The notes beneath the pieces were generated by a model. That model did not search any database, had not been told where the DNA came from, and worked only from the letters and a program-made list of their open reading frames with translations. A stretch of DNA of 64,000 bases from Bacteroidia bacterium. Lineage in GTDB: Bacteria > Bacteroidota > Bacteroidia > UKL13-3. The position numbers and the translations under genes were made by a program. The stretch covers positions 62,001-126,000 of the forward strand of contig JAKLJI010000006.1 of assembly GCA_023151275.1 (NCBI GenBank), given 5' to 3'. Positions 1-64,000 of the stretch are shown here, in pieces (within the stretch, counting starts at the first letter, position 1; the number at the start of each line of letters is the position of its first letter).

Positions 1-1058
1 GTACGATGATCTGCTAAGCGATTGTGTGTGGCCGCTGTCCACATGCGGTAACAAACACCTGGATACAATCTTCCGGCTCTTCCTGCGCGTTGGTCGGCAG
101 AATCTCTTGATATTTGAATGGTTTCAAGGCGTGATAAACCTGTAGCAGGATCGAAGCGTTGAATTCTTCCTAAGCCGGTATCAACAACAATTCTTACGCC
201 TTCAATGGTTAATGAGGTTTCAGCAATACTTGTGGCCAAAACCACTTTTCTTTTTCCGGATTTGTTGGGTTGAATAGCCGCTTGTTGCTCATGTTGGGGT
301 AACATGCCAAACAAGGGATGAATGGCAAATCCCTTCAATGCAGGAAATAGTAAATCTGCACAACGTTTGATTTCAGCTTCTCCCGGAAAAAATGCGAGAA
401 TATCGCCTTCTTCTTCCTGAGCAGCTTGAATGATTACACGGGCAGCAGTTTCACTAATCATGCGTTCATCCTGACCTCCAACATAACGAATATCAACAGG
501 GAACATGCCTCCCTCACTTTGAATGACCGGTGCTTTTAATAGGCTACTCAGTTTCGGCATATCCAAGGTTGCCGACATGATAAGAATGCGAAGTTCAGGG
601 CGCAAGATTTGCTGTGCTTCGCGGCAGAGGGCAAGTGCAAGGTCTGCATGAATACTGCGTTCATGGAATTCATCAAAAACAACTAGACCAACCTGTTCAA
701 GCGAGTTGTCTGATTGCAGCATGCGTGTCAAAATGCCTTCAGTTACTACTTCAATTTTAGTCGATGCAGAAACCCGATTATCAAACCGAACCCTATATCC
801 AATTTCCTTGCCGCATTCAGTTCCCAGCATGTCCGACATCCGCCAGGCAATGCTTCTGGCTGCTAAACGGCGAGGTTCCAGCATTAGAATTTTCTTTCCT
901 TCCAGCCAAGGCTCATTCATCAAAGCCAATGGTAGCAATGTGCTTTTTCCGGCACCTGGAGCAGCTTGAACAATGGCGGTTGAATTTTCGGCAAGTTTTA
1001 GCCTAAGCTCTGGAATTATGCCGGCTACAGGCAGCGGATAGTTAAGTGAATCAAACAA
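1..1058 (-). CDS. hrpB: HrpB-type ATP-dependent helicase, C-terminal part cut by the window edge
   Basis: About 352 codons run off the left edge, so roughly the N-terminal 40 percent of the usual 800-850 residue protein is present. It shows the DEAH/RHA superfamily 2 motifs in order: GAGKST (Walker A, near residue 35), EPRRLAARS (Ia), DEFHER (II), SATLD (III), SIAETSLT (V) and QRAGRAGR (VI). The match PGVCYRMW just after motif VI is typical of HrpB. No ATG fits: an in-frame stop lies just upstream and the first plausible start is a TTG at 1058 giving MFDSLNYPLP. HrpB is a putative RNA helicase that is not essential in most bacteria. Family call is firm, the start is an inference. Confidence 0.9.
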   Translation of the reverse strand, partial: MFDSLNYPLPVAGIIPELRLKLAENSTAIVQAAPGAGKSTLLPLALMNEPWLEGKKILMLEPRRLAARSIAWRMSDMLGTECGKEIGYRVRFDNRVSASTKIEVVTEGILTRMLQSDNSLEQVGLVVFDEFHERSIHADLALALCREAQQILRPELRILIMSATLDMPKLSSLLKAPVIQSEGGMFPVDIRYVGGQDERMISETAARVIIQAAQEEEGDILAFFPGEAEIKRCADLLFPALKGFAIHPLFGMLPQHEQQAAIQPNKSGKRKVVLATSIAETSLTIEGVRIVVDTGLGRIQRFDPATGLSRLETIQISRDSADQRAGRAGRLYPGVCYRMWTAATHNRLADHR

Positions 1059-1330
1059 AATACAAGGATTTCTTTTAGCCTGCGAAAGTAGAACATATTG
1101 CTAAGATTGAATAGAGTTCGAGTACTTGTACGCTATTTTGAACAGGCTTCAATGAGTAAACCAACAAGTATCACCAGATTCAATGAGATAGATGCGCTTT
1201 TTTGTAAGTCACCTTATCGGTTGTTGCCAATAATGTTGATAGGATCAAACATTGCATGCAGAAAGGAATCCCATGTATTCAATTTTTTCTTAGCCCAATT
1301 GATGTATATTAGAGCCTTTACTTGAGTAGT

Positions 1331-3436
1331 ATGACACATTCATGGAGTTTTTCGAGTGTAGGCGGAGAGAAGCGGGTGAACCTGGAATCAGGAGAAGATT
1401 TGAAGCACCTGCATGCTCTGGATCAAAAATTATGGACCGCCTTGAGCTGTCCTGTAAACGGTTTGGAAGCCGATTCACGTACCTTAAAATTGATTGATAA
1501 AGACGGTGACGGTCAGATTCGGGTGCCTGAAATATTGGAAGCAGTAAGCTGGATTTGCGAAATGATAGCCAATCCAAATGAGCTTTTGGAGCAGCGTAAA
1601 GAACTTCCTCTTTCTTCCATCGATACGTCGAATCCGGTTGGAAAACAACTTCTGGCAAGTGCACGAATAATTCTTGCCAATTTGGGTAAACCAGATGCAC
1701 AAACCATTAGTTTAGAAGATACGGCTGACATGAATCGGATTTTTGCTGAAACCAAGTTCAACGGGGATGGTATTATTACTTCCTTTTCCGCAGAAACTGA
1801 AGCGCAGAGCTTGGTGATTGAAAGAATTGGAGCCCTACTTGGCAATACGCCAGACCGCAGTGGTAAGCCTGGAATCTCAGCTGAATCCATTGTGGCTTTT
1901 TATGGGCACTGCCGCGATTATGTTTCTTGGTTGGATGTTGGAACTGCAAAGGAAATTCTTCCGTTTGGAGAGCAAACGTCGGAGGCTTATACCTTGTTTG
2001 AGCGATTAAAAGAAAAAGTAGATGATTTTTTCCTGCGCTGCCAGCTGGCTTCATTCAATTCAGATGCGGGTCCAATTTTCAATGGAATTTCAGAAAGTCT
2101 TAAAGAACTGAATCGCGTTAGTTTAACGCAATGTGAATCAGAAATTGCATCCTATCCTTTGGCTCAAGTTTCTGTTCAGGCTAGAATTCCCGTAAGTCAA
2201 GGCCTGAATCCGGCATGGAGAGAAATGTGGCAGGCATTCTGCGCCATTTGTATAGCCGGAAAAAATGAAATGGATGAGGCCACTTGGTTGTCCATTAAAG
2301 CCTTATTTCAGCCTTATTCTGTATGGATTCAATCAGCAAAAGGAAAGCCTGTTGAGGCACTTGGAAAAGAAACCTGTACGCAAATTCTGCAAGAGAACCT
2401 GGAGCAGGAGCTACTTGATCTTGTTCAGCGTGATATCAATTTGCGTGAGGAATCGGATAGCATGATTCTGGTTGATCAGCTCATTCGCTATTACAGGGAT
2501 ATCTTTTTTGTGCTGAAGAATTTTGTAACCTTCAATGATTTTTATTCGCCAGGGAAGAAAGCCATTTTCCAGGCAGGCAGGCTTTACATCGATCAACGGA
2601 GTTGCGACTTATGCATTCGGGTGAATGATATGGCCAAGCACAAAGCCATGGCTAGCTTAAGCGGCATGTACTTGTTGTATTGTGATTGTACCTCACGCGA
2701 TGGAGAGAAAATGGCAATTGTTGCAGCCCTAACCAATGGGGATATTGATAATTTGATGGTGGGGCGGAATGCTGTTTTCTACGACCGCAGTGGAAAAGAT
2801 TGGGATGCAACAATTACATTCATTATTGATAATCCTATTAGCATTCTGCAAGCCTTCTGGACCCCTTATCGCAAGCTTGCTGCATTTATAGACAAACAGG
2901 TAAAGAAGTTCGCCGAGGACCAGGATACTCAGGTTGCAACGGATGCAACTTCTCATATTGAGATGCAGACAGAACAACTGAAGCAGCCTGCTGAAATAAA
3001 ACCAACTGAGCCTGTTGATGTGGGCAAATACGTTGGGATATTTGCAGCAATCAGTTTGGCTTTGGGTGCTATTGGTACAGCTTTAGCCTCGTTGGTTGCT
3101 GGTTTTATGGGATTGGTTTGGTGGAAAATGCCATTGGCCATTGCCGGATTGTTGTTGCTTATTTCAGGCCCATCCATGTTTTTGGCCTGGTTAAAACTTA
3201 GACAACGAAATCTTGCGCCCTTGTTAGATGCTAATGGATGGGCCATAAATGCCAGGGCCTTGGTGAATGTTCAATTTGGAAAAGCCTTGACTCAATTGGC
3301 ACAAATTCCGGTTGGCTCAAGGATTAATTTAAATGACCCCTTCATGAAGAAGAAAGTGCCAATGGCGCAACTCGTGTTTTTGTTTCTTTTGCTTGGGGTT
3401 TTGGCTTATATGCTTTGGATGTTTTTGATGAAATAA
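1331..3436 (+). CDS. EF-hand domain membrane protein of unknown function
   Basis: The protein has about 701 residues. Near residue 57 it carries a canonical calcium loop, DKDGDGQIRVPE, and near residue 145 a second, less regular one, FNGDGIITSF. A long soluble region without a domain I recognise follows. The C-terminal third has a hydrophobic hairpin around residues 560-625 (GIFAAISLALGAIGTA and LAIAGLLLLISGPSMF) and a last membrane helix at the extreme C-terminus. There is no signal peptide, so the EF-hand part probably faces the cytoplasm. A TTG at 1322 in the same frame would add three residues; I prefer the ATG. It stands alone, ending at a strong hairpin. The function is not known. Confidence 0.85.
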   Translation: MTHSWSFSSVGGEKRVNLESGEDLKHLHALDQKLWTALSCPVNGLEADSRTLKLIDKDGDGQIRVPEILEAVSWICEMIANPNELLEQRKELPLSSIDTSNPVGKQLLASARIILANLGKPDAQTISLEDTADMNRIFAETKFNGDGIITSFSAETEAQSLVIERIGALLGNTPDRSGKPGISAESIVAFYGHCRDYVSWLDVGTAKEILPFGEQTSEAYTLFERLKEKVDDFFLRCQLASFNSDAGPIFNGISESLKELNRVSLTQCESEIASYPLAQVSVQARIPVSQGLNPAWREMWQAFCAICIAGKNEMDEATWLSIKALFQPYSVWIQSAKGKPVEALGKETCTQILQENLEQELLDLVQRDINLREESDSMILVDQLIRYYRDIFFVLKNFVTFNDFYSPGKKAIFQAGRLYIDQRSCDLCIRVNDMAKHKAMASLSGMYLLYCDCTSRDGEKMAIVAALTNGDIDNLMVGRNAVFYDRSGKDWDATITFIIDNPISILQAFWTPYRKLAAFIDKQVKKFAEDQDTQVATDATSHIEMQTEQLKQPAEIKPTEPVDVGKYVGIFAAISLALGAIGTALASLVAGFMGLVWWKMPLAIAGLLLLISGPSMFLAWLKLRQRNLAPLLDANGWAINARALVNVQFGKALTQLAQIPVGSRINLNDPFMKKKVPMAQLVFLFLLLGVLAYMLWMFLMK

Positions 3437-3445
3437 ACCCATGGC

Positions 3446-3485
3446 TTTCTGAAGATTGAATCAATTGGTGTTCAATCTTCAGAGG
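3446..3485. terminator. Bidirectional hairpin between convergent genes
   Basis: A perfect 13-bp inverted repeat (TCTGAAGATTGAA and its complement) with a 10-base loop lies between the stop codons of the EF-hand gene and the convergent barrel gene. There is no strong T-run, so termination efficiency is uncertain. Confidence 0.6.
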
Positions 3486-3490
3486 CTTAC

Positions 3491-4684
3491 TTAGAATACC
3501 TCTCCCAGATTAACAAACAAACCTTTGGAGCCATTGATTCCAAATCCGTAATCGATGCAAAGGTTGGTATCACTTTTCTTGTTTACTTTGATGCGAACAC
3601 CTGCACCATAGCCCGGAATAAAATCGCCGAAACGGCGCGTTAGCCGTTGGCCATTGGCAAATACGGTTCCTCCCAATAATCCATTCCTACTTAGTTGAAA
3701 GCGATATTCTGCTTCCAAATAAATCAGGTTTTTTCCGCGGTATCTACCTTGAATATATCCTCTTCCTGTATTGTAGAAGTCGTCCCAGCCCGTGCTGGGT
3801 AGCATAAGATAAGGAGTTTTGCCTGCAACGGATAGCCATTGATAGGACCAAATGGCAAGCACGTTTTGGCGTTTTCCAACTGGAATGTATTTTCTGAAAT
3901 CGAGGATTAGAGATTGCCAGGGATTGTCACTGCCCATCCATTCTTTGTTTATTCTCCATACCCCGTTGAAATAATGACCCTGATGTGGGTTAAAGAAATT
4001 ATCGCGTTTATCGGAGCTAATCAATGCAGTAAGACCAACCCCTTTTTCTTCGGTTTGACTACCAAGTTGCTGAAATAAAACTTGTTCTTCTGTTTCCTGA
4101 ATACCGGCATCTATTTTCCAAAAGCGGTCATAAAAGATTCCTGTCCCAAGATACCAGGATTGATAAACTTTTCGGAGCAGGCTTTGATGCAGACGAAGGT
4201 AGTTGAAGTCAATTTCGTAGGAAGGGCCGTTTAATGCAACAGGTCCGGCCCCGTAAGTCAATGAAGGGTAGTCCATGAACCTGAAATCAGAAACCAAATT
4301 CCAGGTATTGTTTTTAGTCCATAGGTTTGCGTACAAAGGAAAAATCACCTGATTTTTCAAGGTGTATGCAAGGCTAACTAAGACGTTTGAGGTATTTGTC
4401 CCTGCTTCATCGGGATTTATTTGAATGCTACCTGCAATCAAAATCGCAGGACCTGTGGCCAAACTGTAACCACCAGCAGGAACCAAAGCGGCAATGATTT
4501 TTCGCTGTGCAGTATCCTCATCCGGCTTTTGAATGTTCAATTCAACTAGCAGATCCCTGAGGTCTTTTTGGTCTTCCTGCTTAGTTTGAGCCAGCATATT
4601 GGTAGAGAAGCCAAGAAGAAATATAGAAAAGTAGAAAAGGAATTTGAACGAGTGAACCACGTAATGAATAAGTTTAAATGCCAT
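3491..4684 (-). CDS. BamA/TamA-like outer membrane beta-barrel protein
   Basis: The protein has 397 residues from the chosen ATG, which gives a signal peptide (basic start, hydrophobic FKFLFYFSIFLLGF, cleavage near MLAQ). The frame is open further upstream but would run into the divergent prfC gene. The mature part has alternating hydrophobic strands, KRDNFFNPHQGHYF and a GAGVRIKVNK segment near the end, resembling the barrel domain of the Omp85 'surface antigen' superfamily without POTRA domains. It probably sits in the outer membrane. Its substrate is unknown. Assignment to Omp85 rests on pattern and should be treated as likely rather than certain. Confidence 0.7.
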   Translation of the reverse strand: MAFKLIHYVVHSFKFLFYFSIFLLGFSTNMLAQTKQEDQKDLRDLLVELNIQKPDEDTAQRKIIAALVPAGGYSLATGPAILIAGSIQINPDEAGTNTSNVLVSLAYTLKNQVIFPLYANLWTKNNTWNLVSDFRFMDYPSLTYGAGPVALNGPSYEIDFNYLRLHQSLLRKVYQSWYLGTGIFYDRFWKIDAGIQETEEQVLFQQLGSQTEEKGVGLTALISSDKRDNFFNPHQGHYFNGVWRINKEWMGSDNPWQSLILDFRKYIPVGKRQNVLAIWSYQWLSVAGKTPYLMLPSTGWDDFYNTGRGYIQGRYRGKNLIYLEAEYRFQLSRNGLLGGTVFANGQRLTRRFGDFIPGYGAGVRIKVNKKSDTNLCIDYGFGINGSKGLFVNLGEVF

Positions 4685-4737
4685 GAATTGTTTGAAGCGG
4701 TCGATATTTGATTTCAAATTGCGCCCAATTTCCCCCA

Positions 4738-4772
4738 TTTTGATGGTAAACCCATTCATTGGTTTATTTTTG
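4738..4772 (+). promoter_or_regulatory. Bacteroidota-type promoter of prfC
   Basis: TATTTTTG at 4765-4772 matches the Bacteroidota -7 element TAnnTTTG, and TTTTG at 4738-4742 lies 22 bases upstream as a -33 element. The start codon of prfC follows 20 bases downstream. Confidence 0.6.
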
Positions 4773-4792
4773 CGGCCAATTTTTTTTACAAA

Positions 4793-6370
4793 ATGAGTCT
4801 TCAGGAAGAAATCGATAAGCGGAAAACCTTTGCTATTATATCCCACCCCGATGCCGGTAAAACAACCCTTACCGAGAAATTATTGCTTTTTGGTGGAGCC
4901 ATTCAGGTGGCAGGTGCTGTAAAAAGCAATAAAATCAAAAAGACCTCTACATCAGACTTCATGGAGATTGAAAAGCAAAGGGGAATTTCGGTGGCAACCT
5001 CGGTTATGACCTTTGAGTACCTGGGAAAACGCGTGAACATTCTGGATACTCCCGGTCACAAAGATTTTGCTGAAGACACCTATCGAACACTTACTGCCGT
5101 TGACTCCGTTATCCTGGTCGTGGATTCAGTGAAAGGTGTAGAGGAACAAACAGAGAAGTTGATGGCGGTATGCCGGATGCGAAATACACCTGTTATCATT
5201 TTTATCAATAAATTGGATAGGGAAGGACGCGACCCCTTTGATTTGCTGGAAGAGCTTGAAAAGAAACTAAGTATTTCAACCCGACCCTTGTCTTGGCCAA
5301 TTAATCAGGGAAGTGATTTCAAAGGCGTGTTTAACTTGTATCGTAAACATCTCAGTCTATTTGAATCCGGTAAGCAAACACTTGCTGATGAAGTTATTTC
5401 AATTCAGGATATTCATTCGGAGGAGTTGGCCAATTACCTTCCAGGCAAAGACATTGCCAAATTGCGAGAAGATGTTGAATTGATTGAAGGCCTTTATGAG
5501 CCGTTTGATATTGAACTGTATCGCAGTGGACTTTTAGCACCCGTTTTCTTCGGTTCGGCAATCAATAATTTTGGGGTGCAGGAGGTGTTGGAAACCTTCC
5601 TTGAAATTGCACCTTCTCCACTGGCACGTCAAGCAGACATGCGTATGGTTGAACCTACTGAAGAAAAACTTAGCGGGTTTGTATTTAAGATTCATGCCAA
5701 TTTAGACCCCAATCACCGCGATAGGATTGCCTTTTTCAGGGTTTGTTCCGGGAAGTTTGAGCGCAACAAATTCTATTACCATTCCAGGTTGGCCAAGAAC
5801 CTAAGGTTTGCAAATCCAACCACTTTTATGGCCAATGAGAAAATCCTTACCAGTGAAGCCTTTCCGGGTGATGTAATTGGCTTGTACGATAGCGGGAATT
5901 TTAAAATTGGGGATACACTAACAGAAGGCGAGAAGCTACAATTTAAAGGTATTCCAAGCTTTTCACCTGAATTGTTCAGGGAGCTTGAGAACCGGGATCC
6001 TATGAAGTCAAAACAACTTGAAAAAGGAATAAACCAGTTGAGTGAGGAAGGTGTTGCACAGTTGTTTATTCAGGAGCCTGGAAACCGTAAGATTATTGGT
6101 ACTGTGGGTGAACTTCAATTTGAGGTGATTCAGTTCCGGCTTGAGCATGAATACGGAGCCAAATGTTCGTTTGTGCCATTAAAATTCTACAAGGCATTTT
6201 GGTTGAGTTGTGCTGATCGTAAGATGCTTGAAACCTTTATGCAGCGGAAAGCGCATGCCATAGCACGTGATAAGGATGGCAATCCGGTATTCTTTGCTGA
6301 ATCAGAATGGAATGTGACCTATGCCAAGCAAGACTTTCCGGATATCGAGTTCCATACGATGTCTGAATAG
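4793..6370 (+). CDS. prfC: Peptide chain release factor 3
   Basis: This 525-residue translational GTPase recycles RF1 and RF2 from the ribosome after peptide release. The G1 loop HPDAGKTT lies near residue 18, the effector region has the [10 protein letters not shown] signature, G3 is [16 protein letters not shown] and G4 is [10 protein letters not shown], all in the order and wording typical of RF3 rather than EF-G. The length is normal for the family (about 525-530). The start [22 protein letters not shown] aligns with known RF3 N-termini. It has its own promoter and is divergent from the barrel gene. Confidence 0.97.
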
Positions 6371-6465
6371 GTGATATTATTAGAGGAACATTTGTTCCAA
6401 AAATTCAAAAGATAAATCACAGGTAATTATGGCCTAAGGTCATTTATTGGCAAGTGAGACCACTC

Positions 6466-6473
6466 TAGCTTTG
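6466..6473 (+). promoter_or_regulatory. Promoter -7 element of the sulfur operon
   Basis: TAGCTTTG fits TAnnTTTG and lies 39 bases before the ATG of the oxidoreductase. A TTG at 6447-6449 could serve as the upstream element, though the 16-base spacing is a little short. Confidence 0.5.
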
Positions 6474-6512
6474 TGTGTGAATTCGATGTAGGATTCATCA
6501 TCACAAACAGCT

Positions 6513-7745
6513 ATGAAAAGACTTGTAATACTTGGAGCAGGAACCGCCGGAACCATGATGGCGAATCACCTCCACAAAAGCCTTAACCGTCCTGAATGGG
6601 AAATTACCATAATTGACGAAAAGGAAGAACACCATTACCAACCAGGTTATTTGTTCTTACCTTTTGATATTTATGAGCCGGAGGATATTGTAAAAACAAT
6701 CGATGAGTTTATACCAAAGGATGTTCATTTGGTTCGTTCTGGTATAGACAAAATTGAAGCGGATTCAAACAAAGTCTTGTTAAGCAATGGTGATGTATTG
6801 CATTACGATGTGCTAATTATTGCCACCGGGGCCAAAATCGCTCCGGAAGAAATTCCAGGCATGCAAGATGAAGCCTGGCATAAGTCTGTTTTTGATTTTT
6901 ACACCTTCGAAGGCTCATTGGCCTTGCGCAATAAATTGAGAGAATGGGAAGGTGGACGGTTGGTAGTTCATATCACCGAAATGCCAATCAAATGCCCCGT
7001 TGCGCCCTTAGAATTCGCCTTCTTGGCTGATTCGTATTTCAAGAATAAGCACATGCGTGAGCGTGTTGAAATCACTTTTGTAACCCCGTTGAGTGGCGCC
7101 TTCACAAAGCCTAAAGCTACCGAAGCATTAGACCACTTGCTTGCGGAAAAGCAAATTCATATTGAAAGTGATTTTGCTATTGAACGGGTTGATTCAATCA
7201 ATAAAAAGATTGTGGATTATGGTGGAAGAGAGATTCCTTTTGATTTACTGGTTACAGTTCCAACCAACAAAGGGGATGAGTGTATAGAACGTTCAGGGTT
7301 AGGTGATGATTTGAACTTTGTACCTACCAACAAAGCCACCCTGCAATCGCTGGCCCACGATAATATTTTTGTGCTTGGAGATGCATCCAATATTCCAGCA
7401 TCAAAAGCGGGCTCTGTTGCGCACTTTGAAGCAGAAATTTTAACTGAAAATATCCTGAGGTTTATCCATGGTGAGCCATTGAAAGAAGAGTTTGACGGAC
7501 ATGCTAACTGCTTCATTGAAACCGGCGGAGGCAAAGCACTTTTAATCGACTTCAACTATACTCATGAACCGGTTGAAGGTACCTTCCCATTCCCCGGTGT
7601 TGGACCTTTGCGCCTCTTAAAAGAAAGCAGAATGAATCACATGGGCAAGCTTGCATTCCGTTGGATATACTGGAATATGTTGCTGAAAGGTACTCATATC
7701 CCATTTGTAAGTGCCACCATGCAGGAGGCCGGAAAAGAATTTTAA
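6513..7745 (+). CDS. sqr: Sulfide:quinone oxidoreductase-like FAD protein
   Basis: This 410-residue flavoprotein has the N-terminal Rossmann motif GAGTAG (residues 8-13), the ATG motif near 104, and VLGDASNIP near 288 for the second dinucleotide fold. Cys161 in the IKCPVAPLEF motif and Cys333 in ANCFIETG match the two cysteines that carry polysulfide in sulfide:quinone oxidoreductases; a third cysteine at 257 may be incidental. SQR oxidises sulfide at the membrane and reduces the quinone pool, handing on sulfane sulfur. It is the first gene of an operon with a DsrC-like gene 27 bases downstream and a DsrE-like gene after that, which supports a sulfide function over a type II NADH dehydrogenase. 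Confidence 0.88.
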   Translation: MKRLVILGAGTAGTMMANHLHKSLNRPEWEITIIDEKEEHHYQPGYLFLPFDIYEPEDIVKTIDEFIPKDVHLVRSGIDKIEADSNKVLLSNGDVLHYDVLIIATGAKIAPEEIPGMQDEAWHKSVFDFYTFEGSLALRNKLREWEGGRLVVHITEMPIKCPVAPLEFAFLADSYFKNKHMRERVEITFVTPLSGAFTKPKATEALDHLLAEKQIHIESDFAIERVDSINKKIVDYGGREIPFDLLVTVPTNKGDECIERSGLGDDLNFVPTNKATLQSLAHDNIFVLGDASNIPASKAGSVAHFEAEILTENILRFIHGEPLKEEFDGHANCFIETGGGKALLIDFNYTHEPVEGTFPFPGVGPLRLLKESRMNHMGKLAFRWIYWNMLLKGTHIPFVSATMQEAGKEF

Positions 7746-7772
7746 TTAACCCATCAAAAAATACAGATAGTT

Positions 7773-8081
7773 ATGGAAAAGCAAATTTGTGGTAAAGTCA
7801 TCCACGTAAATGAAGAAGGTTATTTAACCGACTTGAACGAATGGACTCCTGAAATCGCAGAAGAACTCGCGAAAGAGTATGATATAACACTTAGTCCAAG
7901 GCATTGGGAAGTACTGAAATACTTACAGTCTGAACATAAGAACAATGTTCCTTTGAGCATCCGGAAAATAGGTAAAAGCAATGTGGTTGATATCAAAGAG
8001 TTCTATGCATTGTTCCCTCAAGGACCATTGAAAATCTCGAGTAAAATTGCAGGAATACCTAAACCTGCCAGCTGTTTATAA
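7773..8081 (+). CDS. DsrC/TusE family sulfur carrier with a single C-terminal cysteine
   Basis: The protein has 102 residues and matches the DsrC/TusE fold, with SPRHWEVLKYLQ in the helix-turn-helix-like middle and the conserved C-terminal arm KIAGIPKPASCL. The penultimate Cys101 corresponds to the invariant CysA. The position of the second cysteine, 11 residues upstream, is Ser90. True DsrC proteins of dissimilatory sulfur metabolism have both, while TusE has only CysA, so this is a single-cysteine persulfide carrier. It sits between SQR and a DsrE-like gene, which suggests it accepts sulfur from one of them rather than serving tRNA thiolation. Confidence 0.9.
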   Translation: MEKQICGKVIHVNEEGYLTDLNEWTPEIAEELAKEYDITLSPRHWEVLKYLQSEHKNNVPLSIRKIGKSNVVDIKEFYALFPQGPLKISSKIAGIPKPASCL

Positions 8082-8101
8082 CCTTTAAACCAAGAAGAGT
8101 C

Positions 8102-8584
8102 ATGAGTGAATTTAATGGCGAAATCAGAAAGATGATGATTATTCTTTCTAAGGCCACTTTAGAGAATGTATATGCCGCTTTTGTTTTGGCGAATGGTGCT
8201 CGCATGGAAGGCATTGAAGCGGAAATTTTCTTCACCTTTTTTGGACTGGAAGCAGTGCATAAGAAAAAGCTTGAACACTTGCATGTGGCAACAGTTGGCA
8301 ATCCTGCCATGCACATGCCAACCCTGCTTGGAGGCTTGCCAGGTATGGAAGCTCTTGCAACTTCGATGATGAAGAAAGAAATGGAAAAAATTGATATGCC
8401 TGATGTCCATGAATTCCTGGATATACTAACAGCATCAGGAGTTAAATTATGGGCATGTAAATTAGCCATGGACATGTTCCATTACAAAAAAGAAGATCTT
8501 TATGAAGGCGTTGATGATGTAATCACAGTAGGTGATTTCTACAAGCAAGGCGCCGGATTAGGCACACATATGCTGTTTGTGTGA
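8102..8584 (+). CDS. DsrE/DsrF/DrsH-like (DsrE2 type) sulfurtransferase
   Basis: The protein has 160 residues. Its N-terminus MMIILSKATLENVYAAFVLANGA and the central FFTFFGLEAV match the DsrE2/DrsH-like branch of the DsrE family, which is also called peroxiredoxin-like. Cys119 in the segment KLWACKLAMDMF is at the place of the sulfur-carrying cysteine. DsrE2 proteins move sulfane sulfur among rhodanese, TusA and DsrC type carriers in the cytoplasm. The gene starts 20 bases after the DsrC-like stop and is followed by a terminator, so it closes the sqr operon. Confidence 0.88.
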   Translation: MSEFNGEIRKMMIILSKATLENVYAAFVLANGARMEGIEAEIFFTFFGLEAVHKKKLEHLHVATVGNPAMHMPTLLGGLPGMEALATSMMKKEMEKIDMPDVHEFLDILTASGVKLWACKLAMDMFHYKKEDLYEGVDDVITVGDFYKQGAGLGTHMLFV

Positions 8585-8618
8585 TGGGGTCTGCGGGGAG
8601 TAAATTCTTTCTGCACCG

Positions 8619-8655
8619 AAAAAGCCAGTTCAATGAAAGTTGAATTGGCTTTTTT
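8619..8655 (+). terminator. Intrinsic terminator of the sulfur operon
   Basis: AAAAAGCCAGTTCAA pairs with TTGAATTGGCTTTTT around a short loop, with one G-T wobble, and a T-run follows. Confidence 0.8.
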
Positions 8656-8708
8656 GATTTTTAACCTATATTGTATCAAATCACATCTTCATTTAACGAG
8701 GGCTTGAA

Positions 8709-9305
8709 ATGAAAAACACAAGGATTTTGATACTTGGATTATTCTGTACGATGTCCATTTGCGGGCTTGGTCAGGATACCTTGTCAAATCCCAAGCTGGG
8801 TAAGCGTATGGTCGTGAAAATTAATCCACTCTTTATCGGGATGTTGAGTTTAAATCTTCATACCGAAATGCCCGTTGGTCCTAAAAACGCAATTACTTTT
8901 TCACTACTAGCGTGGCCTCCCTTCCTTTTTCCATATGGTTTTACAGGCATGTTTTATGGCGGAGCTCAACTTGGGTATCGGCGGTATTTCAAGGTCGACA
9001 AAAGGAGCCAATACTTTTACGAAGGCTTTGCCCGATTTAACCTCATACACGATTTCAAGGATACTTATTCACCAGGAGGGGTTGGCTCGCGTTCAATTGG
9101 CCTGGTTTTAGGCAAGCAATGGGAGTATAGAAAGAAAGGGGTGATAGAACTTTTTGTTGGTCCTTATTATGCCAATAGTTTTCCTTTGGATTTTGATATC
9201 AATAATGCAGATCCTAGAAGTGTGAGTTCTAAAACTGTTAAAGAATATGGCCCCTTTAATGGTTTCTGGTTACGTGCAGGATTTCTGGTAGGTAGGAGAT
9301 TCTAA
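8709..9305 (+). CDS. Secreted barrel-like envelope protein, unknown function
   Basis: The protein has 198 residues with an N-terminal signal peptide (ILILGLFCTMSICGLGQ) and then alternating hydrophobic strands such as LGYRRYFKVDKRSQYFYEGF and GLVLGKQWEYRKKGVIELFV, ending in FLVGRRF. This looks like a small outer membrane barrel, similar in style to DUF3575 proteins. I do not recognise a specific family. It stands alone, convergent with the next gene. Confidence 0.65.
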   Translation: MKNTRILILGLFCTMSICGLGQDTLSNPKLGKRMVVKINPLFIGMLSLNLHTEMPVGPKNAITFSLLAWPPFLFPYGFTGMFYGGAQLGYRRYFKVDKRSQYFYEGFARFNLIHDFKDTYSPGGVGSRSIGLVLGKQWEYRKKGVIELFVGPYYANSFPLDFDINNADPRSVSSKTVKEYGPFNGFWLRAGFLVGRRF

Positions 9306-9324
9306 ATTCTATAGGAAGATTTTG

Positions 9325-9708
9325 CTACTTGATGATGTAATCCGCAACGCAAACATCATCAAGAAATGATAATTCATGGTGGTGCCTGTTTACCTTAAAA
9401 TCCATTTTGGCGATACCCTCATGCGGATGTTCAATTTCATAGATTTCTGCATCAGGCCATTCATGAACCATTTGCAGGCAAACTGAAAATTTTTTGCCTA
9501 AGAATTTTTCACTGGGTTGCTTTTTATAGCTTTTGGCTTCGTAGTCCATTTCAGGAATGGAGCCTCCTCCACCGCTTCCACCGCCACTTACCACCTCAGT
9601 TGTATCTACATGAATTGTAGCATGAGGAATTTCTTCATAATCACTCGCCAAGTACAATAATATGGCCAGGCCAATAATTCCGATTAGAATCCACATCCAG
9701 TTTTTCAT
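9325..9708 (-). CDS. Small membrane-anchored protein with a glycine-serine linker
   Basis: The protein has 127 residues. An N-terminal membrane helix (WMWILIGIIGLAILLYLA, residues 4-21) is followed by a short acidic stretch, then a flexible GGGSGGGGS run near residue 42, and then a small soluble domain of about 75 residues containing two cysteines (FSVCLQMVHEW and DDVCVADYIIK). The topology suggests an anchored envelope domain. I recognise no family. It has a plausible promoter of its own (9748-9755). Confidence 0.6.
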   Translation of the reverse strand: MKNWMWILIGIIGLAILLYLASDYEEIPHATIHVDTTEVVSGGGSGGGGSIPEMDYEAKSYKKQPSEKFLGKKFSVCLQMVHEWPDAEIYEIEHPHEGIAKMDFKVNRHHHELSFLDDVCVADYIIK

Positions 9709-9747
9709 CGTTCTACTTTTCCTGAATGTACCAATTTACATTCCTTC

Positions 9748-9755
9748 CAAATTTA
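9748..9755 (-). promoter_or_regulatory. Promoter -7 element for the small membrane protein
   Basis: Read on the minus strand this is TAAATTTG, an exact TAnnTTTG match, 39 bases before the ATG at 9708. Confidence 0.45.
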
Positions 9756-9852
9756 CCATACTGGATGATAGTAACCTTACTAAACTTTAACTATTTATTT
9801 ATTTTGATGAAATTCTTATTCAAATCGGGGTTAACCCTTAGGAGTACTGCAA

Positions 9853-10989
9853 CTAAGCTTTTTGAGATTTTCGAATAATTTCCTCGTAGAACTTCTCATA
9901 CATCGGAACAATCCGGTTGATATCAAATTCATCGGCACGTGCTTTTGCATTCTCTTTGAATTGCTTGAGGGTGGCATCGTCCGATAAAATGATAAGACTT
10001 TTTTCTGCCATGGATTTTACATCCCCAACCTGGCAAAGGAAACCGGTTTTTCCGTCTTGATTGAGTTCTGGCAAGCCACCTGCATTGCTGCTAATAACAG
10101 GAACATGGCAGGCCATAGCCTCAAGAGCTGCTAAACCAAAAGATTCAGTTTCGGATGGCATCAGGAAGAGGTCGCAGATGCTGAGGATTTCTTCAATCTG
10201 ATTTTGTTTGCCTAAAAAGCTCACAGAGCCTTGCAAATCCAATTCGCGACAAAGCATTTCAATATGGATTCGTTCAGGACCATCACCTACTAATAGCAGT
10301 TTTGCTGGAAGTTGTTTCCTGATTTCAGCGAATACCCGAACCACATCATCTACGCGCTTAACTTTTCTAAAATTGGAAGTATGAACCACCAAACGTTCTC
10401 CATTGGGCGCAACAGCCAGTTTAAAATGATTGCGGGGCTGATGGTTAAAGCGGCTTAAGTCGATGAAGTTGGGAATAGCTTCAATGGGTCTGCGGATATT
10501 GAATTGTTTTTCGGTATCTCTTCGAAGCGATTCAGAAACGGTGGTTACTCCATCTGATTGGTTAATACTGTAACAAACAACAGGACCAAAGGAGGCGTCT
10601 TTGCCTACCAGTGTAATATCGGTTCCGTGAAGCGTTGTGATTATAGGAATATGGATGCCTTCTGATGCCAGAATTTGCCTGGCCATAATGGCTGCTGAGG
10701 CGTGAGGTATGGCATAGTGCACATGCAATACATCCAGCTTCTCAAATTTTACCACATCTACCAGGTGAGATATGAGAGCTGTTTCATAAGGTGGAAAATC
10801 AAACAAGGGGTAATTGCTCACGTACACCTCGTGGTAGAACGTATTGCCACTAAAGAAATCAAGCCGGGCAGGTTGCTTATAGCTGATGAAATGAACCTGA
10901 TGGCCACGAGAGGCCAATGATTTTCCTAACTCAGTGGCTACAACACCACTTCCACCATAGGTAGGATAACAAACGATTCCAATTTTCAT
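9853..10989 (-). CDS. bshA: N-acetyl-alpha-D-glucosaminyl L-malate synthase
   Basis: This GT4 glycosyltransferase joins UDP-GlcNAc and L-malate, the first step of bacillithiol synthesis. The start MKIGIVCYPTYGGSGVVATELG is the BshA signature; an upstream ATG at 11007 would add six residues but is not needed. HVHYAIPHA and TTLHGTDITLVG are also typical, and the C-terminal domain has the E-x7-E motif of GT4 enzymes within PSETESFGLAALEAMA. The length (378) is normal. BshB and BshC are not in the window. It is divergent from the MarR gene, so the two may share a regulatory region. Confidence 0.94.
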   Translation of the reverse strand: MKIGIVCYPTYGGSGVVATELGKSLASRGHQVHFISYKQPARLDFFSGNTFYHEVYVSNYPLFDFPPYETALISHLVDVVKFEKLDVLHVHYAIPHASAAIMARQILASEGIHIPIITTLHGTDITLVGKDASFGPVVCYSINQSDGVTTVSESLRRDTEKQFNIRRPIEAIPNFIDLSRFNHQPRNHFKLAVAPNGERLVVHTSNFRKVKRVDDVVRVFAEIRKQLPAKLLLVGDGPERIHIEMLCRELDLQGSVSFLGKQNQIEEILSICDLFLMPSETESFGLAALEAMACHVPVISSNAGGLPELNQDGKTGFLCQVGDVKSMAEKSLIILSDDATLKQFKENAKARADEFDINRIVPMYEKFYEEIIRKSQKA

Positions 10990-11111
10990 TGAGTTGATTT
11001 GAGACAAAAATGAGGTTTAATTATCAATTCTTTGTTACCAGAGGTCAAACAGATTTGGTAATTCCTGACTATGAAAACATTCCCTTTATGACTTTGTTTC
11101 AATTTTGTTAA

Positions 11112-11154
11112 AAATAGTTGAATACATCAACTATTTAAAACAACAACTATTTTT
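11112..11154. promoter_or_regulatory. Probable MarR operator: three half-sites
   Basis: AAATAGTTG (11112-11120) and CAACTATTT (11128-11136) form a perfect 9-bp inverted repeat with a 7-base spacer, and a third copy, CAACTATTTT, lies at 11144-11153. The last copy overlaps the -7 element TATTTTTG (11148-11155), only four bases before the ATG of the MarR gene. This is the arrangement expected of an autorepressor. Confidence 0.65.
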
Positions 11155-11155
11155 G
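11148..11155 (+). promoter_or_regulatory. Promoter -7 element of the marR-RND operon
   Basis: TATTTTTG fits TAnnTTTG exactly. Its last base is five bases from the start codon, which implies a very short leader or a leaderless transcript. Confidence 0.5.
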
Positions 11156-11159
11156 CACA

Positions 11160-11657
11160 ATGACAGAAGCCCGCAAAGGAATTCCGGATCCACTGGTAGA
11201 AAGTGAGGCTCCACTTGGGTACAGAATGAGTATTTTGGCGAAAACCTATTTTGGTGCCATTCTGAATAACTTGGAGGATCTTGACCTGGATAGGCATTTT
11301 TTTATGCTTAAGATTATTGGTTCTCATGACTTGATTACGCAGCAATGCCTTGCCAATTGTCTGGATATTGACAAAGCATCCATTGTGCGAATGATTGACT
11401 ATTTGAGTGAAAAGGGCTTGGTAACCCGCGAAACCAATCCCAACGACCGACGAGAGCATATCATAAAACCTACCCGCAAAGGCAAGCGCTATGCAACCCG
11501 AATTCACGAGGCCTACCTGGCATTGAACAACGATGCATTTGCCGGGTTTACCAAGGCTGAACGTAAAGCCTACCTGGAGATGAGCAACCGCTTGCTGATT
11601 AATCTCAAAGCGCTTCCTGCAAAAGACTATGAACTAACCTATATAAAAAAGAAATAA
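11160..11657 (+). CDS. MarR family transcriptional regulator of the adjacent efflux pump
   Basis: The protein has 165 residues with a MarR winged helix: the recognition region is LANCLDIDKASIVRMIDYLSEKGLV and the wing is TRETNPNDRREHIIKPTRKGK. The gene lies seven bases before the adaptor of an RND efflux system and is preceded by an inverted repeat with a third half-site. It most likely represses itself and the pump and is released by a substrate of the pump. The ATG at 11160 keeps the residues before LGYRMSILAKTYFG; a later start at 11226 is possible. Confidence 0.92.
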   Translation: MTEARKGIPDPLVESEAPLGYRMSILAKTYFGAILNNLEDLDLDRHFFMLKIIGSHDLITQQCLANCLDIDKASIVRMIDYLSEKGLVTRETNPNDRREHIIKPTRKGKRYATRIHEAYLALNNDAFAGFTKAERKAYLEMSNRLLINLKALPAKDYELTYIKKK

Positions 11658-11664
11658 GCATAAA

Positions 11665-12714
11665 ATGAATAGAAGAAATTGGATTGTTACATTGGTTGTA
11701 CTTGTGGTGTTTGGCTTGCTGGCCATACCCAAATTAATGCCGGATGCAAAGTCCGGAATGAACAAAAAAGGACCGGGAGGTCCCGTGCTGGTTGGTACAG
11801 TGAAAGTAGGAACTGGTAGCTTATCTACTACGTTGACTGCTGCCGGAACCTTGCGTGCTGAAGAAGAGGTTGAACTGCGAACAGAAGTTCCGGGGCGCGT
11901 ATTGTCTATCCACTTCAATGAAGGACAGCAGGTCGCTAAGGGAAGCTTATTGCTTAAGCTAAATGATGCTGAGTTAAAAGCGCAATTGAAAAAGGTTAAT
12001 GCAAACTTGCGTTTGAAAGAACAGACTGAGAGACGCAACAAATCACTCTTGGAAAAAGGGGGAATTTCTCAGGAAGCTTATGACTTATCGCGCACCGAGT
12101 TGGATGCCACTATTGCTGATAAGGAATTGCTTGAAGAGCAGATTCGAAAAACTGAAGTTAGAGCTCCTTTCACCGGTAAAATAGGCTTGAGGAATATTTC
12201 TGTAGGCAGCAATTTACCCGCTCAGGCGCTAATTGCAAGCTTGCAACAAACCCATCAATTGAAACTGGATTTTCAGGTTCCTGAACGCTACGTTGCTTTG
12301 GTTAAGCCTGGACTCGAAATTGGATTTACGGTGGATGGAAGTCGTTCTGCGTACAAAGCATCTATACTTGCCATTGAGCCTAGAATTGATGCCAATACCC
12401 GCAATCTATTGGTTAGGGCAAGAGTAAGCAATTTGTCTCAGGAGTTGTTTCCGGGTTCATTTGCTCGGGTAAATTTGGCCTTAAACCAAGATAACAAAGC
12501 TATTTTAATTCCCACTCAAGCTGTTGTTCCTGTACTAAAGGGCCAAAAGGTATTTGTTGTAAGTGGCGATTCGGTTGTAGAACGCAGAATTGAGCTTGGC
12601 CAGCGAAGAGACAGTGTGGTTCAGGTATTGTCGGGACTTGAAAAAGGAGAGGAGATTGTTGTTAAAGGAGTAATTCAGCTAAGGGCTGGAAGTAAAATCA
12701 AAACCGCCTTATGA
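11665..12714 (+). CDS. RND efflux periplasmic adaptor (membrane fusion protein)
   Basis: The protein has 349 residues. An N-terminal membrane anchor or uncleaved signal (WIVTLVVLVVFGLLAIPKL) is followed by the HlyD/AcrA architecture: lipoyl half-motif EVELRTEVPGRVLSIHFNEGQQVAKGS, a short coiled-coil hairpin, the second lipoyl half (RAPFTGKIGLRNISVGS), then the beta-barrel and membrane-proximal domains. It links the inner-membrane transporter to the TolC channel. Its stop overlaps the permease start by four bases (ATGA), which indicates translational coupling. Confidence 0.93.
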   Translation: MNRRNWIVTLVVLVVFGLLAIPKLMPDAKSGMNKKGPGGPVLVGTVKVGTGSLSTTLTAAGTLRAEEEVELRTEVPGRVLSIHFNEGQQVAKGSLLLKLNDAELKAQLKKVNANLRLKEQTERRNKSLLEKGGISQEAYDLSRTELDATIADKELLEEQIRKTEVRAPFTGKIGLRNISVGSNLPAQALIASLQQTHQLKLDFQVPERYVALVKPGLEIGFTVDGSRSAYKASILAIEPRIDANTRNLLVRARVSNLSQELFPGSFARVNLALNQDNKAILIPTQAVVPVLKGQKVFVVSGDSVVERRIELGQRRDSVVQVLSGLEKGEEIVVKGVIQLRAGSKIKTAL

Positions 12715-15700
12715 GTTTAAGCAGTTTAAGTGTAAACCGTCCGGTACTAGCCATTGTACTTTCCATTTTAATTGTACTCTTTGGTATCATTGGATTTGGC
12801 TTTTTGGGGGTTCGCGAATACCCTTCCATTGATCCACCTGTAATTACTGTTCGCACCTCCTACACCGGCGCTAATGCTGAGATTATTGAATCTCAGATTA
12901 CTGAGCCTCTTGAAAAAGCAATCAACGGAATTGCCGGTATTCGTTCCATTTCATCGGCAAGTAACCTGGGAAATTCAAGCATTACGGTTGAGTTCAACCT
13001 GGATGCCGATTTGGAAAGCGCGGCTAATGATGTGCGCGATAAAGTATCTCAAGCGGTCCGCGCATTGCCTCAGGATATTGATGGTCCTCCGGTTGTAAGC
13101 AAGGCAGATGCAAATTCCGATGCAATCATTTCCATGACTGTTCAGAGTGATAGCAAGAACATTCTTCAGATAAGTGATTATGCGGAGAATGTATTGGTAG
13201 AAAAGCTTCAAACCATTCCCGGAGTTAGTACCATTCAAATTTGGGGTCAGAAGCGCTATGCCATGCGTTTATGGCTTGATCCGGTTAAAATGGCTGCCTA
13301 TGGTATAAGTGCTCAGGATATTCGCCAGGCACTTGATCGTGAAAATGTAGAATTGCCCGGAGGAAAAATCGAAGGAAATGCAACGGAACTCACCGTCAAA
13401 ACCTTTGGCCGGTTCAGCTCAGAAAATGAGTTCAATGATTTGATTGTTTATTCAGATGGAACCAAACAAGTTCGGTTTGGCGATATAGGTAGAGCCGTTT
13501 TGGGCGCGGAAAACGAGGAAACCATATTAAAGGAATCAGGCAAGCCCATGATTGGCCTGGCCATTGTGCCTCAGCCCGGGGCCAATTACATTGATATTGC
13601 AGAAGAGTTTTACAAACGCTTTGAGCAGATAAAAAAAGAAGTTCCTGAAGCATTCACGCTAGATGTGGCAATTGACAATACCGGATTTATCAGGACTTCA
13701 ATTACCGAGGTTGAAGAAACCTTGTTGATTGCATTCTCCTTGGTTGTATTGATTATCTTTTTATTCTTTAGGGATTGGCTAATTGCATTTAGACCGCTTA
13801 TTGATATTCCAGTTTCACTAACCGGTGCATTTTTTATCATGTACCTGGCCGGATTTTCAATCAATATTCTTACGCTATTGGCCATTGTTTTGGCTACAGG
13901 TTTAGTGGTTGATGATGGAATTGTAGTTACCGAAAACATCTTTAAAAAGATGGAAGAGGGCGAAACTCCAAGAGAGGCTGCAATTAAGGGAACCAACGAA
14001 ATCTTCTTTGCAGTAATTTCAACCTCAATCACATTGGCAGTGGTGTTTCTTCCGGTTATTTTCCTTCAGGGATTTGTGGGTAGATTGTTCCGGGAGTTTG
14101 GTGTCGTCGTCGCGGGTGCGGTGCTCATTTCCGCATTTGTGTCCCTAACCTTAACGCCCATGTTGAACGTGTACTTTACACGGAAAGACTTTAGGTACCG
14201 CAGCAAGTTTTACCATGCAACAGAGCCCTTATTTCAATGGTTGAATGATGCTTATCGGAATTCGCTGGAGGCTTTTATGCGCAGACGTTGGTGGGCTGTT
14301 GTTATCCTCGTATTCTCTTTTGGCTTGATATTCCTGATTGGAAAAACCATTCAACAGGAGCTTGCTCCATTGGATGATAGAAGTGTGATGCGGATTGTTT
14401 CCAATGCACCTGAAGGTGCTTCGTATGAATTCATGGAGTATTTCCAGGATCAGATTGCGCAAATGGTTATGGACTCGGTTCCCGAGAAACGGAAATTACT
14501 TTCGGTAACAGCTCCGGGTTTTATTGGAAGTGGAGCCGTAAATACTGGTTTTACGCGAATTTTGCTCAATCAGCCCGACGAAAGAAAACGAAGTCAGCAA
14601 CAAATTGCAGACGCCATTAACAAACACTTGAAAGCTTTTCCGGATGCACGAACCTTTGTCATCCAAGACCAAACCATCAACGGTTCAGGTGGCTCAAGAG
14701 CGGGATTGCCGGTTCAGTTTATTCTTCAGAATCAAGACTTCAAAAAAATTCAGGAATACCTTCCCAAGTTCATGGAAGAGGTTAGCAAGAATCCAACCTT
14801 TCAAATGACGGATGTAAACCTGAAATTCAATAAGCCCGAGTTAATTGTTACTATCGACAGAGAGAAGGCCAGAAGCCTGGGAGTATCTGTTCAGGCTATT
14901 GCACAAAGTTTGCAGCTTGCCTTTAGTGGGTTGAGGTATGGTTATTTTACCATGAAGGGAAAGCAATACCAGGTTGTGGGGCAATTTGAGCGCCAGTATC
15001 GGGATAAGCCTTATGATTTGCAGGGTATGTATGTGAAGAATGATAAGGGCCAGTTGATACAGCTGGATAATTTGGTTCAGGTAAGTGAGCAAAGTTCTCC
15101 GCCACAGTTGTACCATTACAACCGCTACAAAGCAGCAACTGTAACAGCCGGATTAGCTCCGGGTAAAACAATTGGCGACGGTATTGCTGAGATGAAGAAG
15201 ATTGCAAGTCGCATATTGGACGATTCATTTACTACAGATTTAGCGGGTCCATCGCGCGATTTTGCTGAAAGCTCTTCCAATACCAGTTTTGCCTTATTGC
15301 TTGCACTTGTGCTGGTTTATTTGGTGTTGGCCGCTCAATTTGAAAGCTTCAGAGATCCTTTAATTATCATGTTAACGGTACCTATGGCTATCGGTGGTGC
15401 CTTGCTTTCGCTCTGGTACTTCAATCAGACCTTAAATATTTTTGGGCAGATTGGGATCATTGTATTGATTGGTTTGGTAACCAAAAATGGAATTTTAATT
15501 GTTGAATTTGCCAATCAGCAAAAAGAAAAAGGCTTGAAGAAAATGGATGCTGTTGTAACCGCTTCAGTAATGCGTTTAAGGCCTATCCTAATGACCAGTT
15601 TAGCTACTATTTTAGGAGCATTGCCTATTGCGCTTGCACTTGGTGCAAGTAGTAAAAGCCGCATGTCGATGGGTATTGTAATTGTTGGTGGATTGCTGTT

Positions 15701-15800
15701 TTCGGGAATTCTTACCCTATATGTGATTCCTGCTATTTACTCCATTTGGTCGAAAGAAACACACACTCAAAAAGAAGAAAATGAATCAGAAGCTAATTAA
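12711..15800 (+). CDS. RND multidrug efflux transporter, AcrB/MexB type
   Basis: The protein has 1029 residues, the usual size of hydrophobe/amphiphile efflux (HAE1) pumps. It has the N-terminal helix with FGFLGVREYPSIDPP, two large periplasmic loops, and the transmembrane proton relay GLVVDDGIVVTENIFKKMEEG with the paired aspartates of TM4. The repeat half has VTKNGILIVEFANQ. It is a proton-driven exporter of drugs, bile salts or similar compounds; the substrate cannot be read from the sequence. The following TolC gene starts inside its last 20 bases. Confidence 0.95.
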   Translation: MSLSSLSVNRPVLAIVLSILIVLFGIIGFGFLGVREYPSIDPPVITVRTSYTGANAEIIESQITEPLEKAINGIAGIRSISSASNLGNSSITVEFNLDADLESAANDVRDKVSQAVRALPQDIDGPPVVSKADANSDAIISMTVQSDSKNILQISDYAENVLVEKLQTIPGVSTIQIWGQKRYAMRLWLDPVKMAAYGISAQDIRQALDRENVELPGGKIEGNATELTVKTFGRFSSENEFNDLIVYSDGTKQVRFGDIGRAVLGAENEETILKESGKPMIGLAIVPQPGANYIDIAEEFYKRFEQIKKEVPEAFTLDVAIDNTGFIRTSITEVEETLLIAFSLVVLIIFLFFRDWLIAFRPLIDIPVSLTGAFFIMYLAGFSINILTLLAIVLATGLVVDDGIVVTENIFKKMEEGETPREAAIKGTNEIFFAVISTSITLAVVFLPVIFLQGFVGRLFREFGVVVAGAVLISAFVSLTLTPMLNVYFTRKDFRYRSKFYHATEPLFQWLNDAYRNSLEAFMRRRWWAVVILVFSFGLIFLIGKTIQQELAPLDDRSVMRIVSNAPEGASYEFMEYFQDQIAQMVMDSVPEKRKLLSVTAPGFIGSGAVNTGFTRILLNQPDERKRSQQQIADAINKHLKAFPDARTFVIQDQTINGSGGSRAGLPVQFILQNQDFKKIQEYLPKFMEEVSKNPTFQMTDVNLKFNKPELIVTIDREKARSLGVSVQAIAQSLQLAFSGLRYGYFTMKGKQYQVVGQFERQYRDKPYDLQGMYVKNDKGQLIQLDNLVQVSEQSSPPQLYHYNRYKAATVTAGLAPGKTIGDGIAEMKKIASRILDDSFTTDLAGPSRDFAESSSNTSFALLLALVLVYLVLAAQFESFRDPLIIMLTVPMAIGGALLSLWYFNQTLNIFGQIGIIVLIGLVTKNGILIVEFANQQKEKGLKKMDAVVTASVMRLRPILMTSLATILGALPIALALGASSKSRMSMGIVIVGGLLFSGILTLYVIPAIYSIWSKETHTQKEENESEAN

Positions 15801-17091
15801 CTTCATACTGTTATTTCTGCCTATTGTTCCCTTTCAAGCTCACGCGCAACAGATGCTTGGAGCTGAAGAGACTTGGATAATTGCACTTGAAAACAATTTC
15901 TCCATACAGATTGCCAAGAACGATGAACAAGTAGGTCGCAATAACAACAGCCTGGGCAATGCCGGGATGTTACCAACAGTAAATGGAGTACTCAATCAGG
16001 ACAATACCGTTACCAATACCAAGCAAACTTTCTTAAATGGAAGTTCAAACGACCGCAACGGTGCAAAAGCGGACCAGCTGAATGCTGCCGTGGAATTGGG
16101 TTGGACCATTTTTGATGGCTTTAAAATGTTTGCCACCAAAGGTCGCTTTGAACAATTGCAACAGCAAGGCGAATTGCGTGTAAGGTTGCAAATGGAGCAA
16201 GTATTTGTACGCTTGATGAAGGGTTATTTTGATTTGGTTTTGGCAACCCGCTTATTGAAATTGGAAGAAGAGACCGATCAGCTATCTACCCTTCGTTTGA
16301 AATTGGCTGAAGACCGTTTTCAAGCAGGGAAAGCTTCTAAGGCAGAATTGTTGAATGCCAGGGTTGATAGAGATACTGATAAGGCCCGGCTCTTGCGTCA
16401 AAAGAACCAGCTTGAGCTTTTGAAGACCCAGTTGAATCAACTCATGGGAAGGGATTTGAAGCTGGACTTTCAGGTTGATACCGTAATTCAATTCAGGAAA
16501 GAATTGGCGCTTGCCGATTTGGAGCAGCACACATTAAGTGGAAATACCGGTTTGCGGATGTTGAAATCAGCAGAAGCCGTAAATTATTACCAATTGAAAG
16601 AAATACAAGCTGAGCGCATGCCAAGTATTACGGTAAAAGGTGGTTACAACTACAGCAGAAGCAATTCGGAAGCAGGTTTTCTTCAGCGTGCAAGCAATTT
16701 AGGCTACCATTATGGTGCAGGAGTGAATCTGAATATTTTCAATGGAAACAGTGTTGGACGAAGAATTGAAAATGCACGGCTGGGCATTAAAAATGCGGAG
16801 CTGATTTACAAGGATAGTAGCAGTAAAGTATTGCAAGCCTTGTATCAACAGTTCAGGGTGTATAAAACCTCCATTGAATTAATTGAATTGGAGAAAAACC
16901 GAGTTGAAACTGCGCGATTGAATGTAGAGATTGCTGTTGAACAATACAAGCAAGGTGTTATTAGTCCGCTAGAATTTCGTCAGTCCCAACAAAACCTTTT
17001 GCAAGCAGAGAACAGTTTGCTTCAATCTTTGTATGAAGGTTTGATGAGTGAGTTGGAATTGAAAAGAATAAGCGGTGGCTTATTCAACTAA
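15781..17091 (+). CDS. TolC family outer membrane efflux channel
   Basis: The protein has 436 residues with a signal peptide (INFILLFLPIVPFQAHAQ). The two homologous halves typical of TolC are visible, each with long amphipathic helices such as EDRFQAGKASKAELLNARVDRD and VEQYKQGVISPLEFRQSQQN. It forms the outer membrane exit duct of the pump. The start overlaps the permease by 20 bases, so the three pump genes are co-translated. No clear terminator is visible in the 150 bases downstream. Confidence 0.93.
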   Translation: MNQKLINFILLFLPIVPFQAHAQQMLGAEETWIIALENNFSIQIAKNDEQVGRNNNSLGNAGMLPTVNGVLNQDNTVTNTKQTFLNGSSNDRNGAKADQLNAAVELGWTIFDGFKMFATKGRFEQLQQQGELRVRLQMEQVFVRLMKGYFDLVLATRLLKLEEETDQLSTLRLKLAEDRFQAGKASKAELLNARVDRDTDKARLLRQKNQLELLKTQLNQLMGRDLKLDFQVDTVIQFRKELALADLEQHTLSGNTGLRMLKSAEAVNYYQLKEIQAERMPSITVKGGYNYSRSNSEAGFLQRASNLGYHYGAGVNLNIFNGNSVGRRIENARLGIKNAELIYKDSSSKVLQALYQQFRVYKTSIELIELEKNRVETARLNVEIAVEQYKQGVISPLEFRQSQQNLLQAENSLLQSLYEGLMSELELKRISGGLFN

Positions 17092-17242
17092 TTCTTGCAG
17101 GTTTTCAAAGTGAAATGATGGTATCCTGCTAGTTGCGGATCTCTTCTTGTAATCCTGGTACTTCATGAAGTCTGATTGCCGTTTCTTTCGAGTTACCGGA
17201 ATCAATGTGTGGGTTATTTCAGAATTGCTTTGCCCAAATTAA

Positions 17243-17593
17243 TTAAGCAGTTTCTTGCTCAGCGTTTGGAGTCAGGGATTTGTAGGCTCTAAAGGCTTTG
17301 AAGAATTCAACTGCCAGAAATAAACTGGCAACAGGAAGGGATATGAGCACCAGTTTGTTGTACTTAAGCGCTCCTTCCAAATCAAAATGAATGAGGTGCA
17401 TACTGGCACGGGTTAAACCACAGGCAGGGCAATCTTCTCCGGTTAGATTCTTAATTAGGCAGATGGTGTACTTCGAATTGTCGAAATAATCCATCGGTAA
17501 TAAACTAAAAATGATTGGAATCAGAGCGATTCCAATCATTTTTAAAAGCAATAGATTTTTGGTTTGCTTATAACTTCTGGCCATAGCCACCAT
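17243..17593 (-). CDS. DUF2752 membrane protein
   Basis: The protein has 116 residues. The signature GEDCPACGLTRASMHLIHFDLEGAL identifies DUF2752, a small membrane family found mainly in Bacteroidota and actinobacteria. Two hydrophobic helices flank it (MIGIALIPIIFSLL and LVLISLPVASLFLAV). The paired cysteines of CPAC could bind a metal or react with thiols, but no function is established. The start overlaps the end of the TM2 gene by 26 bases, or by 17 if the second ATG at 17584 is used. DUF2752 and TM2 genes are commonly neighbours. Confidence 0.85.
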   Translation of the reverse strand: MVAMARSYKQTKNLLLLKMIGIALIPIIFSLLPMDYFDNSKYTICLIKNLTGEDCPACGLTRASMHLIHFDLEGALKYNKLVLISLPVASLFLAVEFFKAFRAYKSLTPNAEQETA

Positions 17594-18176
17594 TCTTCGG
17601 TTTTAAGTCACCTGTCACGATACGGATTAAGTCAATCAAAGACCAAATGCCGCAACCTCCGCCTGTTAGTAATTGAACAACACCCTGCCAGGTATAACCC
17701 AGGTAAAAGCGGTGAATACCTAAATATCCAACAAATAAACAAAGAATTAAGGCAATGATTTGACTTGGTTTATCAGAAGCGGCTTCTTTTTTAGCGTCCT
17801 TCTTAGCAGCTTTAGCAACCTTTTTTAATTCAGCTTTGATTTCTTTTTTGCTAGCTTTTACTTGCTCAGAACTCATGCTTTTGAATTGGGCAATTGCCTC
17901 TTTTTCTTCTTGAGCAGCCTGAGCTAGTAGTTGTTTTGTAGTTTGTGGGGCAAGAATCATTTCTGCCTCGGTTGAAGCAAAAACTGCATCCTTAGAATCA
18001 ATAACATTGGCTTTAGCCTCTGCACGGCTAATTTTCTCTTCTTTAACTTCTTTTTTGTCGGCTTTTACCAAATCAAGATTGAATCTTTTACCGGTAAAAA
18101 TGTTACTGCTGCATGAAGAAAAGAATACACCGGCTGCCAATGCTACCGAAAGAATTGTTTTGTTAAACTGTTTCAT
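17568..18176 (-). CDS. TM2 domain lipoprotein-like protein
   Basis: The protein has 202 residues. It begins with a signal and lipobox-like segment (SVALAAGVFFSSC), then a long, highly charged Lys/Glu/Ala-rich helical region (residues 35-135), then a C-terminal TM2 domain: IIALILCLFVGYLGIHRFYLGYTW, a turn, and VVQLLTGGGCGIWSLIDLIRI. TM2 domains are two-helix membrane modules of unknown function. A lipid anchor at one end and a two-helix membrane domain at the other is an odd topology. It is transcribed with the DUF2752 gene. Confidence 0.85.
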   Translation of the reverse strand: MKQFNKTILSVALAAGVFFSSCSSNIFTGKRFNLDLVKADKKEVKEEKISRAEAKANVIDSKDAVFASTEAEMILAPQTTKQLLAQAAQEEKEAIAQFKSMSSEQVKASKKEIKAELKKVAKAAKKDAKKEAASDKPSQIIALILCLFVGYLGIHRFYLGYTWQGVVQLLTGGGCGIWSLIDLIRIVTGDLKPKNGGYGQKL

Positions 18177-18308
18177 ACTGTTTTTTTTAGGTACAGCATT
18201 TTAGAACAAATATTTCAATTATCAAAGGAAAAACTTACGAAAGCTGCTATTAGCAAAAAGTACCCTTGTCTTTAACTTGAGGTTTTGTAGCCTTTTTTGA
18301 GGTTTAGT

Positions 18309-19664
18309 TTAATGCGAAATATTCACTTTTCTAACCAGGGTACTTTCCTTGCTCTTCAGTACAAGCAGATAAGTTCCTTCATACACCAAGCGCGTATCTA
18401 AAAAGCTTAATGTACTTCCGGCTGCAATAGCTCCACTTTGCACGAGTTTGCCATCTAAGGAATACAAATTCAATTCATAGGTTTGGTTGGCAGCCTCTGG
18501 TAACTGGATTGCTACAAATTCAGATGCAGGATTTGGAAATATGCCCAGTGAACTTTCGTTGAACGTGTTGAATCCTGTGGTTTGCGGAATGTACTGTGTT
18601 ACGGCTTCGTTTATGCTGTTCACCTTGGCATTGCTATAAACGCCGTAAAAAGTTGGTCCAACTACATAAGGATAGGCCGAGTTCCAGTTTTCGTCCACAG
18701 TTGCGAAATAACAATAGATGCCTTCTGGGTATTCGGGTGTTTTGCAAAAGCGCCCATTGTGTTCATCCAAGTAATCTTCCTGGCCACTTTGGGGAGCTGT
18801 ATAGCCATAATCTTCCCGGAAATAACCCAGGGGATAGGTGCTGTTTACATCCGGACCTGCACTTACACTTTGCCCGGTATATAAAGTAGTTCTTGTACTT
18901 ATGTTTCGTAAGGTCCAGGAGGATTTCATACGTACAATGCCCCCGGTTCCATCTGCATTTTTGTAGGCGTATGGACCATAAATCGGAAAGCCATCGTAGG
19001 CAAAACCAATTAATGGGGAATGTTTCGTTGAATCAATTAGGTATAGTCCATCGGCATCGTACAAATTGCAAATGGTTGATACCACGTTTTTGTCGAGTTT
19101 AAATGCACTGGGGTTTTGATGATGGTGGTAATTTCCATTTGCCGGATGTCCTTTCGAACAATCAAATCCTGCTCGTTCAGCAACTACCGCATCCCGATTC
19201 CATACGCCGTCTCCAGTCCCACCTAATGGACCTCCTGCCAGCTTGTTAGTCGATGTTTTCCAGGATACGCCATCGCGGTAATCAAACAAAGCCACACCAT
19301 TGATAAAGATACCGATATTTCCCAAGGTTGTTGAACTTGGGTTTCCTGTGTTTTTTACAGGATTTAAAGGAAACCGGAAGATTGCATTTTGTGCAGTGGT
19401 AATAGAAGGATTATTGTCGAGAAATGGACCGGTGGGATAGGCCGGAACTCCTTTTGTTCTTACATAAACATTGGTTGATGAATAAAGTACCGTTTGCACA
19501 TTTACAGAATCTGCATCCTGAATAAGGGTTGAACTCCCTTTTACATAGTGCTTTCCTTTGGCACCGTCTTGGTTAATTATCCATGACCGTATTGCCGGAT
19601 TGTTCTGTGCCACTCCAGATTGGCTTATCAGGGCTACTAAGCTGAGGAAGACAAATTTTTTCAT
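18309..19664 (-). CDS. YHYH domain protein with a type IX secretion sorting domain
   Basis: The protein has 451 residues. The ATG at 19664 gives a clean signal peptide (KFVFLSLVALISQSGVAQ). The central region has the YHYH signature as NYHHHQNPSAFKLD followed by GFAYDGFPIYGPYAY. The C-terminal 80 residues (GIFPNPASEFVAIQLPE to LVRKVNISH) are a T9SS type A sorting domain, so the protein is exported and probably attached to the cell surface. YHYH proteins are histidine-rich and often lie near copper-related genes. The gene starts 31 bases after mbnH and is the third gene of that operon. Confidence 0.9.
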   Translation of the reverse strand: MKKFVFLSLVALISQSGVAQNNPAIRSWIINQDGAKGKHYVKGSSTLIQDADSVNVQTVLYSSTNVYVRTKGVPAYPTGPFLDNNPSITTAQNAIFRFPLNPVKNTGNPSSTTLGNIGIFINGVALFDYRDGVSWKTSTNKLAGGPLGGTGDGVWNRDAVVAERAGFDCSKGHPANGNYHHHQNPSAFKLDKNVVSTICNLYDADGLYLIDSTKHSPLIGFAYDGFPIYGPYAYKNADGTGGIVRMKSSWTLRNISTRTTLYTGQSVSAGPDVNSTYPLGYFREDYGYTAPQSGQEDYLDEHNGRFCKTPEYPEGIYCYFATVDENWNSAYPYVVGPTFYGVYSNAKVNSINEAVTQYIPQTTGFNTFNESSLGIFPNPASEFVAIQLPEAANQTYELNLYSLDGKLVQSGAIAAGSTLSFLDTRLVYEGTYLLVLKSKESTLVRKVNISH

Positions 19665-19695
19665 ACCTTGGTTTTTGTCAAGCCAAGTTAAGGGA

Positions 19696-20727
19696 TTACT
19701 CCATGGGTTGGGAGAAAAAAAACTCCTTGGGAAACTGGTTTTTAGTAGCATACAAAAAAGTTCTATCTCCCAGTGCCAGCAAAAAGGCCATCAAATCCAC
19801 TTTTTCTTCCGGACTAAATTTCTGCACGCTTACCTTAGTTCCATCTGCTTTTTGGAGTGTGATTCCGGAATAATGATCCAGTACCTGATACAGTTTTTGC
19901 ATCCTTCCATCGTGCATGTAGGGATAGGTGAATTCCAGGTTGCGGAGGCTGGGAACTTTAAAGCGCAATGAATCTTGTGGGTCTCCGCTGATGGCAGCTC
20001 TGCCTAGATCGCGGTATTTTTCGAGCATACCTATTCCATTGTTTTCAAAGTTGAAAGAGGTAAATAAGGGTTCTGTATGGCAGGTATTGCAATTGTTTTT
20101 GAAGAGGGTATAGCCGTTTTGTTCTTGCAAGTTGAAGCTGTCCTTTTTTAGCATAACCCGGTCGTATTTACTTTCGGCACTAACCAAGGTAACCAGGAAG
20201 GACGAAATGGATTTTAGCATGCGTTCGGAGTTAATTAAAGTATCGCCATACACCTTATTGAACAATGAACGGTAGCGCCAGGAATGCTTGATTTTTTTCA
20301 ATACATGTTCGGTGCTTTCTCCCATTTCATCGGGATGGTTGATGGGTGCCAGCGCCTGCACATCGAGGTTGTTTATGGCACCATCCCACATGTAATACGG
20401 TTGCCAGGCCAGGTTGAACAGGGCGGGGGAGTTTCTTTTTCCAAAGCGGTCCTGGATGCCGTGGCTTACCTCGTGGTCGTTGTGGGTGAAGGCAGAGAAG
20501 GGCGAATGGCAGGATGCGCAGCTAGTAGTGAAATCAATGGAAAGTGCTTCGTCATAAAACAAGGCTCTACCCAATAATACCTGCAAAGAGTCTACTCGCT
20601 TGCCTTTGAATGCATATTTTGGTTCAGGGAAATGCGCAGGTTTTTTGAACAGGGAATCCTGAAGCTGACGCATACCCATAATGGATGAAAGGCATGCAAG
20701 AAGCAGTAGAAATTTCAGCTTTTTCAT
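19696..20727 (-). CDS. mbnH: MbnH-like diheme cytochrome c peroxidase (MauG family)
   Basis: The protein has 343 residues with a signal peptide. Two c-type heme motifs are present, CASCH (residues 70-74) and CNTCH (213-217), as in bacterial cytochrome c peroxidases and MauG. RALFYDEALSIDFTTSCASCH and PYMHDGRMQKL are family hallmarks. Because the gene overlaps an MbnP gene by four bases (ATGA), I assign it to the MbnH branch, in which the diheme enzyme oxidises a tryptophan of MbnP to kynurenine and so creates a copper site. Plain cytochrome c peroxidase is the alternative. It acts in the periplasm. Confidence 0.88.
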   Translation of the reverse strand: MKKLKFLLLLACLSSIMGMRQLQDSLFKKPAHFPEPKYAFKGKRVDSLQVLLGRALFYDEALSIDFTTSCASCHSPFSAFTHNDHEVSHGIQDRFGKRNSPALFNLAWQPYYMWDGAINNLDVQALAPINHPDEMGESTEHVLKKIKHSWRYRSLFNKVYGDTLINSERMLKSISSFLVTLVSAESKYDRVMLKKDSFNLQEQNGYTLFKNNCNTCHTEPLFTSFNFENNGIGMLEKYRDLGRAAISGDPQDSLRFKVPSLRNLEFTYPYMHDGRMQKLYQVLDHYSGITLQKADGTKVSVQKFSPEEKVDLMAFLLALGDRTFLYATKNQFPKEFFFSQPME

Positions 20728-21413
20728 GGTTGAATAACACGAAATGCCCTGGCGAATGTTTTGGAAAGTTGAGCAGCTTCGCGGCGTGGCGACATGATTT
20801 TCCAAACTTTGATTTGTTCTGCTTCTTTGAACCAGTCGAGTAAGTTTATTTCAATTGCAAGTTGGTTTTGTGCATTTACCTTAAAGCTCAGCGTTTGATA
20901 ACAGTTGAACGGTCCTGCATAAGCACCCAAATGGAAAAAAAATTCGTTGTCGGACAAAGTTGATGCGCTGTGTTGGCCTTCGATTCGGAGGTTAATGTAC
21001 CCGCTTTGCCAGGTCCAGTACATGCCATGTATCGGGTCGAGGTCATTGCTTTTTGGGCCATCTACACTCGTTAAACTATCAATACCAATACCCAATTTGA
21101 TTTCATCAAATTCAGGAAGTCTTGGTTTGCTAAGCATTAACTTGGATTGCTCTGCTTGAAATGGGTTGATTAGATGTCCTTCCAGGGAATCTGTGAGTAC
21201 GATTTTGCCTTGGTGTAGCAATTGTACATTGGAAATGTAAAAGCGGAAATCGCTTATGCGCAAGCTGTCATGAGCTCCGGTTTTAATCCATTGGTTTCTT
21301 TGGATTTTTGTACCCGGCTTCCCGGAACTTGCAGTAAAAGCAATGCTTAAACTATCGGATGCTTTTGTCTGAAGCAAGGTGAATGCAAACAGAAATACAA
21401 AGAGAATGCGCAT
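20724..21413 (-). CDS. mbnP: MbnP family copper-binding protein
   Basis: The protein has 229 residues from the ATG at 21413, which gives a signal peptide (ILFVFLFAFTLLQTKA). The family signature DLDPIHGMYWTWQSGYINL (residues 125-142) contains Trp133 and Trp135, and the C-terminal KIMSPRREAAQLSKTFARAF is also characteristic. In the characterised Methylosinus system MbnP binds copper through a tryptophan-derived kynurenine made by MbnH. It heads the mbnP-mbnH-YHYH operon. I see no TAnnTTTG element in the upstream region. Confidence 0.88.
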   Translation of the reverse strand: MRILFVFLFAFTLLQTKASDSLSIAFTASSGKPGTKIQRNQWIKTGAHDSLRISDFRFYISNVQLLHQGKIVLTDSLEGHLINPFQAEQSKLMLSKPRLPEFDEIKLGIGIDSLTSVDGPKSNDLDPIHGMYWTWQSGYINLRIEGQHSASTLSDNEFFFHLGAYAGPFNCYQTLSFKVNAQNQLAIEINLLDWFKEAEQIKVWKIMSPRREAAQLSKTFARAFRVIQP

Positions 21414-21608
21414 GAGGTAAATTTGAAGCAAGTTCAGAAATTTAGCTCATAATATTATCTGAAATAAACAGGTATTGAGGCGGATATTGGTTACAGCAAG
21501 GCGAACAACCGGCTAAAGCCTAATAGCGTTTGGCAATTTCAAAAAAGCACCGAGTAGCTAAACTGAATTTAGTCTGTTTATTGCCTGTTTCAGGATGAAT
21601 TAGCAAAG

Positions 21609-21640
21609 CAGCCAAGGCCTTCTTTCGCTTGCCTTGGTTG
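21609..21640. terminator. Hairpin downstream of the outer-membrane operon
   Basis: CAGCCAAGGC pairs with GCCTTGGTTG (one wobble) around a 12-base loop, 13 bases past the stop of the minus-strand operon. The T-run is on the plus-strand side, so its role as a terminator for the operon is uncertain. Confidence 0.4.
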
Positions 21641-21652
21641 TTTTACTGAGGT

Positions 21653-22336
21653 TTAATTGTTGCCATTTTTCTTTTTCAGCATGGATTTCAAGGTTGATAA
21701 CCTAAACAACAAGCCTCCCTGCATAATTAAATTACTGCCGGAAGTAAAGCCATGAATTCCGTTACTATAGTTATTGCGTTGAGTAAGGGTGTACATGGGT
21801 ACTTTCAAAAACACCAGCACATCCTCGTTTAGGGGTGAAACAAGTCCGGCATACACGCTGAAGCTTTGGGTAAGTGAATTGTAATTCTGCCTTGGGCCAT
21901 CGGGAAAATTTTTTAAATCATAATCCCTCCAGATTAATTCTCCGCCGAGGCTGGCTTCCAGGCCTGCCAAAACAAGTAATTTTGGAAGAATGGGATGGTA
22001 ATGGTTAACTCCAAGCTTAATATTCATTCCCAATGTATTATTGGAAGAAATGGTTCCTCCATTGGTATTGGTTGACTCTTTTTGTTTTCCCCAATTTAAT
22101 CCACCACCGTAAATCAGTGAAATTTTGGGATGAATAAAACGTTCTGCCCCCAATGATGCGGATAGCCCATAATTTCTGTAATAGTCGTACACAGTTGTAC
22201 CTTGGTTGTTTATTTGGGAGGCTCGGTAATACCCCGAAAGACCAATATTTCCAAAAGAATCGCCTTTTTTGAATTGCGCATACAGCGGTAAAACGGGCAG
22301 CAAAAACAGGATAAAAGGTATGAGTTTATTTTTCAT
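21653..22336 (-). CDS. Outer membrane barrel-like protein, unknown function
   Basis: The protein has 227 residues with a clear signal peptide (LIPFILFLLPVLPLYAQ). The mature part is made of glycine- and aromatic-rich strands (SLIYGGGLNWGKQ, LLVLAGLEASLGGELIW, NLIMQGGLLFRLS), the pattern of a porin-like beta-barrel with about eight to ten strands. No family was recognised; it lacks the N-terminal signature of PorP/SprF. It is the last gene of a four-gene operon and overlaps the preceding gene by 11 bases. Confidence 0.65.
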   Translation of the reverse strand: MKNKLIPFILFLLPVLPLYAQFKKGDSFGNIGLSGYYRASQINNQGTTVYDYYRNYGLSASLGAERFIHPKISLIYGGGLNWGKQKESTNTNGGTISSNNTLGMNIKLGVNHYHPILPKLLVLAGLEASLGGELIWRDYDLKNFPDGPRQNYNSLTQSFSVYAGLVSPLNEDVLVFLKVPMYTLTQRNNYSNGIHGFTSGSNLIMQGGLLFRLSTLKSMLKKKNGNN

Positions 22337-22868
22337 TTTTGGGTAGGATTAATAGGTACAAACTGAAATTTAAATTCACTTCAAACCTGGATTTTTCCCA
22401 GGAGTCGTAATAGGTATTGTAGCGAATTGGGAGTGCAAGTTCTGCTATAATATGCTTTGAAAAGAAATGGGAATAAGCAGGTTTAATACCGAAGAACAGT
22501 GTTTCAACTTTTCTTAATTCCGGTTTTTTGAAGTAATGGGTATAGCTGAGTCCGCTTTGTAGGCTCAAGCTTAAGGCATTCCCATGGAATGGCTGGTACT
22601 TGGTAACTGAAATTGCAGGGCTTAAATATCCACTATTTTGAGAAGTACTGTAACTGAGTGGCAGATGAATTCCAAAGCTAAAGTTGTCTCGCAGCGCATA
22701 AGCCAGCATGGGATTGACAGAAACTCGGTTGAAATCTACTTGGTCTAAGGATTTGTTTCCGTATAAAGTAGCACCGGTAATCCAGGTTCCTTGAGGGATT
22801 TGTGCTTTGAGTTTGGGCAAACCCAACAGGCTTGCCAAAACTAAGAAAATGGGGATGTAGTGTTTCAT
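22326..22868 (-). CDS. Second barrel-like envelope protein, unknown function
   Basis: The protein has 180 residues with a signal peptide (IPIFLVLASLLGLPKLKAQ). Like its neighbour it shows alternating strands (NFSFGIHLPLSYS, ALSLSLQSGLSYTHYF, FGIKPAYSHFFSK) and ends in NLNFSLYLLILPKNEK. It lies two bases after the large secreted protein, so all genes here are likely co-translated. It may be a partner barrel of that protein; this is inference from position only. Confidence 0.65.
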   Translation of the reverse strand: MKHYIPIFLVLASLLGLPKLKAQIPQGTWITGATLYGNKSLDQVDFNRVSVNPMLAYALRDNFSFGIHLPLSYSTSQNSGYLSPAISVTKYQPFHGNALSLSLQSGLSYTHYFKKPELRKVETLFFGIKPAYSHFFSKHIIAELALPIRYNTYYDSWEKSRFEVNLNFSLYLLILPKNEK

Positions 22869-22869
22869 G

Positions 22870-24978
22870 TTATTTGATGATTGTAATTGTTCCTTTTTTA
22901 TGTTGAATTTCTTTGCAATCGGGTTGATAAGCTAACTCCACCAAGTAAACGCCAGAGTTGTTTGCATTGGGATACCAAACAGGATTTTGTTCATTACCGC
23001 TAAAAATCAAATCACCCCATCTGCTGTAAATGGAATAAGTAAAACGTTGAATTCCGGTGATAATGGGCTGCCAATTTTCGTTTAAACCATCTGCATTTGT
23101 TGTAATTGCATTGGGGAGAACAATATTGCTTTGCTGGGCAGGATTTTTAACAAGAAACTCTTCTGTTCCTGTAAAGCAGTTGTTTGCTAGCTTAAGAACA
23201 TAAAGGCCCGGGGTATCTGCAAGAATTTCCGGAGAAGTTGAACCTGTGTTCCAAAGGTACTTGTTGGCCAATTGCGTAGTTTTTAGTTGTGGAATATTGC
23301 CACAACTAATAAGCTCTTGAGGAGGATTCTGCAGAAAAGGTTTTACGGTTTTTACTTCAAAAGTTTGGGTAAATAATCCACAGGAATTTTCTACCGTAAA
23401 GGAGTACTTGCCTTCTTGGTTGCAGACAAACACGGAGTTGGTATCTGTATTATTCCAAATGCCAGGATGATTTGCGGGACGGAAAAATTGGACTGAACTT
23501 CCTTCGCAAATGCTGGTATCTCTTAAATAACTTAAATCAGGTTTTTGTTCCACAACGAGTGTATCCAATAAAGTATCTACCTGACCACATAATTTTACGA
23601 GTGCTTTAACAAAATATACTCCAGGTTTGGCATAAGCGTGCGAAATGGAGCTGCTTCCACTTAGAAAAGTGCCATCACCCAAATCCCATTTTACATCGTA
23701 AATGGGTAATTTAGATTCAACGGTAAAGGTGCTTTTTTCCGGAATACAGGAAACTTTAATCTGCAAAGTGGATTCTTGAACAGGAAGGTAATTTTGGGAA
23801 GTAATTCCATTGAGTACAAAATCTTCTAATGTGTCTGCAGTTACAACAAAATCTTTAAAAATTATATCATTCACTAAGGTTTGGTCTGCCATTTCAATCG
23901 AAAACAACCTTGATTGGGGTGTATAACTATATCCAACCTCTGCTATTGTGAAGCCAGAGCTTATTGAATAAACCAGCTGCTTTGGGTTGAGCAAATTAAA
24001 TCCCTTCGGTTTAATAAATGTTCGTGCGCTACTTGTGAAAACCAATTCTGTCTTTTCATTTTCCAAATTATACCTGAAAATAGAACTTGCTGAATTAGTT
24101 GTCTTGTCATTTTCATTAGGTAGATAAAAACCAAAAAAGTAGAGGTATTTGCAATTTGGGGAAAATGAGAAAAATGGAATTGTTATTCTCACATCCTTTG
24201 TTTTTTCTTGGGATACTCCAGAAAGAATTTTCCTATTCATTTTTATGCTTCCATTTGATTGATTAAAGTCAAATAAGTAAACATCAAATGGGCTGTTTAT
24301 GCCGGTTTGACTGGAAGCAACTGCAAATATTCTCGAGTTTCCTCCATAAATATGATTGCAATGAGAAAGTAGATTTTGACTTGAAAAATTACTAATTACA
24401 GGTGTCAAGGAAATACCAAATGTATCAATGTAGTAAACCTTGTATTGGTTTACTAGTTTAGGCTTTGTGATTATCCAATTTCCTTTGGTGGAACAATGAT
24501 TAAAAACTCCAATACCACCTTCAATTTTTTCAATAAATCCTAAGCTGTCAATTCGGTAAATTCCATTTTTATTGAAAATCTGTATATATAAAACACTTTG
24601 GAAAAATGAAAGTAAACAATAATTGTTTTCTGAGCCTTTTAATTGGAATATATATTTTTCAATACTTAAATAATCATTTGTTTCTAAGGTTAATCCACCA
24701 CTTAATTTTTTGTTATTGTTGTCGAAAACAGAAATGCCATCTGAATAGTATTTCAAATTTCCATTTGATTCTGAAACAGTACAATAACCAACATGTTTTT
24801 GGTTTGATTGGGGATGGATAAACTTTGGATTATCCCCCCGCTGAACGCCATTTTTTCCATCCGACTTAAAGTATTTACCTGAAAAAGCAATATAATAATT
24901 ATACGATTGGTACTGTGGGAAAGCCACAGTACCAATCGCAATAAATAAGAGAAGTAAGAGATTACTTTTGGCCCTCAT
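22870..24978 (-). CDS. Secreted PKD-domain protein with gliding-motility-associated C-terminal domain
   Basis: The protein has 702 residues. A signal peptide (LLLLLFIAIGTVAFPQ) is followed by a repeat-rich beta region of about 370 residues that could be a propeller (VGYCTVSESNGNLKYYSDGI is the usual opening of such proteins), then a PKD domain (KWDLGDGTFLSGSSSISHAYAKPGVYFV), and a C-terminal module with NAITTNADGLNENWQPII and IYSRWGDLIF, which is the gliding-motility-associated (type B) sorting domain of the type IX system. It is therefore predicted to be on the surface. Its upstream neighbour ends at its start codon (TGATG). Confidence 0.85.
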   Translation of the reverse strand: MRAKSNLLLLLFIAIGTVAFPQYQSYNYYIAFSGKYFKSDGKNGVQRGDNPKFIHPQSNQKHVGYCTVSESNGNLKYYSDGISVFDNNNKKLSGGLTLETNDYLSIEKYIFQLKGSENNYCLLSFFQSVLYIQIFNKNGIYRIDSLGFIEKIEGGIGVFNHCSTKGNWIITKPKLVNQYKVYYIDTFGISLTPVISNFSSQNLLSHCNHIYGGNSRIFAVASSQTGINSPFDVYLFDFNQSNGSIKMNRKILSGVSQEKTKDVRITIPFFSFSPNCKYLYFFGFYLPNENDKTTNSASSIFRYNLENEKTELVFTSSARTFIKPKGFNLLNPKQLVYSISSGFTIAEVGYSYTPQSRLFSIEMADQTLVNDIIFKDFVVTADTLEDFVLNGITSQNYLPVQESTLQIKVSCIPEKSTFTVESKLPIYDVKWDLGDGTFLSGSSSISHAYAKPGVYFVKALVKLCGQVDTLLDTLVVEQKPDLSYLRDTSICEGSSVQFFRPANHPGIWNNTDTNSVFVCNQEGKYSFTVENSCGLFTQTFEVKTVKPFLQNPPQELISCGNIPQLKTTQLANKYLWNTGSTSPEILADTPGLYVLKLANNCFTGTEEFLVKNPAQQSNIVLPNAITTNADGLNENWQPIITGIQRFTYSIYSRWGDLIFSGNEQNPVWYPNANNSGVYLVELAYQPDCKEIQHKKGTITIIK

Positions 24979-25499
24979 CAGTTTCCAAAAAAGTACTTTT
25001 TGCTGCTACTTGCTTGGTTGTCGCTTGCCTGAATCAAGATAATTTTATCCTTTACCAAGGTCTTTTTAACCAATACTTCTTTGTTTTTTGATTCCAATAA
25101 AGTGGTACCGTCCATGGTGTATAGGTGAATGGCATTGCCCGGGCCGGCGTTTGTTTTTATTAGGTAGTTTTCGGCATCTATTTCCTTTACCTCAATTTCA
25201 ATATCCGATTTTCCTCTGCCTGTTTTTAACTGTTGGTTGGGACATCTGGAATCTCCATACGGTAGGGTATTAAAGCCATAAGAACTACTTGTGTTGCCGA
25301 AGCAGTTAGAAGATGTAATTCTAACGGTGAAGGAGGTATAAACAAATGGGTTGCACAAGTTATCGGAATAGGTATTGCCATTGTTAGCTAATTCAGAACC
25401 TAATTGACCTCCGATGTTTATTTCTCTAATGCTTCCTTCTGCAAACAGTGAAATTTGAAGAAACAAGGACAGGGTTAGGAATAGTTCCTTCTTGTACAT
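24978..25499 (-). CDS. Secreted protein, unknown function, possible T9SS C-terminus
   Basis: The protein has 173 residues from the ATG at 25499, which starts a normal signal peptide (KELFLTLSLFLQISLFA); an ATG at 25526 would add nine residues. The mature part has four cysteines (NLCNPF, SSNCFGN and SRCPNQQ among them), and its last 65 residues (NAIHLYTMDGTTLLE to KKYFFGN) resemble a weak type A sorting domain. The family is not recognised. It is the first gene of the outer-membrane operon. Confidence 0.6.
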   Translation of the reverse strand: MYKKELFLTLSLFLQISLFAEGSIREINIGGQLGSELANNGNTYSDNLCNPFVYTSFTVRITSSNCFGNTSSSYGFNTLPYGDSRCPNQQLKTGRGKSDIEIEVKEIDAENYLIKTNAGPGNAIHLYTMDGTTLLESKNKEVLVKKTLVKDKIILIQASDNQASSSKKYFFGN

Positions 25500-25709
25500 A
25501 AATAGGTAGAGTACATTGTATTTCATAGGTATGAAATTGTAGAACGAATTTAATGAAAAAATTACAAGTTCAATTGAATAAAAAAAATGTTCCCTTATCA
25601 GGGTATTGTGCTTTTTAGCCTGATTTTTGGAATTTGGATTCGTTCTCTATTTCCATTTGGTACGAAGGTTACTGGTGAAGCCCCTGGCTTAGGTGGAGCA
25701 GCGGTACCG

Positions 25710-25800
25710 CCGCAGGCATGCTTGCTAAGGCTGTGCCAGCGCGGAGGCTGCCGGCAGAAAGCCCCCGCAGCTGTTACAGCCTTGCATGGCATGCCTGGGG
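25710..25800. repeat. Long imperfect GC-rich hairpin
   Basis: The outer arms CAGGCATGC (25713-25721) and GCATGCCTG (25789-25797) pair fully. After a symmetric five-base internal loop, AAGGCTGT (25727-25734) pairs with ACAGCCTT (25776-25783). Further in, CAGC pairs with GCTG, GCGG with CCGC, and GGCT with AGCC, leaving a roughly 10-base apical loop. About 30 pairs close a 91-base structure. It could be a palindromic mobile repeat or a structured RNA; the family is unknown. Confidence 0.6.
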
Positions 25801-25873
25801 AGTACAAGCGGATACACCGGCCTGCCTGGAAACGGATATGGCATTTTAGGGAAGTTTAGCTGGCAGGCAAGCC

Positions 25874-25904
25874 CCAAAAAACAGGCTTCCCGGTTGAGAA
25901 GCCT
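25874..25904 (-). terminator. Intrinsic terminator of the DUF3108 gene
   Basis: On the minus strand AGGCTTC pairs with GAAGCCT around an 8-base loop and is followed by GTTTTTT, just past the stop codon. Confidence 0.75.
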
Positions 25905-25910
25905 TTTGGG

Positions 25911-26735
25911 TTATTTTATTTTTGAGCTGATTTCGTTTTTGAGTCCTTTGTAGGAAATAAGCGAAAGGGCTACTGAGCCGATAAAAATTTCGGATTCTAC
26001 TTTCAGTACAACGTGGTTGGGGTCGTCGCTTACCCAAATGGTTAAGGCATCGTCTGATTTGAACAAATCGCCGGTTTTTACCTGTGGGCGAATTTTGATG
26101 GCATTGAATTTACCGGCATCAACTTTAACCACTTCTCTTCCCATGAAACGGATATTGTAGTTATAAACTTTTCCATCCATGTAGAATTCGGTTGGATAAG
26201 TATCGCCGAATTTTGCGTTGGTAACGTCCCAAAGACGGCTCCAATAGTAAACCGAAACCAAATCTTGAACTTTGTAGGGCACATCGGATACCGAGCCTTT
26301 TTTGGCATTGATTTTCCGTTGGGCATGGTCGAAAACGGCGTAATCTTGGTCGCGGTATTTTCCTTCTTCAACCGATTTCAGGTATTTAAGTGGAATGATA
26401 GCTTCTTCGTCGATATAGGATTCATAATCATTGCGCACCTTGTTGTACAAGTAGTCGATGGTTTTTGAGGAACGTGCGGCACATCTTACCACCATGGTTT
26501 TGCGGCCATTTACCACAACGGCTTCAGGTTTCACTTCAAGGGTTGCATACCCGGCGTTGAAGGGGCCATAGTGCATGCGGTATTCCAATTTTTCGCCGTA
26601 GGTAAAAGCGTTGTTAGGAACACGGGCAAAGGAATTGAGTTCGTCTCCTTTACGAGGTGCAATTTCGGTATTAACCGCATACTGCGGCAAACTACTAAAA
26701 ATGGCTGCCGCTACGAAAAGAATCCTGGTTTTCAT
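25911..26735 (-). CDS. DUF3108 domain protein
   Basis: The protein has 274 residues from the ATG at 26735, which opens a signal peptide (RILFVAAAIFSSLPQYA). The body matches DUF3108: FTYGEKLEYRMHYGPFNAGYATLEV at the start, ARSSKTIDYLYNKVRNDYESYID in the middle, and LTIWVSDDPNHVVLKVESEIFIGSV near the end. DUF3108 proteins are periplasmic and of unknown function; they are widespread in Bacteroidota and proteobacteria. It is separated from the upstream aldehyde dehydrogenase gene by a terminator. Confidence 0.88.
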   Translation of the reverse strand: MKTRILFVAAAIFSSLPQYAVNTEIAPRKGDELNSFARVPNNAFTYGEKLEYRMHYGPFNAGYATLEVKPEAVVVNGRKTMVVRCAARSSKTIDYLYNKVRNDYESYIDEEAIIPLKYLKSVEEGKYRDQDYAVFDHAQRKINAKKGSVSDVPYKVQDLVSVYYWSRLWDVTNAKFGDTYPTEFYMDGKVYNYNIRFMGREVVKVDAGKFNAIKIRPQVKTGDLFKSDDALTIWVSDDPNHVVLKVESEIFIGSVALSLISYKGLKNEISSKIK

Positions 26736-26795
26736 AAATGCTAATGAATCAAAACTTGTACCACGAAGAGAAAACAAGTTGGTTTAAAAATTAAA

Positions 26796-26834
26796 ATGCA
26801 GGTAGTGAGCAAATTAAATTTACACTACCTGCAT
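26796..26834 (-). terminator. Terminator after the aldehyde dehydrogenase gene
   Basis: ATGCAGGTAGTG and CACTACCTGCAT form a perfect 12-bp stem with a 15-base loop; on the minus strand TTTTAATTTTT follows. Confidence 0.75.
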
Positions 26835-26859
26835 ATTTATTGAATCTGGAATTTGATTC

Positions 26860-28407
26860 TTACAAATCGAAACGAATACCTTGGGCCAAAGGAAGGTCTT
26901 TTCCGTAATTGATGGTATTGGTTTGTCTGCGCATGTAAGCTTTCCAAGCATCTGAACCGCTTTCGCGACCGCCACCGGTTTCTTTTTCACCGCCAAAGGC
27001 TCCGCCAATTTCTGCACCGCTGGTTCCAATGTTCACATTGGCAATTCCGCAATCGCTACCCCAAGCGCTGAGAAACTCTTCTGCCTCTTGCATATTGGAG
27101 GTGAAGATACTTGAGCTAAGTCCTTGTTTAACGCCATTTTGCATGGCAATGGCTTCGTCGAGTTCCTTGTATTTTAACAGGTATAAAATAGGAGCAAAGG
27201 TTTCAGATTGAACAATTCCAAAATGATTTTGAGCTTCGCAAATGGTAGGTTTAACATAGCATCCACTTTCAAATCCAGCTCCGCTTAGCACCTCGGCACC
27301 ACAGAGAACGTTGCCACCTTCCGCTTTCAATTGTTCAATGGCTTTTAGGTAATTCGCAACAGAGTCTTTGTCGATGAGAGGTCCAACTAAATTTCCGGTG
27401 AGTGGATTTCCAATGGTTAGTTGTCCGTAAGCTTTTACCAATTTTTCTTTCACGGTATCGTAAATGCTTTCGTGAATGATAAGGCGGCGTGTGGTTGTGC
27501 AACGCTGACCGGCAGTACCTACGGCACCAAATAAAACACCTACTAGAGCCAAATCGAGGTTTGCATTTGGTGTGAGAATAATGGCATTGTTTCCACCCAA
27601 TTCGAGTAAGGCTTTTCCGAAGCGCTGGGCAAGGGCTGCGCCAACAGCTTTACCCATGCGGGTTGAACCGGTAGCTGAAACCAAGGGGATACGTTCATCG
27701 TGGCTCATCCATTCACCCAACTCAACATCGCCAACAACCAGCGAGAATAAACCCTCTGGTAAGTTGTTTTCTTTTAGGATACGGCCCATTAGATTTTGGC
27801 AGGCGATAGCAGATAGTGGCGTTTTTTCTGAAGGTTTCCAGATACAAACATCTCCGCAAACGGCGGCAAGCATGCTATTCCAGCTCCAAACTGCAACGGG
27901 AAAATTGAATGCCGAAATGATTCCAACCAATCCTACCGGGTGGTATTGCTCGTACATGCGGTGGTTTGGACGTTCGCTATGCATGGTTAATCCATGAAGC
28001 TGGCGACTTAGACCAACCGCAAAATCGCAGATGTCAATCATTTCCTGAACTTCGCCTAGGCCTTCTTGCAGGCTTTTGCCCATTTCGTAAGAAACCAAAC
28101 GACCCAGTGGATCTTTGTATTCGCGTAATAAGTTTCCATACTGACGAACAATCTCACCTCGTTTAGGAGCAGGGATTTTGCGCCAGATCAGGAAAGCTTC
28201 TTCGGCTTTTTTGATGGTATTTTCGTATTCGGCGCGGGTTGTGAAGCTAACTGAGGCAATTTTTTTGCCGTCAACCGGACTAACTATTTCGCGGGTTTTT
28301 GCACCCTGAGTAGAAAAGAACTCCTGCCCGGTAGAGGTTCCGGAGTTATGCTCCTGAATTCCCAGAACAGCCAGGAACTCGGTTGAAAATGTGCTGCTTG
28401 CAGTCAT
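26860..28407 (-). CDS. amaB: ALDH7-type aldehyde dehydrogenase (aminoadipate semialdehyde dehydrogenase)
   Basis: The protein has 515 residues and matches the antiquitin (ALDH7) branch: [21 protein letters not shown], the catalytic glutamate in LELGGNNAI, the catalytic cysteine in [12 protein letters not shown], and the long conserved stretch [23 protein letters not shown]. Members oxidise alpha-aminoadipate semialdehyde (piperideine-6-carboxylate) to aminoadipate with NAD in lysine breakdown, in the cytoplasm. ELGGNNAI and the C-terminal wording favour this branch over general aldehyde dehydrogenases, but the substrate is an inference. A promoter-like element lies upstream at 28460-28467. 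Confidence 0.88.
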
Positions 28408-28459
28408 AGTTAATTGCTTATGTTTCTTAAATCCTTTTGGTATAAGGTGTAAAGGAGTT

Positions 28460-28467
28460 CAAAGGTA
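28460..28467 (-). promoter_or_regulatory. Promoter -7 element of the aldehyde dehydrogenase gene
   Basis: Read on the minus strand this is TACCTTTG, an exact TAnnTTTG match, with a 52-base leader to the ATG at 28407. Confidence 0.5.
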
Positions 28468-28484
28468 GGGCTTTGGCGCGTATC

Positions 28485-31400
28485 TTAAAGCTTCAAATTC
28501 TTGGCCATTTTTTGTGGATTCATGGCATTGAGGTTCAAAACAAAGCTTACTTTTTGGAAAAAACCTTTTTGGTTGTTGATTTCCCAGGCATTCTTCAAAG
28601 CTTGGCTGCTGGCTGCCTCCAGAGGCAGGTAAATTCTAAAATTGTCGAAATAAAGGGAAATGTAAAATCCAGCGGTGTGGTTGAGTTCATTTTGATAGGA
28701 AACGTTGCCAGTTATACCATTTGTATTTTGAATGGGAGCATAATTGGCATCAGCAAAAATACCAATGGGGAATGGAATTGCAGGAAAGGGAAGTGTTAAG
28801 TTCATGCCTAAAATCCATTTGTCGGTGCTGCCAATGTCAGGTCCATGCAATGCGGCGTCGCGATGAAGAATTTGGTTTTGGAAAATGGAATTTTGTCGGG
28901 CTTCGCGCGCAAACATGGTTTGGTCGTATAAATAATCATGGGTTCCCAAGGTGCCTCCAACCCGGAACGCAGCACGTTCGTAACGTGAGCCGTGAAGGGT
29001 ATTGCCATCAACATCATGTGGATTTAGGAACATGCCACCAAAGAATCGGATTCCGGCGTATTTCTTTCCGTCTTTGTACAGGATTTTTTGTTCAATTTCT
29101 AGGGCAAGTCGTTGGAAGGAAGAGCCAGTTATGGCCTGTTGAAAATCGAAACGAGCAGAAACAGGATATAGTTTATAGGGACGCTTGTAAGCATACCAAA
29201 AATTGGCCACACCAAGCGGAGAGCTGATTGCATTGAAGATGCCCTTGCTTTTTTGTTGCTCGTTTATAAGCACATAGCGGGCGCCAAACTCCTGTACAAT
29301 CTCGCTTCGCGCGCGTCCTGGCTTTAAGTTGATTTGTACAAATGGACTTATTTTCTCGTAAAAGCTTTCGGTGTAAAGGGTTTGGGCATTATCCTGTTCA
29401 ATTAAGCCTTGGGTGCCAAATCGGGCAAGGTTTAAGCCAGCAGAAATTTTCTGAATTCTCGAGCCGCTTGACGGATACCAGTTGCGATGGATATTGAAGT
29501 AACCATTCCATGTTTTGCGCTCGAAACTATATAGTGGAGTGAAGGCTAGCTCGGTTTTTCGTTCATTGAAAATGGTATTGTAAAATGCCAATCCCAGCAT
29601 GCTTTTATCATACATGTTCCAAGCATAAATGGGTAGGTAATAGAGTCTGCTTTCATTGGGTTTTTCCATCAACCCAAAAAGTTTTAATTTGAAAGGAGCG
29701 TGGGCAGTAATGGCTCCGTGCCTAAAGTAATTGTTTTGAGGATAGAGTTCTAGTGGGGCATTTTCGCGGGTTAAGGTAAGCACAGCCTTTTTCTTATTGG
29801 CAGAAGGGATAAGGGAAAAGGAGTTGAAATCAGTCCAGTTTACTTGCATGTTTGCGTTAACCCATTTTGTTTCAAGCAAGCTATCCCCAAGCAGTAAACT
29901 AACAGGAATTGGGCCAACTAACTCGCCCTTGTTTTTTACCAGAATACCTTTACCCGATTTTTTAAAGACAACATCTTGTTTTGCCTCGGATGCTAAGGCA
30001 AAGTCAAAAAACCAACGGATGTCTTTTGATGTAGCAGCTGTGGCGTAATCTTTGAAATCGGCCGGAAGAGGGTGTTTGAATTTCCATTTTTGGTAATAGC
30101 CTCTCATCAGGTTGTCAAAAGCAGCATCCCCCAAATAGTGTTGAAGGTAGGCAATGCTTAATGGATTTTTTGCGTAAACAGTTGCTCCATAATTCATGTC
30201 TGTAAAATGGGTGCTATGCAAATCACCAGCCTGGTCCACATTTTTTCTGGCTTGAATTTGATACAGGAGTTGAGTTTGGTCGATATCATCCGAAGAAATG
30301 GAAAAGCCTTTTTGGTTTGTTTTTTGTGCTTTTCGGATTTCTGTTGAAAGCCGGTTTTCGTAATAGGTATTGAAGCTTTCGTCCATCCAGGGATGCTCAC
30401 GTTCTTGTGAGCCGAGAATACCATAGAACCAGTTGTGACCCACCTCGTGAATAATGGTAGTTCTGTCGATACTCTGGCAATTGGTAATGGTTGGGTATTC
30501 CATTCCGCCACCTGATTCAAGCGGAGTAATAACCACGGTAGCGTGGTTGTAAGGATAATCACCAACCTTATCGCTGTAATAACGAATGGCTTGACGAATG
30601 GATTTCATGCCACTCTCGAGATTATCTTTTCTTTTTTCTCGGGCAAAAATGCGAGTCGTTACTCGTTTTCCATTAGCAAGAAGGGTGTCAGAAATCCCAA
30701 TATTGAACTCTTTGCTGGCAAACCAGGCAAAATCGTGAACGGAATCCTGCACAAACTTTAAGGTTTTCATACCGCCCGTCTTGGGGTTTGGCGCATCCGG
30801 ATTTTGGGTTTTTGTTTTCCACCAATTTAGTTCTTCCTGATTTTGTAAATCACCAGTTGCCGCAAGCACAAAGTCGGCCGGTAATTGAATGTCCACTTCG
30901 AAGCGACCGAATTCACTGTAAAATTCTCCCTGGTCCAAATAGGGCATAGGGTTCCATCCATTAGCGTCGTAAACAGCCGGTTTGGGGTACCATTGGCTTA
31001 TGCAGAATATGCCATTTTCAACCCCGGCCCTGCTGAAGACTTTACCGGGTAGTTGTTCTTGGAATTGTGTTTTGAACACTATACTTTTTCCGGGTAGCAG
31101 TGGCTCAGGGAGTTGAATTCGGGCAATATCCGGGTCATTTCCAAAACTAAGCTGTACTGGTTTGTTGTTGATGGTGGTTTCGCTTAGTTTTATCCATCCA
31201 CGCTCGGCATCTGGGGCAAACCATAGCTTGGTATTGCCATTTTCAACTTGCTGTTTTACCAGTTGTGAGGAATTATCGCTGTAGGCATTCGGCCAAAGGT
31301 GCAGGTAAATTTCTGTTAAGGTTTCCGGCGAGTTATTGGTGTAAACAAATTGCTCCGAAGCGGAGAGCATACGGCGTTCCGGGTCAAGTTTTACCCCAAT

Positions 31401-31517
31401 GGTGTAATCAACCTTTTGCTGCCAGTTTGCCTGATTTTGTTTTTTTGGCAGGGTTTGTGCGTGAGTCAGGCTTACCTCAACCAGGAAGGCAACTAGAACT
31501 AGTAAATTTCGCTTCAT
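28485..31517 (-). CDS. M1 family metallopeptidase with a C-terminal barrel-like region
   Basis: The protein has 1010 residues with a signal peptide (LLVLVAFLVEVSLTHAQ). The N-terminal half is a gluzincin aminopeptidase: the substrate-binding motif is ESGGGMEYP and the zinc site is HEVGHNWFYG followed, 18 residues after the second histidine, by the third ligand Glu in WMDES. The C-terminal half, from about residue 620, consists of aromatic-rich alternating strands (AFTPLYSFERKTWNGYFNIH, YAGIRFFGGMFLN, GFYISLYFDNFRIYLPLEA), which look like an outer membrane barrel. The likely role is peptide trimming in the envelope; the barrel is my reading of the pattern. Confidence 0.85.
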   Translation of the reverse strand: MKRNLLVLVAFLVEVSLTHAQTLPKKQNQANWQQKVDYTIGVKLDPERRMLSASEQFVYTNNSPETLTEIYLHLWPNAYSDNSSQLVKQQVENGNTKLWFAPDAERGWIKLSETTINNKPVQLSFGNDPDIARIQLPEPLLPGKSIVFKTQFQEQLPGKVFSRAGVENGIFCISQWYPKPAVYDANGWNPMPYLDQGEFYSEFGRFEVDIQLPADFVLAATGDLQNQEELNWWKTKTQNPDAPNPKTGGMKTLKFVQDSVHDFAWFASKEFNIGISDTLLANGKRVTTRIFAREKRKDNLESGMKSIRQAIRYYSDKVGDYPYNHATVVITPLESGGGMEYPTITNCQSIDRTTIIHEVGHNWFYGILGSQEREHPWMDESFNTYYENRLSTEIRKAQKTNQKGFSISSDDIDQTQLLYQIQARKNVDQAGDLHSTHFTDMNYGATVYAKNPLSIAYLQHYLGDAAFDNLMRGYYQKWKFKHPLPADFKDYATAATSKDIRWFFDFALASEAKQDVVFKKSGKGILVKNKGELVGPIPVSLLLGDSLLETKWVNANMQVNWTDFNSFSLIPSANKKKAVLTLTRENAPLELYPQNNYFRHGAITAHAPFKLKLFGLMEKPNESRLYYLPIYAWNMYDKSMLGLAFYNTIFNERKTELAFTPLYSFERKTWNGYFNIHRNWYPSSGSRIQKISAGLNLARFGTQGLIEQDNAQTLYTESFYEKISPFVQINLKPGRARSEIVQEFGARYVLINEQQKSKGIFNAISSPLGVANFWYAYKRPYKLYPVSARFDFQQAITGSSFQRLALEIEQKILYKDGKKYAGIRFFGGMFLNPHDVDGNTLHGSRYERAAFRVGGTLGTHDYLYDQTMFAREARQNSIFQNQILHRDAALHGPDIGSTDKWILGMNLTLPFPAIPFPIGIFADANYAPIQNTNGITGNVSYQNELNHTAGFYISLYFDNFRIYLPLEAASSQALKNAWEINNQKGFFQKVSFVLNLNAMNPQKMAKNLKL

Positions 31518-31601
31518 TTTACAATAATATCTATAAACGGGGCGTTCAAAAATTCTAAAAAAATTTTACTATTTGGGAACCGTTCCTCATATTGAGGTGT
31601 T

Positions 31602-31609
31602 TATTTTTG
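31602..31609 (+). promoter_or_regulatory. Promoter -7 element of the TPR gene
   Basis: TATTTTTG fits TAnnTTTG, 13 bases before the ATG at 31622. It also argues against a TTG start at 31592, which would lie upstream of the promoter. Confidence 0.5.
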
Positions 31610-31621
31610 GAAATTAAGAAA

Positions 31622-33034
31622 ATGACTATGGAAGGAAATGATTTTTTAGGAGAAGAGACAAGTCATTATGTTGACCGTTATGAGCGCATGTTGCGCAGCA
31701 AGGGAAGGGAGTTTTTTGAGCCGGAGGCAATAGAGCTAATAGCTGACCATTACATATCGCACGACAAGCTGAAAAAGGCACTTGAAGTGGTTTTGTTTGG
31801 CTTGGATATGTATCCAAATCATATTGGACTTTGGATAAAAAAAGCCGAAGTTCATATTTATGCCGAGAAGTTTGAAAAGGCCTTGATTGAACTGGAAAAA
31901 GCGGAGTTGTATGAACCCTTTAATCCCGATATCCTTTTGTTGAAAGGGGAGGTTCATGTTGCAATGAATCGCATGGATGAGGCTGAACTTTGTTTTGAAA
32001 AGGCGCTTCAGCATGGGGATGATAGAAATGATTTGTTATTTGAAATTGGATTTATTTATCAGGATTACGATTACTTTGCTCAGGCAGCCTATTGGTTCGA
32101 ATTTCTGATTCAGGAAAGCAAGTTGGATCAGGCTTATTATGAAGCAGCAGGTTGTTATGACCTCATTGGGAATTACCAGAAAGCAGCGGATTTACTGAAT
32201 GAGTTAATTAACCGAGACCCATACAATGCAACTGCTTGGTACAATTTAGGGTTGATGCAGAGCAAATTGAATAAGCCCCAGGATGCCATAGAATCATTTG
32301 ACCTTTGTTTAGCCATAGAGGAGGATTTTTCTATTGCTAATTTCAACAAAGCCAACTGCCTGGTTGAGCTTGACAGGTTTGAGGAAGCACTTGAGGTATA
32401 TGCTGAAGTAGTGAAGGCAGAAGGTGGCGATAGTATTACGTTTTGCAACATGGGCGGATGTTACGAACGCTTAGGTAATAATCTTGCAGCCCGTGAGCAT
32501 TATAAAAAGGCTTCCAAAATCAACCCAAATTTGGCAGAGGCTTGGTTTGGAATGGGACTGAGTTATGATAGGGAGAATTATCCCAAAGAGGCGCTGCAAT
32601 ATTTTCGCAGAGCGGTTTTGCTAGAACCCGAGCATGCCGAGTATTTGCTTGTTCTTGCAGAAATTGAGTACCGTTTGGGTGATACCCGAGAAGCAGACAT
32701 TCTTTACCAACGTCTTTGTGATTTAGACCCGGGTATGATGGAAGCTTGGTTGGATAGAAGTTATGCAGCTTATCAGGAAAAAGATTTGTTGTTAGCGATT
32801 CAGTATTTGAATGAGGCGCTTAGCTATGATGGCTTATGTCATCAATACTATTACAGGCTTTGTGCCTATCATTATGAAAATGGTGAGCTTCAAACTGCTT
32901 TGCAGTGTTTAACAGCTGCTTTGAAATTGAATCCTGCAGATGTATTTCTCCTGTTTAACTTTAAACCGGACTTGGCTCAGGACCCTGCAATTCGCTATAC
33001 CATAGAATCTTTTGGTGATAGCAGTCAGATTTAG
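31622..33034 (+). CDS. Tetratricopeptide repeat protein
   Basis: The protein has about 470 residues made almost entirely of TPR helices, such as ALIELEKAELYEPFNPDILLLKG, AWYNLGLMQSKLNKPQDAIESF and AWFGMGLSYDRENYPKEALQYF. I count about ten to twelve repeats. There is no signal peptide or membrane segment, so it is a cytoplasmic scaffold for protein interactions. Its partner is unknown. The acidic N-terminus MTMEGNDFLGEETSHYVDRYERML is typical of a conserved Bacteroidota TPR family. Confidence 0.88.
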   Translation: MTMEGNDFLGEETSHYVDRYERMLRSKGREFFEPEAIELIADHYISHDKLKKALEVVLFGLDMYPNHIGLWIKKAEVHIYAEKFEKALIELEKAELYEPFNPDILLLKGEVHVAMNRMDEAELCFEKALQHGDDRNDLLFEIGFIYQDYDYFAQAAYWFEFLIQESKLDQAYYEAAGCYDLIGNYQKAADLLNELINRDPYNATAWYNLGLMQSKLNKPQDAIESFDLCLAIEEDFSIANFNKANCLVELDRFEEALEVYAEVVKAEGGDSITFCNMGGCYERLGNNLAAREHYKKASKINPNLAEAWFGMGLSYDRENYPKEALQYFRRAVLLEPEHAEYLLVLAEIEYRLGDTREADILYQRLCDLDPGMMEAWLDRSYAAYQEKDLLLAIQYLNEALSYDGLCHQYYYRLCAYHYENGELQTALQCLTAALKLNPADVFLLFNFKPDLAQDPAIRYTIESFGDSSQI

Positions 33035-33122
33035 GTAAGACAGTCAATAATCCGATTAATTCCTGACCCTGCTCAAATGATTTTGATGCAGAAAAGGTAT
33101 TTTCGGCCCAAATTTTCAGAAC

Positions 33123-33914
33123 ATGAAGAATTTTAAACTTAAGCATATTCCGGAGCGTCCGGAAAAACCAAGAAATACCGGCCTTACCATGGTTATGGAT
33201 AAAGGACTGAGTTTTCGTGAAGCAGAGAATATGATTGATGCTTCCGGAGAATACATTGATATCGTTAAACTTGGATTTGGAACTTCCTATGTTACGCCCA
33301 GGCTTCAGGAAAAGATTAAACTTTACCGTGATAATGGGATCATGGTTTATTTTGGAGGAACACTTTTTGAAGCTTACTTGGTAAGAAATCAGTTTGAGGA
33401 TTATATCAAAATGCTTGAGAAATGTGGAATGGAGCATGCGGAGATTTCAGATGGTTCAATTGAGTTGCCGCATGATCTTAAACTGGAATACATTTCACGT
33501 CTAAGTAATCATGTTACTGTTTTAAGTGAAGTTGGTAGCAAGGATGTTGAGAAGATAATTCCACCCTACCAATGGATTGAACTCATGCAAAAAGAGTTAG
33601 ATGCAGGCGCCTGGAAGGTAATTGCAGAGGCTCGGGAGGCTGGAAATGTTGGGGTTTACAGGAGCAGTGGTGAAGTGCGTGAGGGCTTGGTTCAGGAGAT
33701 TTTGACCAAAATACCGGGAGAGAAAATTATATGGGAGGCTCCACAAAAAGCACAACAAACCTATTTTATTAAACTGGTAGGTGCCAATGTAAACTTGGGG
33801 AATATTGCATCCAATGATATTATTCCACTTGAAACCTTGAGACTTGGCTTACGAAGTGATACCTTTAGTTTCTTCCTTGGCAAAGGAGCTAAATTCATTC
33901 CTAAGAAAAAGTAA
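33123..33914 (+). CDS. comA: Phosphosulfolactate synthase
   Basis: The protein has 263 residues. GLTMVMDKGLSFREAENMID, VKLGFGTSYVTPRLQEKI, YFGGTLFEAYLVRNQ and EISDGSIELP are the ComA signatures. ComA adds sulfite to phosphoenolpyruvate to form phosphosulfolactate, best known from coenzyme M synthesis in methanogens. Here no other coenzyme M gene is near. In Bacteroidota the product may feed sulfolactate or cysteate, the precursor of sulfonolipids (capnines). The gene is 88 bases after the TPR gene and the promoter of yqeY starts just past its stop. Confidence 0.92.
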   Translation: MKNFKLKHIPERPEKPRNTGLTMVMDKGLSFREAENMIDASGEYIDIVKLGFGTSYVTPRLQEKIKLYRDNGIMVYFGGTLFEAYLVRNQFEDYIKMLEKCGMEHAEISDGSIELPHDLKLEYISRLSNHVTVLSEVGSKDVEKIIPPYQWIELMQKELDAGAWKVIAEAREAGNVGVYRSSGEVREGLVQEILTKIPGEKIIWEAPQKAQQTYFIKLVGANVNLGNIASNDIIPLETLRLGLRSDTFSFFLGKGAKFIPKKK

Positions 33915-33919
33915 ATTCC

Positions 33920-33927
33920 TATATTTG
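33920..33927 (+). promoter_or_regulatory. Promoter -7 element of the yqeY-like gene
   Basis: TATATTTG fits TAnnTTTG and lies 17 bases before the ATG at 33945. Confidence 0.5.
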
Positions 33928-33944
33928 ATTGAATACAAACCAAT

Positions 33945-34394
33945 ATGACCCTACAGGAAAAAGTGAATGCCGATGTAATTGCGGCAATGAAAGCAAAAGA
34001 TGAAGTGAGCCTGAGAGCTCTGCGGGGACTTAAATCTGCGCTACTTTTGGCCGGCACAGAGGCTGGAGCAAATGGCTCTGTATCGGATGAACAAGCCCTT
34101 AAAATTTTCCAAAAGTTGGCTAAGCAGCGCAAAGAATCTTTGGAAATTTATACCCAAAATAAGCGCGAGGATCTTGCAAAAACCGAAGCCGAAGAGCTGG
34201 CCGTTATCGAAAAATACTTGCCTAAACAATTGGGTGAAGAAGAAATAAAAGCTGAGCTTCAAAGCCTACTGACTGAAGCCGGAATTCAATCGGCGGCTGA
34301 ATTTGGAAAGGCTATGCCTTTGGCCATGAAGGCCTTTGCCGGAAGAGCAGATGGAAAGCTCATTTCGGCTGTGCTTAAATCGATATTGTCTTAA
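33945..34394 (+). CDS. GatB/YqeY domain protein
   Basis: The protein has 149 residues. The opening TLQEKVNADVIAAMKAKDEVSLRALRGLKSAL, the middle AKTEAEELAVIEKYLPKQL and the end AFAGRADGKLISAVLKSIL are the YqeY family pattern, which covers the tail domain of GatB as a stand-alone protein. A link to tRNA-dependent amidation is often proposed but not proven. It is followed by a strong terminator. Confidence 0.92.
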   Translation: MTLQEKVNADVIAAMKAKDEVSLRALRGLKSALLLAGTEAGANGSVSDEQALKIFQKLAKQRKESLEIYTQNKREDLAKTEAEELAVIEKYLPKQLGEEEIKAELQSLLTEAGIQSAAEFGKAMPLAMKAFAGRADGKLISAVLKSILS

Positions 34395-34413
34395 TTAAGT
34401 TGAATTGAACCCC

Positions 34414-34454
34414 GGGCAGCTTTGGTTCAGGCCAAAGCTGCCCTTAATTTTTAT
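34414..34454 (+). terminator. Terminator after the yqeY-like gene
   Basis: GGGCAGCTTTGG and CCAAAGCTGCCC form a perfect 12-bp stem with a 6-base loop, followed by TTAATTTTT. It ends only four bases before the ATG of the next gene. Confidence 0.85.
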
Positions 34455-34457
34455 ACT

Positions 34458-35165
34458 ATGACAGAAGAAGAACGTATCAAGCTTGCCTTTCAAAAAAAGG
34501 ATTGGCCTGAAATTAAAGTGAGTGACAGCTGGGCTACCTTCAAAATAATGGCCGAATTTGTTGAAGGCTTTGAGAAAATGAGCAAAATTGGTCCCTGTGT
34601 TTCCATTTTTGGCTCGGCACGAACCAAAAATGATAACCACTACTATAAGCTCGCGGAAGAAATCGCTCGGAAGCTGGTAAATGCCGGTTTTGGGGTGATA
34701 ACAGGAGGTGGTCCTGGAATTATGGAAGCCGGAAACAAAGGTGCTTTTGAGGCCGGTGGTAAATCGGTTGGGCTGAATATTGAATTGCCTTTTGAGCAGT
34801 TTCACAATCGCTATATCGACCGGGATAAGAATATAAATTTCGATTACTTCTTTGTTCGCAAGGTGATGTTTGTGAAATATGCCCAAGGCTTTATTGCCAT
34901 GCCTGGTGGATTTGGAACTATGGACGAACTTTTTGAATCGTTAACTTTGATTCAAACACATAAAGTTGCCAGATTCCCTGTGGTTCTTGTGGGTAGTGAG
35001 TTTTGGGGTGGACTAATTGATTGGCTCAAAACCACCATGTGCGAAAGGGAGAAAAACATCAATCCTGAGGACATGTTTTTATTCAAACTGGTAGATTCTG
35101 CAGACGATGCAGTAAACTACATTTTGGATTACTACGCTGACATGAGCATCAAACCAAATTTCTAA
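34458..35165 (+). CDS. LOG family (TIGR00730) Rossmann-fold protein
   Basis: The protein has 235 residues. GPCVSIFGSART begins the Rossmann fold, followed by VITGGGPGIMEAGNKGAFEAGGKS and the family hallmark MPGGFGTMDELFE. LOG proteins are cytokinin riboside 5'-monophosphate phosphoribohydrolases or nucleotide 5'-monophosphate nucleosidases. The bacterial role is usually nucleotide salvage. The ATG at 34458 is chosen; upstream starts fall inside the terminator hairpin. It is followed by its own terminator. Confidence 0.92.
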   Translation: MTEEERIKLAFQKKDWPEIKVSDSWATFKIMAEFVEGFEKMSKIGPCVSIFGSARTKNDNHYYKLAEEIARKLVNAGFGVITGGGPGIMEAGNKGAFEAGGKSVGLNIELPFEQFHNRYIDRDKNINFDYFFVRKVMFVKYAQGFIAMPGGFGTMDELFESLTLIQTHKVARFPVVLVGSEFWGGLIDWLKTTMCEREKNINPEDMFLFKLVDSADDAVNYILDYYADMSIKPNF

Positions 35166-35175
35166 AATACAATGA

Positions 35176-35200
35176 GCCTCGCCAAATTGCGGGGCTTTTT
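35176..35200 (+). terminator. Terminator after the LOG gene
   Basis: GCCTCGC pairs with GCGGGGC (one wobble) around CAAATT, followed by TTTTT. Confidence 0.75.
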
Positions 35201-35302
35201 CATGCAAGCAGAAGCATTTGTTTGATTAACCAAAGGGTGATTTAGTTTCCTGCCTTTTCTCAGCTATCTGCTCCAAACACTATCTCTAAACTATCATCTG
35301 AT

Positions 35303-35310
35303 TATATTTG
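35303..35310 (+). promoter_or_regulatory. Promoter -7 element of maeB
   Basis: TATATTTG fits TAnnTTTG exactly, and the ATG follows after only four bases, which suggests a leaderless transcript or use of the second ATG at 35324. Confidence 0.5.
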
Positions 35311-35314
35311 CCGC

Positions 35315-37573
35315 ATGAGTTCAATGAAAGAAGAAGCCCTGAAATACCACAGTAAGGGAAGACCCGGAAAGATTGCCGTTGTTTCAACAAAACCTACCAA
35401 TACCAAACGTGATTTAAGCCTGGCCTATTCGCCGGGTGTTGCAGAGCCTTGTTTGGCTATAGCCGAAAGACCTGAGGATGTTTATGCCTATACGGCAAAA
35501 GGAAACCTGGTTGCTGTTATTTCTAACGGTACTGCTGTACTTGGCCTTGGGGATATTGGTCCTGAGGCCTCAAAGCCGGTAATGGAAGGCAAAGGCGTAC
35601 TCTTTAAAATCTTCGCTGATATTGACGTTTTTGATATTGAAATTAATACAAAAGATACCGAAGAGTTTATTCAAACCGTAAAGAACATCGCTTGTACTTT
35701 TGGCGGTATCAATCTCGAAGATATCAAAGCTCCCGAGTGTTTTGAAATTGAGCGCCGGCTCAAGGAGGAATTGGATATTCCTATAATGCACGATGACCAA
35801 CATGGTACTGCGATTATTACCGGAGCTGCATTGCTCAATGCCCTTGAACTGGTGAATAAGAAAATTGAAGATGTAAAACTGGTTTACAACGGAGCCGGAG
35901 CATCTGCAATTTCTTGTGCGAAAATCATGCTCGCTCTCGGCATCAAAAAGGAAAACCTGGTGATGTGTGATAGCAAAGGTGTAATTCGGGCTGACAACCC
36001 GCATTTGGATGAGAACAAGAAGCAGTTTGCTACTACCCGCGACATTCATACGCTTGCAGATGCCATGAAAGGTGCCGATGTATTTGTTGGTCTTTCAAAA
36101 GCAGATGTGGTATCGCAGGAAATGCTGCGTTCGATGAATAAAGATTGCGTGGTATTTGCACTTGCCAATCCGAACCCGGAAATATCCTATGAAGATGCTA
36201 TGGCGTCACGTGAGGATATTATCATGTGTACGGGCCGCAGTGACCATCCTAATCAGGTGAACAACGTTCTTGGTTTCCCTTACATTTTTAGAGGAGCTCT
36301 GGATGTACGTGCAACAAAAATAACCGAAGAGATGAAGTTGGCTGCCGTTAAGGCTTTGGCAGATCTGGCCAAAGAGCCGGTTCCTGAGATTGTGTTGTTG
36401 GCTTATGACGAGAAGAATGTAACCTTTGGACGTCAGTACATCATTCCGAAACCCATCGACCCACGTTTGATTACGCGCGTTTCTCCGGCAGTGGCAAAAG
36501 CTGCTATGGAGTCGGGTGTTGCACGCAAACCCATTACAGATTGGGAAGCATACGAAACTCAACTTCTGAATAGAATTGGCAAGGAAAGCAACTTCATTCG
36601 TGCACTTGGAGATAAGGCCAAGCAGAATCCAAAGCGTGTGGTTTTTGCAGAAGCTGATAATTTTAAAATCTTGAAAGCCGCTCAGGTGGTGAAAGATGAT
36701 GGCATTGCTATTCCAATTTTATTGGGTAACCGTCAGAAGATTGAAGCCCTCATTGCTGAGAATCAAATTCGGTTAACAGATGTTCGCATCATCGACCCCA
36801 TGGAGCAGGAAGAAATGCGAGATCGCTTCGCAGAGGTCTTGTTTCAAAAACGCCAGCGTCGCGGTATTACCTTGCATGAGGCTCGTAAGCTCATGCGCGA
36901 TAGGCATTATTTTGCCCCTATGATGGTTGAACTTGGTGAAGCTGATGCTATGATCAGTGGACTTACGAAGAATTATCCAAGTACCATAAAGCCTGCTTTA
37001 CAGATTTTAGGAAAAGAAGAAAGTACTTCTGTTGTGGCTGGTATGTATATCATGCTAAGCCGAAAAGGAACCTTGTTCTTTGCAGATTGCACCGTTAATC
37101 CGGTTCCAACCGTAGATCAGTTGGTGGATATATCGGTTTTGGCGCACCGTGCTGTTAAGCGCTTCAACCAAAACCCACGAATGGCTTTGCTTTCTTACAG
37201 CAATTTTGGTTCAGCTGCCGGGGATGTGCCTGAGAAAATGGCTGCTGTTCGGGAAAAACTCAAAAAGGAACATCCAGGCATGGTGGTAGATGGTGAAATT
37301 CAAGCCAATATTGCATTAAACCAAAAGCTACTACGAGAAAACTTCCCATTCAGTGAACTTGTTGGCGAACCTGTAAATACACTTATTTTCCCTTCACTCT
37401 CAAGCGGAAACATTACCTATAAAATGGTTCAAGAGCTTGGTGCAGCTGAGGCGATTGGTCCTGTATTGTTGGGCTTGAAAAAATCTGCACATGTACTTCA
37501 ATTAGGTAGTAGCGTCCGTGAGATTGTAAACATGGTGATAATAGCCGTGGTGGATGCTCAATCCAAATCCTAA
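35315..37573 (+). CDS. maeB: NADP-dependent malic enzyme fused to a phosphotransacetylase domain
   Basis: The protein has 752 residues, normal for the fused MaeB form. Residues 1-420 are the malic enzyme: [25 protein letters not shown] with the metal ligands, and the dinucleotide motif [11 protein letters not shown]. Residues 430-750 are a phosphate acetyl/butyryltransferase-like domain ([38 protein letters not shown]). The enzyme decarboxylates malate to pyruvate with NADP; the second domain is thought to sense acetyl-CoA rather than catalyse. It is monocistronic, with its own promoter and terminator. Confidence 0.95.
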
Positions 37574-37585
37574 TAACTAGTTATG

Positions 37586-37615
37586 AAAAAAGCTGTCTTT
37601 AGGGCAGCTTTTTTT
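37586..37615 (+). terminator. Terminator of maeB
   Basis: AAAAAAGCTG pairs with CAGCTTTTTT around a short loop, followed by further T. Confidence 0.85.
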
Positions 37616-37762
37616 ATTCCTTGTTGGGCAATATTTTCTTGGATTATTCTCTTTCAGAGCTATCTTTTGTGAAATTGAATCAGGTGGGAATTGCCAGGTA
37701 TTTCTAAGCTGTTAGACTAGGGAATGCTAAACATTTCAGTACCTTTCCGGTTAAATCAAATC

Positions 37763-38416
37763 ATGTATCAACTTACAAAGCATAAATTTCAAGTATCACT
37801 AGGCATACTGATTTTGTTCTTCCAAATCGGATTTATTGGAATTTCTATTTCACCTGCTTTTGCGGTATTGACACCACTCAATTTGATACTTTCTTTTGGG
37901 TTATTGGTATGGAATCAAGCTTCAAGTTTCAGACTAGCACTGCCCGCCTTATTTTTTATCTTTTTTGGTGCATTCATTCTTGAATACATGGGTGTTTCAA
38001 CGGGCTTGCTTTTTGGGCAATACAGTTATGGTAATGCCTTAGGGCCCAAACTACTTCAAACACCCATTCTGATTGGGTTGAATTGGATTCTTGTGGTGTA
38101 CTCATCCATTCAGGTTGTTCAATGGATAGGCCTTCGTTTCAAGATAAAGTTTCCTGAGTTGCTGGCGGCATTTCTATCGGCAGTGTTGATGGTAATTACG
38201 GACTATCCCATGGAACAAATTTGTCATTTGCTTGACTTCTGGACCTGGCAATCTGCGGTGGCACCTGTTCAAAATTACACGGCTTGGTTTTTCTTTGGAT
38301 TTATGTTTTGCTTTGTGGCAATCAAGTATGGATTGCATACGTATAATGCCCTTGGTCCTTGGTATTGGGTGGTTCAACTCGTATTCTTTACCGGCCTTAA
38401 TTTCACGCTCAACTAA
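37763..38416 (+). CDS. DUF422 carotenoid biosynthesis protein, CruF-like
   Basis: The protein has 217 residues from the ATG at 37763; an ATG at 37724 in frame would add 13. It is an integral membrane protein with about six to seven helices. EYMGVSTGLLFGQYSYGNALG, the central PILIGLNWILVVYSS and VLMVITDYPMEQICHLLDFW are the DUF422 pattern, which includes CruF carotenoid 1',2'-hydratases. The neighbours crtZ and lycopene cyclase support a carotenoid role. Together with a monocyclase this would give a hydroxylated linear end as in saproxanthin or myxol; the exact reaction is an inference. Confidence 0.85.
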   Translation: MYQLTKHKFQVSLGILILFFQIGFIGISISPAFAVLTPLNLILSFGLLVWNQASSFRLALPALFFIFFGAFILEYMGVSTGLLFGQYSYGNALGPKLLQTPILIGLNWILVVYSSIQVVQWIGLRFKIKFPELLAAFLSAVLMVITDYPMEQICHLLDFWTWQSAVAPVQNYTAWFFFGFMFCFVAIKYGLHTYNALGPWYWVVQLVFFTGLNFTLN

Positions 38417-38447
38417 ACAAAATCCCATTCTCGGGGTTAAATAGATT

Positions 38448-38900
38448 ATGCTGATAAATACATTGGTTGTTCTTGTTACATTCTTTTTTATGGAGTTCAT
38501 GGCCTGGTTTACGCATAAGTTTGTCATGCATGGCTTTTTATGGATACTACACAAAGATCACCACCAGGTTGAACCCGGTTTCTTTGAAAAGAATGATGCC
38601 TTCTTCCTCATTTTTGCTATACCTAGTGCTTATTGTTATATGACTGGCATTATGAATAGTGATATTCGGTTGTTTATCGGAATTGGAATTTCAGTATATG
38701 GTCTTGCCTATTTTCTGGTTCACGATGTTATTATTCATCAGCGCTTCAAGTGGTTTACACATTGGAATAATCGCTATGTACGCGCCATTCGCAGAGCGCA
38801 TAAAATGCATCACAAGCATTTGGGAAAAGAGCACGGTGAAAATTTTGGAATGCTGATTGTTCCGATTAAGTACTGGATTAACCCCAATTCGTCGAACTAA
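38448..38900 (+). CDS. crtZ: Beta-carotene hydroxylase (CrtZ type)
   Basis: The protein has 150 residues, with the four histidine boxes of diiron membrane hydroxylases: HKFVMH (near residue 22), HKDHH (35), HDVIIHQR (92) and HKMHHKH (117). GFFEKNDAFFLIFAI is typical of CrtZ. It adds hydroxyl groups at C3 of beta-ionone rings. It lies between the DUF422 gene and the cyclase gene, and its stop overlaps the cyclase start by one base (TAATG). Confidence 0.93.
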   Translation: MLINTLVVLVTFFFMEFMAWFTHKFVMHGFLWILHKDHHQVEPGFFEKNDAFFLIFAIPSAYCYMTGIMNSDIRLFIGIGISVYGLAYFLVHDVIIHQRFKWFTHWNNRYVRAIRRAHKMHHKHLGKEHGENFGMLIVPIKYWINPNSSN

Positions 38901-39583
38901 TGTCGTTGTACGCCTGGTTAATGGTGCTTTCGTTTGCAGGTCCCTTTGCCTTGTCTTTTGATAAGAAGGTAGCATTTTATAAAACCTGGAAATTGTTGTT
39001 TCCCGGCATTTTATTAAATGCACTCATCTTTATTTCATGGGATATTTGGTTTACCTGGAAAGGAGTATGGGGATTTAGCACCCTTTACACTTTCCCACAG
39101 CGTTGGTTTTTGCTTCCCATTGAGGAATGGAGTTTCTTTCTGGTGATTCCTTATGCAAGCGTATTCATTTATGCATGTCTGGAAGCCTATTTTGATTTAT
39201 CGTTTTTTAAAAAGGCAGGAAATGTGCTGAACATCCTAACTCTTTTAGCCTTAGCTTTGGTTATTGCAGTTTGGTGGGACAGAACCTATACGCTTGTTAA
39301 TTCCGCAGTTGCTTTGGTGTTGTTGGCCCATCAGTTCTTTATCAAAAAGAGCAAATGGATGCATGTATTCTGGTTGGCCTATCTGGTTCATTTAATTCCA
39401 TTTTTGCTCGTTAATGGAGTTCTAACCGGCTTTGTTACACCAGAGCCTGTAGTTTGGTACAATACTTCTGAAATCATTGGATTTCGGTTAGGAACCATTC
39501 CTGTTGAGGACACAATTTATGCCTTTAGTTGCCTGTATATTCCCATTGCCGTAAAGGAATGGTTAAATGCAAGGCAGGGCTGA
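38900..39583 (+). CDS. crtY: Lycopene cyclase, fused CrtYc/CrtYd type
   Basis: The protein has 227 residues with six to seven membrane helices and two homologous halves, as in the heterodimeric CrtYc/CrtYd cyclases joined in one chain. The conserved motifs are [15 protein letters not shown] in the first half and [15 protein letters not shown] in the second, with the acidic pairs EE and ED needed for cyclisation. It converts lycopene to gamma- or beta-carotene. Translation is coupled to crtZ. Whether it cyclises one end or both cannot be told. Confidence 0.92.
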
Positions 39584-39642
39584 GCAAATTTATTTTTTTT
39601 GTCCTTGTGAAAGGCTATTTTAGCCGCCTAAAATCACGAAGA

Positions 39643-40023
39643 ATGAATTTTCCTGAAAACCTCTATTACACCAAAGATCACGAATGGGTTCGTGTTGAAG
39701 GTGACGTAGCCTTTATCGGTATTACCGATTTTGCGCAAAAAGAACTTGGCGATATCGTTTACGTTGATATTCCAAGTCAGGGAAAAACGGTTGCTCAGCA
39801 TGACGTTTTTGGAACAGTTGAAGCGGTTAAAACCGTTAGCGATTTGTTTATGCCAATAAGCGGGGAAGTACTTGAGGTAAATGGCGGATTGGATGCTGCT
39901 CCTGAAAATGTAAACAGCGATCCTTATGGCGACGGCTGGATGATTAAAGCAACTATCAGCAATGCAGCTGAATTAGAAGGTTTGATGAAAGCAGATGCTT
40001 ACAAAGCACTCATTAACGCTTAA
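39643..40023 (+). CDS. gcvH: Glycine cleavage system H protein
   Basis: The protein has 126 residues. The ATG at 39643 gives the standard start [20 protein letters not shown]. Lys63 in the sequence [12 protein letters not shown] is the lipoylation site. GcvH carries the aminomethyl group between the P, T and L proteins of glycine cleavage, which are not in this window. A strong terminator follows. Confidence 0.96.
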
Positions 40024-40040
40024 TCGAATTCAATAGAATT

Positions 40041-40075
40041 AAAAACTGCCTCTGGAAACAGCAGGCAGTTTTTTT
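40041..40075 (+). terminator. Terminator of gcvH
   Basis: AAAAACTGCCT pairs perfectly with AGGCAGTTTTT around an 11-base loop and is followed by further T. Confidence 0.85.
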
Positions 40076-40111
40076 GTGTCTTTTTCGGAACCAAAACACG
40101 TTTTTTGCGGT

Positions 40112-41260
40112 ATGAATCCATTAAAAAGAAAGATTGGAATACTTGGTGGCGGACAATTGGGTCGCATGATGATTGAAGAATCGCTTCGCATGAACCTTGA
40201 TTTTTCAGTACTTGAAGCCGATGCAAGCTGTCCCTGCGCCGGAATAAGTAATCGTTTTGTTCTTGGAAGTTTACTGGATGAAGTTGCAATCCGTGAATTG
40301 GCAAGTGAAGTGGATGTTTTGAGTTATGAAATTGAGCATGTAAATACAGATGCCCTGAAAAAACTAGAAGCAGAAGGTGTTGAGGTGATCCCTTCACCTG
40401 CAGTGCTTGAAATGATTCAGGATAAAGGTCTGCAAAAAGAATTTTTTGTTAGAAACGGAATTCCTACCAGTGAGTTTCGATTGGTTGAAAGTCCCCAGGA
40501 TTGGATACCGGCTCTGGAATATCTGCCAGGAGACCGTGTAGCGGCTAAAACCCGTAAAGGGGGGTACGATGGAAAAGGAGTTGCTTTGCTTACCAAGAAT
40601 CAGGTTTCAGAAAGGGTTCCTTTTGAATCACCTTGTGTATTGGAGGCATTTGTTCCTTGTCAGAAAGAGTTGGCTGTTATTGTAGCAAGAGACAGGCAGG
40701 GCAATTGTATCTCCTATCCAACTGTTGAAATGGAGTTTGACCCTGATGCGAATCTGGTAACATTCTTAGTCTGTCCTGCTCACATAAGTGATGAATTGGA
40801 AGAGCAAGCCAGAAACTTAGCCCTAAAAACCGTGGAGGCTATGAAAAGTCCGGGTTTGTTTGCGGTGGAAATGTTCCTTACTTCGGATAACCGGTTATTG
40901 GTTAATGAAATTGCACCTCGCGTTCACAATAGCGGACATCATACCATTGAGGCTTGCTATACATCGCAATTTGAACAATTGGTTCGCATTTTAGCAGGGA
41001 TGCCTTTGGGAAGTACAGAACTGATTTCACCTGCTGTAATGATGAATGTTTTGGGTGGTCCGGGTTTTAACGGACCTTATCAGATTGATGGACTTGATGA
41101 CGCGCTATCCATGGAAGGTGTATACTTGCATTTGTATGGCAAAAAAGAAAGCAAACCCATGCGGAAGATGGGACATATAACAGTTTTAGGAGAAACGCCA
41201 TCAGACGCCCATGCTAAGGCAGTTTACCTTCAAAATAGAATCAAGCTTATTGCCGAATAG
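40112..41260 (+). CDS. purK: 5-(carboxyamino)imidazole ribonucleotide synthase
   Basis: The protein has 382 residues. KIGILGGGQLGRMM at the N-terminus, the ATP-grasp core (KTRKGGYDGKGVALL, CVLEAFVPCQKELAVIVARD) and NEIAPRVHNSGHHTIEA identify PurK. It carboxylates AIR with ATP and bicarbonate in purine synthesis. An upstream GTG at 40076 lies at the end of the gcvH terminator, so the ATG at 40112 is chosen. Its partner purE lies about 2.8 kb downstream, on the same strand, separated by minus-strand genes. Confidence 0.95.
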   Translation: MNPLKRKIGILGGGQLGRMMIEESLRMNLDFSVLEADASCPCAGISNRFVLGSLLDEVAIRELASEVDVLSYEIEHVNTDALKKLEAEGVEVIPSPAVLEMIQDKGLQKEFFVRNGIPTSEFRLVESPQDWIPALEYLPGDRVAAKTRKGGYDGKGVALLTKNQVSERVPFESPCVLEAFVPCQKELAVIVARDRQGNCISYPTVEMEFDPDANLVTFLVCPAHISDELEEQARNLALKTVEAMKSPGLFAVEMFLTSDNRLLVNEIAPRVHNSGHHTIEACYTSQFEQLVRILAGMPLGSTELISPAVMMNVLGGPGFNGPYQIDGLDDALSMEGVYLHLYGKKESKPMRKMGHITVLGETPSDAHAKAVYLQNRIKLIAE

Positions 41261-41262
41261 CC

Positions 41263-41649
41263 CTAGGTTAACTCAACCTGGATATTAGCTAGTTGAAGGA
41301 TTTTGGTAAAGCTGTCTTTGGTTAAGGGTTTTACAAAAAATCCGGTAAGCAAGGGGTGTTCTTTTGCACGTCTTTCATCGCCCGGGTCTAATGAAGATGT
41401 TAACATAAAGATTGGGAATCTGCCACCATTTTCAAACTGATCCAAAAACTCCCAACCGGTTAGTCGGGGCATATTAATGTCAAGAAGCATTAGGTCAAAT
41501 TCCGGAGTTTCTTTTCCTAAATAATCGAGCGCTTCAGTCGGGTCTAAGAAATTTTTTGATTCAAAGGCAATGCCCAGTTTTTTCAATAAGCGTTCATTAG
41601 CCATGTTATTGATGTAATCATCATCAACCTGCAGTATTTTTATGCTCAT
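41263..41649 (-). CDS. Single-domain response regulator
   Basis: The protein has 128 residues, a lone receiver domain. The acidic pocket is Asp9-Asp10-Asp11 in QVDDDYINN, the phosphorylation site is Asp57 in MLLDINMPRLTGWEF, the switch Thr/Ser is in FMLTSSLD, and the conserved Lys is in GFFVKPLT. With no output domain it acts by protein contact or as a phosphate shuttle. It overlaps the end of the kinase-like gene by 26 bases and so is made with it. Confidence 0.93.
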   Translation of the reverse strand: MSIKILQVDDDYINNMANERLLKKLGIAFESKNFLDPTEALDYLGKETPEFDLMLLDINMPRLTGWEFLDQFENGGRFPIFMLTSSLDPGDERRAKEHPLLTGFFVKPLTKDSFTKILQLANIQVELT

Positions 41650-43174
41650 AAAAGTAATCGGGTTTAAGTGTGATATTTTGGTTGAGTTCTTTTAAAATCT
41701 GGTCGAGTTGGTGAGTAGATTCATTGAGGAAAATAGCTACCTGTGCATCTTCCTCGTTTTTCATATCTTCAGGTTTAATAAGGCTGCTCAAAGAGATAAT
41801 ATTTGCGATAGGTCTTCTTAGGATATGAGATATTGTAAAGGCGTATTCCTCAAGCCGTTTGTTTTGGTCTAGCATGAGCTTTTCTGTATGCTTTCTTCGA
41901 GTAATCTCATTACTTAGACAAACTACTGCAATTATTTGCTTTTCTTCATTATAAAGTGGAAAAATATTCATTTCCAGAAAAACTTTCCGTCTGGTTGTGG
42001 GCCAGGTATTTTCAGGAACCGAAAAGTCGAATTCCATTTCCAGGTTTTTTATGATTCCATGTGTGTACACATCAGCAAAAACCTTATTCAAGCCAAGAGA
42101 ATTCAGCAAGGAATCGTGAAAAACATTAAAGGTTCGATGTTCATGGTTTTCATTTTTTTTAATCCCCAGGATGATTTTCATAGCCTGGTTCGAAAGTAAA
42201 AGGTTTCCTTGTTGGTCAAACAGCTGGAAACCAATAGGCATGTTGTTCAAAACACCGTTTAACAAGGCCTCATTCTCCTGCCTTCTTCGCTCAAAAATCC
42301 GCTTTTTCGAGATGTCTTTCGCCATGATTGTAATCCCGTAAATCTTCCCATTGGGCAGTTTCATTGGGTTTAACATGTATTCCCAGGTAAGCTGCTTTTC
42401 GGATAAAGAAACGGACTCATGTTCAATGGTTACTTGCTCGCCAGACAATGCCTTGTCGTAGATGGATTTCCAAAACTCCTTCTCTGAATTTTTCTTGAGC
42501 GATGTCAATAGGTTGGTCCCCGGTGTTAGTTGTTTTCCTGTTAAAAATTCATACCTGAGATAAAAGGCAGTATTTCCATTTAAGAAACAATAATCTTTAT
42601 CAACCGACCAAATGAGGGAATTGGTATTTTCAATCAGCGTTTTGTAATTCAATTGCGATTCTTCAAGCTCTTTATTCCGCAAGGATAGGTCGTTTTTGGT
42701 CTTTTGAAGGCTTCTCAAAACAGTGAAAAATAGAAATGAAAAACCCATTCCAGGAATGATTACCAGTAAAATTACATCTACCTCAACTCCCTTTATGTAT
42801 TCGCTAATTCCGCTTCCAAGAATTAAAGATAGGATATAAATCAAAGGAAGAACTTCTCCTCTAACCAACAGAAAGCTATAGAAAACCAGAGATATACAAT
42901 AAGCAGCAAAAGTTATTTCAACCGGAGAAAACCAATTCAAAACTAAGAAACTGGTTGCCGGGATAGGAATAAGCCATTCTATCCAAGATTTATTCTGCCA
43001 TTTGGAAAGCGCAAAAATGACTAGCTGCAACAAGGTTTGAAGAATGGCTAGCAGGAAAAAGTTTCCTTTTGCTTCGGTTTGATACACCATAAAAGCAAAT
43101 ACCATGGCCTCAACCAAAAGCAAAGCTCTGCTAACAGATTTGAAAATAGGCGTATCAGGTGATCCGGACTTCAT
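41624..43174 (-). CDS. Membrane PAS sensor with a kinase-like H-box but no ATPase domain
   Basis: The protein has 516 residues. About six membrane helices fill residues 10-165. Two PAS domains follow (about 180-295 and 305-425; ENTNSLIWSVDKDYCFLNGN and GVLNNMPIGFQLFDQQGNLLL open them). At 440-500 there is a HisKA-like helical segment with YAFTISHILRRPIANIISLSSL, containing the H-box histidine. The chain ends 20-odd residues later, without N, G1 or G2 boxes, so there is no catalytic domain. It may bind or be phosphorylated by another kinase, or pass a signal to the receiver by contact. Confidence 0.85.
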   Translation of the reverse strand: MKSGSPDTPIFKSVSRALLLVEAMVFAFMVYQTEAKGNFFLLAILQTLLQLVIFALSKWQNKSWIEWLIPIPATSFLVLNWFSPVEITFAAYCISLVFYSFLLVRGEVLPLIYILSLILGSGISEYIKGVEVDVILLVIIPGMGFSFLFFTVLRSLQKTKNDLSLRNKELEESQLNYKTLIENTNSLIWSVDKDYCFLNGNTAFYLRYEFLTGKQLTPGTNLLTSLKKNSEKEFWKSIYDKALSGEQVTIEHESVSLSEKQLTWEYMLNPMKLPNGKIYGITIMAKDISKKRIFERRRQENEALLNGVLNNMPIGFQLFDQQGNLLLSNQAMKIILGIKKNENHEHRTFNVFHDSLLNSLGLNKVFADVYTHGIIKNLEMEFDFSVPENTWPTTRRKVFLEMNIFPLYNEEKQIIAVVCLSNEITRRKHTEKLMLDQNKRLEEYAFTISHILRRPIANIISLSSLIKPEDMKNEEDAQVAIFLNESTHQLDQILKELNQNITLKPDYFYEHKNTAG

Positions 43175-43251
43175 GGTAGATTGGACGACTTAAAGAAAGC
43201 AATTTATATAAAAAAAATAGCAGTTTGTATATAAAAAACAACCAATTGATG

Positions 43252-43616
43252 TTATTTTTTAAACACAAGCCAAACTCCAATTCCCATAATCAGAAAGCCC
43301 AGAACCTGATTCCAACTTATTTTTTCCTGGAAAATCAAAACATTAATAACGAGAAACACGCTGAGACTAAGCACTTCCTGAATGGTTTTTAACTCCATAA
43401 GTGAAAAAGGCCCTCCATTGTTTTGGTATCCAATTTTATTGGCCGGAACCTGAAGGATGACTCAAAAAAGGCTAAAAACCAGCTGAGGAACAGGGCAATC
43501 CAAAAGGAATTGGATTTTAGCCAACCCCATTTTTGGAACTGTAAATGCCCGTACCAAGCAAAGTTCATAAAAATGTTTGCTGCTAGAAGAAGACCTATGG
43601 TTGTCAGTGCTCGCAT
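43252..43616 (-). pseudogene. DUF486 (DMT-type) membrane protein with a frameshift
   Basis: The first 54 residues (MRALTTIGLLLAANIFMNFAWYGH to FLAFFES) are the DUF486 N-terminus. The frame then runs into unrelated sequence and a stop at 43389. One frame over, the rest of the family continues: QVPANKIGYQNNGGPFSL, LKTIQEVLSLSVFLVINVL, then a helix ending at LVFKK with the stop at 43252. Loss of one base between 43452 and 43463 explains this; the family consensus EYxLQVPAN would be restored by one base after GAGT. The intact protein would have about 121 residues and four helices. It may be a real mutation or an assembly error. Confidence 0.85.
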
Positions 43617-43658
43617 GATAATTTTCGGATAATTTCTGATTTAAGCATTCAAAAAACC

Positions 43659-43666
43659 TAATTTTG
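43659..43666 (+). promoter_or_regulatory. Promoter -7 element for the acidic protein gene
   Basis: TAATTTTG fits TAnnTTTG and lies 20 bases before the ATG at 43687. Confidence 0.5.
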
Positions 43667-43686
43667 CAGGACTATCACTAAAAAAA

Positions 43687-44040
43687 ATGAAGGAAATTGT
43701 AGCTAAAATTAAAGCTGAGCTAGCACTGGAGTCATACAGTAACGAGAAAATAGTTGAGTTGCTTCAGGAATTGCGTGAGTTTTTTAAAGCCCATTTGAAT
43801 GAGCCAGGTTTGGTAAGAATGATTCGATTGGCGTATGAGGATATTGAGGCAAATGGCGACTATTCCTTTATCTTTCTTGAAGAGGAAGATAGCAGAGGCA
43901 ATTTGGAGTATTTGGTAGACTTGCTTGCTGATTATAACAACAAGTACAATAGAGAAGAATTGCGTGAAATTCGTGACCTCATGGAAGGTATCGAGCGTGA
44001 AGAAGAAGATGAGGAAGAAGAGGACGAAGACGAAGCATAA
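43687..44040 (+). CDS. Small acidic cytoplasmic protein, unknown function
   Basis: The protein has 117 residues, is helical by appearance ([22 protein letters not shown]) and is acidic throughout, ending in a 13-residue Glu/Asp run. There is no signal peptide or membrane segment. I recognise no domain. It has its own promoter and terminator upstream of purE. The acidic tail suggests a chaperone-like or nucleic-acid-mimic function, but that is speculation. Confidence 0.75.
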
Positions 44041-44056
44041 ACAAACTAAGTAATGA

Positions 44057-44083
44057 AAAAGCCCGTGAGGGCTTTTCTTTTTT
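44057..44083 (+). terminator. Terminator before purE
   Basis: AAAAGCCC pairs with GGGCTTTT around GTGA and is followed by CTTTTTT. Confidence 0.8.
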
Positions 44084-44087
44084 AACT

Positions 44088-44597
44088 ATGAAAGAAATAG
44101 GAATTATTATGGGGTCGGATAGTGACCTCGAAGTGATGAATGAAGCTGCAAAAGTTCTTGAAGAGTTTGGAGTGGATTATGAAATCACAGTTGTTTCGGC
44201 TCACAGAACTCCTGAGAGAATGTTTGAGTATGCTAAATCTGCACGTGAACGTGGGTTAAAAGTTATCATTGCAGGTGCAGGTGGCGCGGCTCATTTACCA
44301 GGTATGGTGGCTGCCATTACCCCATTGCCTGTAATTGGTGTGCCTGTTCAGTTAAAAACATTGTCAGGACTCGATTCTTTATTATCCATTGTTCAAATGC
44401 CAGGTGGTGTTCCTGTCGCAAGTGTGGCAATCAACAATGCAAAAAATGCCGGACTTCTGGCCTTGCAAATTCTTGGCGTTGCTAATCCCGACTTGTTAAA
44501 CAAGTTGGAGGACTATAAACTGAAGATGAAAACTGAGGTTGAAGAGAAGGCCAGAAAAGTTGAAGAGGGCAGAAAATCAATAGGATTCAGGTTGTAG
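44088..44597 (+). CDS. purE: 5-(carboxyamino)imidazole ribonucleotide mutase
   Basis: The protein has 169 residues. [44 protein letters not shown] and [18 protein letters not shown] are the class I PurE signatures, including the catalytic histidine of SAHRTP. It moves the carboxyl group of N5-CAIR to C4 in purine synthesis, working after PurK. The start codon lies just past a terminator, so how it is transcribed is not clear from the sequence. Confidence 0.96.
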
Positions 44598-44661
44598 CCG
44601 GATAAGGTATTTGTTTTTTTGAATAAATCCTGCTATCTCGTAAACTTTAAATCGTTCGATA

Positions 44662-45294
44662 TTGAATAGTTTCTGGGATTTATTTAAACCTGAAGAACTT
44701 ATCCGCTACGGTGGTAAATTCCTTCTCATTGCTATTGTTTTTTTAGAGAACGGAATATTCTTCGGATTTTTTCTGCCTGGCGATTCCCTCTTGTTCACGG
44801 CGGGTTTGCTATGCTATTTAGGTGTACTGGATATGGAACTAGGCAATCTTATCCTTTGGATTGCTGGTGCCGCAACAGGTGGCTATTATGCCGGATATTT
44901 GTTTGGCATGAAAACCGGAGAGGCTCTTTACAACAAACCCGACTCCCTTTTCTTCAAGAAGAAATACATCACTACGGCTGAAGATTTTTACAAAAAATAC
45001 GGTGGCCTTGCCTTGGTAATGGGAAGGTTCTTGCCTATTGTAAGAACCTTTGCTCCAATACTTGCCGGCGTGGTTAAAGTTAGACCCCTGGTGTTTACAG
45101 GTTACAATATTTTAGGTGCTGTTTTGTGGCCCATGCTTATTGTAACCGCCGGCTATTATGTTGGTAAGATATTCCCGGATGCCTTAAAATACCTCGATTG
45201 GATTGTAATAGGATTCATTGTGGTAACCACTGTTCCCATTGTAAACAACTGGCGAAAGGACAAGAAGAAGAAACAGGCTGAAGGTGGGGTTTAG
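44662..45294 (+). CDS. DedA family membrane protein
   Basis: The protein has 210 residues with a TTG start; there is no ATG in frame upstream. ENGIFFGFFLPGDSLLFTAGLL and the later GRFLPIVRTFAPILAGV are the DedA (VTT/SNARE-associated) hallmarks, including the charged residues within membrane re-entrant loops. DedA proteins affect membrane potential and lipid carrier flipping; UptA and PetA in this family recycle undecaprenyl phosphate and phosphatidylethanolamine. The exact role here is unknown. Confidence 0.9.
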   Translation: MNSFWDLFKPEELIRYGGKFLLIAIVFLENGIFFGFFLPGDSLLFTAGLLCYLGVLDMELGNLILWIAGAATGGYYAGYLFGMKTGEALYNKPDSLFFKKKYITTAEDFYKKYGGLALVMGRFLPIVRTFAPILAGVVKVRPLVFTGYNILGAVLWPMLIVTAGYYVGKIFPDALKYLDWIVIGFIVVTTVPIVNNWRKDKKKKQAEGGV

Positions 45295-45398
45295 TAACTT
45301 TATCTCTCTTCACGAGGATTCACAAGTGCAGGTCATACGGCTATTGGATTCAACAATGGTTTAGAAGCAAGTCAACTTGTCGTAATTCCTCAAACCAC

Positions 45399-46181
45399 CT
45401 ACAAATTCCCAATTTTCCTTGCATAGATATTGTACTCGTCAATAATGCCATATTCAAATTTGCAAATGGTATTAAGTTCTTTACGGATGGCTCCCTCTCC
45501 CGAAAGTTTCTCTTCGATTATCAATACAATGTTCGGATGATTTTGAAGAAATTTCCTAGCGCCTTCCAACATCTCAACTTCCATGCCTTCCACATCAATT
45601 TTTATTAGCACCTTGTCGTTTTGAGTTAATCCAAATCCGGAATAAACTTCATCAAGGGTATTCACCTCAAATTTCATCGTATCTGAACCTGCTTTATCCA
45701 CACGTTTGCTTGCACCAGGATTGGTATGATTGATTTGAAAATACTCGGTAGCATGGTGTGAGCCCAATCCGTAGTTGTAGGCTTTCACATTTTTTTCTAA
45801 TCCGTTTAGACTGATGTTGCGCTGAATCATATCGAAGCTGGGTTTTACTGGTTCAAAAGCAAGACAGGTTTTTCCTTTTCTGCCCAACCAAATGCAATAC
45901 TCACCCAAGCAGGCACCAATGTCCATAAAAACGGTAAAATCTTCACGCTCCACAAATCGCTTAATCCCGATTTCATAAGCGTAGTTAATGTATTGAAAGT
46001 CAAGCGTTCCTTTTCTAGTATCGAAGCTGCCCATCGATGTTTTTACCTTTCCTCCCCCATGAAATGATTTGCGGGTGAACATGTATAAAAAAGCATGAAT
46101 TAAAGAGGGAAGTTCACCATGTTTGATGTATTCAAACAGGTAAAGGGAGTAAACTTCAATGCGGTTTAATAAACGGTTCAT
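45399..46181 (-). CDS. FkbM family methyltransferase
   Basis: The protein has 260 residues. The SAM-binding motif is FMDIGACLGEYCIWLG with the acidic motif LAFEPVKPSFDMIQRNI, and the FkbM hallmark KIDVEGMEVEMLEGA is near residue 195. These are class I SAM-dependent O-methyltransferases that often modify sugars or natural products. There is no neighbouring glycan cluster, so the substrate is unknown. It is divergent from rsmI. Confidence 0.9.
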   Translation of the reverse strand: MNRLLNRIEVYSLYLFEYIKHGELPSLIHAFLYMFTRKSFHGGGKVKTSMGSFDTRKGTLDFQYINYAYEIGIKRFVEREDFTVFMDIGACLGEYCIWLGRKGKTCLAFEPVKPSFDMIQRNISLNGLEKNVKAYNYGLGSHHATEYFQINHTNPGASKRVDKAGSDTMKFEVNTLDEVYSGFGLTQNDKVLIKIDVEGMEVEMLEGARKFLQNHPNIVLIIEEKLSGEGAIRKELNTICKFEYGIIDEYNIYARKIGNL

Positions 46182-46272
46182 ACGGTTAGTTTAAGGCAAG
46201 TATATTAATTCTTTTTCAACCACTTGAAGGGATTTATGAAATTTCCTTGTAAAGCGACTTAATTTGTAGACA

Positions 46273-46953
46273 ATGGCACAAAGTGGCAAACTGTATTTGG
46301 TTCCTACTCCAATAGGAAACCTGGAAGATATTACCCTAAGGGCACTGCGTATCCTCAAAGAAGCTGATTATATTCTTGCTGAGGATACCCGTCAAACCCT
46401 TAAGTTACTTAGTCATTATCAAATCAGCAATACACTCCATTCTTTTCATTCCCACAATGAGCACCGGATGCTCGAGCAGGTCATGAAAGATATTGAACAA
46501 GGAAAAATAATTGCCCAGGTAAGTGATGCCGGAACTCCCGGAATTAGCGATCCGGGTTTTTTGTTGAGTAGAGCCTGCCTGGAAAAGGGTTTGCCGCTCG
46601 AATGTTTGCCGGGTGCCACTGCTTTTGTTCCAGCATTGGTAAAAAGTGGCCTGCCTTGCGATGAGTTTACGTTTATTGGATTTTTACCCGAGAAAAAAGG
46701 AAGACAAACGGCTTTTCAAAAATTGGTGAATGAAACCAGAACCTGTATCTGTTACGAAAGTCCACACCGTTTGTTGAAAGCCCTGAATCAATTTGTTGAA
46801 TTCTTGGGTCCTGACCGCAGAATCTCAGTCAGCCGTGAGCTGAGCAAGCTATTTGAAGAAACGATAAATGGCACTTGCGCAGAGGTTTTAGCATATTTTG
46901 AAACACATACCATTAAAGGAGAATTTGTCATTGTTGTTGAAGGTAAAAAATAA
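46273..46953 (+). CDS. rsmI: 16S rRNA (cytidine(1402)-2'-O)-methyltransferase
   Basis: The protein has 226 residues. LYLVPTPIGNLEDITLRALRIL, AEDTRQTLKLL, VSDAGTPGISDPG and SRELSKLFEE are RsmI signatures in the tetrapyrrole methylase fold. It methylates the 2'-OH of C1402 in 16S rRNA, together with RsmH. The C-terminal region is shorter than in Escherichia coli RsmI (about 286 residues), as is usual in Bacteroidota. The lnt frame starts within its last 56 bases. Confidence 0.95.
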   Translation: MAQSGKLYLVPTPIGNLEDITLRALRILKEADYILAEDTRQTLKLLSHYQISNTLHSFHSHNEHRMLEQVMKDIEQGKIIAQVSDAGTPGISDPGFLLSRACLEKGLPLECLPGATAFVPALVKSGLPCDEFTFIGFLPEKKGRQTAFQKLVNETRTCICYESPHRLLKALNQFVEFLGPDRRISVSRELSKLFEETINGTCAEVLAYFETHTIKGEFVIVVEGKK

Positions 46954-48586
46954 GCACCTGAGGTATGCAATACTTAGTTTAAGTGCTGCCCTGCTACTCA
47001 GTTTTTCATTTGAACCCTGGTCTCTTTTCCCACTTTCTTTTTTGGGAATGATTCCGCTGTTGGAACTCGAAAATCAAATCAGAAAGCAGGAAGTAAATGG
47101 AAGACTTTGGATTTTTCTCTACTCCTGGCTTGCCCTATTCCTTTGGAATGCCGGCACGGTTTGGTGGATTTGGAATGCAACTTCGGGTGGGGCAATTGCC
47201 GCATTCCTTATCAATAGTCTTCCTCTTGTTTTTCCTTTTTTTATCATGCATATCCGTTCAGCAAAAACGGGTAAGCAAGAAATCAACTTATTTATTAGTG
47301 CTTGGTTACTTGCCGAGCTGCTTCAATTCCATTGGGATTTAGCCTTTCCTTGGTTAATACTTGGAAACGTATTTTCGGTTTTCCCGGATGCTGTTCAGTG
47401 GATTGAATTTACAGGTGTTCTTGGTGCCAGCTTTTGGATTTTGTTGGTGAATAGCAAGGTGTATAAACTCCTTAAAAGTTGGAAGGATTTTCTTCCCAAT
47501 CAGCGCAATCAGCAGGTTTTCCGACTTGCTTTCTTTTACCTCTTTTGTCCTTTACTCTTCTCGTGGATTGTTCTGGATGAATACCAGAAGGAAGCTGAAG
47601 CCTACAAAACCCAAGCCCACGTGTTGGTGGTACAACCTAATATTGATCCCTACGGAGAAAAATTTGAAGGCATGACCCCTGGTGAGCAATTGGAGAAAAT
47701 GATTCAGCTTACCGAGCAGAATCTAAAGCCTGAAACACAATTTGTGCTTTTTCCTGAAACAGCGTTGCAAGGCTCTTTGAATGAAAACTTATTGGAACAA
47801 GAAGCTTTGATTATGCGGCTTTCGGCTTTCCTCAAATTTCATCCAACACTTTCCATTTTAAGTGGTGCAGATTCATACAAAATTTATCAACCCGGTGATG
47901 CCTTAAGCCCAACAGCTCGATACATCGACAGGTATGGAATAACCATTGATAATTACAATACAGCCTTCTATCTGGAAGCCAATCGCCCGGTTGAGATTTA
48001 CCATAAAAACAAAATGGTTCCCGGTGTGGAGAAGATGCCTTATCCCCAGCTTTTCGGATTCCTCGAGAAGATTGCCATCAACTTGGGCGGTACTAGTGGT
48101 AGTCTAGGTTCTGACGGAGAAAGTCGTGTATTTGAAAGTCGGCAGAAAATAAAATTGGCTCCGGTTATTTGCTATGAAAGTGTTTTTCCAGAATTTATGA
48201 GCTCCTATGTGGCCAAGGGTGCAGATATTTTATGCATCATTACAAACGATGGTTGGTGGGGAAATACTCCGGGTTACAAGCAACATTTTAGTTTTTCTCG
48301 CTTACGTGCCATCGAATCAAGAAGAGCTATTGCTCGCTCAGCAAATACGGGTATTTCAGGATTTATCAGCGATGAAGGTAAAGTGCTTGCAAAATCAGCT
48401 TGGTGGGAGCCTACAGCTTTAAGTTCTAGCTTGCGTATTGGCAAAAAGGAAACCTTTTTCGTTCGGAATGCGGGTTTGATTCGCTGGCTGATAATTATTG
48501 CCTTTTTCAACTACTTCAGTGCTTCTATTTTTGCTCCAAAATTTAGGTTCAATGGCCGATTTAGCGGCGGTCCCTTTGGGCAATAA
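46898..48586 (+). CDS. lnt: Apolipoprotein N-acyltransferase
   Basis: The protein has up to 562 residues from an ATG inside rsmI; TTG codons near 46932 would give a start closer to the first membrane helix. Several N-terminal helices (FEPWSLFPLSFLGMIPLLELE is typical) precede a nitrilase-type domain. The catalytic triad is visible: Glu in FPETALQG, Lys in YHKNKMVPGVE and Cys in APVICYESVFPEF. It adds the third acyl chain to lipoproteins in the inner membrane. Its end overlaps the convergent lamin-tail gene by 26 bases. Confidence 0.92.
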   Translation: MKHIPLKENLSLLLKVKNKHLRYAILSLSAALLLSFSFEPWSLFPLSFLGMIPLLELENQIRKQEVNGRLWIFLYSWLALFLWNAGTVWWIWNATSGGAIAAFLINSLPLVFPFFIMHIRSAKTGKQEINLFISAWLLAELLQFHWDLAFPWLILGNVFSVFPDAVQWIEFTGVLGASFWILLVNSKVYKLLKSWKDFLPNQRNQQVFRLAFFYLFCPLLFSWIVLDEYQKEAEAYKTQAHVLVVQPNIDPYGEKFEGMTPGEQLEKMIQLTEQNLKPETQFVLFPETALQGSLNENLLEQEALIMRLSAFLKFHPTLSILSGADSYKIYQPGDALSPTARYIDRYGITIDNYNTAFYLEANRPVEIYHKNKMVPGVEKMPYPQLFGFLEKIAINLGGTSGSLGSDGESRVFESRQKIKLAPVICYESVFPEFMSSYVAKGADILCIITNDGWWGNTPGYKQHFSFSRLRAIESRRAIARSANTGISGFISDEGKVLAKSAWWEPTALSSSLRIGKKETFFVRNAGLIRWLIIIAFFNYFSASIFAPKFRFNGRFSGGPFGQ

Positions 48587-51500
48587 CTACCCATTTTCGT
48601 TCGGAGTATAACTTGCCTGTTTTAGAGAAACACGCTAAGTTTACCAGGTAGATTCCTTCTGGTAAAGAACTATTGTCGTTTGTTAATCCATCCCAGAGTA
48701 TCTGGCCTTTTTGTGCTGCATTATCCGCTGCACAGAGCGTTTTAATTTCTCTGCCTTGCCAGTTTAAAATATGAATATTCAGGGCCATTTCAGATTCAGG
48801 CAATTTAAATTCAATGGTGCAGTAGTCATTGAATCCATCTAAGTTGGGGGATATTATTTCCGGCTGAATAGTAAGCATACTCTTTGCGCTTTCACCCGAA
48901 TTGGGTTTCATCGAATTTTCCTTGCCTGGTGTGGCATAGCCCGAAAGAAAGGAGGCGCTATGCCAATTCCAAGGGTCCATGCCTGATTTAGCTGGATTGA
49001 TGCGCTCCAAGCTTACACCTTCTTCATCATCCAATAAGGCAAAGTGCATGTCTTTGTTTACCCAGCAACTGTCAGCAATTTTTCCATCGCGTGTTTTCAA
49101 AAGGAGGCTTGCCCCTTCATCGGGTAGGGAAGGAATGATTTGAAAAACCTCCGTCAATTCTGGTATGTCCAAGTAGTGATTTTGTTGACTCTGAAAGGTG
49201 AGTACTTTGTATTGGCCCGGACCAATAAGTTCTCCATCGGTGCAAATAAGCTCTGCTTCTTCACCTGTTTCGGTTAGGCGAACAATTCCAAAATTTTGCA
49301 AATCAATCCATTGTTCTCCTGGATTATACAATTCAATAAAATCAGTACCGTCTGGCTTAGGGTTGAACAATACTTCATTGATGACAAGCTTAGTTGAATC
49401 GGGATTGAATTTGGGCAAGGCAATTTGGCTTGAGTAGTTTTTGCTCCTGTTTCCATAGTAATCCCGGATTTGTGATACGCGGATGGATTTGGCTTGGTAG
49501 TCGAGGGAATTAGCTGGTAGTGTGCCAATCAATTGCTTTCTTGTTGTTCCATGTGTTAAGTCAGTAACTGGAATTTCGTCGAGGAAAATCAAGGCTGAAT
49601 CCACCATTACTGGTTCATTAAATTTGAAGCGAATTTGGTTAGCACCAATTGGGTAAATAGATTGAAGCAATGGACCTTGTTTATCCATAAAATCAAGGGT
49701 TGCACTGTTCTTTTTTCCGGCGGTATGCCTGGCATTATCCGAACAAGCCCTCCAAACCGGCTCTCCTGAGCATGCGTAATTGGTATTTTGAAGTTCAAGT
49801 GACCAACCTTTTTGTTTTCGTTTGAATTCATCCTTGAAAAAAGCGCTTGTATAAAACAGCTCATGTAAAATAGCTCCAGTACTGTCTTTTAACATTAGGC
49901 TATCCTCTTGGTTTAAGCTGAAGAAATCAGAGTGGTTGAGTTGATTTGAAAGGCCGTCAACTCTTGTTTTAGATAACACAAGATAAGCATTGGGTTCAAT
50001 TACAAAATTGGGAAGGACAAGCACATTTCCCGGCTTCTCCAGACGAACTCCACGCAAGGCAAACGCATCATTTGATGCATTGTAAAGCTCAATAAATTCA
50101 GGTGTTTCAGGTGTCAGCGGGTCGTACACTATTTCATGAATTAACAACTCATTGGCCAGAGGTCCACGTATTCTATAATACATAAGTTGGATACTTGTAT
50201 CGAATTTGTTTCCGGCACAATCCTTCCATGCACTTAGGTTTAAGGTAAATGGAGTGCCATAACCGGGTCCTTCAATTGCAATGGTATGCAAGGTTTTTAA
50301 GGCATCAGGTTTTAGGTTGATTGGAATGCGGTTTCCGCCCACTTCCAATTCTACAAATCCCTCCTGAATTGGCTTGTTGAATTCAAGTTCAAGTTCAGTT
50401 TGTGCAATCCAATTTGCCCGGATTAGTTTGATGTCGGGAGGTTCCGGACTTATGTCCCATTTTTCATTTTGTCTTCCCGGAGAGCCACCTTCTACTTCCT
50501 TGGCAGCTCCCCAAGCTTTTTCTTCGAGGCATATCCTATTCGGATAAATAAGTGATAAGCTTATTCCTCCATCTGGCGCTGGATTTTGGGCGAACCAGGA
50601 TGTTGAATAGTTGATATGATCAACTAAGTTGCCTAGTTGATTGGCAAGAGATATTTGGTCTCCCGAATTGTTTAATGAAGGGAAGCTAAGTAGTGCCATG
50701 GCCTGAGGATAATGTACAGAATCCTTTTCTGCAACCAGCAGCAGGTAATGGCCAGGGGCAAGCTTACAGGATTTCAGTGTTGCCTTGCTTCCTGGGTCAG
50801 AAAGTGTCATGCCTTCCAGTTGAAGTGTGTCTGAAAAAAGGTTTACCAGTTCAATGTATTCAGCCGTTGCCAGTCCTTTTGAGGGTTCCGGGTCGGGCAT
50901 CAATTCACTGATTCGCAGATTTCCGGGGTATACTATTCGTGTGTTTAGACAAACTTGTTTGTCCTGTATCGCATTTCCATACCCATCTTGTATGCCTTGA
51001 AGATTCAAGCAATACCAAGAGGTTTCAGGTGGATTTGAAGCAAATTCAAACTCAAGCTCTTTGCCCGAACTACTGCTTTTGCACGAGAGTTTGTTTTCGA
51101 CGGCCCAAAGGAGAATGCTCGAACTATCGGGTGATTCATCCAAGCTAAGTCTAAGGCTTTTTGGTGCTATGAATTTGGCATGAACCAGTTTTGGACCAAG
51201 GGTATCGGCTTGCCAAGCGCGCGCAAAGATGTTGTCGATTCCATAACTTTTACCGGTGCTGCTGCTGTGTTTTACAGAAATCCCAAATAAACTGTTTACT
51301 GGAATTGAAGTTAACCTAAAATTCAACTCAGGTGCTGTTGAGGCTAAAGTGCTTGTATCAAGCCAAATTTTCAGGACAGAATCAGCGCCAAGCAATCCAT
51401 ATACTTTCCCTTTATTAGTGCTTTTTCCTAGAGTTCCTGGTCTTCCTGCTGCCAAGTGCTGAACTGTACCATTGATTACGGAAAAGGCGCTCAGACTGTC

Positions 51501-51884
51501 GCTTGATCCGCTACTTCCTCCAAAATTCAGATACAAGGCATTCTTGGCAAGGTGAAAGGGAAAACTATCGGCAAATAGATACAAGCGAAGAAAATTCTGA
51601 CTGCTGGGATTCAGGGAGAAGCTAAAGTCCATACCCCATTCATAAGGATAGTCCTGAATGAGTTGGGGTAAATAGATTGAAATTTGACCACTTGTTCCTG
51701 GAGTTGAATTGCTGAAAAGTTCAAATTTGGGGTTTACCTGAAAGCTGCCTGTATCGCCTTTCCAGCTTGGATTATGGCTGTGATTCCCATCGCTAAAGTT
51801 GTCGAAAATCTGCGCCTGTAAAGGGTTTTGACTCAAACAGCATACTATGGCAATGAGGATAAAATGACGTATGTTTGCTAGCAT
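48561..51884 (-). CDS. Large secreted lamin-tail-domain protein
   Basis: The protein has 1107 residues. The ATG at 51884 opens a signal peptide (FILIAIVCCLSQNPLQAQ). Three lamin-tail (LTD) domains are visible: LRISELMPDPEPSKGLATAEYIEL, LLIHEIVYDPLTPETPEFIEL and LVINEVLFNPKPDGTDFIEL. Between them are Ig-like units with IRFKFNEPV and LELEFNKPI. The C-terminus (EIISPNLDGFNDYCTIEF, then LNWQGREIKTL and PEGIYLVNL) is a gliding-associated, FlgD-Ig-like sorting module, so export by the type IX system is likely. The role is unknown; it may be an adhesin or a nuclease scaffold. Confidence 0.88.
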   Translation of the reverse strand: MLANIRHFILIAIVCCLSQNPLQAQIFDNFSDGNHSHNPSWKGDTGSFQVNPKFELFSNSTPGTSGQISIYLPQLIQDYPYEWGMDFSFSLNPSSQNFLRLYLFADSFPFHLAKNALYLNFGGSSGSSDSLSAFSVINGTVQHLAAGRPGTLGKSTNKGKVYGLLGADSVLKIWLDTSTLASTAPELNFRLTSIPVNSLFGISVKHSSSTGKSYGIDNIFARAWQADTLGPKLVHAKFIAPKSLRLSLDESPDSSSILLWAVENKLSCKSSSSGKELEFEFASNPPETSWYCLNLQGIQDGYGNAIQDKQVCLNTRIVYPGNLRISELMPDPEPSKGLATAEYIELVNLFSDTLQLEGMTLSDPGSKATLKSCKLAPGHYLLLVAEKDSVHYPQAMALLSFPSLNNSGDQISLANQLGNLVDHINYSTSWFAQNPAPDGGISLSLIYPNRICLEEKAWGAAKEVEGGSPGRQNEKWDISPEPPDIKLIRANWIAQTELELEFNKPIQEGFVELEVGGNRIPINLKPDALKTLHTIAIEGPGYGTPFTLNLSAWKDCAGNKFDTSIQLMYYRIRGPLANELLIHEIVYDPLTPETPEFIELYNASNDAFALRGVRLEKPGNVLVLPNFVIEPNAYLVLSKTRVDGLSNQLNHSDFFSLNQEDSLMLKDSTGAILHELFYTSAFFKDEFKRKQKGWSLELQNTNYACSGEPVWRACSDNARHTAGKKNSATLDFMDKQGPLLQSIYPIGANQIRFKFNEPVMVDSALIFLDEIPVTDLTHGTTRKQLIGTLPANSLDYQAKSIRVSQIRDYYGNRSKNYSSQIALPKFNPDSTKLVINEVLFNPKPDGTDFIELYNPGEQWIDLQNFGIVRLTETGEEAELICTDGELIGPGQYKVLTFQSQQNHYLDIPELTEVFQIIPSLPDEGASLLLKTRDGKIADSCWVNKDMHFALLDDEEGVSLERINPAKSGMDPWNWHSASFLSGYATPGKENSMKPNSGESAKSMLTIQPEIISPNLDGFNDYCTIEFKLPESEMALNIHILNWQGREIKTLCAADNAAQKGQILWDGLTNDNSSLPEGIYLVNLACFSKTGKLYSERKWVVIAQRDRR

Positions 51885-51940
51885 AAAAACAGAAGTTAGA
51901 TTGACATTCTGTTTTTCAAAAATTCCAATTTCCCATTTTA

Positions 51941-52933
51941 ATGAAAGTTGCTGTTGTTGGAGCAACAGGCCTGGTAGGTTCTGTGATGCTCAAGGTTCTT
52001 GAAGAACGAAATTTTCCGGTTCAAACACTTTTGCCTGTTGCCTCCGAAAGGTCGAAGGGAAAAACCATTCTGTTCAAGGGAAATGAAATTCCAGTTTTGG
52101 GTATGCAAGAAGCTATTGATCTTGCACCTGATATTGCCCTGTTCTCGGCCGGAGGCTCTACTTCCTTGGAATGGGCTCCCAGGTTTGCAGAAAAAGGAAC
52201 CTTTGTAATTGATAATTCCTCGGCATGGCGCATGGATCCAGCCATTAAATTGGTGGTTCCCGAAATCAATGCAGATGTGATAACACCGAAGGATAAAATC
52301 ATCGCCAATCCAAACTGTTCAACCATTCAAATGGTGTTGGCATTAAATCCACTTCACAAGCGTTTTGGCATTAGGCGCATTGTAGTAAGCACATATCAAA
52401 GTGTTACGGGTACCGGTGTAAAAGCTGTTCAGCAAATGGAGAATGAGCGAAATGGAATTCAAGGAGAAATGGCCTATCCCTATCCAATTGATAAAAATAT
52501 CATTCCTCAAATTGATGTGTTTTTGGACAATGCCTACACCAAAGAAGAAATGAAAATGGTGAATGAAACCAAGAAGATTCTGCGGGATGAAACCATTCGT
52601 GTGACCTCAACCTGTGTTAGGATTCCAACCACAGGTGGACATAGTGAATCCATCAATGTGGAGTTTGAAAATGATTTTTCGCTCGATGAGGTTTTCAGCT
52701 TGCTTCGTTCCGCACCCGGCATTGTTGTGCAGGATGAGCCGAGAGCAGGGATTTATCCAATGCCACTAACATCCCATCAGAAAGATGAGGTGTTTGTTGG
52801 TAGAATTCGAAGGGATGAATCAGCAGAAAAATCCCTTAACTTGTGGGTGGTTGCAGATAACCTTAGAAAAGGCGCAGCTACTAATGCCGTTCAGATAGCC
52901 GAATATCTGGTAAATAATAAATTGATATCTTAA
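51941..52933 (+). CDS. asd: Aspartate-semialdehyde dehydrogenase
   Basis: The protein has 330 residues. KVAVVGATGLVGSVMLKVLEE is the NADP motif, the catalytic cysteine is in ANPNCSTIQMVLAL, and SVTGTGVKAVQQMENE and RIPTTGGHSESINVEFE complete the active site. It reduces aspartyl phosphate to aspartate semialdehyde, the branch point to lysine, diaminopimelate, threonine and methionine. It is divergent from the lamin-tail gene and runs into the helicase gene after 10 bases. Confidence 0.97.
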   Translation: MKVAVVGATGLVGSVMLKVLEERNFPVQTLLPVASERSKGKTILFKGNEIPVLGMQEAIDLAPDIALFSAGGSTSLEWAPRFAEKGTFVIDNSSAWRMDPAIKLVVPEINADVITPKDKIIANPNCSTIQMVLALNPLHKRFGIRRIVVSTYQSVTGTGVKAVQQMENERNGIQGEMAYPYPIDKNIIPQIDVFLDNAYTKEEMKMVNETKKILRDETIRVTSTCVRIPTTGGHSESINVEFENDFSLDEVFSLLRSAPGIVVQDEPRAGIYPMPLTSHQKDEVFVGRIRRDESAEKSLNLWVVADNLRKGAATNAVQIAEYLVNNKLIS

Positions 52934-52943
52934 AAAAAGTAAC

Positions 52944-54203
52944 TTGGATACAGCGCAAAATTTCGACGATTTCTACTTTGAATATGAACTCCTGGATGGC
53001 CTAGATGCTATGGGTTTTCACCATCCAACTCCCATTCAGGTAATGGCAATTCCCATTATTCTTGATGGCCATGATTTGATAGCCTGCGCCCAAACCGGAA
53101 CAGGTAAAACAGCAGCCTATGTGCTTCCGGTTTTGAACAAAATTGCTTTTGACGGACACAAGGGAATCAATACCCTAATATTGGTCCCAACGCGAGAGCT
53201 TGCCCTTCAAATCGACCAACAGGTTCAAGGATTCAGCTATTACATTGATGTTAGTGCTGTTGCTGTTTTTGGCGGTGGAGATGGAGCCGTGTATGAGCAA
53301 CAGCGAAGAGCTTTACTCAAAGGTGCAGATATCATTGTGTCCACCCCGGGAAGACTCATTTCACAGCTTGTTACGGGTGAGGTTAATTTTGACCAGTTGA
53401 AGCATTTGATTCTGGATGAAGCAGATAAAATGTTGGATATGGGCTTTCTTGAGGATATCGTAAAGATTATTTCTTACTTGCCAAAAGAACGACAAACGCT
53501 GATGTTTTCGGCAACTATGCCACCCAAAATAAGAGCTCTTGCAACCAAAATCATGAATCATCCTAAGGAGGTTTCTATCGCCATTTCTAAGCCGGCAGAT
53601 GGAATCGATCAACAGGCTTTTGTGGTGCAGGATGAACAGAAATTAAAATTGTTGAAGCATGTTTTTGGTTTGAAGCCTTATGGGAGTACAATCATCTTTG
53701 CATCAACCAAAGAAAAGGTAAAAGCCTTGCAGTTTGAATTGCGAAAAAATGGGTTCAACTCAAAAGCTTTTCATTCTGATTTGGAACAAAATGAGCGGGA
53801 AGAAATCATGAACGATTTCAGAAATCGCAAGATTCAAGTGCTTGTTGGAACGGATATTTTATCGCGTGGTATTGATGTGGATGGAATTGATTTGGTGCTG
53901 AACTACGATGTTCCACCTGACCCTGAAGATTATGTGCACCGCATTGGCAGAACTGCAAGGGGGGATGCAGGAAGCGGAACAGCAATTACTTTTATCAATG
54001 AAAAGGATATCCGACGCTTTCACCAAATTGAGCGCCTGATTGAACGGGTTATCTCTAAAACACCATTGCCGGATGGATTTGAACCCGGGCCGGTTTATAA
54101 TCCCGAGGAGCGTCGCAAAAAGCCTCAGCATGCTGCTCCAGCAAATGGACAAAAAAAGAAGAAGCCCTTTTTTAAGCGGAAACCTAAACCGGGTAGCAAC
54201 TAA
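52944..54203 (+). CDS. DEAD-box RNA helicase
   Basis: The protein has 419 residues with a TTG start. The Q motif region FDDFYFEYELLDGLDAMGFHH precedes AQTGTGKTAAYVLP (I), PTRELALQ (Ia), DEADKMLDMGF (II), SATMPP (III) and HRIGRTARG (VI). The aromatic residue of the Q motif lies before the first internal Met, which supports the TTG. A basic tail (GQKKKKPFFKRKPKP) probably binds RNA. It is close to the RhlE group. The cytochrome b5-like gene overlaps its stop by one base. Confidence 0.94.
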   Translation: MDTAQNFDDFYFEYELLDGLDAMGFHHPTPIQVMAIPIILDGHDLIACAQTGTGKTAAYVLPVLNKIAFDGHKGINTLILVPTRELALQIDQQVQGFSYYIDVSAVAVFGGGDGAVYEQQRRALLKGADIIVSTPGRLISQLVTGEVNFDQLKHLILDEADKMLDMGFLEDIVKIISYLPKERQTLMFSATMPPKIRALATKIMNHPKEVSIAISKPADGIDQQAFVVQDEQKLKLLKHVFGLKPYGSTIIFASTKEKVKALQFELRKNGFNSKAFHSDLEQNEREEIMNDFRNRKIQVLVGTDILSRGIDVDGIDLVLNYDVPPDPEDYVHRIGRTARGDAGSGTAITFINEKDIRRFHQIERLIERVISKTPLPDGFEPGPVYNPEERRKKPQHAAPANGQKKKKPFFKRKPKPGSN

Positions 54204-54439
54204 TGGAATTGCCTGAATTTTCGCGATCGCAACTGGCTTTACGAAATGGGCAGGATAAAGATGAAATCTGGGTTGCGTTTCAGGGAATAATTTACGACGT
54301 AACCAAAAGCCGACTTTGGCGAAACGGGAAACATTACGAGCATTGGGCAGGTCAGGATTTAACAGATGAATTGAAAGATGCACCACATACCCATACGGTG
54401 TTTGATAAATTCAATGCAGTAGGCCGGTTAAAGCCCTAG
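54203..54439 (+). CDS. Small cytochrome b5-like heme/steroid-binding domain protein
   Basis: The protein has 78 residues. EFSRSQLALRNGQDKDEIWVAFQGIIYDVTKSRLW and NGKHYEHWAGQDLTDELKDAPHTHTVF match the cytochrome b5-like domain; the histidines in the second segment are candidates for heme ligands. It is cytoplasmic. The stop-start overlap with the helicase gene (TAATG) shows co-translation. The partner is unknown, but it directly precedes a sulfur-transfer cluster. Confidence 0.85.
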   Translation: MELPEFSRSQLALRNGQDKDEIWVAFQGIIYDVTKSRLWRNGKHYEHWAGQDLTDELKDAPHTHTVFDKFNAVGRLKP

Positions 54440-54486
54440 GAAATGCTAGGGTAACTTTTGTTACGAATCAATTTAATCGGCTGAAA

Positions 54487-54494
54487 TACCTTTG
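54487..54494 (+). promoter_or_regulatory. Promoter -7 element of the rhodanese cluster
   Basis: TACCTTTG fits TAnnTTTG and lies 20 bases before the ATG at 54515. It argues against a GTG start at 54494. Confidence 0.5.
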
Positions 54495-54514
54495 TGCCAT
54501 CAAATCACGAAAAA

Positions 54515-54805
54515 ATGGAAAAAGTAATAGATGCTTTAAGAGCAGATGAAAAAACAATTGTTGATGTGCGCACACCGATGGAATTTATGGGTGGTCATGT
54601 AGCCGGTTCCATCAATATTCCTTTAATGGAAATTCCAGAGCGTTTGGCTGAGTTCAGTTCCATGAAGAACATTGTGCTTTGCTGTGCTTCAGGTAACCGC
54701 AGTGGACAAGCAACTCAATTTTTAATGTCGAATGGAATTCAATGCCTGAACGGAGGTAGCTGGTTAACTGTTAATCACTTGGTAAGTCAACTTCAAAACG
54801 CATGA
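54515..54805 (+). CDS. Single-domain rhodanese
   Basis: The protein has 96 residues. TIVDVRTPMEFMGGHVAGSINIP is the rhodanese core, and the active-site loop is CCASGNRSG with the catalytic cysteine second of the pair. Such proteins carry a persulfide and pass sulfane sulfur to thiols. There is no signal peptide, so it is cytoplasmic. It overlaps the next rhodanese by four bases (ATGA). It may accept sulfur from the SQR system at 6.5 kb, but this is inference. Confidence 0.93.
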   Translation: MEKVIDALRADEKTIVDVRTPMEFMGGHVAGSINIPLMEIPERLAEFSSMKNIVLCCASGNRSGQATQFLMSNGIQCLNGGSWLTVNHLVSQLQNA

Positions 54806-55119
54806 TAGATTCATTAAAAAGTCTTTTCGGTATGGGTCCCAAAGTGGATTTTGCCGAACTTTTAGCCAAGGGTGGTGTTATTCTTGATGTGCGTAGCAAA
54901 GGCGAATTTGCATCAGGACATGTAAAGGGAGCAGTTAATATACCTGTTGATCAGTTGGCGGGTAACCTCAAAAAGCTGAAAGATAAAAATCAACCCATTA
55001 TTACCTGTTGTGCTTCCGGTATGCGTAGTGCCAGTGCTAAGGGAATACTTAAGCAGGCTGGGTATCTCAACGTGCACAACGGTGGTAGCTGGAGAAATTT
55101 GACCAAATTCGAAAAATAA
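54802..55119 (+). CDS. Second single-domain rhodanese
   Basis: The protein has 105 residues. GGVILDVRSKGEFASGHVKGAVNIP is followed by the active-site loop CCASGMRSA. It is similar to the previous protein and could be a diverged tandem duplicate. The N-terminus DSLKSLFGMGPKVDFAELL is distinctive of a Bacteroidota subfamily. No signal peptide is present. The next gene begins five bases later. Confidence 0.93.
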   Translation: MIDSLKSLFGMGPKVDFAELLAKGGVILDVRSKGEFASGHVKGAVNIPVDQLAGNLKKLKDKNQPIITCCASGMRSASAKGILKQAGYLNVHNGGSWRNLTKFEK

Positions 55120-55123
55120 GTTC

Positions 55124-55312
55124 ATGAAAATTCCTGCATCATTGCGCTATGGTTGGACTTTAAGCAGAGGATTGGCTTTGGTATTGTCCGTGCTAATGGG
55201 CATTCAGGCTGTTACTGCTTCAGAATGGGGATTGTTGATTCTTGCTTTGGTGATAGCCTTTCAAGCCTTAAGCGGCAAGGGATGTTTGGGTGGTTCATGT
55301 CAAATAAAATAA
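55124..55312 (+). CDS. Small membrane protein with a C-terminal CxxxxC motif
   Basis: The protein has 62 residues with two probable membrane helices (LALVLSVLMGIQAVTA and GLLILALVIAFQALS) and the tail GKGCLGGSCQIK, which holds two cysteines five positions apart. This could be a redox or metal site facing one side of the membrane. It sits between rhodanese and thioredoxin genes, so a role in persulfide or thiol transfer is plausible but not shown. It resembles DUF2892-like small proteins. Too short for a firm family call. Confidence 0.7.
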   Translation: MKIPASLRYGWTLSRGLALVLSVLMGIQAVTASEWGLLILALVIAFQALSGKGCLGGSCQIK

Positions 55313-55314
55313 CT

Positions 55315-55611
55315 ATGACCTTCAACGAAATCATAAAATCAGATGTGCCAGCTTTGGTTGATTTTTCGGCAGAATGGTGCGGACCATGTAAAATGATGGC
55401 TCCCATTCTTTCGGAGGTTGCTGAAGCGGTAGGAGAAGATGTGCGAATTATTAAGGTTGATGTCGACCGGAATCCTGCAGCGGCTCAGGCTTATCAGATT
55501 CAAGGTGTGCCTACCTTAATTCTATTCCACAAGGGAGAAATCAAATGGCGTCAATCAGGTGTTGTTCCTGCGCAGCATTTGAAACAAGTAATAAAACAAT
55601 ACGCAGGATAA
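55315..55611 (+). CDS. Thioredoxin
   Basis: The protein has 98 residues with the standard active site VDFSAEWCGPCKMMAPIL and the cis-proline loop GVPTLILFHKGE. It is a cytoplasmic thiol-disulfide reductant. The ATG at 55315 fits the family; ATGs upstream overlap the small membrane protein. Its place in a rhodanese cluster suggests that it reduces protein persulfides. A terminator follows. Confidence 0.95.
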   Translation: MTFNEIIKSDVPALVDFSAEWCGPCKMMAPILSEVAEAVGEDVRIIKVDVDRNPAAAQAYQIQGVPTLILFHKGEIKWRQSGVVPAQHLKQVIKQYAG

Positions 55612-55631
55612 ATAATGTTTTTTAGGGTTTT

Positions 55632-55674
55632 CCAAAAGAGGGGGAGTAGTTTCGCTTTCCCTCTTTGGTTTTTA
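55632..55674 (+). terminator. Terminator after the thioredoxin gene
   Basis: CCAAAAGAGGG pairs with CCCTCTTTGG (one bulged A) around a 17-base loop and is followed by TTTTT. Confidence 0.7.
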
Positions 55675-55707
55675 AACTGAATCCAACAAATTTGAAAAAA
55701 GATAAAA

Positions 55708-56427
55708 ATGAAGAAGATTAGTATGCTTTTTGCCCTCGTAAGTTTCATCCTCGTAGGATGCCAAGAGGGCGCAACCGGTCAAGCCGGCGGGAAACTGGAC
55801 CCGAAGGATTTTCAGACTGCTCTGCAGAAGGAAACCAACCCACAACTGATTGATGTTAGAACTCCAGGTGAGTTTGCCGATGGTCATATTGCAGGTGCTG
55901 TAAATATGGATATCAATAGTGGTGCTTTTCAACAAGGAATGAGTTCTTTGGATAAATCCAAACCTGTTTTTGTGTATTGTCTGAGTGGAGGAAGAAGCTC
56001 TTCAGCCGCCAATTCGCTAAGACAAGCAGGCTTTAAAACCGTATATGAAATGCCTGGAATCATTAAGTGGAGAAATGAAGGTCTTCCGCTTGAAACCGGA
56101 AACAACGCAGCTCCTCAGGAAGCAACCGGTATGAGCATGGATGCTTTCAATAAATTGGTTGCCCAAAAAGAATATGTATTGGTAGATTACAATGCAGTTT
56201 GGTGCAAGCCTTGTAAAATCCTAGCTCCAATAGTTGAGAAAATTGCAGACGAGCGTAAAGACAAAATGGTATTGGTGAAGATTGATGCCGATGAAAATCC
56301 TGCCTTACTTCAGCAGATGGGAATTGATGCAATTCCTGTATTGCAGTTGTATCACAATGGCAAAAAGGTTTGGGAAAATCGTGGTTTGATAGACGAAGCC
56401 GGAATCCTTAAAGGAACCGGTTTGTAA
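55708..56427 (+). CDS. Rhodanese-thioredoxin fusion lipoprotein
   Basis: The protein has 239 residues. MKKISMLFALVSFILVGC is a lipoprotein signal with the lipobox cysteine at residue 18. A rhodanese domain follows at about 30-130 (QLIDVRTPGEFADGHIAGAVN and the active-site loop YCLSGGRSS), and then a thioredoxin domain at about 140-239 (YNAVWCKPCKILAPI, cis-proline AIPVLQ). The active site is WCKPC. The protein would sit in the periplasm or on the outer membrane and could carry and reduce persulfides. It stands between two terminators, downstream of the cytoplasmic rhodanese cluster. Confidence 0.92.
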   Translation: MKKISMLFALVSFILVGCQEGATGQAGGKLDPKDFQTALQKETNPQLIDVRTPGEFADGHIAGAVNMDINSGAFQQGMSSLDKSKPVFVYCLSGGRSSSAANSLRQAGFKTVYEMPGIIKWRNEGLPLETGNNAAPQEATGMSMDAFNKLVAQKEYVLVDYNAVWCKPCKILAPIVEKIADERKDKMVLVKIDADENPALLQQMGIDAIPVLQLYHNGKKVWENRGLIDEAGILKGTGL

Positions 56428-56446
56428 TTCGACTTCTCAAAAAAAG

Positions 56447-56479
56447 AAAAGCCCGTGCTTTTATGGCATGGGCTTTTTT
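56447..56479. terminator. Terminator between convergent genes
   Basis: AAAAGCCCGTGC pairs with GCATGGGCTTTT (one wobble) around a short loop, with T on both sides, so it may serve both strands. Confidence 0.8.
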
Positions 56480-56497
56480 AATGAGCTTTGGTTTGTA

Positions 56498-56968
56498 TTA
56501 ATCCAGGATAACCAAGAATCCAAAGGGCAAAAATCCGGCTGGATTCTTGTACTTGGGATGTGCCATCTGAGGCAAGGCTACGTTCAATTTTATTTCCACA
56601 AAGGTTACAGTTACTTTATCAGGCTGATTTGAAATAGTTAATGCGTCGTCCTTGGTCATAAATGGTGAGTTTACCTTTATATGCTTGGTGTACTCATCGG
56701 TTACCATATCTCTAAGCATAATGCTGTATGAGTTAACCAGGTTTCTGCGTGAGGGATCATTACGCTCCGCAATGATGAGTTGTGGTTTGCCAATTGAGAA
56801 AAAACTCCGTTTTACAGTTGGCGCTTTTTGCAGGTCTATTTTTTCCAAACCATTGTCTAGAAAATACACAAACCGCTGTTGCAGTTCTGCGTACTTCTGA
56901 CTTCCATCCTGAGCATTCAGGCCAGATAACCCTATGAATAACAGGGTAAGTACAATTAACTTTTTCAT
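56498..56968 (-). CDS. Secreted protein of unknown function
   Basis: The protein has 156 residues with a signal peptide (KLIVLTLLFIGLSGLNAQ). The mature part has a helical start (KYAELQQRFVYFLDNGLEK), then mixed beta segments, ending in FLPFGFLVILD. No cysteines pair and no motif is recognised. It stands alone, convergent with the fusion lipoprotein gene. Confidence 0.65.
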   Translation of the reverse strand: MKKLIVLTLLFIGLSGLNAQDGSQKYAELQQRFVYFLDNGLEKIDLQKAPTVKRSFFSIGKPQLIIAERNDPSRRNLVNSYSIMLRDMVTDEYTKHIKVNSPFMTKDDALTISNQPDKVTVTFVEIKLNVALPQMAHPKYKNPAGFLPFGFLVILD

Positions 56969-57021
56969 ATTCTTGTTTCCATTTACAAAGTAACCTGATA
57001 ATATCTTTATTGAACCTTAAA

Positions 57022-57651
57022 TTAACTAAGCGTAAAAAACTCCGTTTTTTCTGTGGTATGATTCCTCAAAATACCTGCGCTTACTAAAGAAACCAACATT
57101 TTTTGTGCTCTCCACCTCGAGATATTGAGCATTTTGCAGAGTTCTTTTAGGGTGATTCGTTCGTTTTTTTCCAAGTATTTGAGTAAGGATTCTTCGTGCT
57201 TGGTATAGGAAATGACATTGGGTTGCTTTCCTGAATTCCGCTTCAATACATCCAGTACAATTTTGCTGGCAAGTAAAGATTGGTCTTTTACCCGAATATG
57301 AGCCCACCATTTTCCGTCTTCATCTTTGGCATAATAAGGTTTGTCCATTCCTTCGGGAATTATGGCTTCTATCACCACTTTGTTTCCCATTTCCCATTCT
57401 ACCATCTTGAGCGAAATTTCCGGCTTTACATAGAATTGGGCTGCTAAATCAAGCATGTATAGCTCGTCCTCACTTCGCACTCCGGAAATGGTTTTATTGT
57501 CGTTTACCCCCACAAGCAATGTCCCGCCTTTGTGGTTAGCGAATGCACAAATGGTTTTGGCAATTTTAGAGGCGGAAGAAATCGTCTTTTTAAAGTCCAA
57601 GACTTCACTTTCGCCTTCTGCAATGCGTTGTAAGAGGTAATGTGGTGCCAT
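57022..57651 (-). CDS. AlbA_2-type (Schlafen-like) putative DNA-binding protein
   Basis: The protein has 209 residues. The N-terminal half, GESEVLDFKKTISSASKIAKTICAFANHKGGTLLVGVND, is the AlbA_2 domain (formerly called divergent AAA-4). The C-terminal half holds a winged helix (ITLKELCKMLNISRWRAQKMLVSLVSAGIL). These proteins are usually regulators, but no target is known. It lies downstream of idi on the same strand, 34 bases away, so it may be co-transcribed with the carotenoid operon. Confidence 0.85.
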   Translation of the reverse strand: MAPHYLLQRIAEGESEVLDFKKTISSASKIAKTICAFANHKGGTLLVGVNDNKTISGVRSEDELYMLDLAAQFYVKPEISLKMVEWEMGNKVVIEAIIPEGMDKPYYAKDEDGKWWAHIRVKDQSLLASKIVLDVLKRNSGKQPNVISYTKHEESLLKYLEKNERITLKELCKMLNISRWRAQKMLVSLVSAGILRNHTTEKTEFFTLS

Positions 57652-57685
57652 AAATGCGTGTACAAGTTAAGCACGCGGGCTTAGC

Positions 57686-58204
57686 TTAGTGCAGAGCGTG
57701 CAAATAATGGGCCAAAATGATTCTGAACCAGATGGTAAATTTTTCAGGTTCCAATTCAATCTCTTTTTCGAGGTTTGATAGGCTAATCCAACGGTAACTT
57801 TCCACTTCATCGGGGTTCAAAACCGGAGTTCCTTCAAACTGACCCGTGAAAATATAATCCAATTCGTGTTCAGTTAGACCATTCGTAAACGGAGCCTTGT
57901 AAATAAATTTGTGTTTTAATTCCAGTTCACAAACAAAGCCCATTTCTTCTTGCAAGCGCCGAATAGCCGCTTCTGCAACGGTTTCTCCCTTGCGCGGATG
58001 ACTACAACAGGTATTTGTCCATAAGCCGCCGGAATGGTATTTGTTTAAAGCCCTTTGTTGGAGCATCAATTCTCCTTTTTCATTGAAAACAAAGACTGAA
58101 AATGCGCGATGAAGCAAAGCCTTTTCATGGGCTTCAATTTTCTCCATGAGGCCAATTTCATTGTCTTGCTCATCTACTAAAATTACTTCTTCGCGTTGGC
58201 TCAT
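57686..58204 (-). CDS. idi: Isopentenyl-diphosphate delta-isomerase, type 1
   Basis: The protein has 172 residues in the Nudix fold. The catalytic cysteine is in NTCCSHPRKGE and the catalytic glutamate is in TEHELDYIF; the Nudix helix LQEEMGF is present. It interconverts IPP and DMAPP, the starting pair for carotenoids. It overlaps the preceding gene by four bases and is the last carotenoid gene of the operon. GGPP synthase is not in the window. Confidence 0.94.
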   Translation of the reverse strand: MSQREEVILVDEQDNEIGLMEKIEAHEKALLHRAFSVFVFNEKGELMLQQRALNKYHSGGLWTNTCCSHPRKGETVAEAAIRRLQEEMGFVCELELKHKFIYKAPFTNGLTEHELDYIFTGQFEGTPVLNPDEVESYRWISLSNLEKEIELEPEKFTIWFRIILAHYLHALH

Positions 58205-58683
58205 TCAATCAATTTTTTTTCTTCAGGATTTAATTTTGCTGCCTTCAACAAAAAGCTTTTTATCATGGATTTCAATTCGGCATCCTGAACTTCAGATACC
58301 TTATCAATAAGCATTTTTCTGTCTTCCACCATGTTTTTGTTGTAACCCAGAAAGCCCGGACTTTCATGCTGAATGCTATACCGAAGGTAACGAATTTCAA
58401 GATTTGATGGGGCTTTACTCAAGGCTGATTCGAGCAAATTCTTCCCTTGATTGTAGGTGGCAAGTTTATCGGTTGGAAAGAATACATGCTTAGCTTTTAC
58501 CATTCTAACGGCACCCTCATAGGCCAATTCAACTTCATTTTTTGGAGGGTTCTCCGTAAAATAAGCAATAAGCTGATTTGAAGCAGACGACTTACTAATC
58601 GATGCTCCATAAAGGCTCCTTATTTCAGGTAAGGTTTTAGGGGTACTTGCGCTGATGAACAACAATACAATCAATAACGGCAT
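58201..58683 (-). CDS. Conserved unknown in the carotenoid operon
   Basis: The protein has 160 residues. It starts with a hydrophobic segment (LLIVLLFISAS), probably a signal peptide, and is then helical and TPR-like (VELAYEGAVRMVKAKHVFFPTDKLATYNQGKNLLESALSKAP and LEIRYLRYSIQHESPGFLGYN). I recognise no named domain. It lies between crtB and idi with a three-base gap and a four-base overlap, so it is made with them. Similar genes sit next to crtB in other Bacteroidota as far as I recall; the function is unknown. Confidence 0.75.
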   Translation of the reverse strand: MPLLIVLLFISASTPKTLPEIRSLYGASISKSSASNQLIAYFTENPPKNEVELAYEGAVRMVKAKHVFFPTDKLATYNQGKNLLESALSKAPSNLEIRYLRYSIQHESPGFLGYNKNMVEDRKMLIDKVSEVQDAELKSMIKSFLLKAAKLNPEEKKLIE

Positions 58684-58686
58684 TAA

Positions 58687-59523
58687 TTACAAAAGGTTGA
58701 AACTGTGACGCAGGAAAGATCCGAAAAACAAAGCATATTTATGTTGATCTGAAATGCGCACACGTTCATTCAAAATGGTACGTGCCGGCAATTGCCGTAT
58801 TTTGTTGAGTAATTTAGAATAATAGATATAGGCTACATAAACGCCAAATCGAGCGTCCTTCGGCAGTAGTTTTATTCCCTCGTATCCTTTGTGGAAGTCC
58901 CTTTCTATATCAGCTTCGATTTCCTGCTTCAGTTCTTCAGTAAACTTTTGGTGGCGGAGTTGTGGAAAGTACATACGTCCCAAGCCATCTTTATCTGCAT
59001 GAAAATCACGCAGGAAATTGATTTTTTGAAACGCAGAGCCAAGTTTCATGGCATAGGGTTTTAATTCCTGGTAGCGCTTCTCATCGCCTTCAAGGAATAC
59101 ACGAAGACACATTAGCCCAACAACTTCTGCAGAACCTAAAATATATTCTTCGTAGCCTTTTTGGTCGTAATCAAACTTATACAAATCCATTTCCATGCTT
59201 TTGAGGAACGTGTCGATAAGTTCAAACTCAATCTGGTATTTTGTTACTACCGATTGAAAGGCATTCAGCACAGGATTGGTAGATATTCCATCTTTTAATG
59301 CCTTGATGGTATCCAGTCGAAACTCCTGTAGCAGGCGACCTTTGTTGTAATCGTGAAAACTGTCAACAATTTCATCTGCCACGCGAACGAATCCGTAAAT
59401 GGCATAAATGGGGTCATGGAACCTCGGCGCCAGAAAGCGGATTCCCATGGAGAAAGAAGTGGAGTACGACTGTGTAATCAGCCGGCTGCTCTTCATTGAA
59501 ACCTGGTCGTAAAGGTCTTTCAT
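58687..59523 (-). CDS. crtB: Phytoene synthase
   Basis: The protein has 278 residues. The first aspartate-rich motif is VADEIVDSFHD (near residues 48-58), the second is FLRDFHADKDGLGRMYFP. YSTSFSMGIRFLAPRFHDPIYAIYGFVRVADE matches bacterial CrtB. It joins two GGPP to phytoene. The size is close to family norms. It follows crtI by about 50 bases. Confidence 0.94.
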   Translation of the reverse strand: MKDLYDQVSMKSSRLITQSYSTSFSMGIRFLAPRFHDPIYAIYGFVRVADEIVDSFHDYNKGRLLQEFRLDTIKALKDGISTNPVLNAFQSVVTKYQIEFELIDTFLKSMEMDLYKFDYDQKGYEEYILGSAEVVGLMCLRVFLEGDEKRYQELKPYAMKLGSAFQKINFLRDFHADKDGLGRMYFPQLRHQKFTEELKQEIEADIERDFHKGYEGIKLLPKDARFGVYVAYIYYSKLLNKIRQLPARTILNERVRISDQHKYALFFGSFLRHSFNLL

Positions 59524-59573
59524 GCTTTTGGGTCTTGGTTTGAAATGGGTTAAATGTATAAAGTAACTTGTTA

Positions 59574-61058
59574 CTAATTTGTTTTGCTGTCTTTCATAAT
59601 TTGTGTAACACAGACTTTTCCGCTAATAATTCCCGGCGGTACTCCTGGTCCCGGAACAGTTAACTGGCCTGCGTAATAAAGCCCTTTCACTTTCTTGCTG
59701 CGCAAGCGTGGCTTCAAAATAGCGGTTTGATCCAGCGTGTTAGATAAGCCATAGGCGTTGCCTCTGAATGCGTGGTAGTCTGATACAAATTCACTAACAC
59801 TGTAACTCCGCATAAATTCAATATGATTGCGAACATTCTGACCGAGCATTTTCTCCAGCCTATCCATCATAAGATTCAAATAATGCTCACGAATTTCCGC
59901 TGTGTCTCCTTTAAGTCCGGGGGCAATTGGAATTAAGAGGAATAAATTTTCTTTTCCTTCCGGCGCTACCGAAGGATCCGTTACCGATGGAATTGAGCTA
60001 TAAAAGAGGGGTGCACTCGGCCATTTTGGAGTTGTATAGATCTCTTTGCTGTGCAACCCAAAATCGGTATCAAAAAATAGGGTATGGTGGAGAACTCCTT
60101 TTAATTTGGTGTTCAAGCCAATGTAGTAGAGTAGGCAGGATGGAGCAAGTTTGCGCTTTTCCCACCACTTGTCGGAGTATTGACGATGTTCACTATCGAG
60201 GAGTTGACTTTCAATATGGTGATAATCTGCTGCACCTACAATAACATCGGCTTCCACAAATCCATTTTCAAGTTCTACGCCAACCGCTTTGCCATTCACC
60301 ACACGAATCTTTTTAACAGGTGTATTCAATTCAAACCGAACACCCTGTTCCTTGGCAATTGCAACAAAGGCTTCAATTACTTTATGCATGCCTCCCACCG
60401 GATACCAGGTTCCAAGGCTCATGTCGGCATAATTCATCAAGCTATACAAGGCGGGTGTGTTTTCCGGTAAAGCTCCCAAGAAAAGAACAGGGAACTCCAG
60501 TAGTTCGCGCAGGAAAGGGTCTTTAAACCGGCTGTGGATATGGCTTCGGATGCTGGTTAATACATCCATTTTTAACAAGCCTTTCAATAAGCGTAAATCA
60601 GCAAATTCAAGAATGCTCAATCCGGGTTTGTACACCAGGTCATTAATCCCAACTTCATACTTGTATGCAGCCTCCGATAAGAACTGCCTCAATTTAAGGG
60701 CTGAGCCTTTTTCGTAGCTTTCAAACAAAGCTTCTAACTCCCCCATATCGGAAGGTATATCCACCGGCTTTCCGGTTTTGTCGTAAATCCTGTAGCTTGG
60801 ACTTAAGCGTTTTAGTTCATAAAAATCAGAGGACTTGTGTCCAAAATCTGCAAAGAATTTATCAAAAACATCGGGCATCCAATACCAGCTTGGACCCATA
60901 TCAAACACAAATCCTTTTTCGGTGAATTGCCTTGCTCGTCCGCCTGCTTGACTGTTCTTTTCAAGAAGGGTTACTGAATAGCCTGCCTTGCCCAGATAAG
61001 CAGCGGCAGATAATCCGGCAATTCCGGAGCCAATTACGAGTGCTTTTTTTGATTTCAT
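59574..61058 (-). CDS. crtI: Phytoene desaturase
   Basis: The protein has 494 residues. The FAD motif is KALVIGSGIAGLSAAAYLGKAGY at the start and the C-terminal signature is LYYAGQLTVPGPGVPPGIISG, both typical of CrtI. FVFDMGPSWYWMPDVFD is also conserved. It desaturates phytoene to lycopene. The ATG at 61058 lies one base after the stop of the TonB receptor gene; an upstream ATG at 61082 would overlap it. The neighbour pairs crtI and crtB are in the standard order. Confidence 0.95.
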   Translation of the reverse strand: MKSKKALVIGSGIAGLSAAAYLGKAGYSVTLLEKNSQAGGRARQFTEKGFVFDMGPSWYWMPDVFDKFFADFGHKSSDFYELKRLSPSYRIYDKTGKPVDIPSDMGELEALFESYEKGSALKLRQFLSEAAYKYEVGINDLVYKPGLSILEFADLRLLKGLLKMDVLTSIRSHIHSRFKDPFLRELLEFPVLFLGALPENTPALYSLMNYADMSLGTWYPVGGMHKVIEAFVAIAKEQGVRFELNTPVKKIRVVNGKAVGVELENGFVEADVIVGAADYHHIESQLLDSEHRQYSDKWWEKRKLAPSCLLYYIGLNTKLKGVLHHTLFFDTDFGLHSKEIYTTPKWPSAPLFYSSIPSVTDPSVAPEGKENLFLLIPIAPGLKGDTAEIREHYLNLMMDRLEKMLGQNVRNHIEFMRSYSVSEFVSDYHAFRGNAYGLSNTLDQTAILKPRLRSKKVKGLYYAGQLTVPGPGVPPGIISGKVCVTQIMKDSKTN

Positions 61059-61059
61059 G

Positions 61060-63492
61060 TTAGAATTCCAGAATAAAGCCAAAGGTTGGAAGTACTACAG
61101 CATCCTCATTGTACAACAGAATTGGAATGGCATTTGAACCGTCGGTTTTAATCGATTGCCCATCGGTAGTTGCCCAGCCACTGTTATCAGCAGTGCGTCT
61201 GAATGTATAATTTGGGTATTGGTCGTTTACTTTGGCAAATAGGTTTTGAATATCTAAGAAGATATCCAGGGTTTTGTTTTTGAAATTGATTTTTTTGTCG
61301 ATTCGAATGTCAAATTGGGTAAATGGTTTTAGGCGTAGGGTGTTTAATGCCGTATAGTCAATAATTCCATTACCGGTTGTAAGGTAGTTTAATCTTGACT
61401 CATTTTCATTAAATGGACTATAAGGAGAACCGCCGGCAAGACGATACTTGGCACCTATTTCCCATCCACGTTTGAATTTGTATCCCATAATGGCAGATAC
61501 TAGATGCCTGTTATCCCAGGCTGATGGTACCATCTTGCCATCTCTGCCCGAAAATTCGCTCTTGAACCAGGTGTATGAAACCGTGGCGAAAATATTTTTG
61601 GTTAATTTTTGCTGGAAGAATACTTCAAAGCCATAAGCCTGCCCTTTTCCATTGCTTTCCACCGCTTCATTACCAAATACATTGAAACCTGCTCCATCGT
61701 TGGCCAACGATATTCCATTGCGGATAGATACCGGATAGTTTGAGTAAGATTTAAAGAATCCCTCCACTGTAATGCGCGTTGCGGGGGCCGGTAAAAACTC
61801 TATTCCTGCAACAATATGATCGGCGCGTATGTAGGAGTTGTTTTTGTTGACAAAGGCTCCTGTATTGTCTCTAAAACCAAGGGTGGTATATGGTGGAATT
61901 TTGTAATAACGTCCTGTTGTGAAGTTCAAGCTCCAATTTTCAGTTAAGGCATAGTTAAGCGATAGTCTTGGAGAAAGCGTTTGCAAAGGATTCATTCCAT
62001 CTTTCGTGAAGGTGTTCATGTCCATGCGCACACCCAGATTTACACCTAGGCGGTCATCAAAAAATTTGCGATTGGCCTCTGCAAATGCACCCATTTTGAA
62101 GAATTCAATGGCACTCGAGAAGTCAATAAACCTGGCAGGCTGAATTACTTGTCCCAGACTGTCTGTAACTGCATTCCTAATCTTTGCAAGCGTTTGATTG
62201 TTGTACTTCACGTACTGAAACATACCGCCGTATGCATACTTCCATTTACCAAGGTATTTGTTGACATCAATACGGAACTTATTCTCCATTTCCTGAGACC
62301 TGATTTTGAGAGTGCGTCTGCTTTCATCATCGTACTTGGCATCCTCAAATCCATCTTGTGTATTGTTCAACATGTTGCGGCTGGCAGAAATGTTCATGTA
62401 CCCTTTGTTGATTCTACGTTTAAGAACTGCTCCCATCGTATAGCTCCATTGGTTAATCAAATGTGCAGAGCGGATGGCATATTCTTTATCCGGACTTGAT
62501 TCTTTGGGTACACCAAATTTGAATTCATCAATTGCCCCTACACCCAAGGTTGTTAAGGTTGTTTTTTCGTTAATGGTTGTAGTTGTTTTGTACTGAAAAT
62601 CCCAGTAGTTCGGACGAATAGGAATGTCTAATGCAGAGAATAAGAATTGCAAATAGCTGCGTCTTGCTGAGGCTAAGAAGGTCGTTTTCTTCGTTAATGG
62701 TCCATCCATGGTTAAACCAAATTCTGAACCGGAAAGTCTGATATTACCTTGCAGGCGTTCATTGTTTCCATTCTTTTGGCGAAACGTAAATACACTTGAA
62801 AGTGGATTGTCATAACGCGCTCCAAAGCTGCTCGAACTTAAGGTTACATCTTCAATAAAGCTCACGTTTAGGATACCTTGCGGGCCTCCTGAACTTCCTT
62901 GTGTGGTGAAGTGGTTGATTACAGGAATCTCGATTCCATCCAAATAAAAAACGTTTTCGTTTGGACCTCCACCGCGAATGATGATATCGTTTCTAAAGCT
63001 GGCTCCACCAGTATTTCCGCCTACTCCGGGTAAGGCTTGAATAACACGACTAATATCAAAATTACCACCGGGATTGCTGCGGATTTCTTCGGTGGTCATG
63101 CTTTGAATAGATAGTGGTGTTTCGCTTTGTTTGATAAATTTCCTGGTTTTGACAACCACCTCACCCAATGCTTTTGATTCGGGCTCCAGTTCAATGCTAA
63201 ATGTTTGGATATTTCCTGAGGTAATTACCACATTGAAAAGAGTAGCAGGTTTGTAACCTACATAATTGATTTTGATGTTGTAGGATTTTACCGGAATGCC
63301 TTGAATTTTAAACTTACCATCGGCATCAGTTAGTGCACCAATGGTGGTGCCTTCAAGTCCTACGCTTGCGCCAACAAGCAGTTCCTGACTGTTTTTGTCT
63401 TTCACTACTCCGCTAATCTGACCGGTTTTTCCTTGTCCGACTGCCTGCATCCAAAACAGAATGACTACAAGTGTTGTTACTAGTTTGTTCAT
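61060..63492 (-). CDS. TonB-dependent receptor with a carboxypeptidase-like regulatory domain
   Basis: The protein has 810 residues. A signal peptide (LVTTLVVILFWMQAVGQ) is followed by the carboxypeptidase D regulatory-like domain at about 23-105 (GQISGVVKDKNSQELLVGASVGLEGTTIGALTD), a plug (about 125-230; ISRVIQALPGVGGNTGGASFRNDIIIRGG) and a 22-strand barrel ending in phenylalanine (FGFILEF). It imports a ligand across the outer membrane with TonB energy. There is no SusD partner, so a simple substrate is more likely than a glycan. It is the first gene of the operon with crtI, crtB and idi. Confidence 0.93.
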   Translation of the reverse strand: MNKLVTTLVVILFWMQAVGQGKTGQISGVVKDKNSQELLVGASVGLEGTTIGALTDADGKFKIQGIPVKSYNIKINYVGYKPATLFNVVITSGNIQTFSIELEPESKALGEVVVKTRKFIKQSETPLSIQSMTTEEIRSNPGGNFDISRVIQALPGVGGNTGGASFRNDIIIRGGGPNENVFYLDGIEIPVINHFTTQGSSGGPQGILNVSFIEDVTLSSSSFGARYDNPLSSVFTFRQKNGNNERLQGNIRLSGSEFGLTMDGPLTKKTTFLASARRSYLQFLFSALDIPIRPNYWDFQYKTTTTINEKTTLTTLGVGAIDEFKFGVPKESSPDKEYAIRSAHLINQWSYTMGAVLKRRINKGYMNISASRNMLNNTQDGFEDAKYDDESRRTLKIRSQEMENKFRIDVNKYLGKWKYAYGGMFQYVKYNNQTLAKIRNAVTDSLGQVIQPARFIDFSSAIEFFKMGAFAEANRKFFDDRLGVNLGVRMDMNTFTKDGMNPLQTLSPRLSLNYALTENWSLNFTTGRYYKIPPYTTLGFRDNTGAFVNKNNSYIRADHIVAGIEFLPAPATRITVEGFFKSYSNYPVSIRNGISLANDGAGFNVFGNEAVESNGKGQAYGFEVFFQQKLTKNIFATVSYTWFKSEFSGRDGKMVPSAWDNRHLVSAIMGYKFKRGWEIGAKYRLAGGSPYSPFNENESRLNYLTTGNGIIDYTALNTLRLKPFTQFDIRIDKKINFKNKTLDIFLDIQNLFAKVNDQYPNYTFRRTADNSGWATTDGQSIKTDGSNAIPILLYNEDAVVLPTFGFILEF

Positions 63493-63517
63493 TGTACGGT
63501 TTTGTATTAAATCGTCT

Positions 63518-63525
63518 CAAAAATA
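63518..63525 (-). promoter_or_regulatory. Promoter -7 element of the receptor-crt operon
   Basis: Read on the minus strand this is TATTTTTG, an exact TAnnTTTG match, 25 bases before the ATG at 63492. Confidence 0.5.
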
Positions 63526-63541
63526 TACTTTAAAGTACTTT
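63526..63541. promoter_or_regulatory. Palindromic operator candidate in the divergent crt/marR region
   Basis: TACTTTAAAGTA (63526-63537) is a perfect 12-bp palindrome and AAAGTACTTT (63532-63541) a second one overlapping it, giving three ACTTT half-sites in a row. They abut the -7 element of the receptor-crt operon, the right place for repression by the divergent MarR protein. Confidence 0.6.
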
Positions 63542-63604
63542 TTTGGTTTAGTTTTTAATGTTTTCGTACTAATTAACTAATTTCGCACACAGATTGTTTT
63601 GGAA

Positions 63605-64000
63605 ATGGACAAAATAAAATTGGTTCAGGATTTGATTCAGTACGTTTCCGTATATCCTGGTTCTTCAAATCAAGAGGAACAAGGTCAGCTTGGTGATTTT
63701 TTAAAGTGGGCTATTTCTGCCCATGAAGCGCATCATCAAATGGTTCCTGAACGCGAGCTGCGCGGGGAGCTAACAGAAAATGCAGTTAATCCGGCAATTG
63801 GCGAATCGGAGGAAGTAGAAATTTCCCGTTTGGTGGTTTGCATGTACCGGTATGCAAAGTCGTACATGAAAATTGCACTTGAGGGACAAACCCTGCAAAC
63901 TGCTGATGAATTTGCCTACCTGGCTACTTTGCTCACACGCCAGGGAATGGGCAAGAGCGAGTTGATTCAGATGAATATCCAGGAAAAAACAACAGGTATG
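63605..64000 (+). CDS. MarR family regulator, C-terminus cut by the window edge
   Basis: The first 132 codons are present. YRYAKSYMKIALEGQTLQTADEFAYLATLLTRQGMGKSELIQMNIQEKTTGM is the dimerisation helix and the first part of a MarR winged helix. The rest of the domain lies beyond 64000. It is divergent from the receptor-crtI-crtB-idi operon with a palindrome between them, so it is probably their repressor. The start ATG lies 20 bases after a near match to the -7 element (TAATTTCG, 63578-63585). Confidence 0.85.
   Translation, partial: MDKIKLVQDLIQYVSVYPGSSNQEEQGQLGDFLKWAISAHEAHHQMVPERELRGELTENAVNPAIGESEEVEISRLVVCMYRYAKSYMKIALEGQTLQTADEFAYLATLLTRQGMGKSELIQMNIQEKTTGM

Follow-up and report, generated by a model that had tools for sequence, protein, structure and literature searches.

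A Conserved mbnP-mbnH-YHYH Gene Module in a Bacteroidia Bacterium as a Candidate Extracytoplasmic Metal Protein System

This study identified mbnP, mbnH and a YHYH-family gene as a conserved module in a Bacteroidia bacterium, since the trio recurs across Bacteroidota on the same strand and in two gene orders. On balance, we favor the reading that the genes are organized as a single operon whose products make up an extracytoplasmic metal protein system, most likely for copper, in which MbnH, MbnP and the YHYH protein play the roles proposed below. The window, that is, the whole stretch of DNA analyzed, comprises 64,000 nucleotides of contig JAKLJI010000006.1.

Anatomy and conservation of the gene trio

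All three genes lie on the minus strand of the window. The mbnP gene (20724..21413) encodes an MbnP-family, secreted or periplasmic protein of 229 aa, mbnH (19696..20727) encodes an MbnH-like dihaem enzyme of 343 aa, and the YHYH-family gene (18309..19664) encodes a protein of 451 aa with a signal peptide and a type IX secretion system (T9SS) type A sorting tail. The start and stop codons of mbnP and mbnH overlap by four bases in the sequence ATGA (20724..20727), which is the commonest spacing of this pair in the list compiled from relatives, and the ATG of the YHYH gene at 19664 follows 31 bases downstream of mbnH. The open reading frames therefore agreed with the original prediction in gene content, order, coordinates, strand, overlap and gap. 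Promoter and terminator scans of the locus returned scores below or near chance and carried no information. Downstream of the trio, on the opposite strand, the window contains an RND efflux operon (11665-17091, plus strand) consisting of a membrane fusion protein, an inner membrane pump and an outer membrane channel, in which copper specificity was not evident.

When species genomes were scanned with the YHYH protein as query, 80 loci from its closest relatives were obtained. The order mbnP-mbnH-YHYH was found in 57 of these 80 loci and mbnH-YHYH in nine more, several of them at contig ends, and both mbnP and mbnH preceded YHYH in 54 of the 70 loci with at least 3 kb of upstream sequence. Because this set represents the closest relatives, the search was extended to 247 genomes sampled evenly from the class, of which 90 contained YHYH and 179 contained MbnP. 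In this sample, mbnP was located within 5 kb of 47 of the 88 strong YHYH genes, always on the same strand, compared with a chance expectation of about 0.6 estimated from 182 MbnPs in 80 genomes of approximately 3.5 Mb. On the mbnP-mbnH-YHYH side were 39 of the 47, with mbnP about 1.4 kb upstream of YHYH and room for mbnH between them, and in the other 8 the YHYH gene lay ahead of mbnP. This second order is YHYH-mbnP-mbnH, with a diverged YHYH and, in two of the loci read, one intervening gene. No mbnP was present within 5 kb of the other 41 of the 88 YHYH genes, some of which are at contig ends. The gene order is thus conserved in relatives, a point that the original prediction had put forward for checking.

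Variants of the arrangement were also observed. One locus (L130, contig 7 of genome G163) carries mbnH-YHYH without a detectable adjoining mbnP, possibly owing to loss, and a Kapaibacterium (L101:1638-5448) carries tandem YHYH genes of 815 and 448 aa after mbnP-mbnH; tandem copies are likewise present in L109. A search of plasmids gave no MbnP and three weak YHYH matches.

MbnP, MbnH and their homologs in the genome

The window's MbnP matched the Pfam family PF20243 with 117.7 bits against a cut-off of 27. It scored 46.1 bits against the NCBIfam equivalog TIGR04052 (MbnP_like_WxW), whose cut-off of 140 bits was likewise missed by the other Bacteroidota MbnPs tested. The AlphaFold (AF2) model of the protein had a pLDDT of 91, and a Foldseek search of this model against the PDB returned matches at E<=0.001 only to the six chains of 7l6g, the MbnP of Methylosinus trichosporium (E 2.5e-7 to 9.6e-7, identity 12-14%), with the next PDB match at E 0.037. 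The fold search alone linked the two proteins, as a single-sequence search and two profiles gave no match to 7l6g. Judged by its modeled fold together with the Pfam match, the window's protein is a genuine member of the MbnP family.

The predicted pair of tryptophans in the family motif WxW is present (M131-Y-W133-T-W135), and M131, W133, W135 and H161 were invariant in an alignment of 50 YHYH-linked MbnPs. From this conservation, H161 and M131 are candidate metal ligands, M131 being the best candidate for a methionine ligand. Reportedly, in the work of Manesis et al. from 2021, the first tryptophan of the MbnP WxW is converted to kynurenine, and a histidine and a methionine bind Cu(I). We take W133, H161 and M131 to be the natural, if putative, counterparts of this tryptophan, histidine and methionine of the Methylosinus protein. 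As only the first tryptophan is converted in the MbnP studied, W133 is the expected site, rather than both W133 and W135. A copper role of the window's MbnP is suggested by analogy with its family.

The enzyme encoded by mbnH matched Pfam CCP_MauG (PF03150) with 168.9 bits against a cut-off of 25.6 and contains two CXXCH haem motifs, CASCH at 70 and CNTCH at 213. Its best NCBIfam match was TIGR04039, the hypothetical MbnH equivalog, at 187.3 bits, which is under the cut-off of 362.85. The single-sequence search, in which peroxidases ranked above the MbnH 6e1c, would agree with an ordinary cytochrome c peroxidase acting in H2O2 detoxification beside unrelated neighbors. With a profile of 49 relatives the best PDB match was the MbnH 6e1c (206.6 bits versus 202.9 for a peroxidase), which taken alone suggests a slight preference for MbnH. 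Stronger arguments against the peroxidase came from individual residues. Tyr286, in the column of the sixth haem ligand, aligns with the tyrosine of 6e1c and with the methionine of four solved peroxidases, and Trp108 and Met271 follow 6e1c at positions where these peroxidases have Phe or Met and Phe, respectively; the window's enzyme also has Trp114. The original prediction had named placement with ordinary cytochrome c peroxidases as a result that would speak against it. In a maximum-likelihood tree built without MauG, the peroxidases formed one clade (support 100/99) and the window's enzyme fell outside it, and the sampled YHYH-linked MbnHs formed one clade of their own (100/100). By its residues and its position in the tree, the dihaem enzyme is therefore best regarded as a genuine MbnH family member. 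The identity as an ordinary peroxidase, which also sits poorly with the conserved mbnP overlap, was rejected as largely refuted and very improbable.

The window's genome contains two further MbnP-MbnH pairs, both without YHYH. The second pair (L011:4197-5000 and L011:3113-4189, both on the minus strand of contig C11 of genome G000) has lipoprotein-like starts, and its MbnP retains the WxW and has an aspartate at the position of H161. The third pair lies on the plus strand of contig C22 (L012:7496-8224 and L012:8196-9242); its enzyme is a long branch, and its MbnP-family protein has no WxW (IWPTEMGGGY), which may make it a non-kynurenine variant of MbnP. In addition, an MbnH-like dihaem enzyme without MbnP is encoded on the minus strand of contig C44 (L014:2959-7426), where its neighbors are a TonB-type receptor and a thioredoxin-like protein with a T9SS tail. 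These three other MbnH-like enzymes fall outside the YHYH-linked MbnH clade.

No match to TIGR04159, the methanobactin protein MbnB, was found anywhere in the genome, and the predicted absence of a methanobactin locus is thus borne out at the level of MbnB. A system working without methanobactin, as originally suggested, agrees with this result; as a novelty, the idea has to be given up, as work from 2013 already described MbnP-MbnH pairs as conserved "far beyond" the producers of methanobactin (PMC3621798). Copper-linked operons with MbnPH-like genes beside cruR/bp2923 homologs, outside methanobactin clusters, have also been described (PMC9426467); these have a different regulator, and the passage concerned mentions no YHYH.

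The YHYH protein

The third protein matched PF14240 (YHYH) with 189.4 bits against a cut-off of 25, and its residues 375-449 form a T9SS tail recognized both by Por_Secre_tail PF18962 (39.6 bits, cut-off 27) and by the sorting tail TIGR04183 (39.1 bits, cut-off 23). The assignment as a YHYH protein with a type IX sorting domain thus holds above the Pfam and NCBIfam cut-offs. The genome also encodes the T9SS component SprA (2526 bits), which together with the tail supports the export of the YHYH protein. It had been described as histidine-rich, wrongly, as it contains merely 8 histidines in 451 aa.

The motif of the window's protein reads Y179-H-H-H, that is, YHxH. A cross-family alignment gave a conserved core of H173, Y179-H180-x-H182, H215, D224, D285 and D300, in which H173, H180, H182, D224, D285 and D300 were kept in 24 of 24 divergent members and H215 in 23 of 24. 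A metal site in YHYH is likely from this conservation; the AF2 model of the protein was of low confidence (pLDDT 57). The domain itself is not copper-specific, because mbnP is absent from the 5 kb around 41 of the 88 YHYH genes and because the domain is common in cyanophage records, and the argument for copper in YHYH is drawn from its gene neighborhood alone. Copper handling by YHYH, put forward originally, is speculative; in the literature the domain carries a single prediction, that of a Zn2+ hydrolase (PMC7824862).

The YHYH protein might instead be a surface metal-dependent hydrolase or a glycan-binding protein that is merely co-regulated, with the copper part confined to MbnP-MbnH, an explanation we consider unlikely. 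For the phage forms, three histidines and an aspartate were proposed by Iyer et al. to make up a Zn2+ site, and a hydrolase activity was predicted (PMC7824862), and the domain has been listed alongside host-recognition domains (PMC7029224), in line with its occurrence in 463 phage records. The phage members belong to the same Pfam family and keep the histidine triad and the aspartate; they are found in tail or baseplate proteins, whereas the window's member is a cellular protein with a T9SS tail encoded beside mbnP-mbnH. The His/Asp core was kept to the same degree whether or not the YHYH genes were accompanied by mbnP-mbnH, and sulfatases adjoin YHYH in some loci, both of which fit a hydrolase or glycan-binding protein. 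Set against these points, the tight same-strand linkage to mbnP-mbnH in two orders and the single clade of YHYH-linked MbnHs argue for a joint function. The idea of YHYH as a second substrate of MbnH found no support, as no tryptophan is conserved only in the mbnH-linked genes: W155 is present in all unlinked genes too, and W28 in 5 of 8.

In the joint function that we favor, the periplasmic dihaem MbnH would use peroxide-derived oxidizing equivalents to convert Trp133 of MbnP into kynurenine, as its family suggests. The kynurenine would create a Cu(I) site with H161 and a methionine, for which M131 is the best candidate. The YHYH protein, presumably delivered to the outside of the cell by the type IX system, would probably bind a metal through its His/Asp cluster. 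It may cooperate from there with the periplasmic MbnP by binding or processing either the metal or a carrier of the metal. We infer kynurenine formation, copper binding, and the binding and role of the YHYH protein in this way, along with a direction of metal flow that may be acquisition, storage or detoxification.

Regulatory genes in relatives and comparison with known systems

In CnrYXH and NccYXH, an ECF sigma factor, a short single-helix membrane protein and a CnrX/Spy-type periplasmic protein are encoded in one operon. This layout was seen in loci of relatives and is absent from the window. A sensor-type gene of approximately 140-180 aa with one N-terminal hydrophobic helix precedes mbnP in 33 of 56 mbnP-mbnH-YHYH loci, and in 28 of the 56 it is accompanied by an ECF sigma factor, clearly identified by Pfam, usually with a small single-helix protein in between, a putative anti-sigma factor so named solely from where it lies and how large it is. 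The same sigma factor-small protein-sensor set also precedes YHYH-mbnP-mbnH (L125, L128 and L129), and the full six-gene form is present in a named species, Fluviicola chungangensis MAH-3 (L109). Six of the 33 sensors matched Metal_resist (PF13801), most members having no Pfam match, and the sensor profile matched Spy (E 0.021) and NccX (E 0.052) weakly but over nearly the full length, the structure matches spanning E 0.005-0.15. A CnrX/Spy-like sensor is therefore likely, at this weak level of similarity. Upstream of the window's mbnP, no ECF sigma, anti-sigma or sensor module was found, and the sensor profile, which matches 31 of 64 family members, had no match in the window's genome or in three congeners.

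Further genes were noted in the loci of relatives. Multicopper oxidases were recognized by motif as 15 genes in 13 of the 80 loci, one of them confirmed by Pfam. In two loci (L096 and L124), a multicopper oxidase of approximately 1200 aa is flanked by a sensor gene ahead of it and YHYH behind it, without mbnP-mbnH, possibly a parallel system. Larger clusters of mbnP, mbnH, multicopper oxidase, sulfatase, YHYH, thioredoxin and redoxin occur in L059, L073 and L074; in L059 and L074 they are followed by another sigma/sensor set together with two genes for metallophosphatases.

The sensors raise the question of metal-stress defense, in which a CnrX/Spy-like sensor would free the ECF sigma factor at high periplasmic metal, and excess copper would be bound or oxidized by MbnP, MbnH and YHYH, joined in some cases by a multicopper oxidase. 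The sigma factor, short membrane protein and sensor ahead of the genes in relatives, the Metal_resist matches, the high ranking of NccX and Spy in the search against structures, and the nearby multicopper oxidases all point this way. The sensor, however, is missing from the window's genome and from three congeners, and CorA and MopE, the characterized copper proteins with kynurenine, are repressed by copper and made under scarcity (PMC3912023, PMC3621798), so we regard defense as rather doubtful. As to the direction of metal flow, the sensor type suggests metal excess, whereas analogy with the copper repression of CorA/MopE suggests scarcity. The original reading as a copper capture or relay system was a guess, and a role in detoxification or sensing is no less plausible than one in acquisition, since the sensor module of relatives resembles metal-excess systems. 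The wider proposal of a three-component kynurenine-copper system of Bacteroidota, in which the periplasmic MbnP matured by MbnH would work with YHYH as a metal-binding surface component, in many members under the control of a dedicated ECF sigma factor and CnrX/Spy-like sensor, is offered tentatively, at less than even confidence.

Among known systems, the MbnP-MbnH pair of Methylosinus trichosporium OB3b (7l6g, 6e1c) shares with the window the MbnP fold, the WxW, and an adjacent dihaem partner with a tyrosine ligand and two CXXCH motifs. The window differs from it in having no methanobactin locus, in the low MbnP identity (12-14%), in scores under the NCBIfam equivalog cut-offs, and in the T9SS-exported YHYH protein of its operon. 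In CorA-CorB and MopE-SACCP of methanotrophs, a surface-exposed kynurenine copper protein is likewise co-transcribed with a dihaem peroxidase-like enzyme (PMC3912023). CorA and MopE, however, hold copper with two histidines and are not markedly similar to MbnP (PMC3621798), and in the window it is a third, unrelated protein that is predicted at the surface. Our literature search, in which subscription journals were thinly covered, returned no paper joining YHYH with MbnP, nor relevantly with copper. The trio looks like a copper-handling system previously undescribed as a unit.

MbnP-MbnH pairs are known to be widespread, and the conserved operon provides a testable setting for their role outside methanotrophs. 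The operon also offers an initial genomic clue to what the YHYH domain does in cells, and if the three-component kynurenine-copper system is true, it would represent the first cellular function for this domain.
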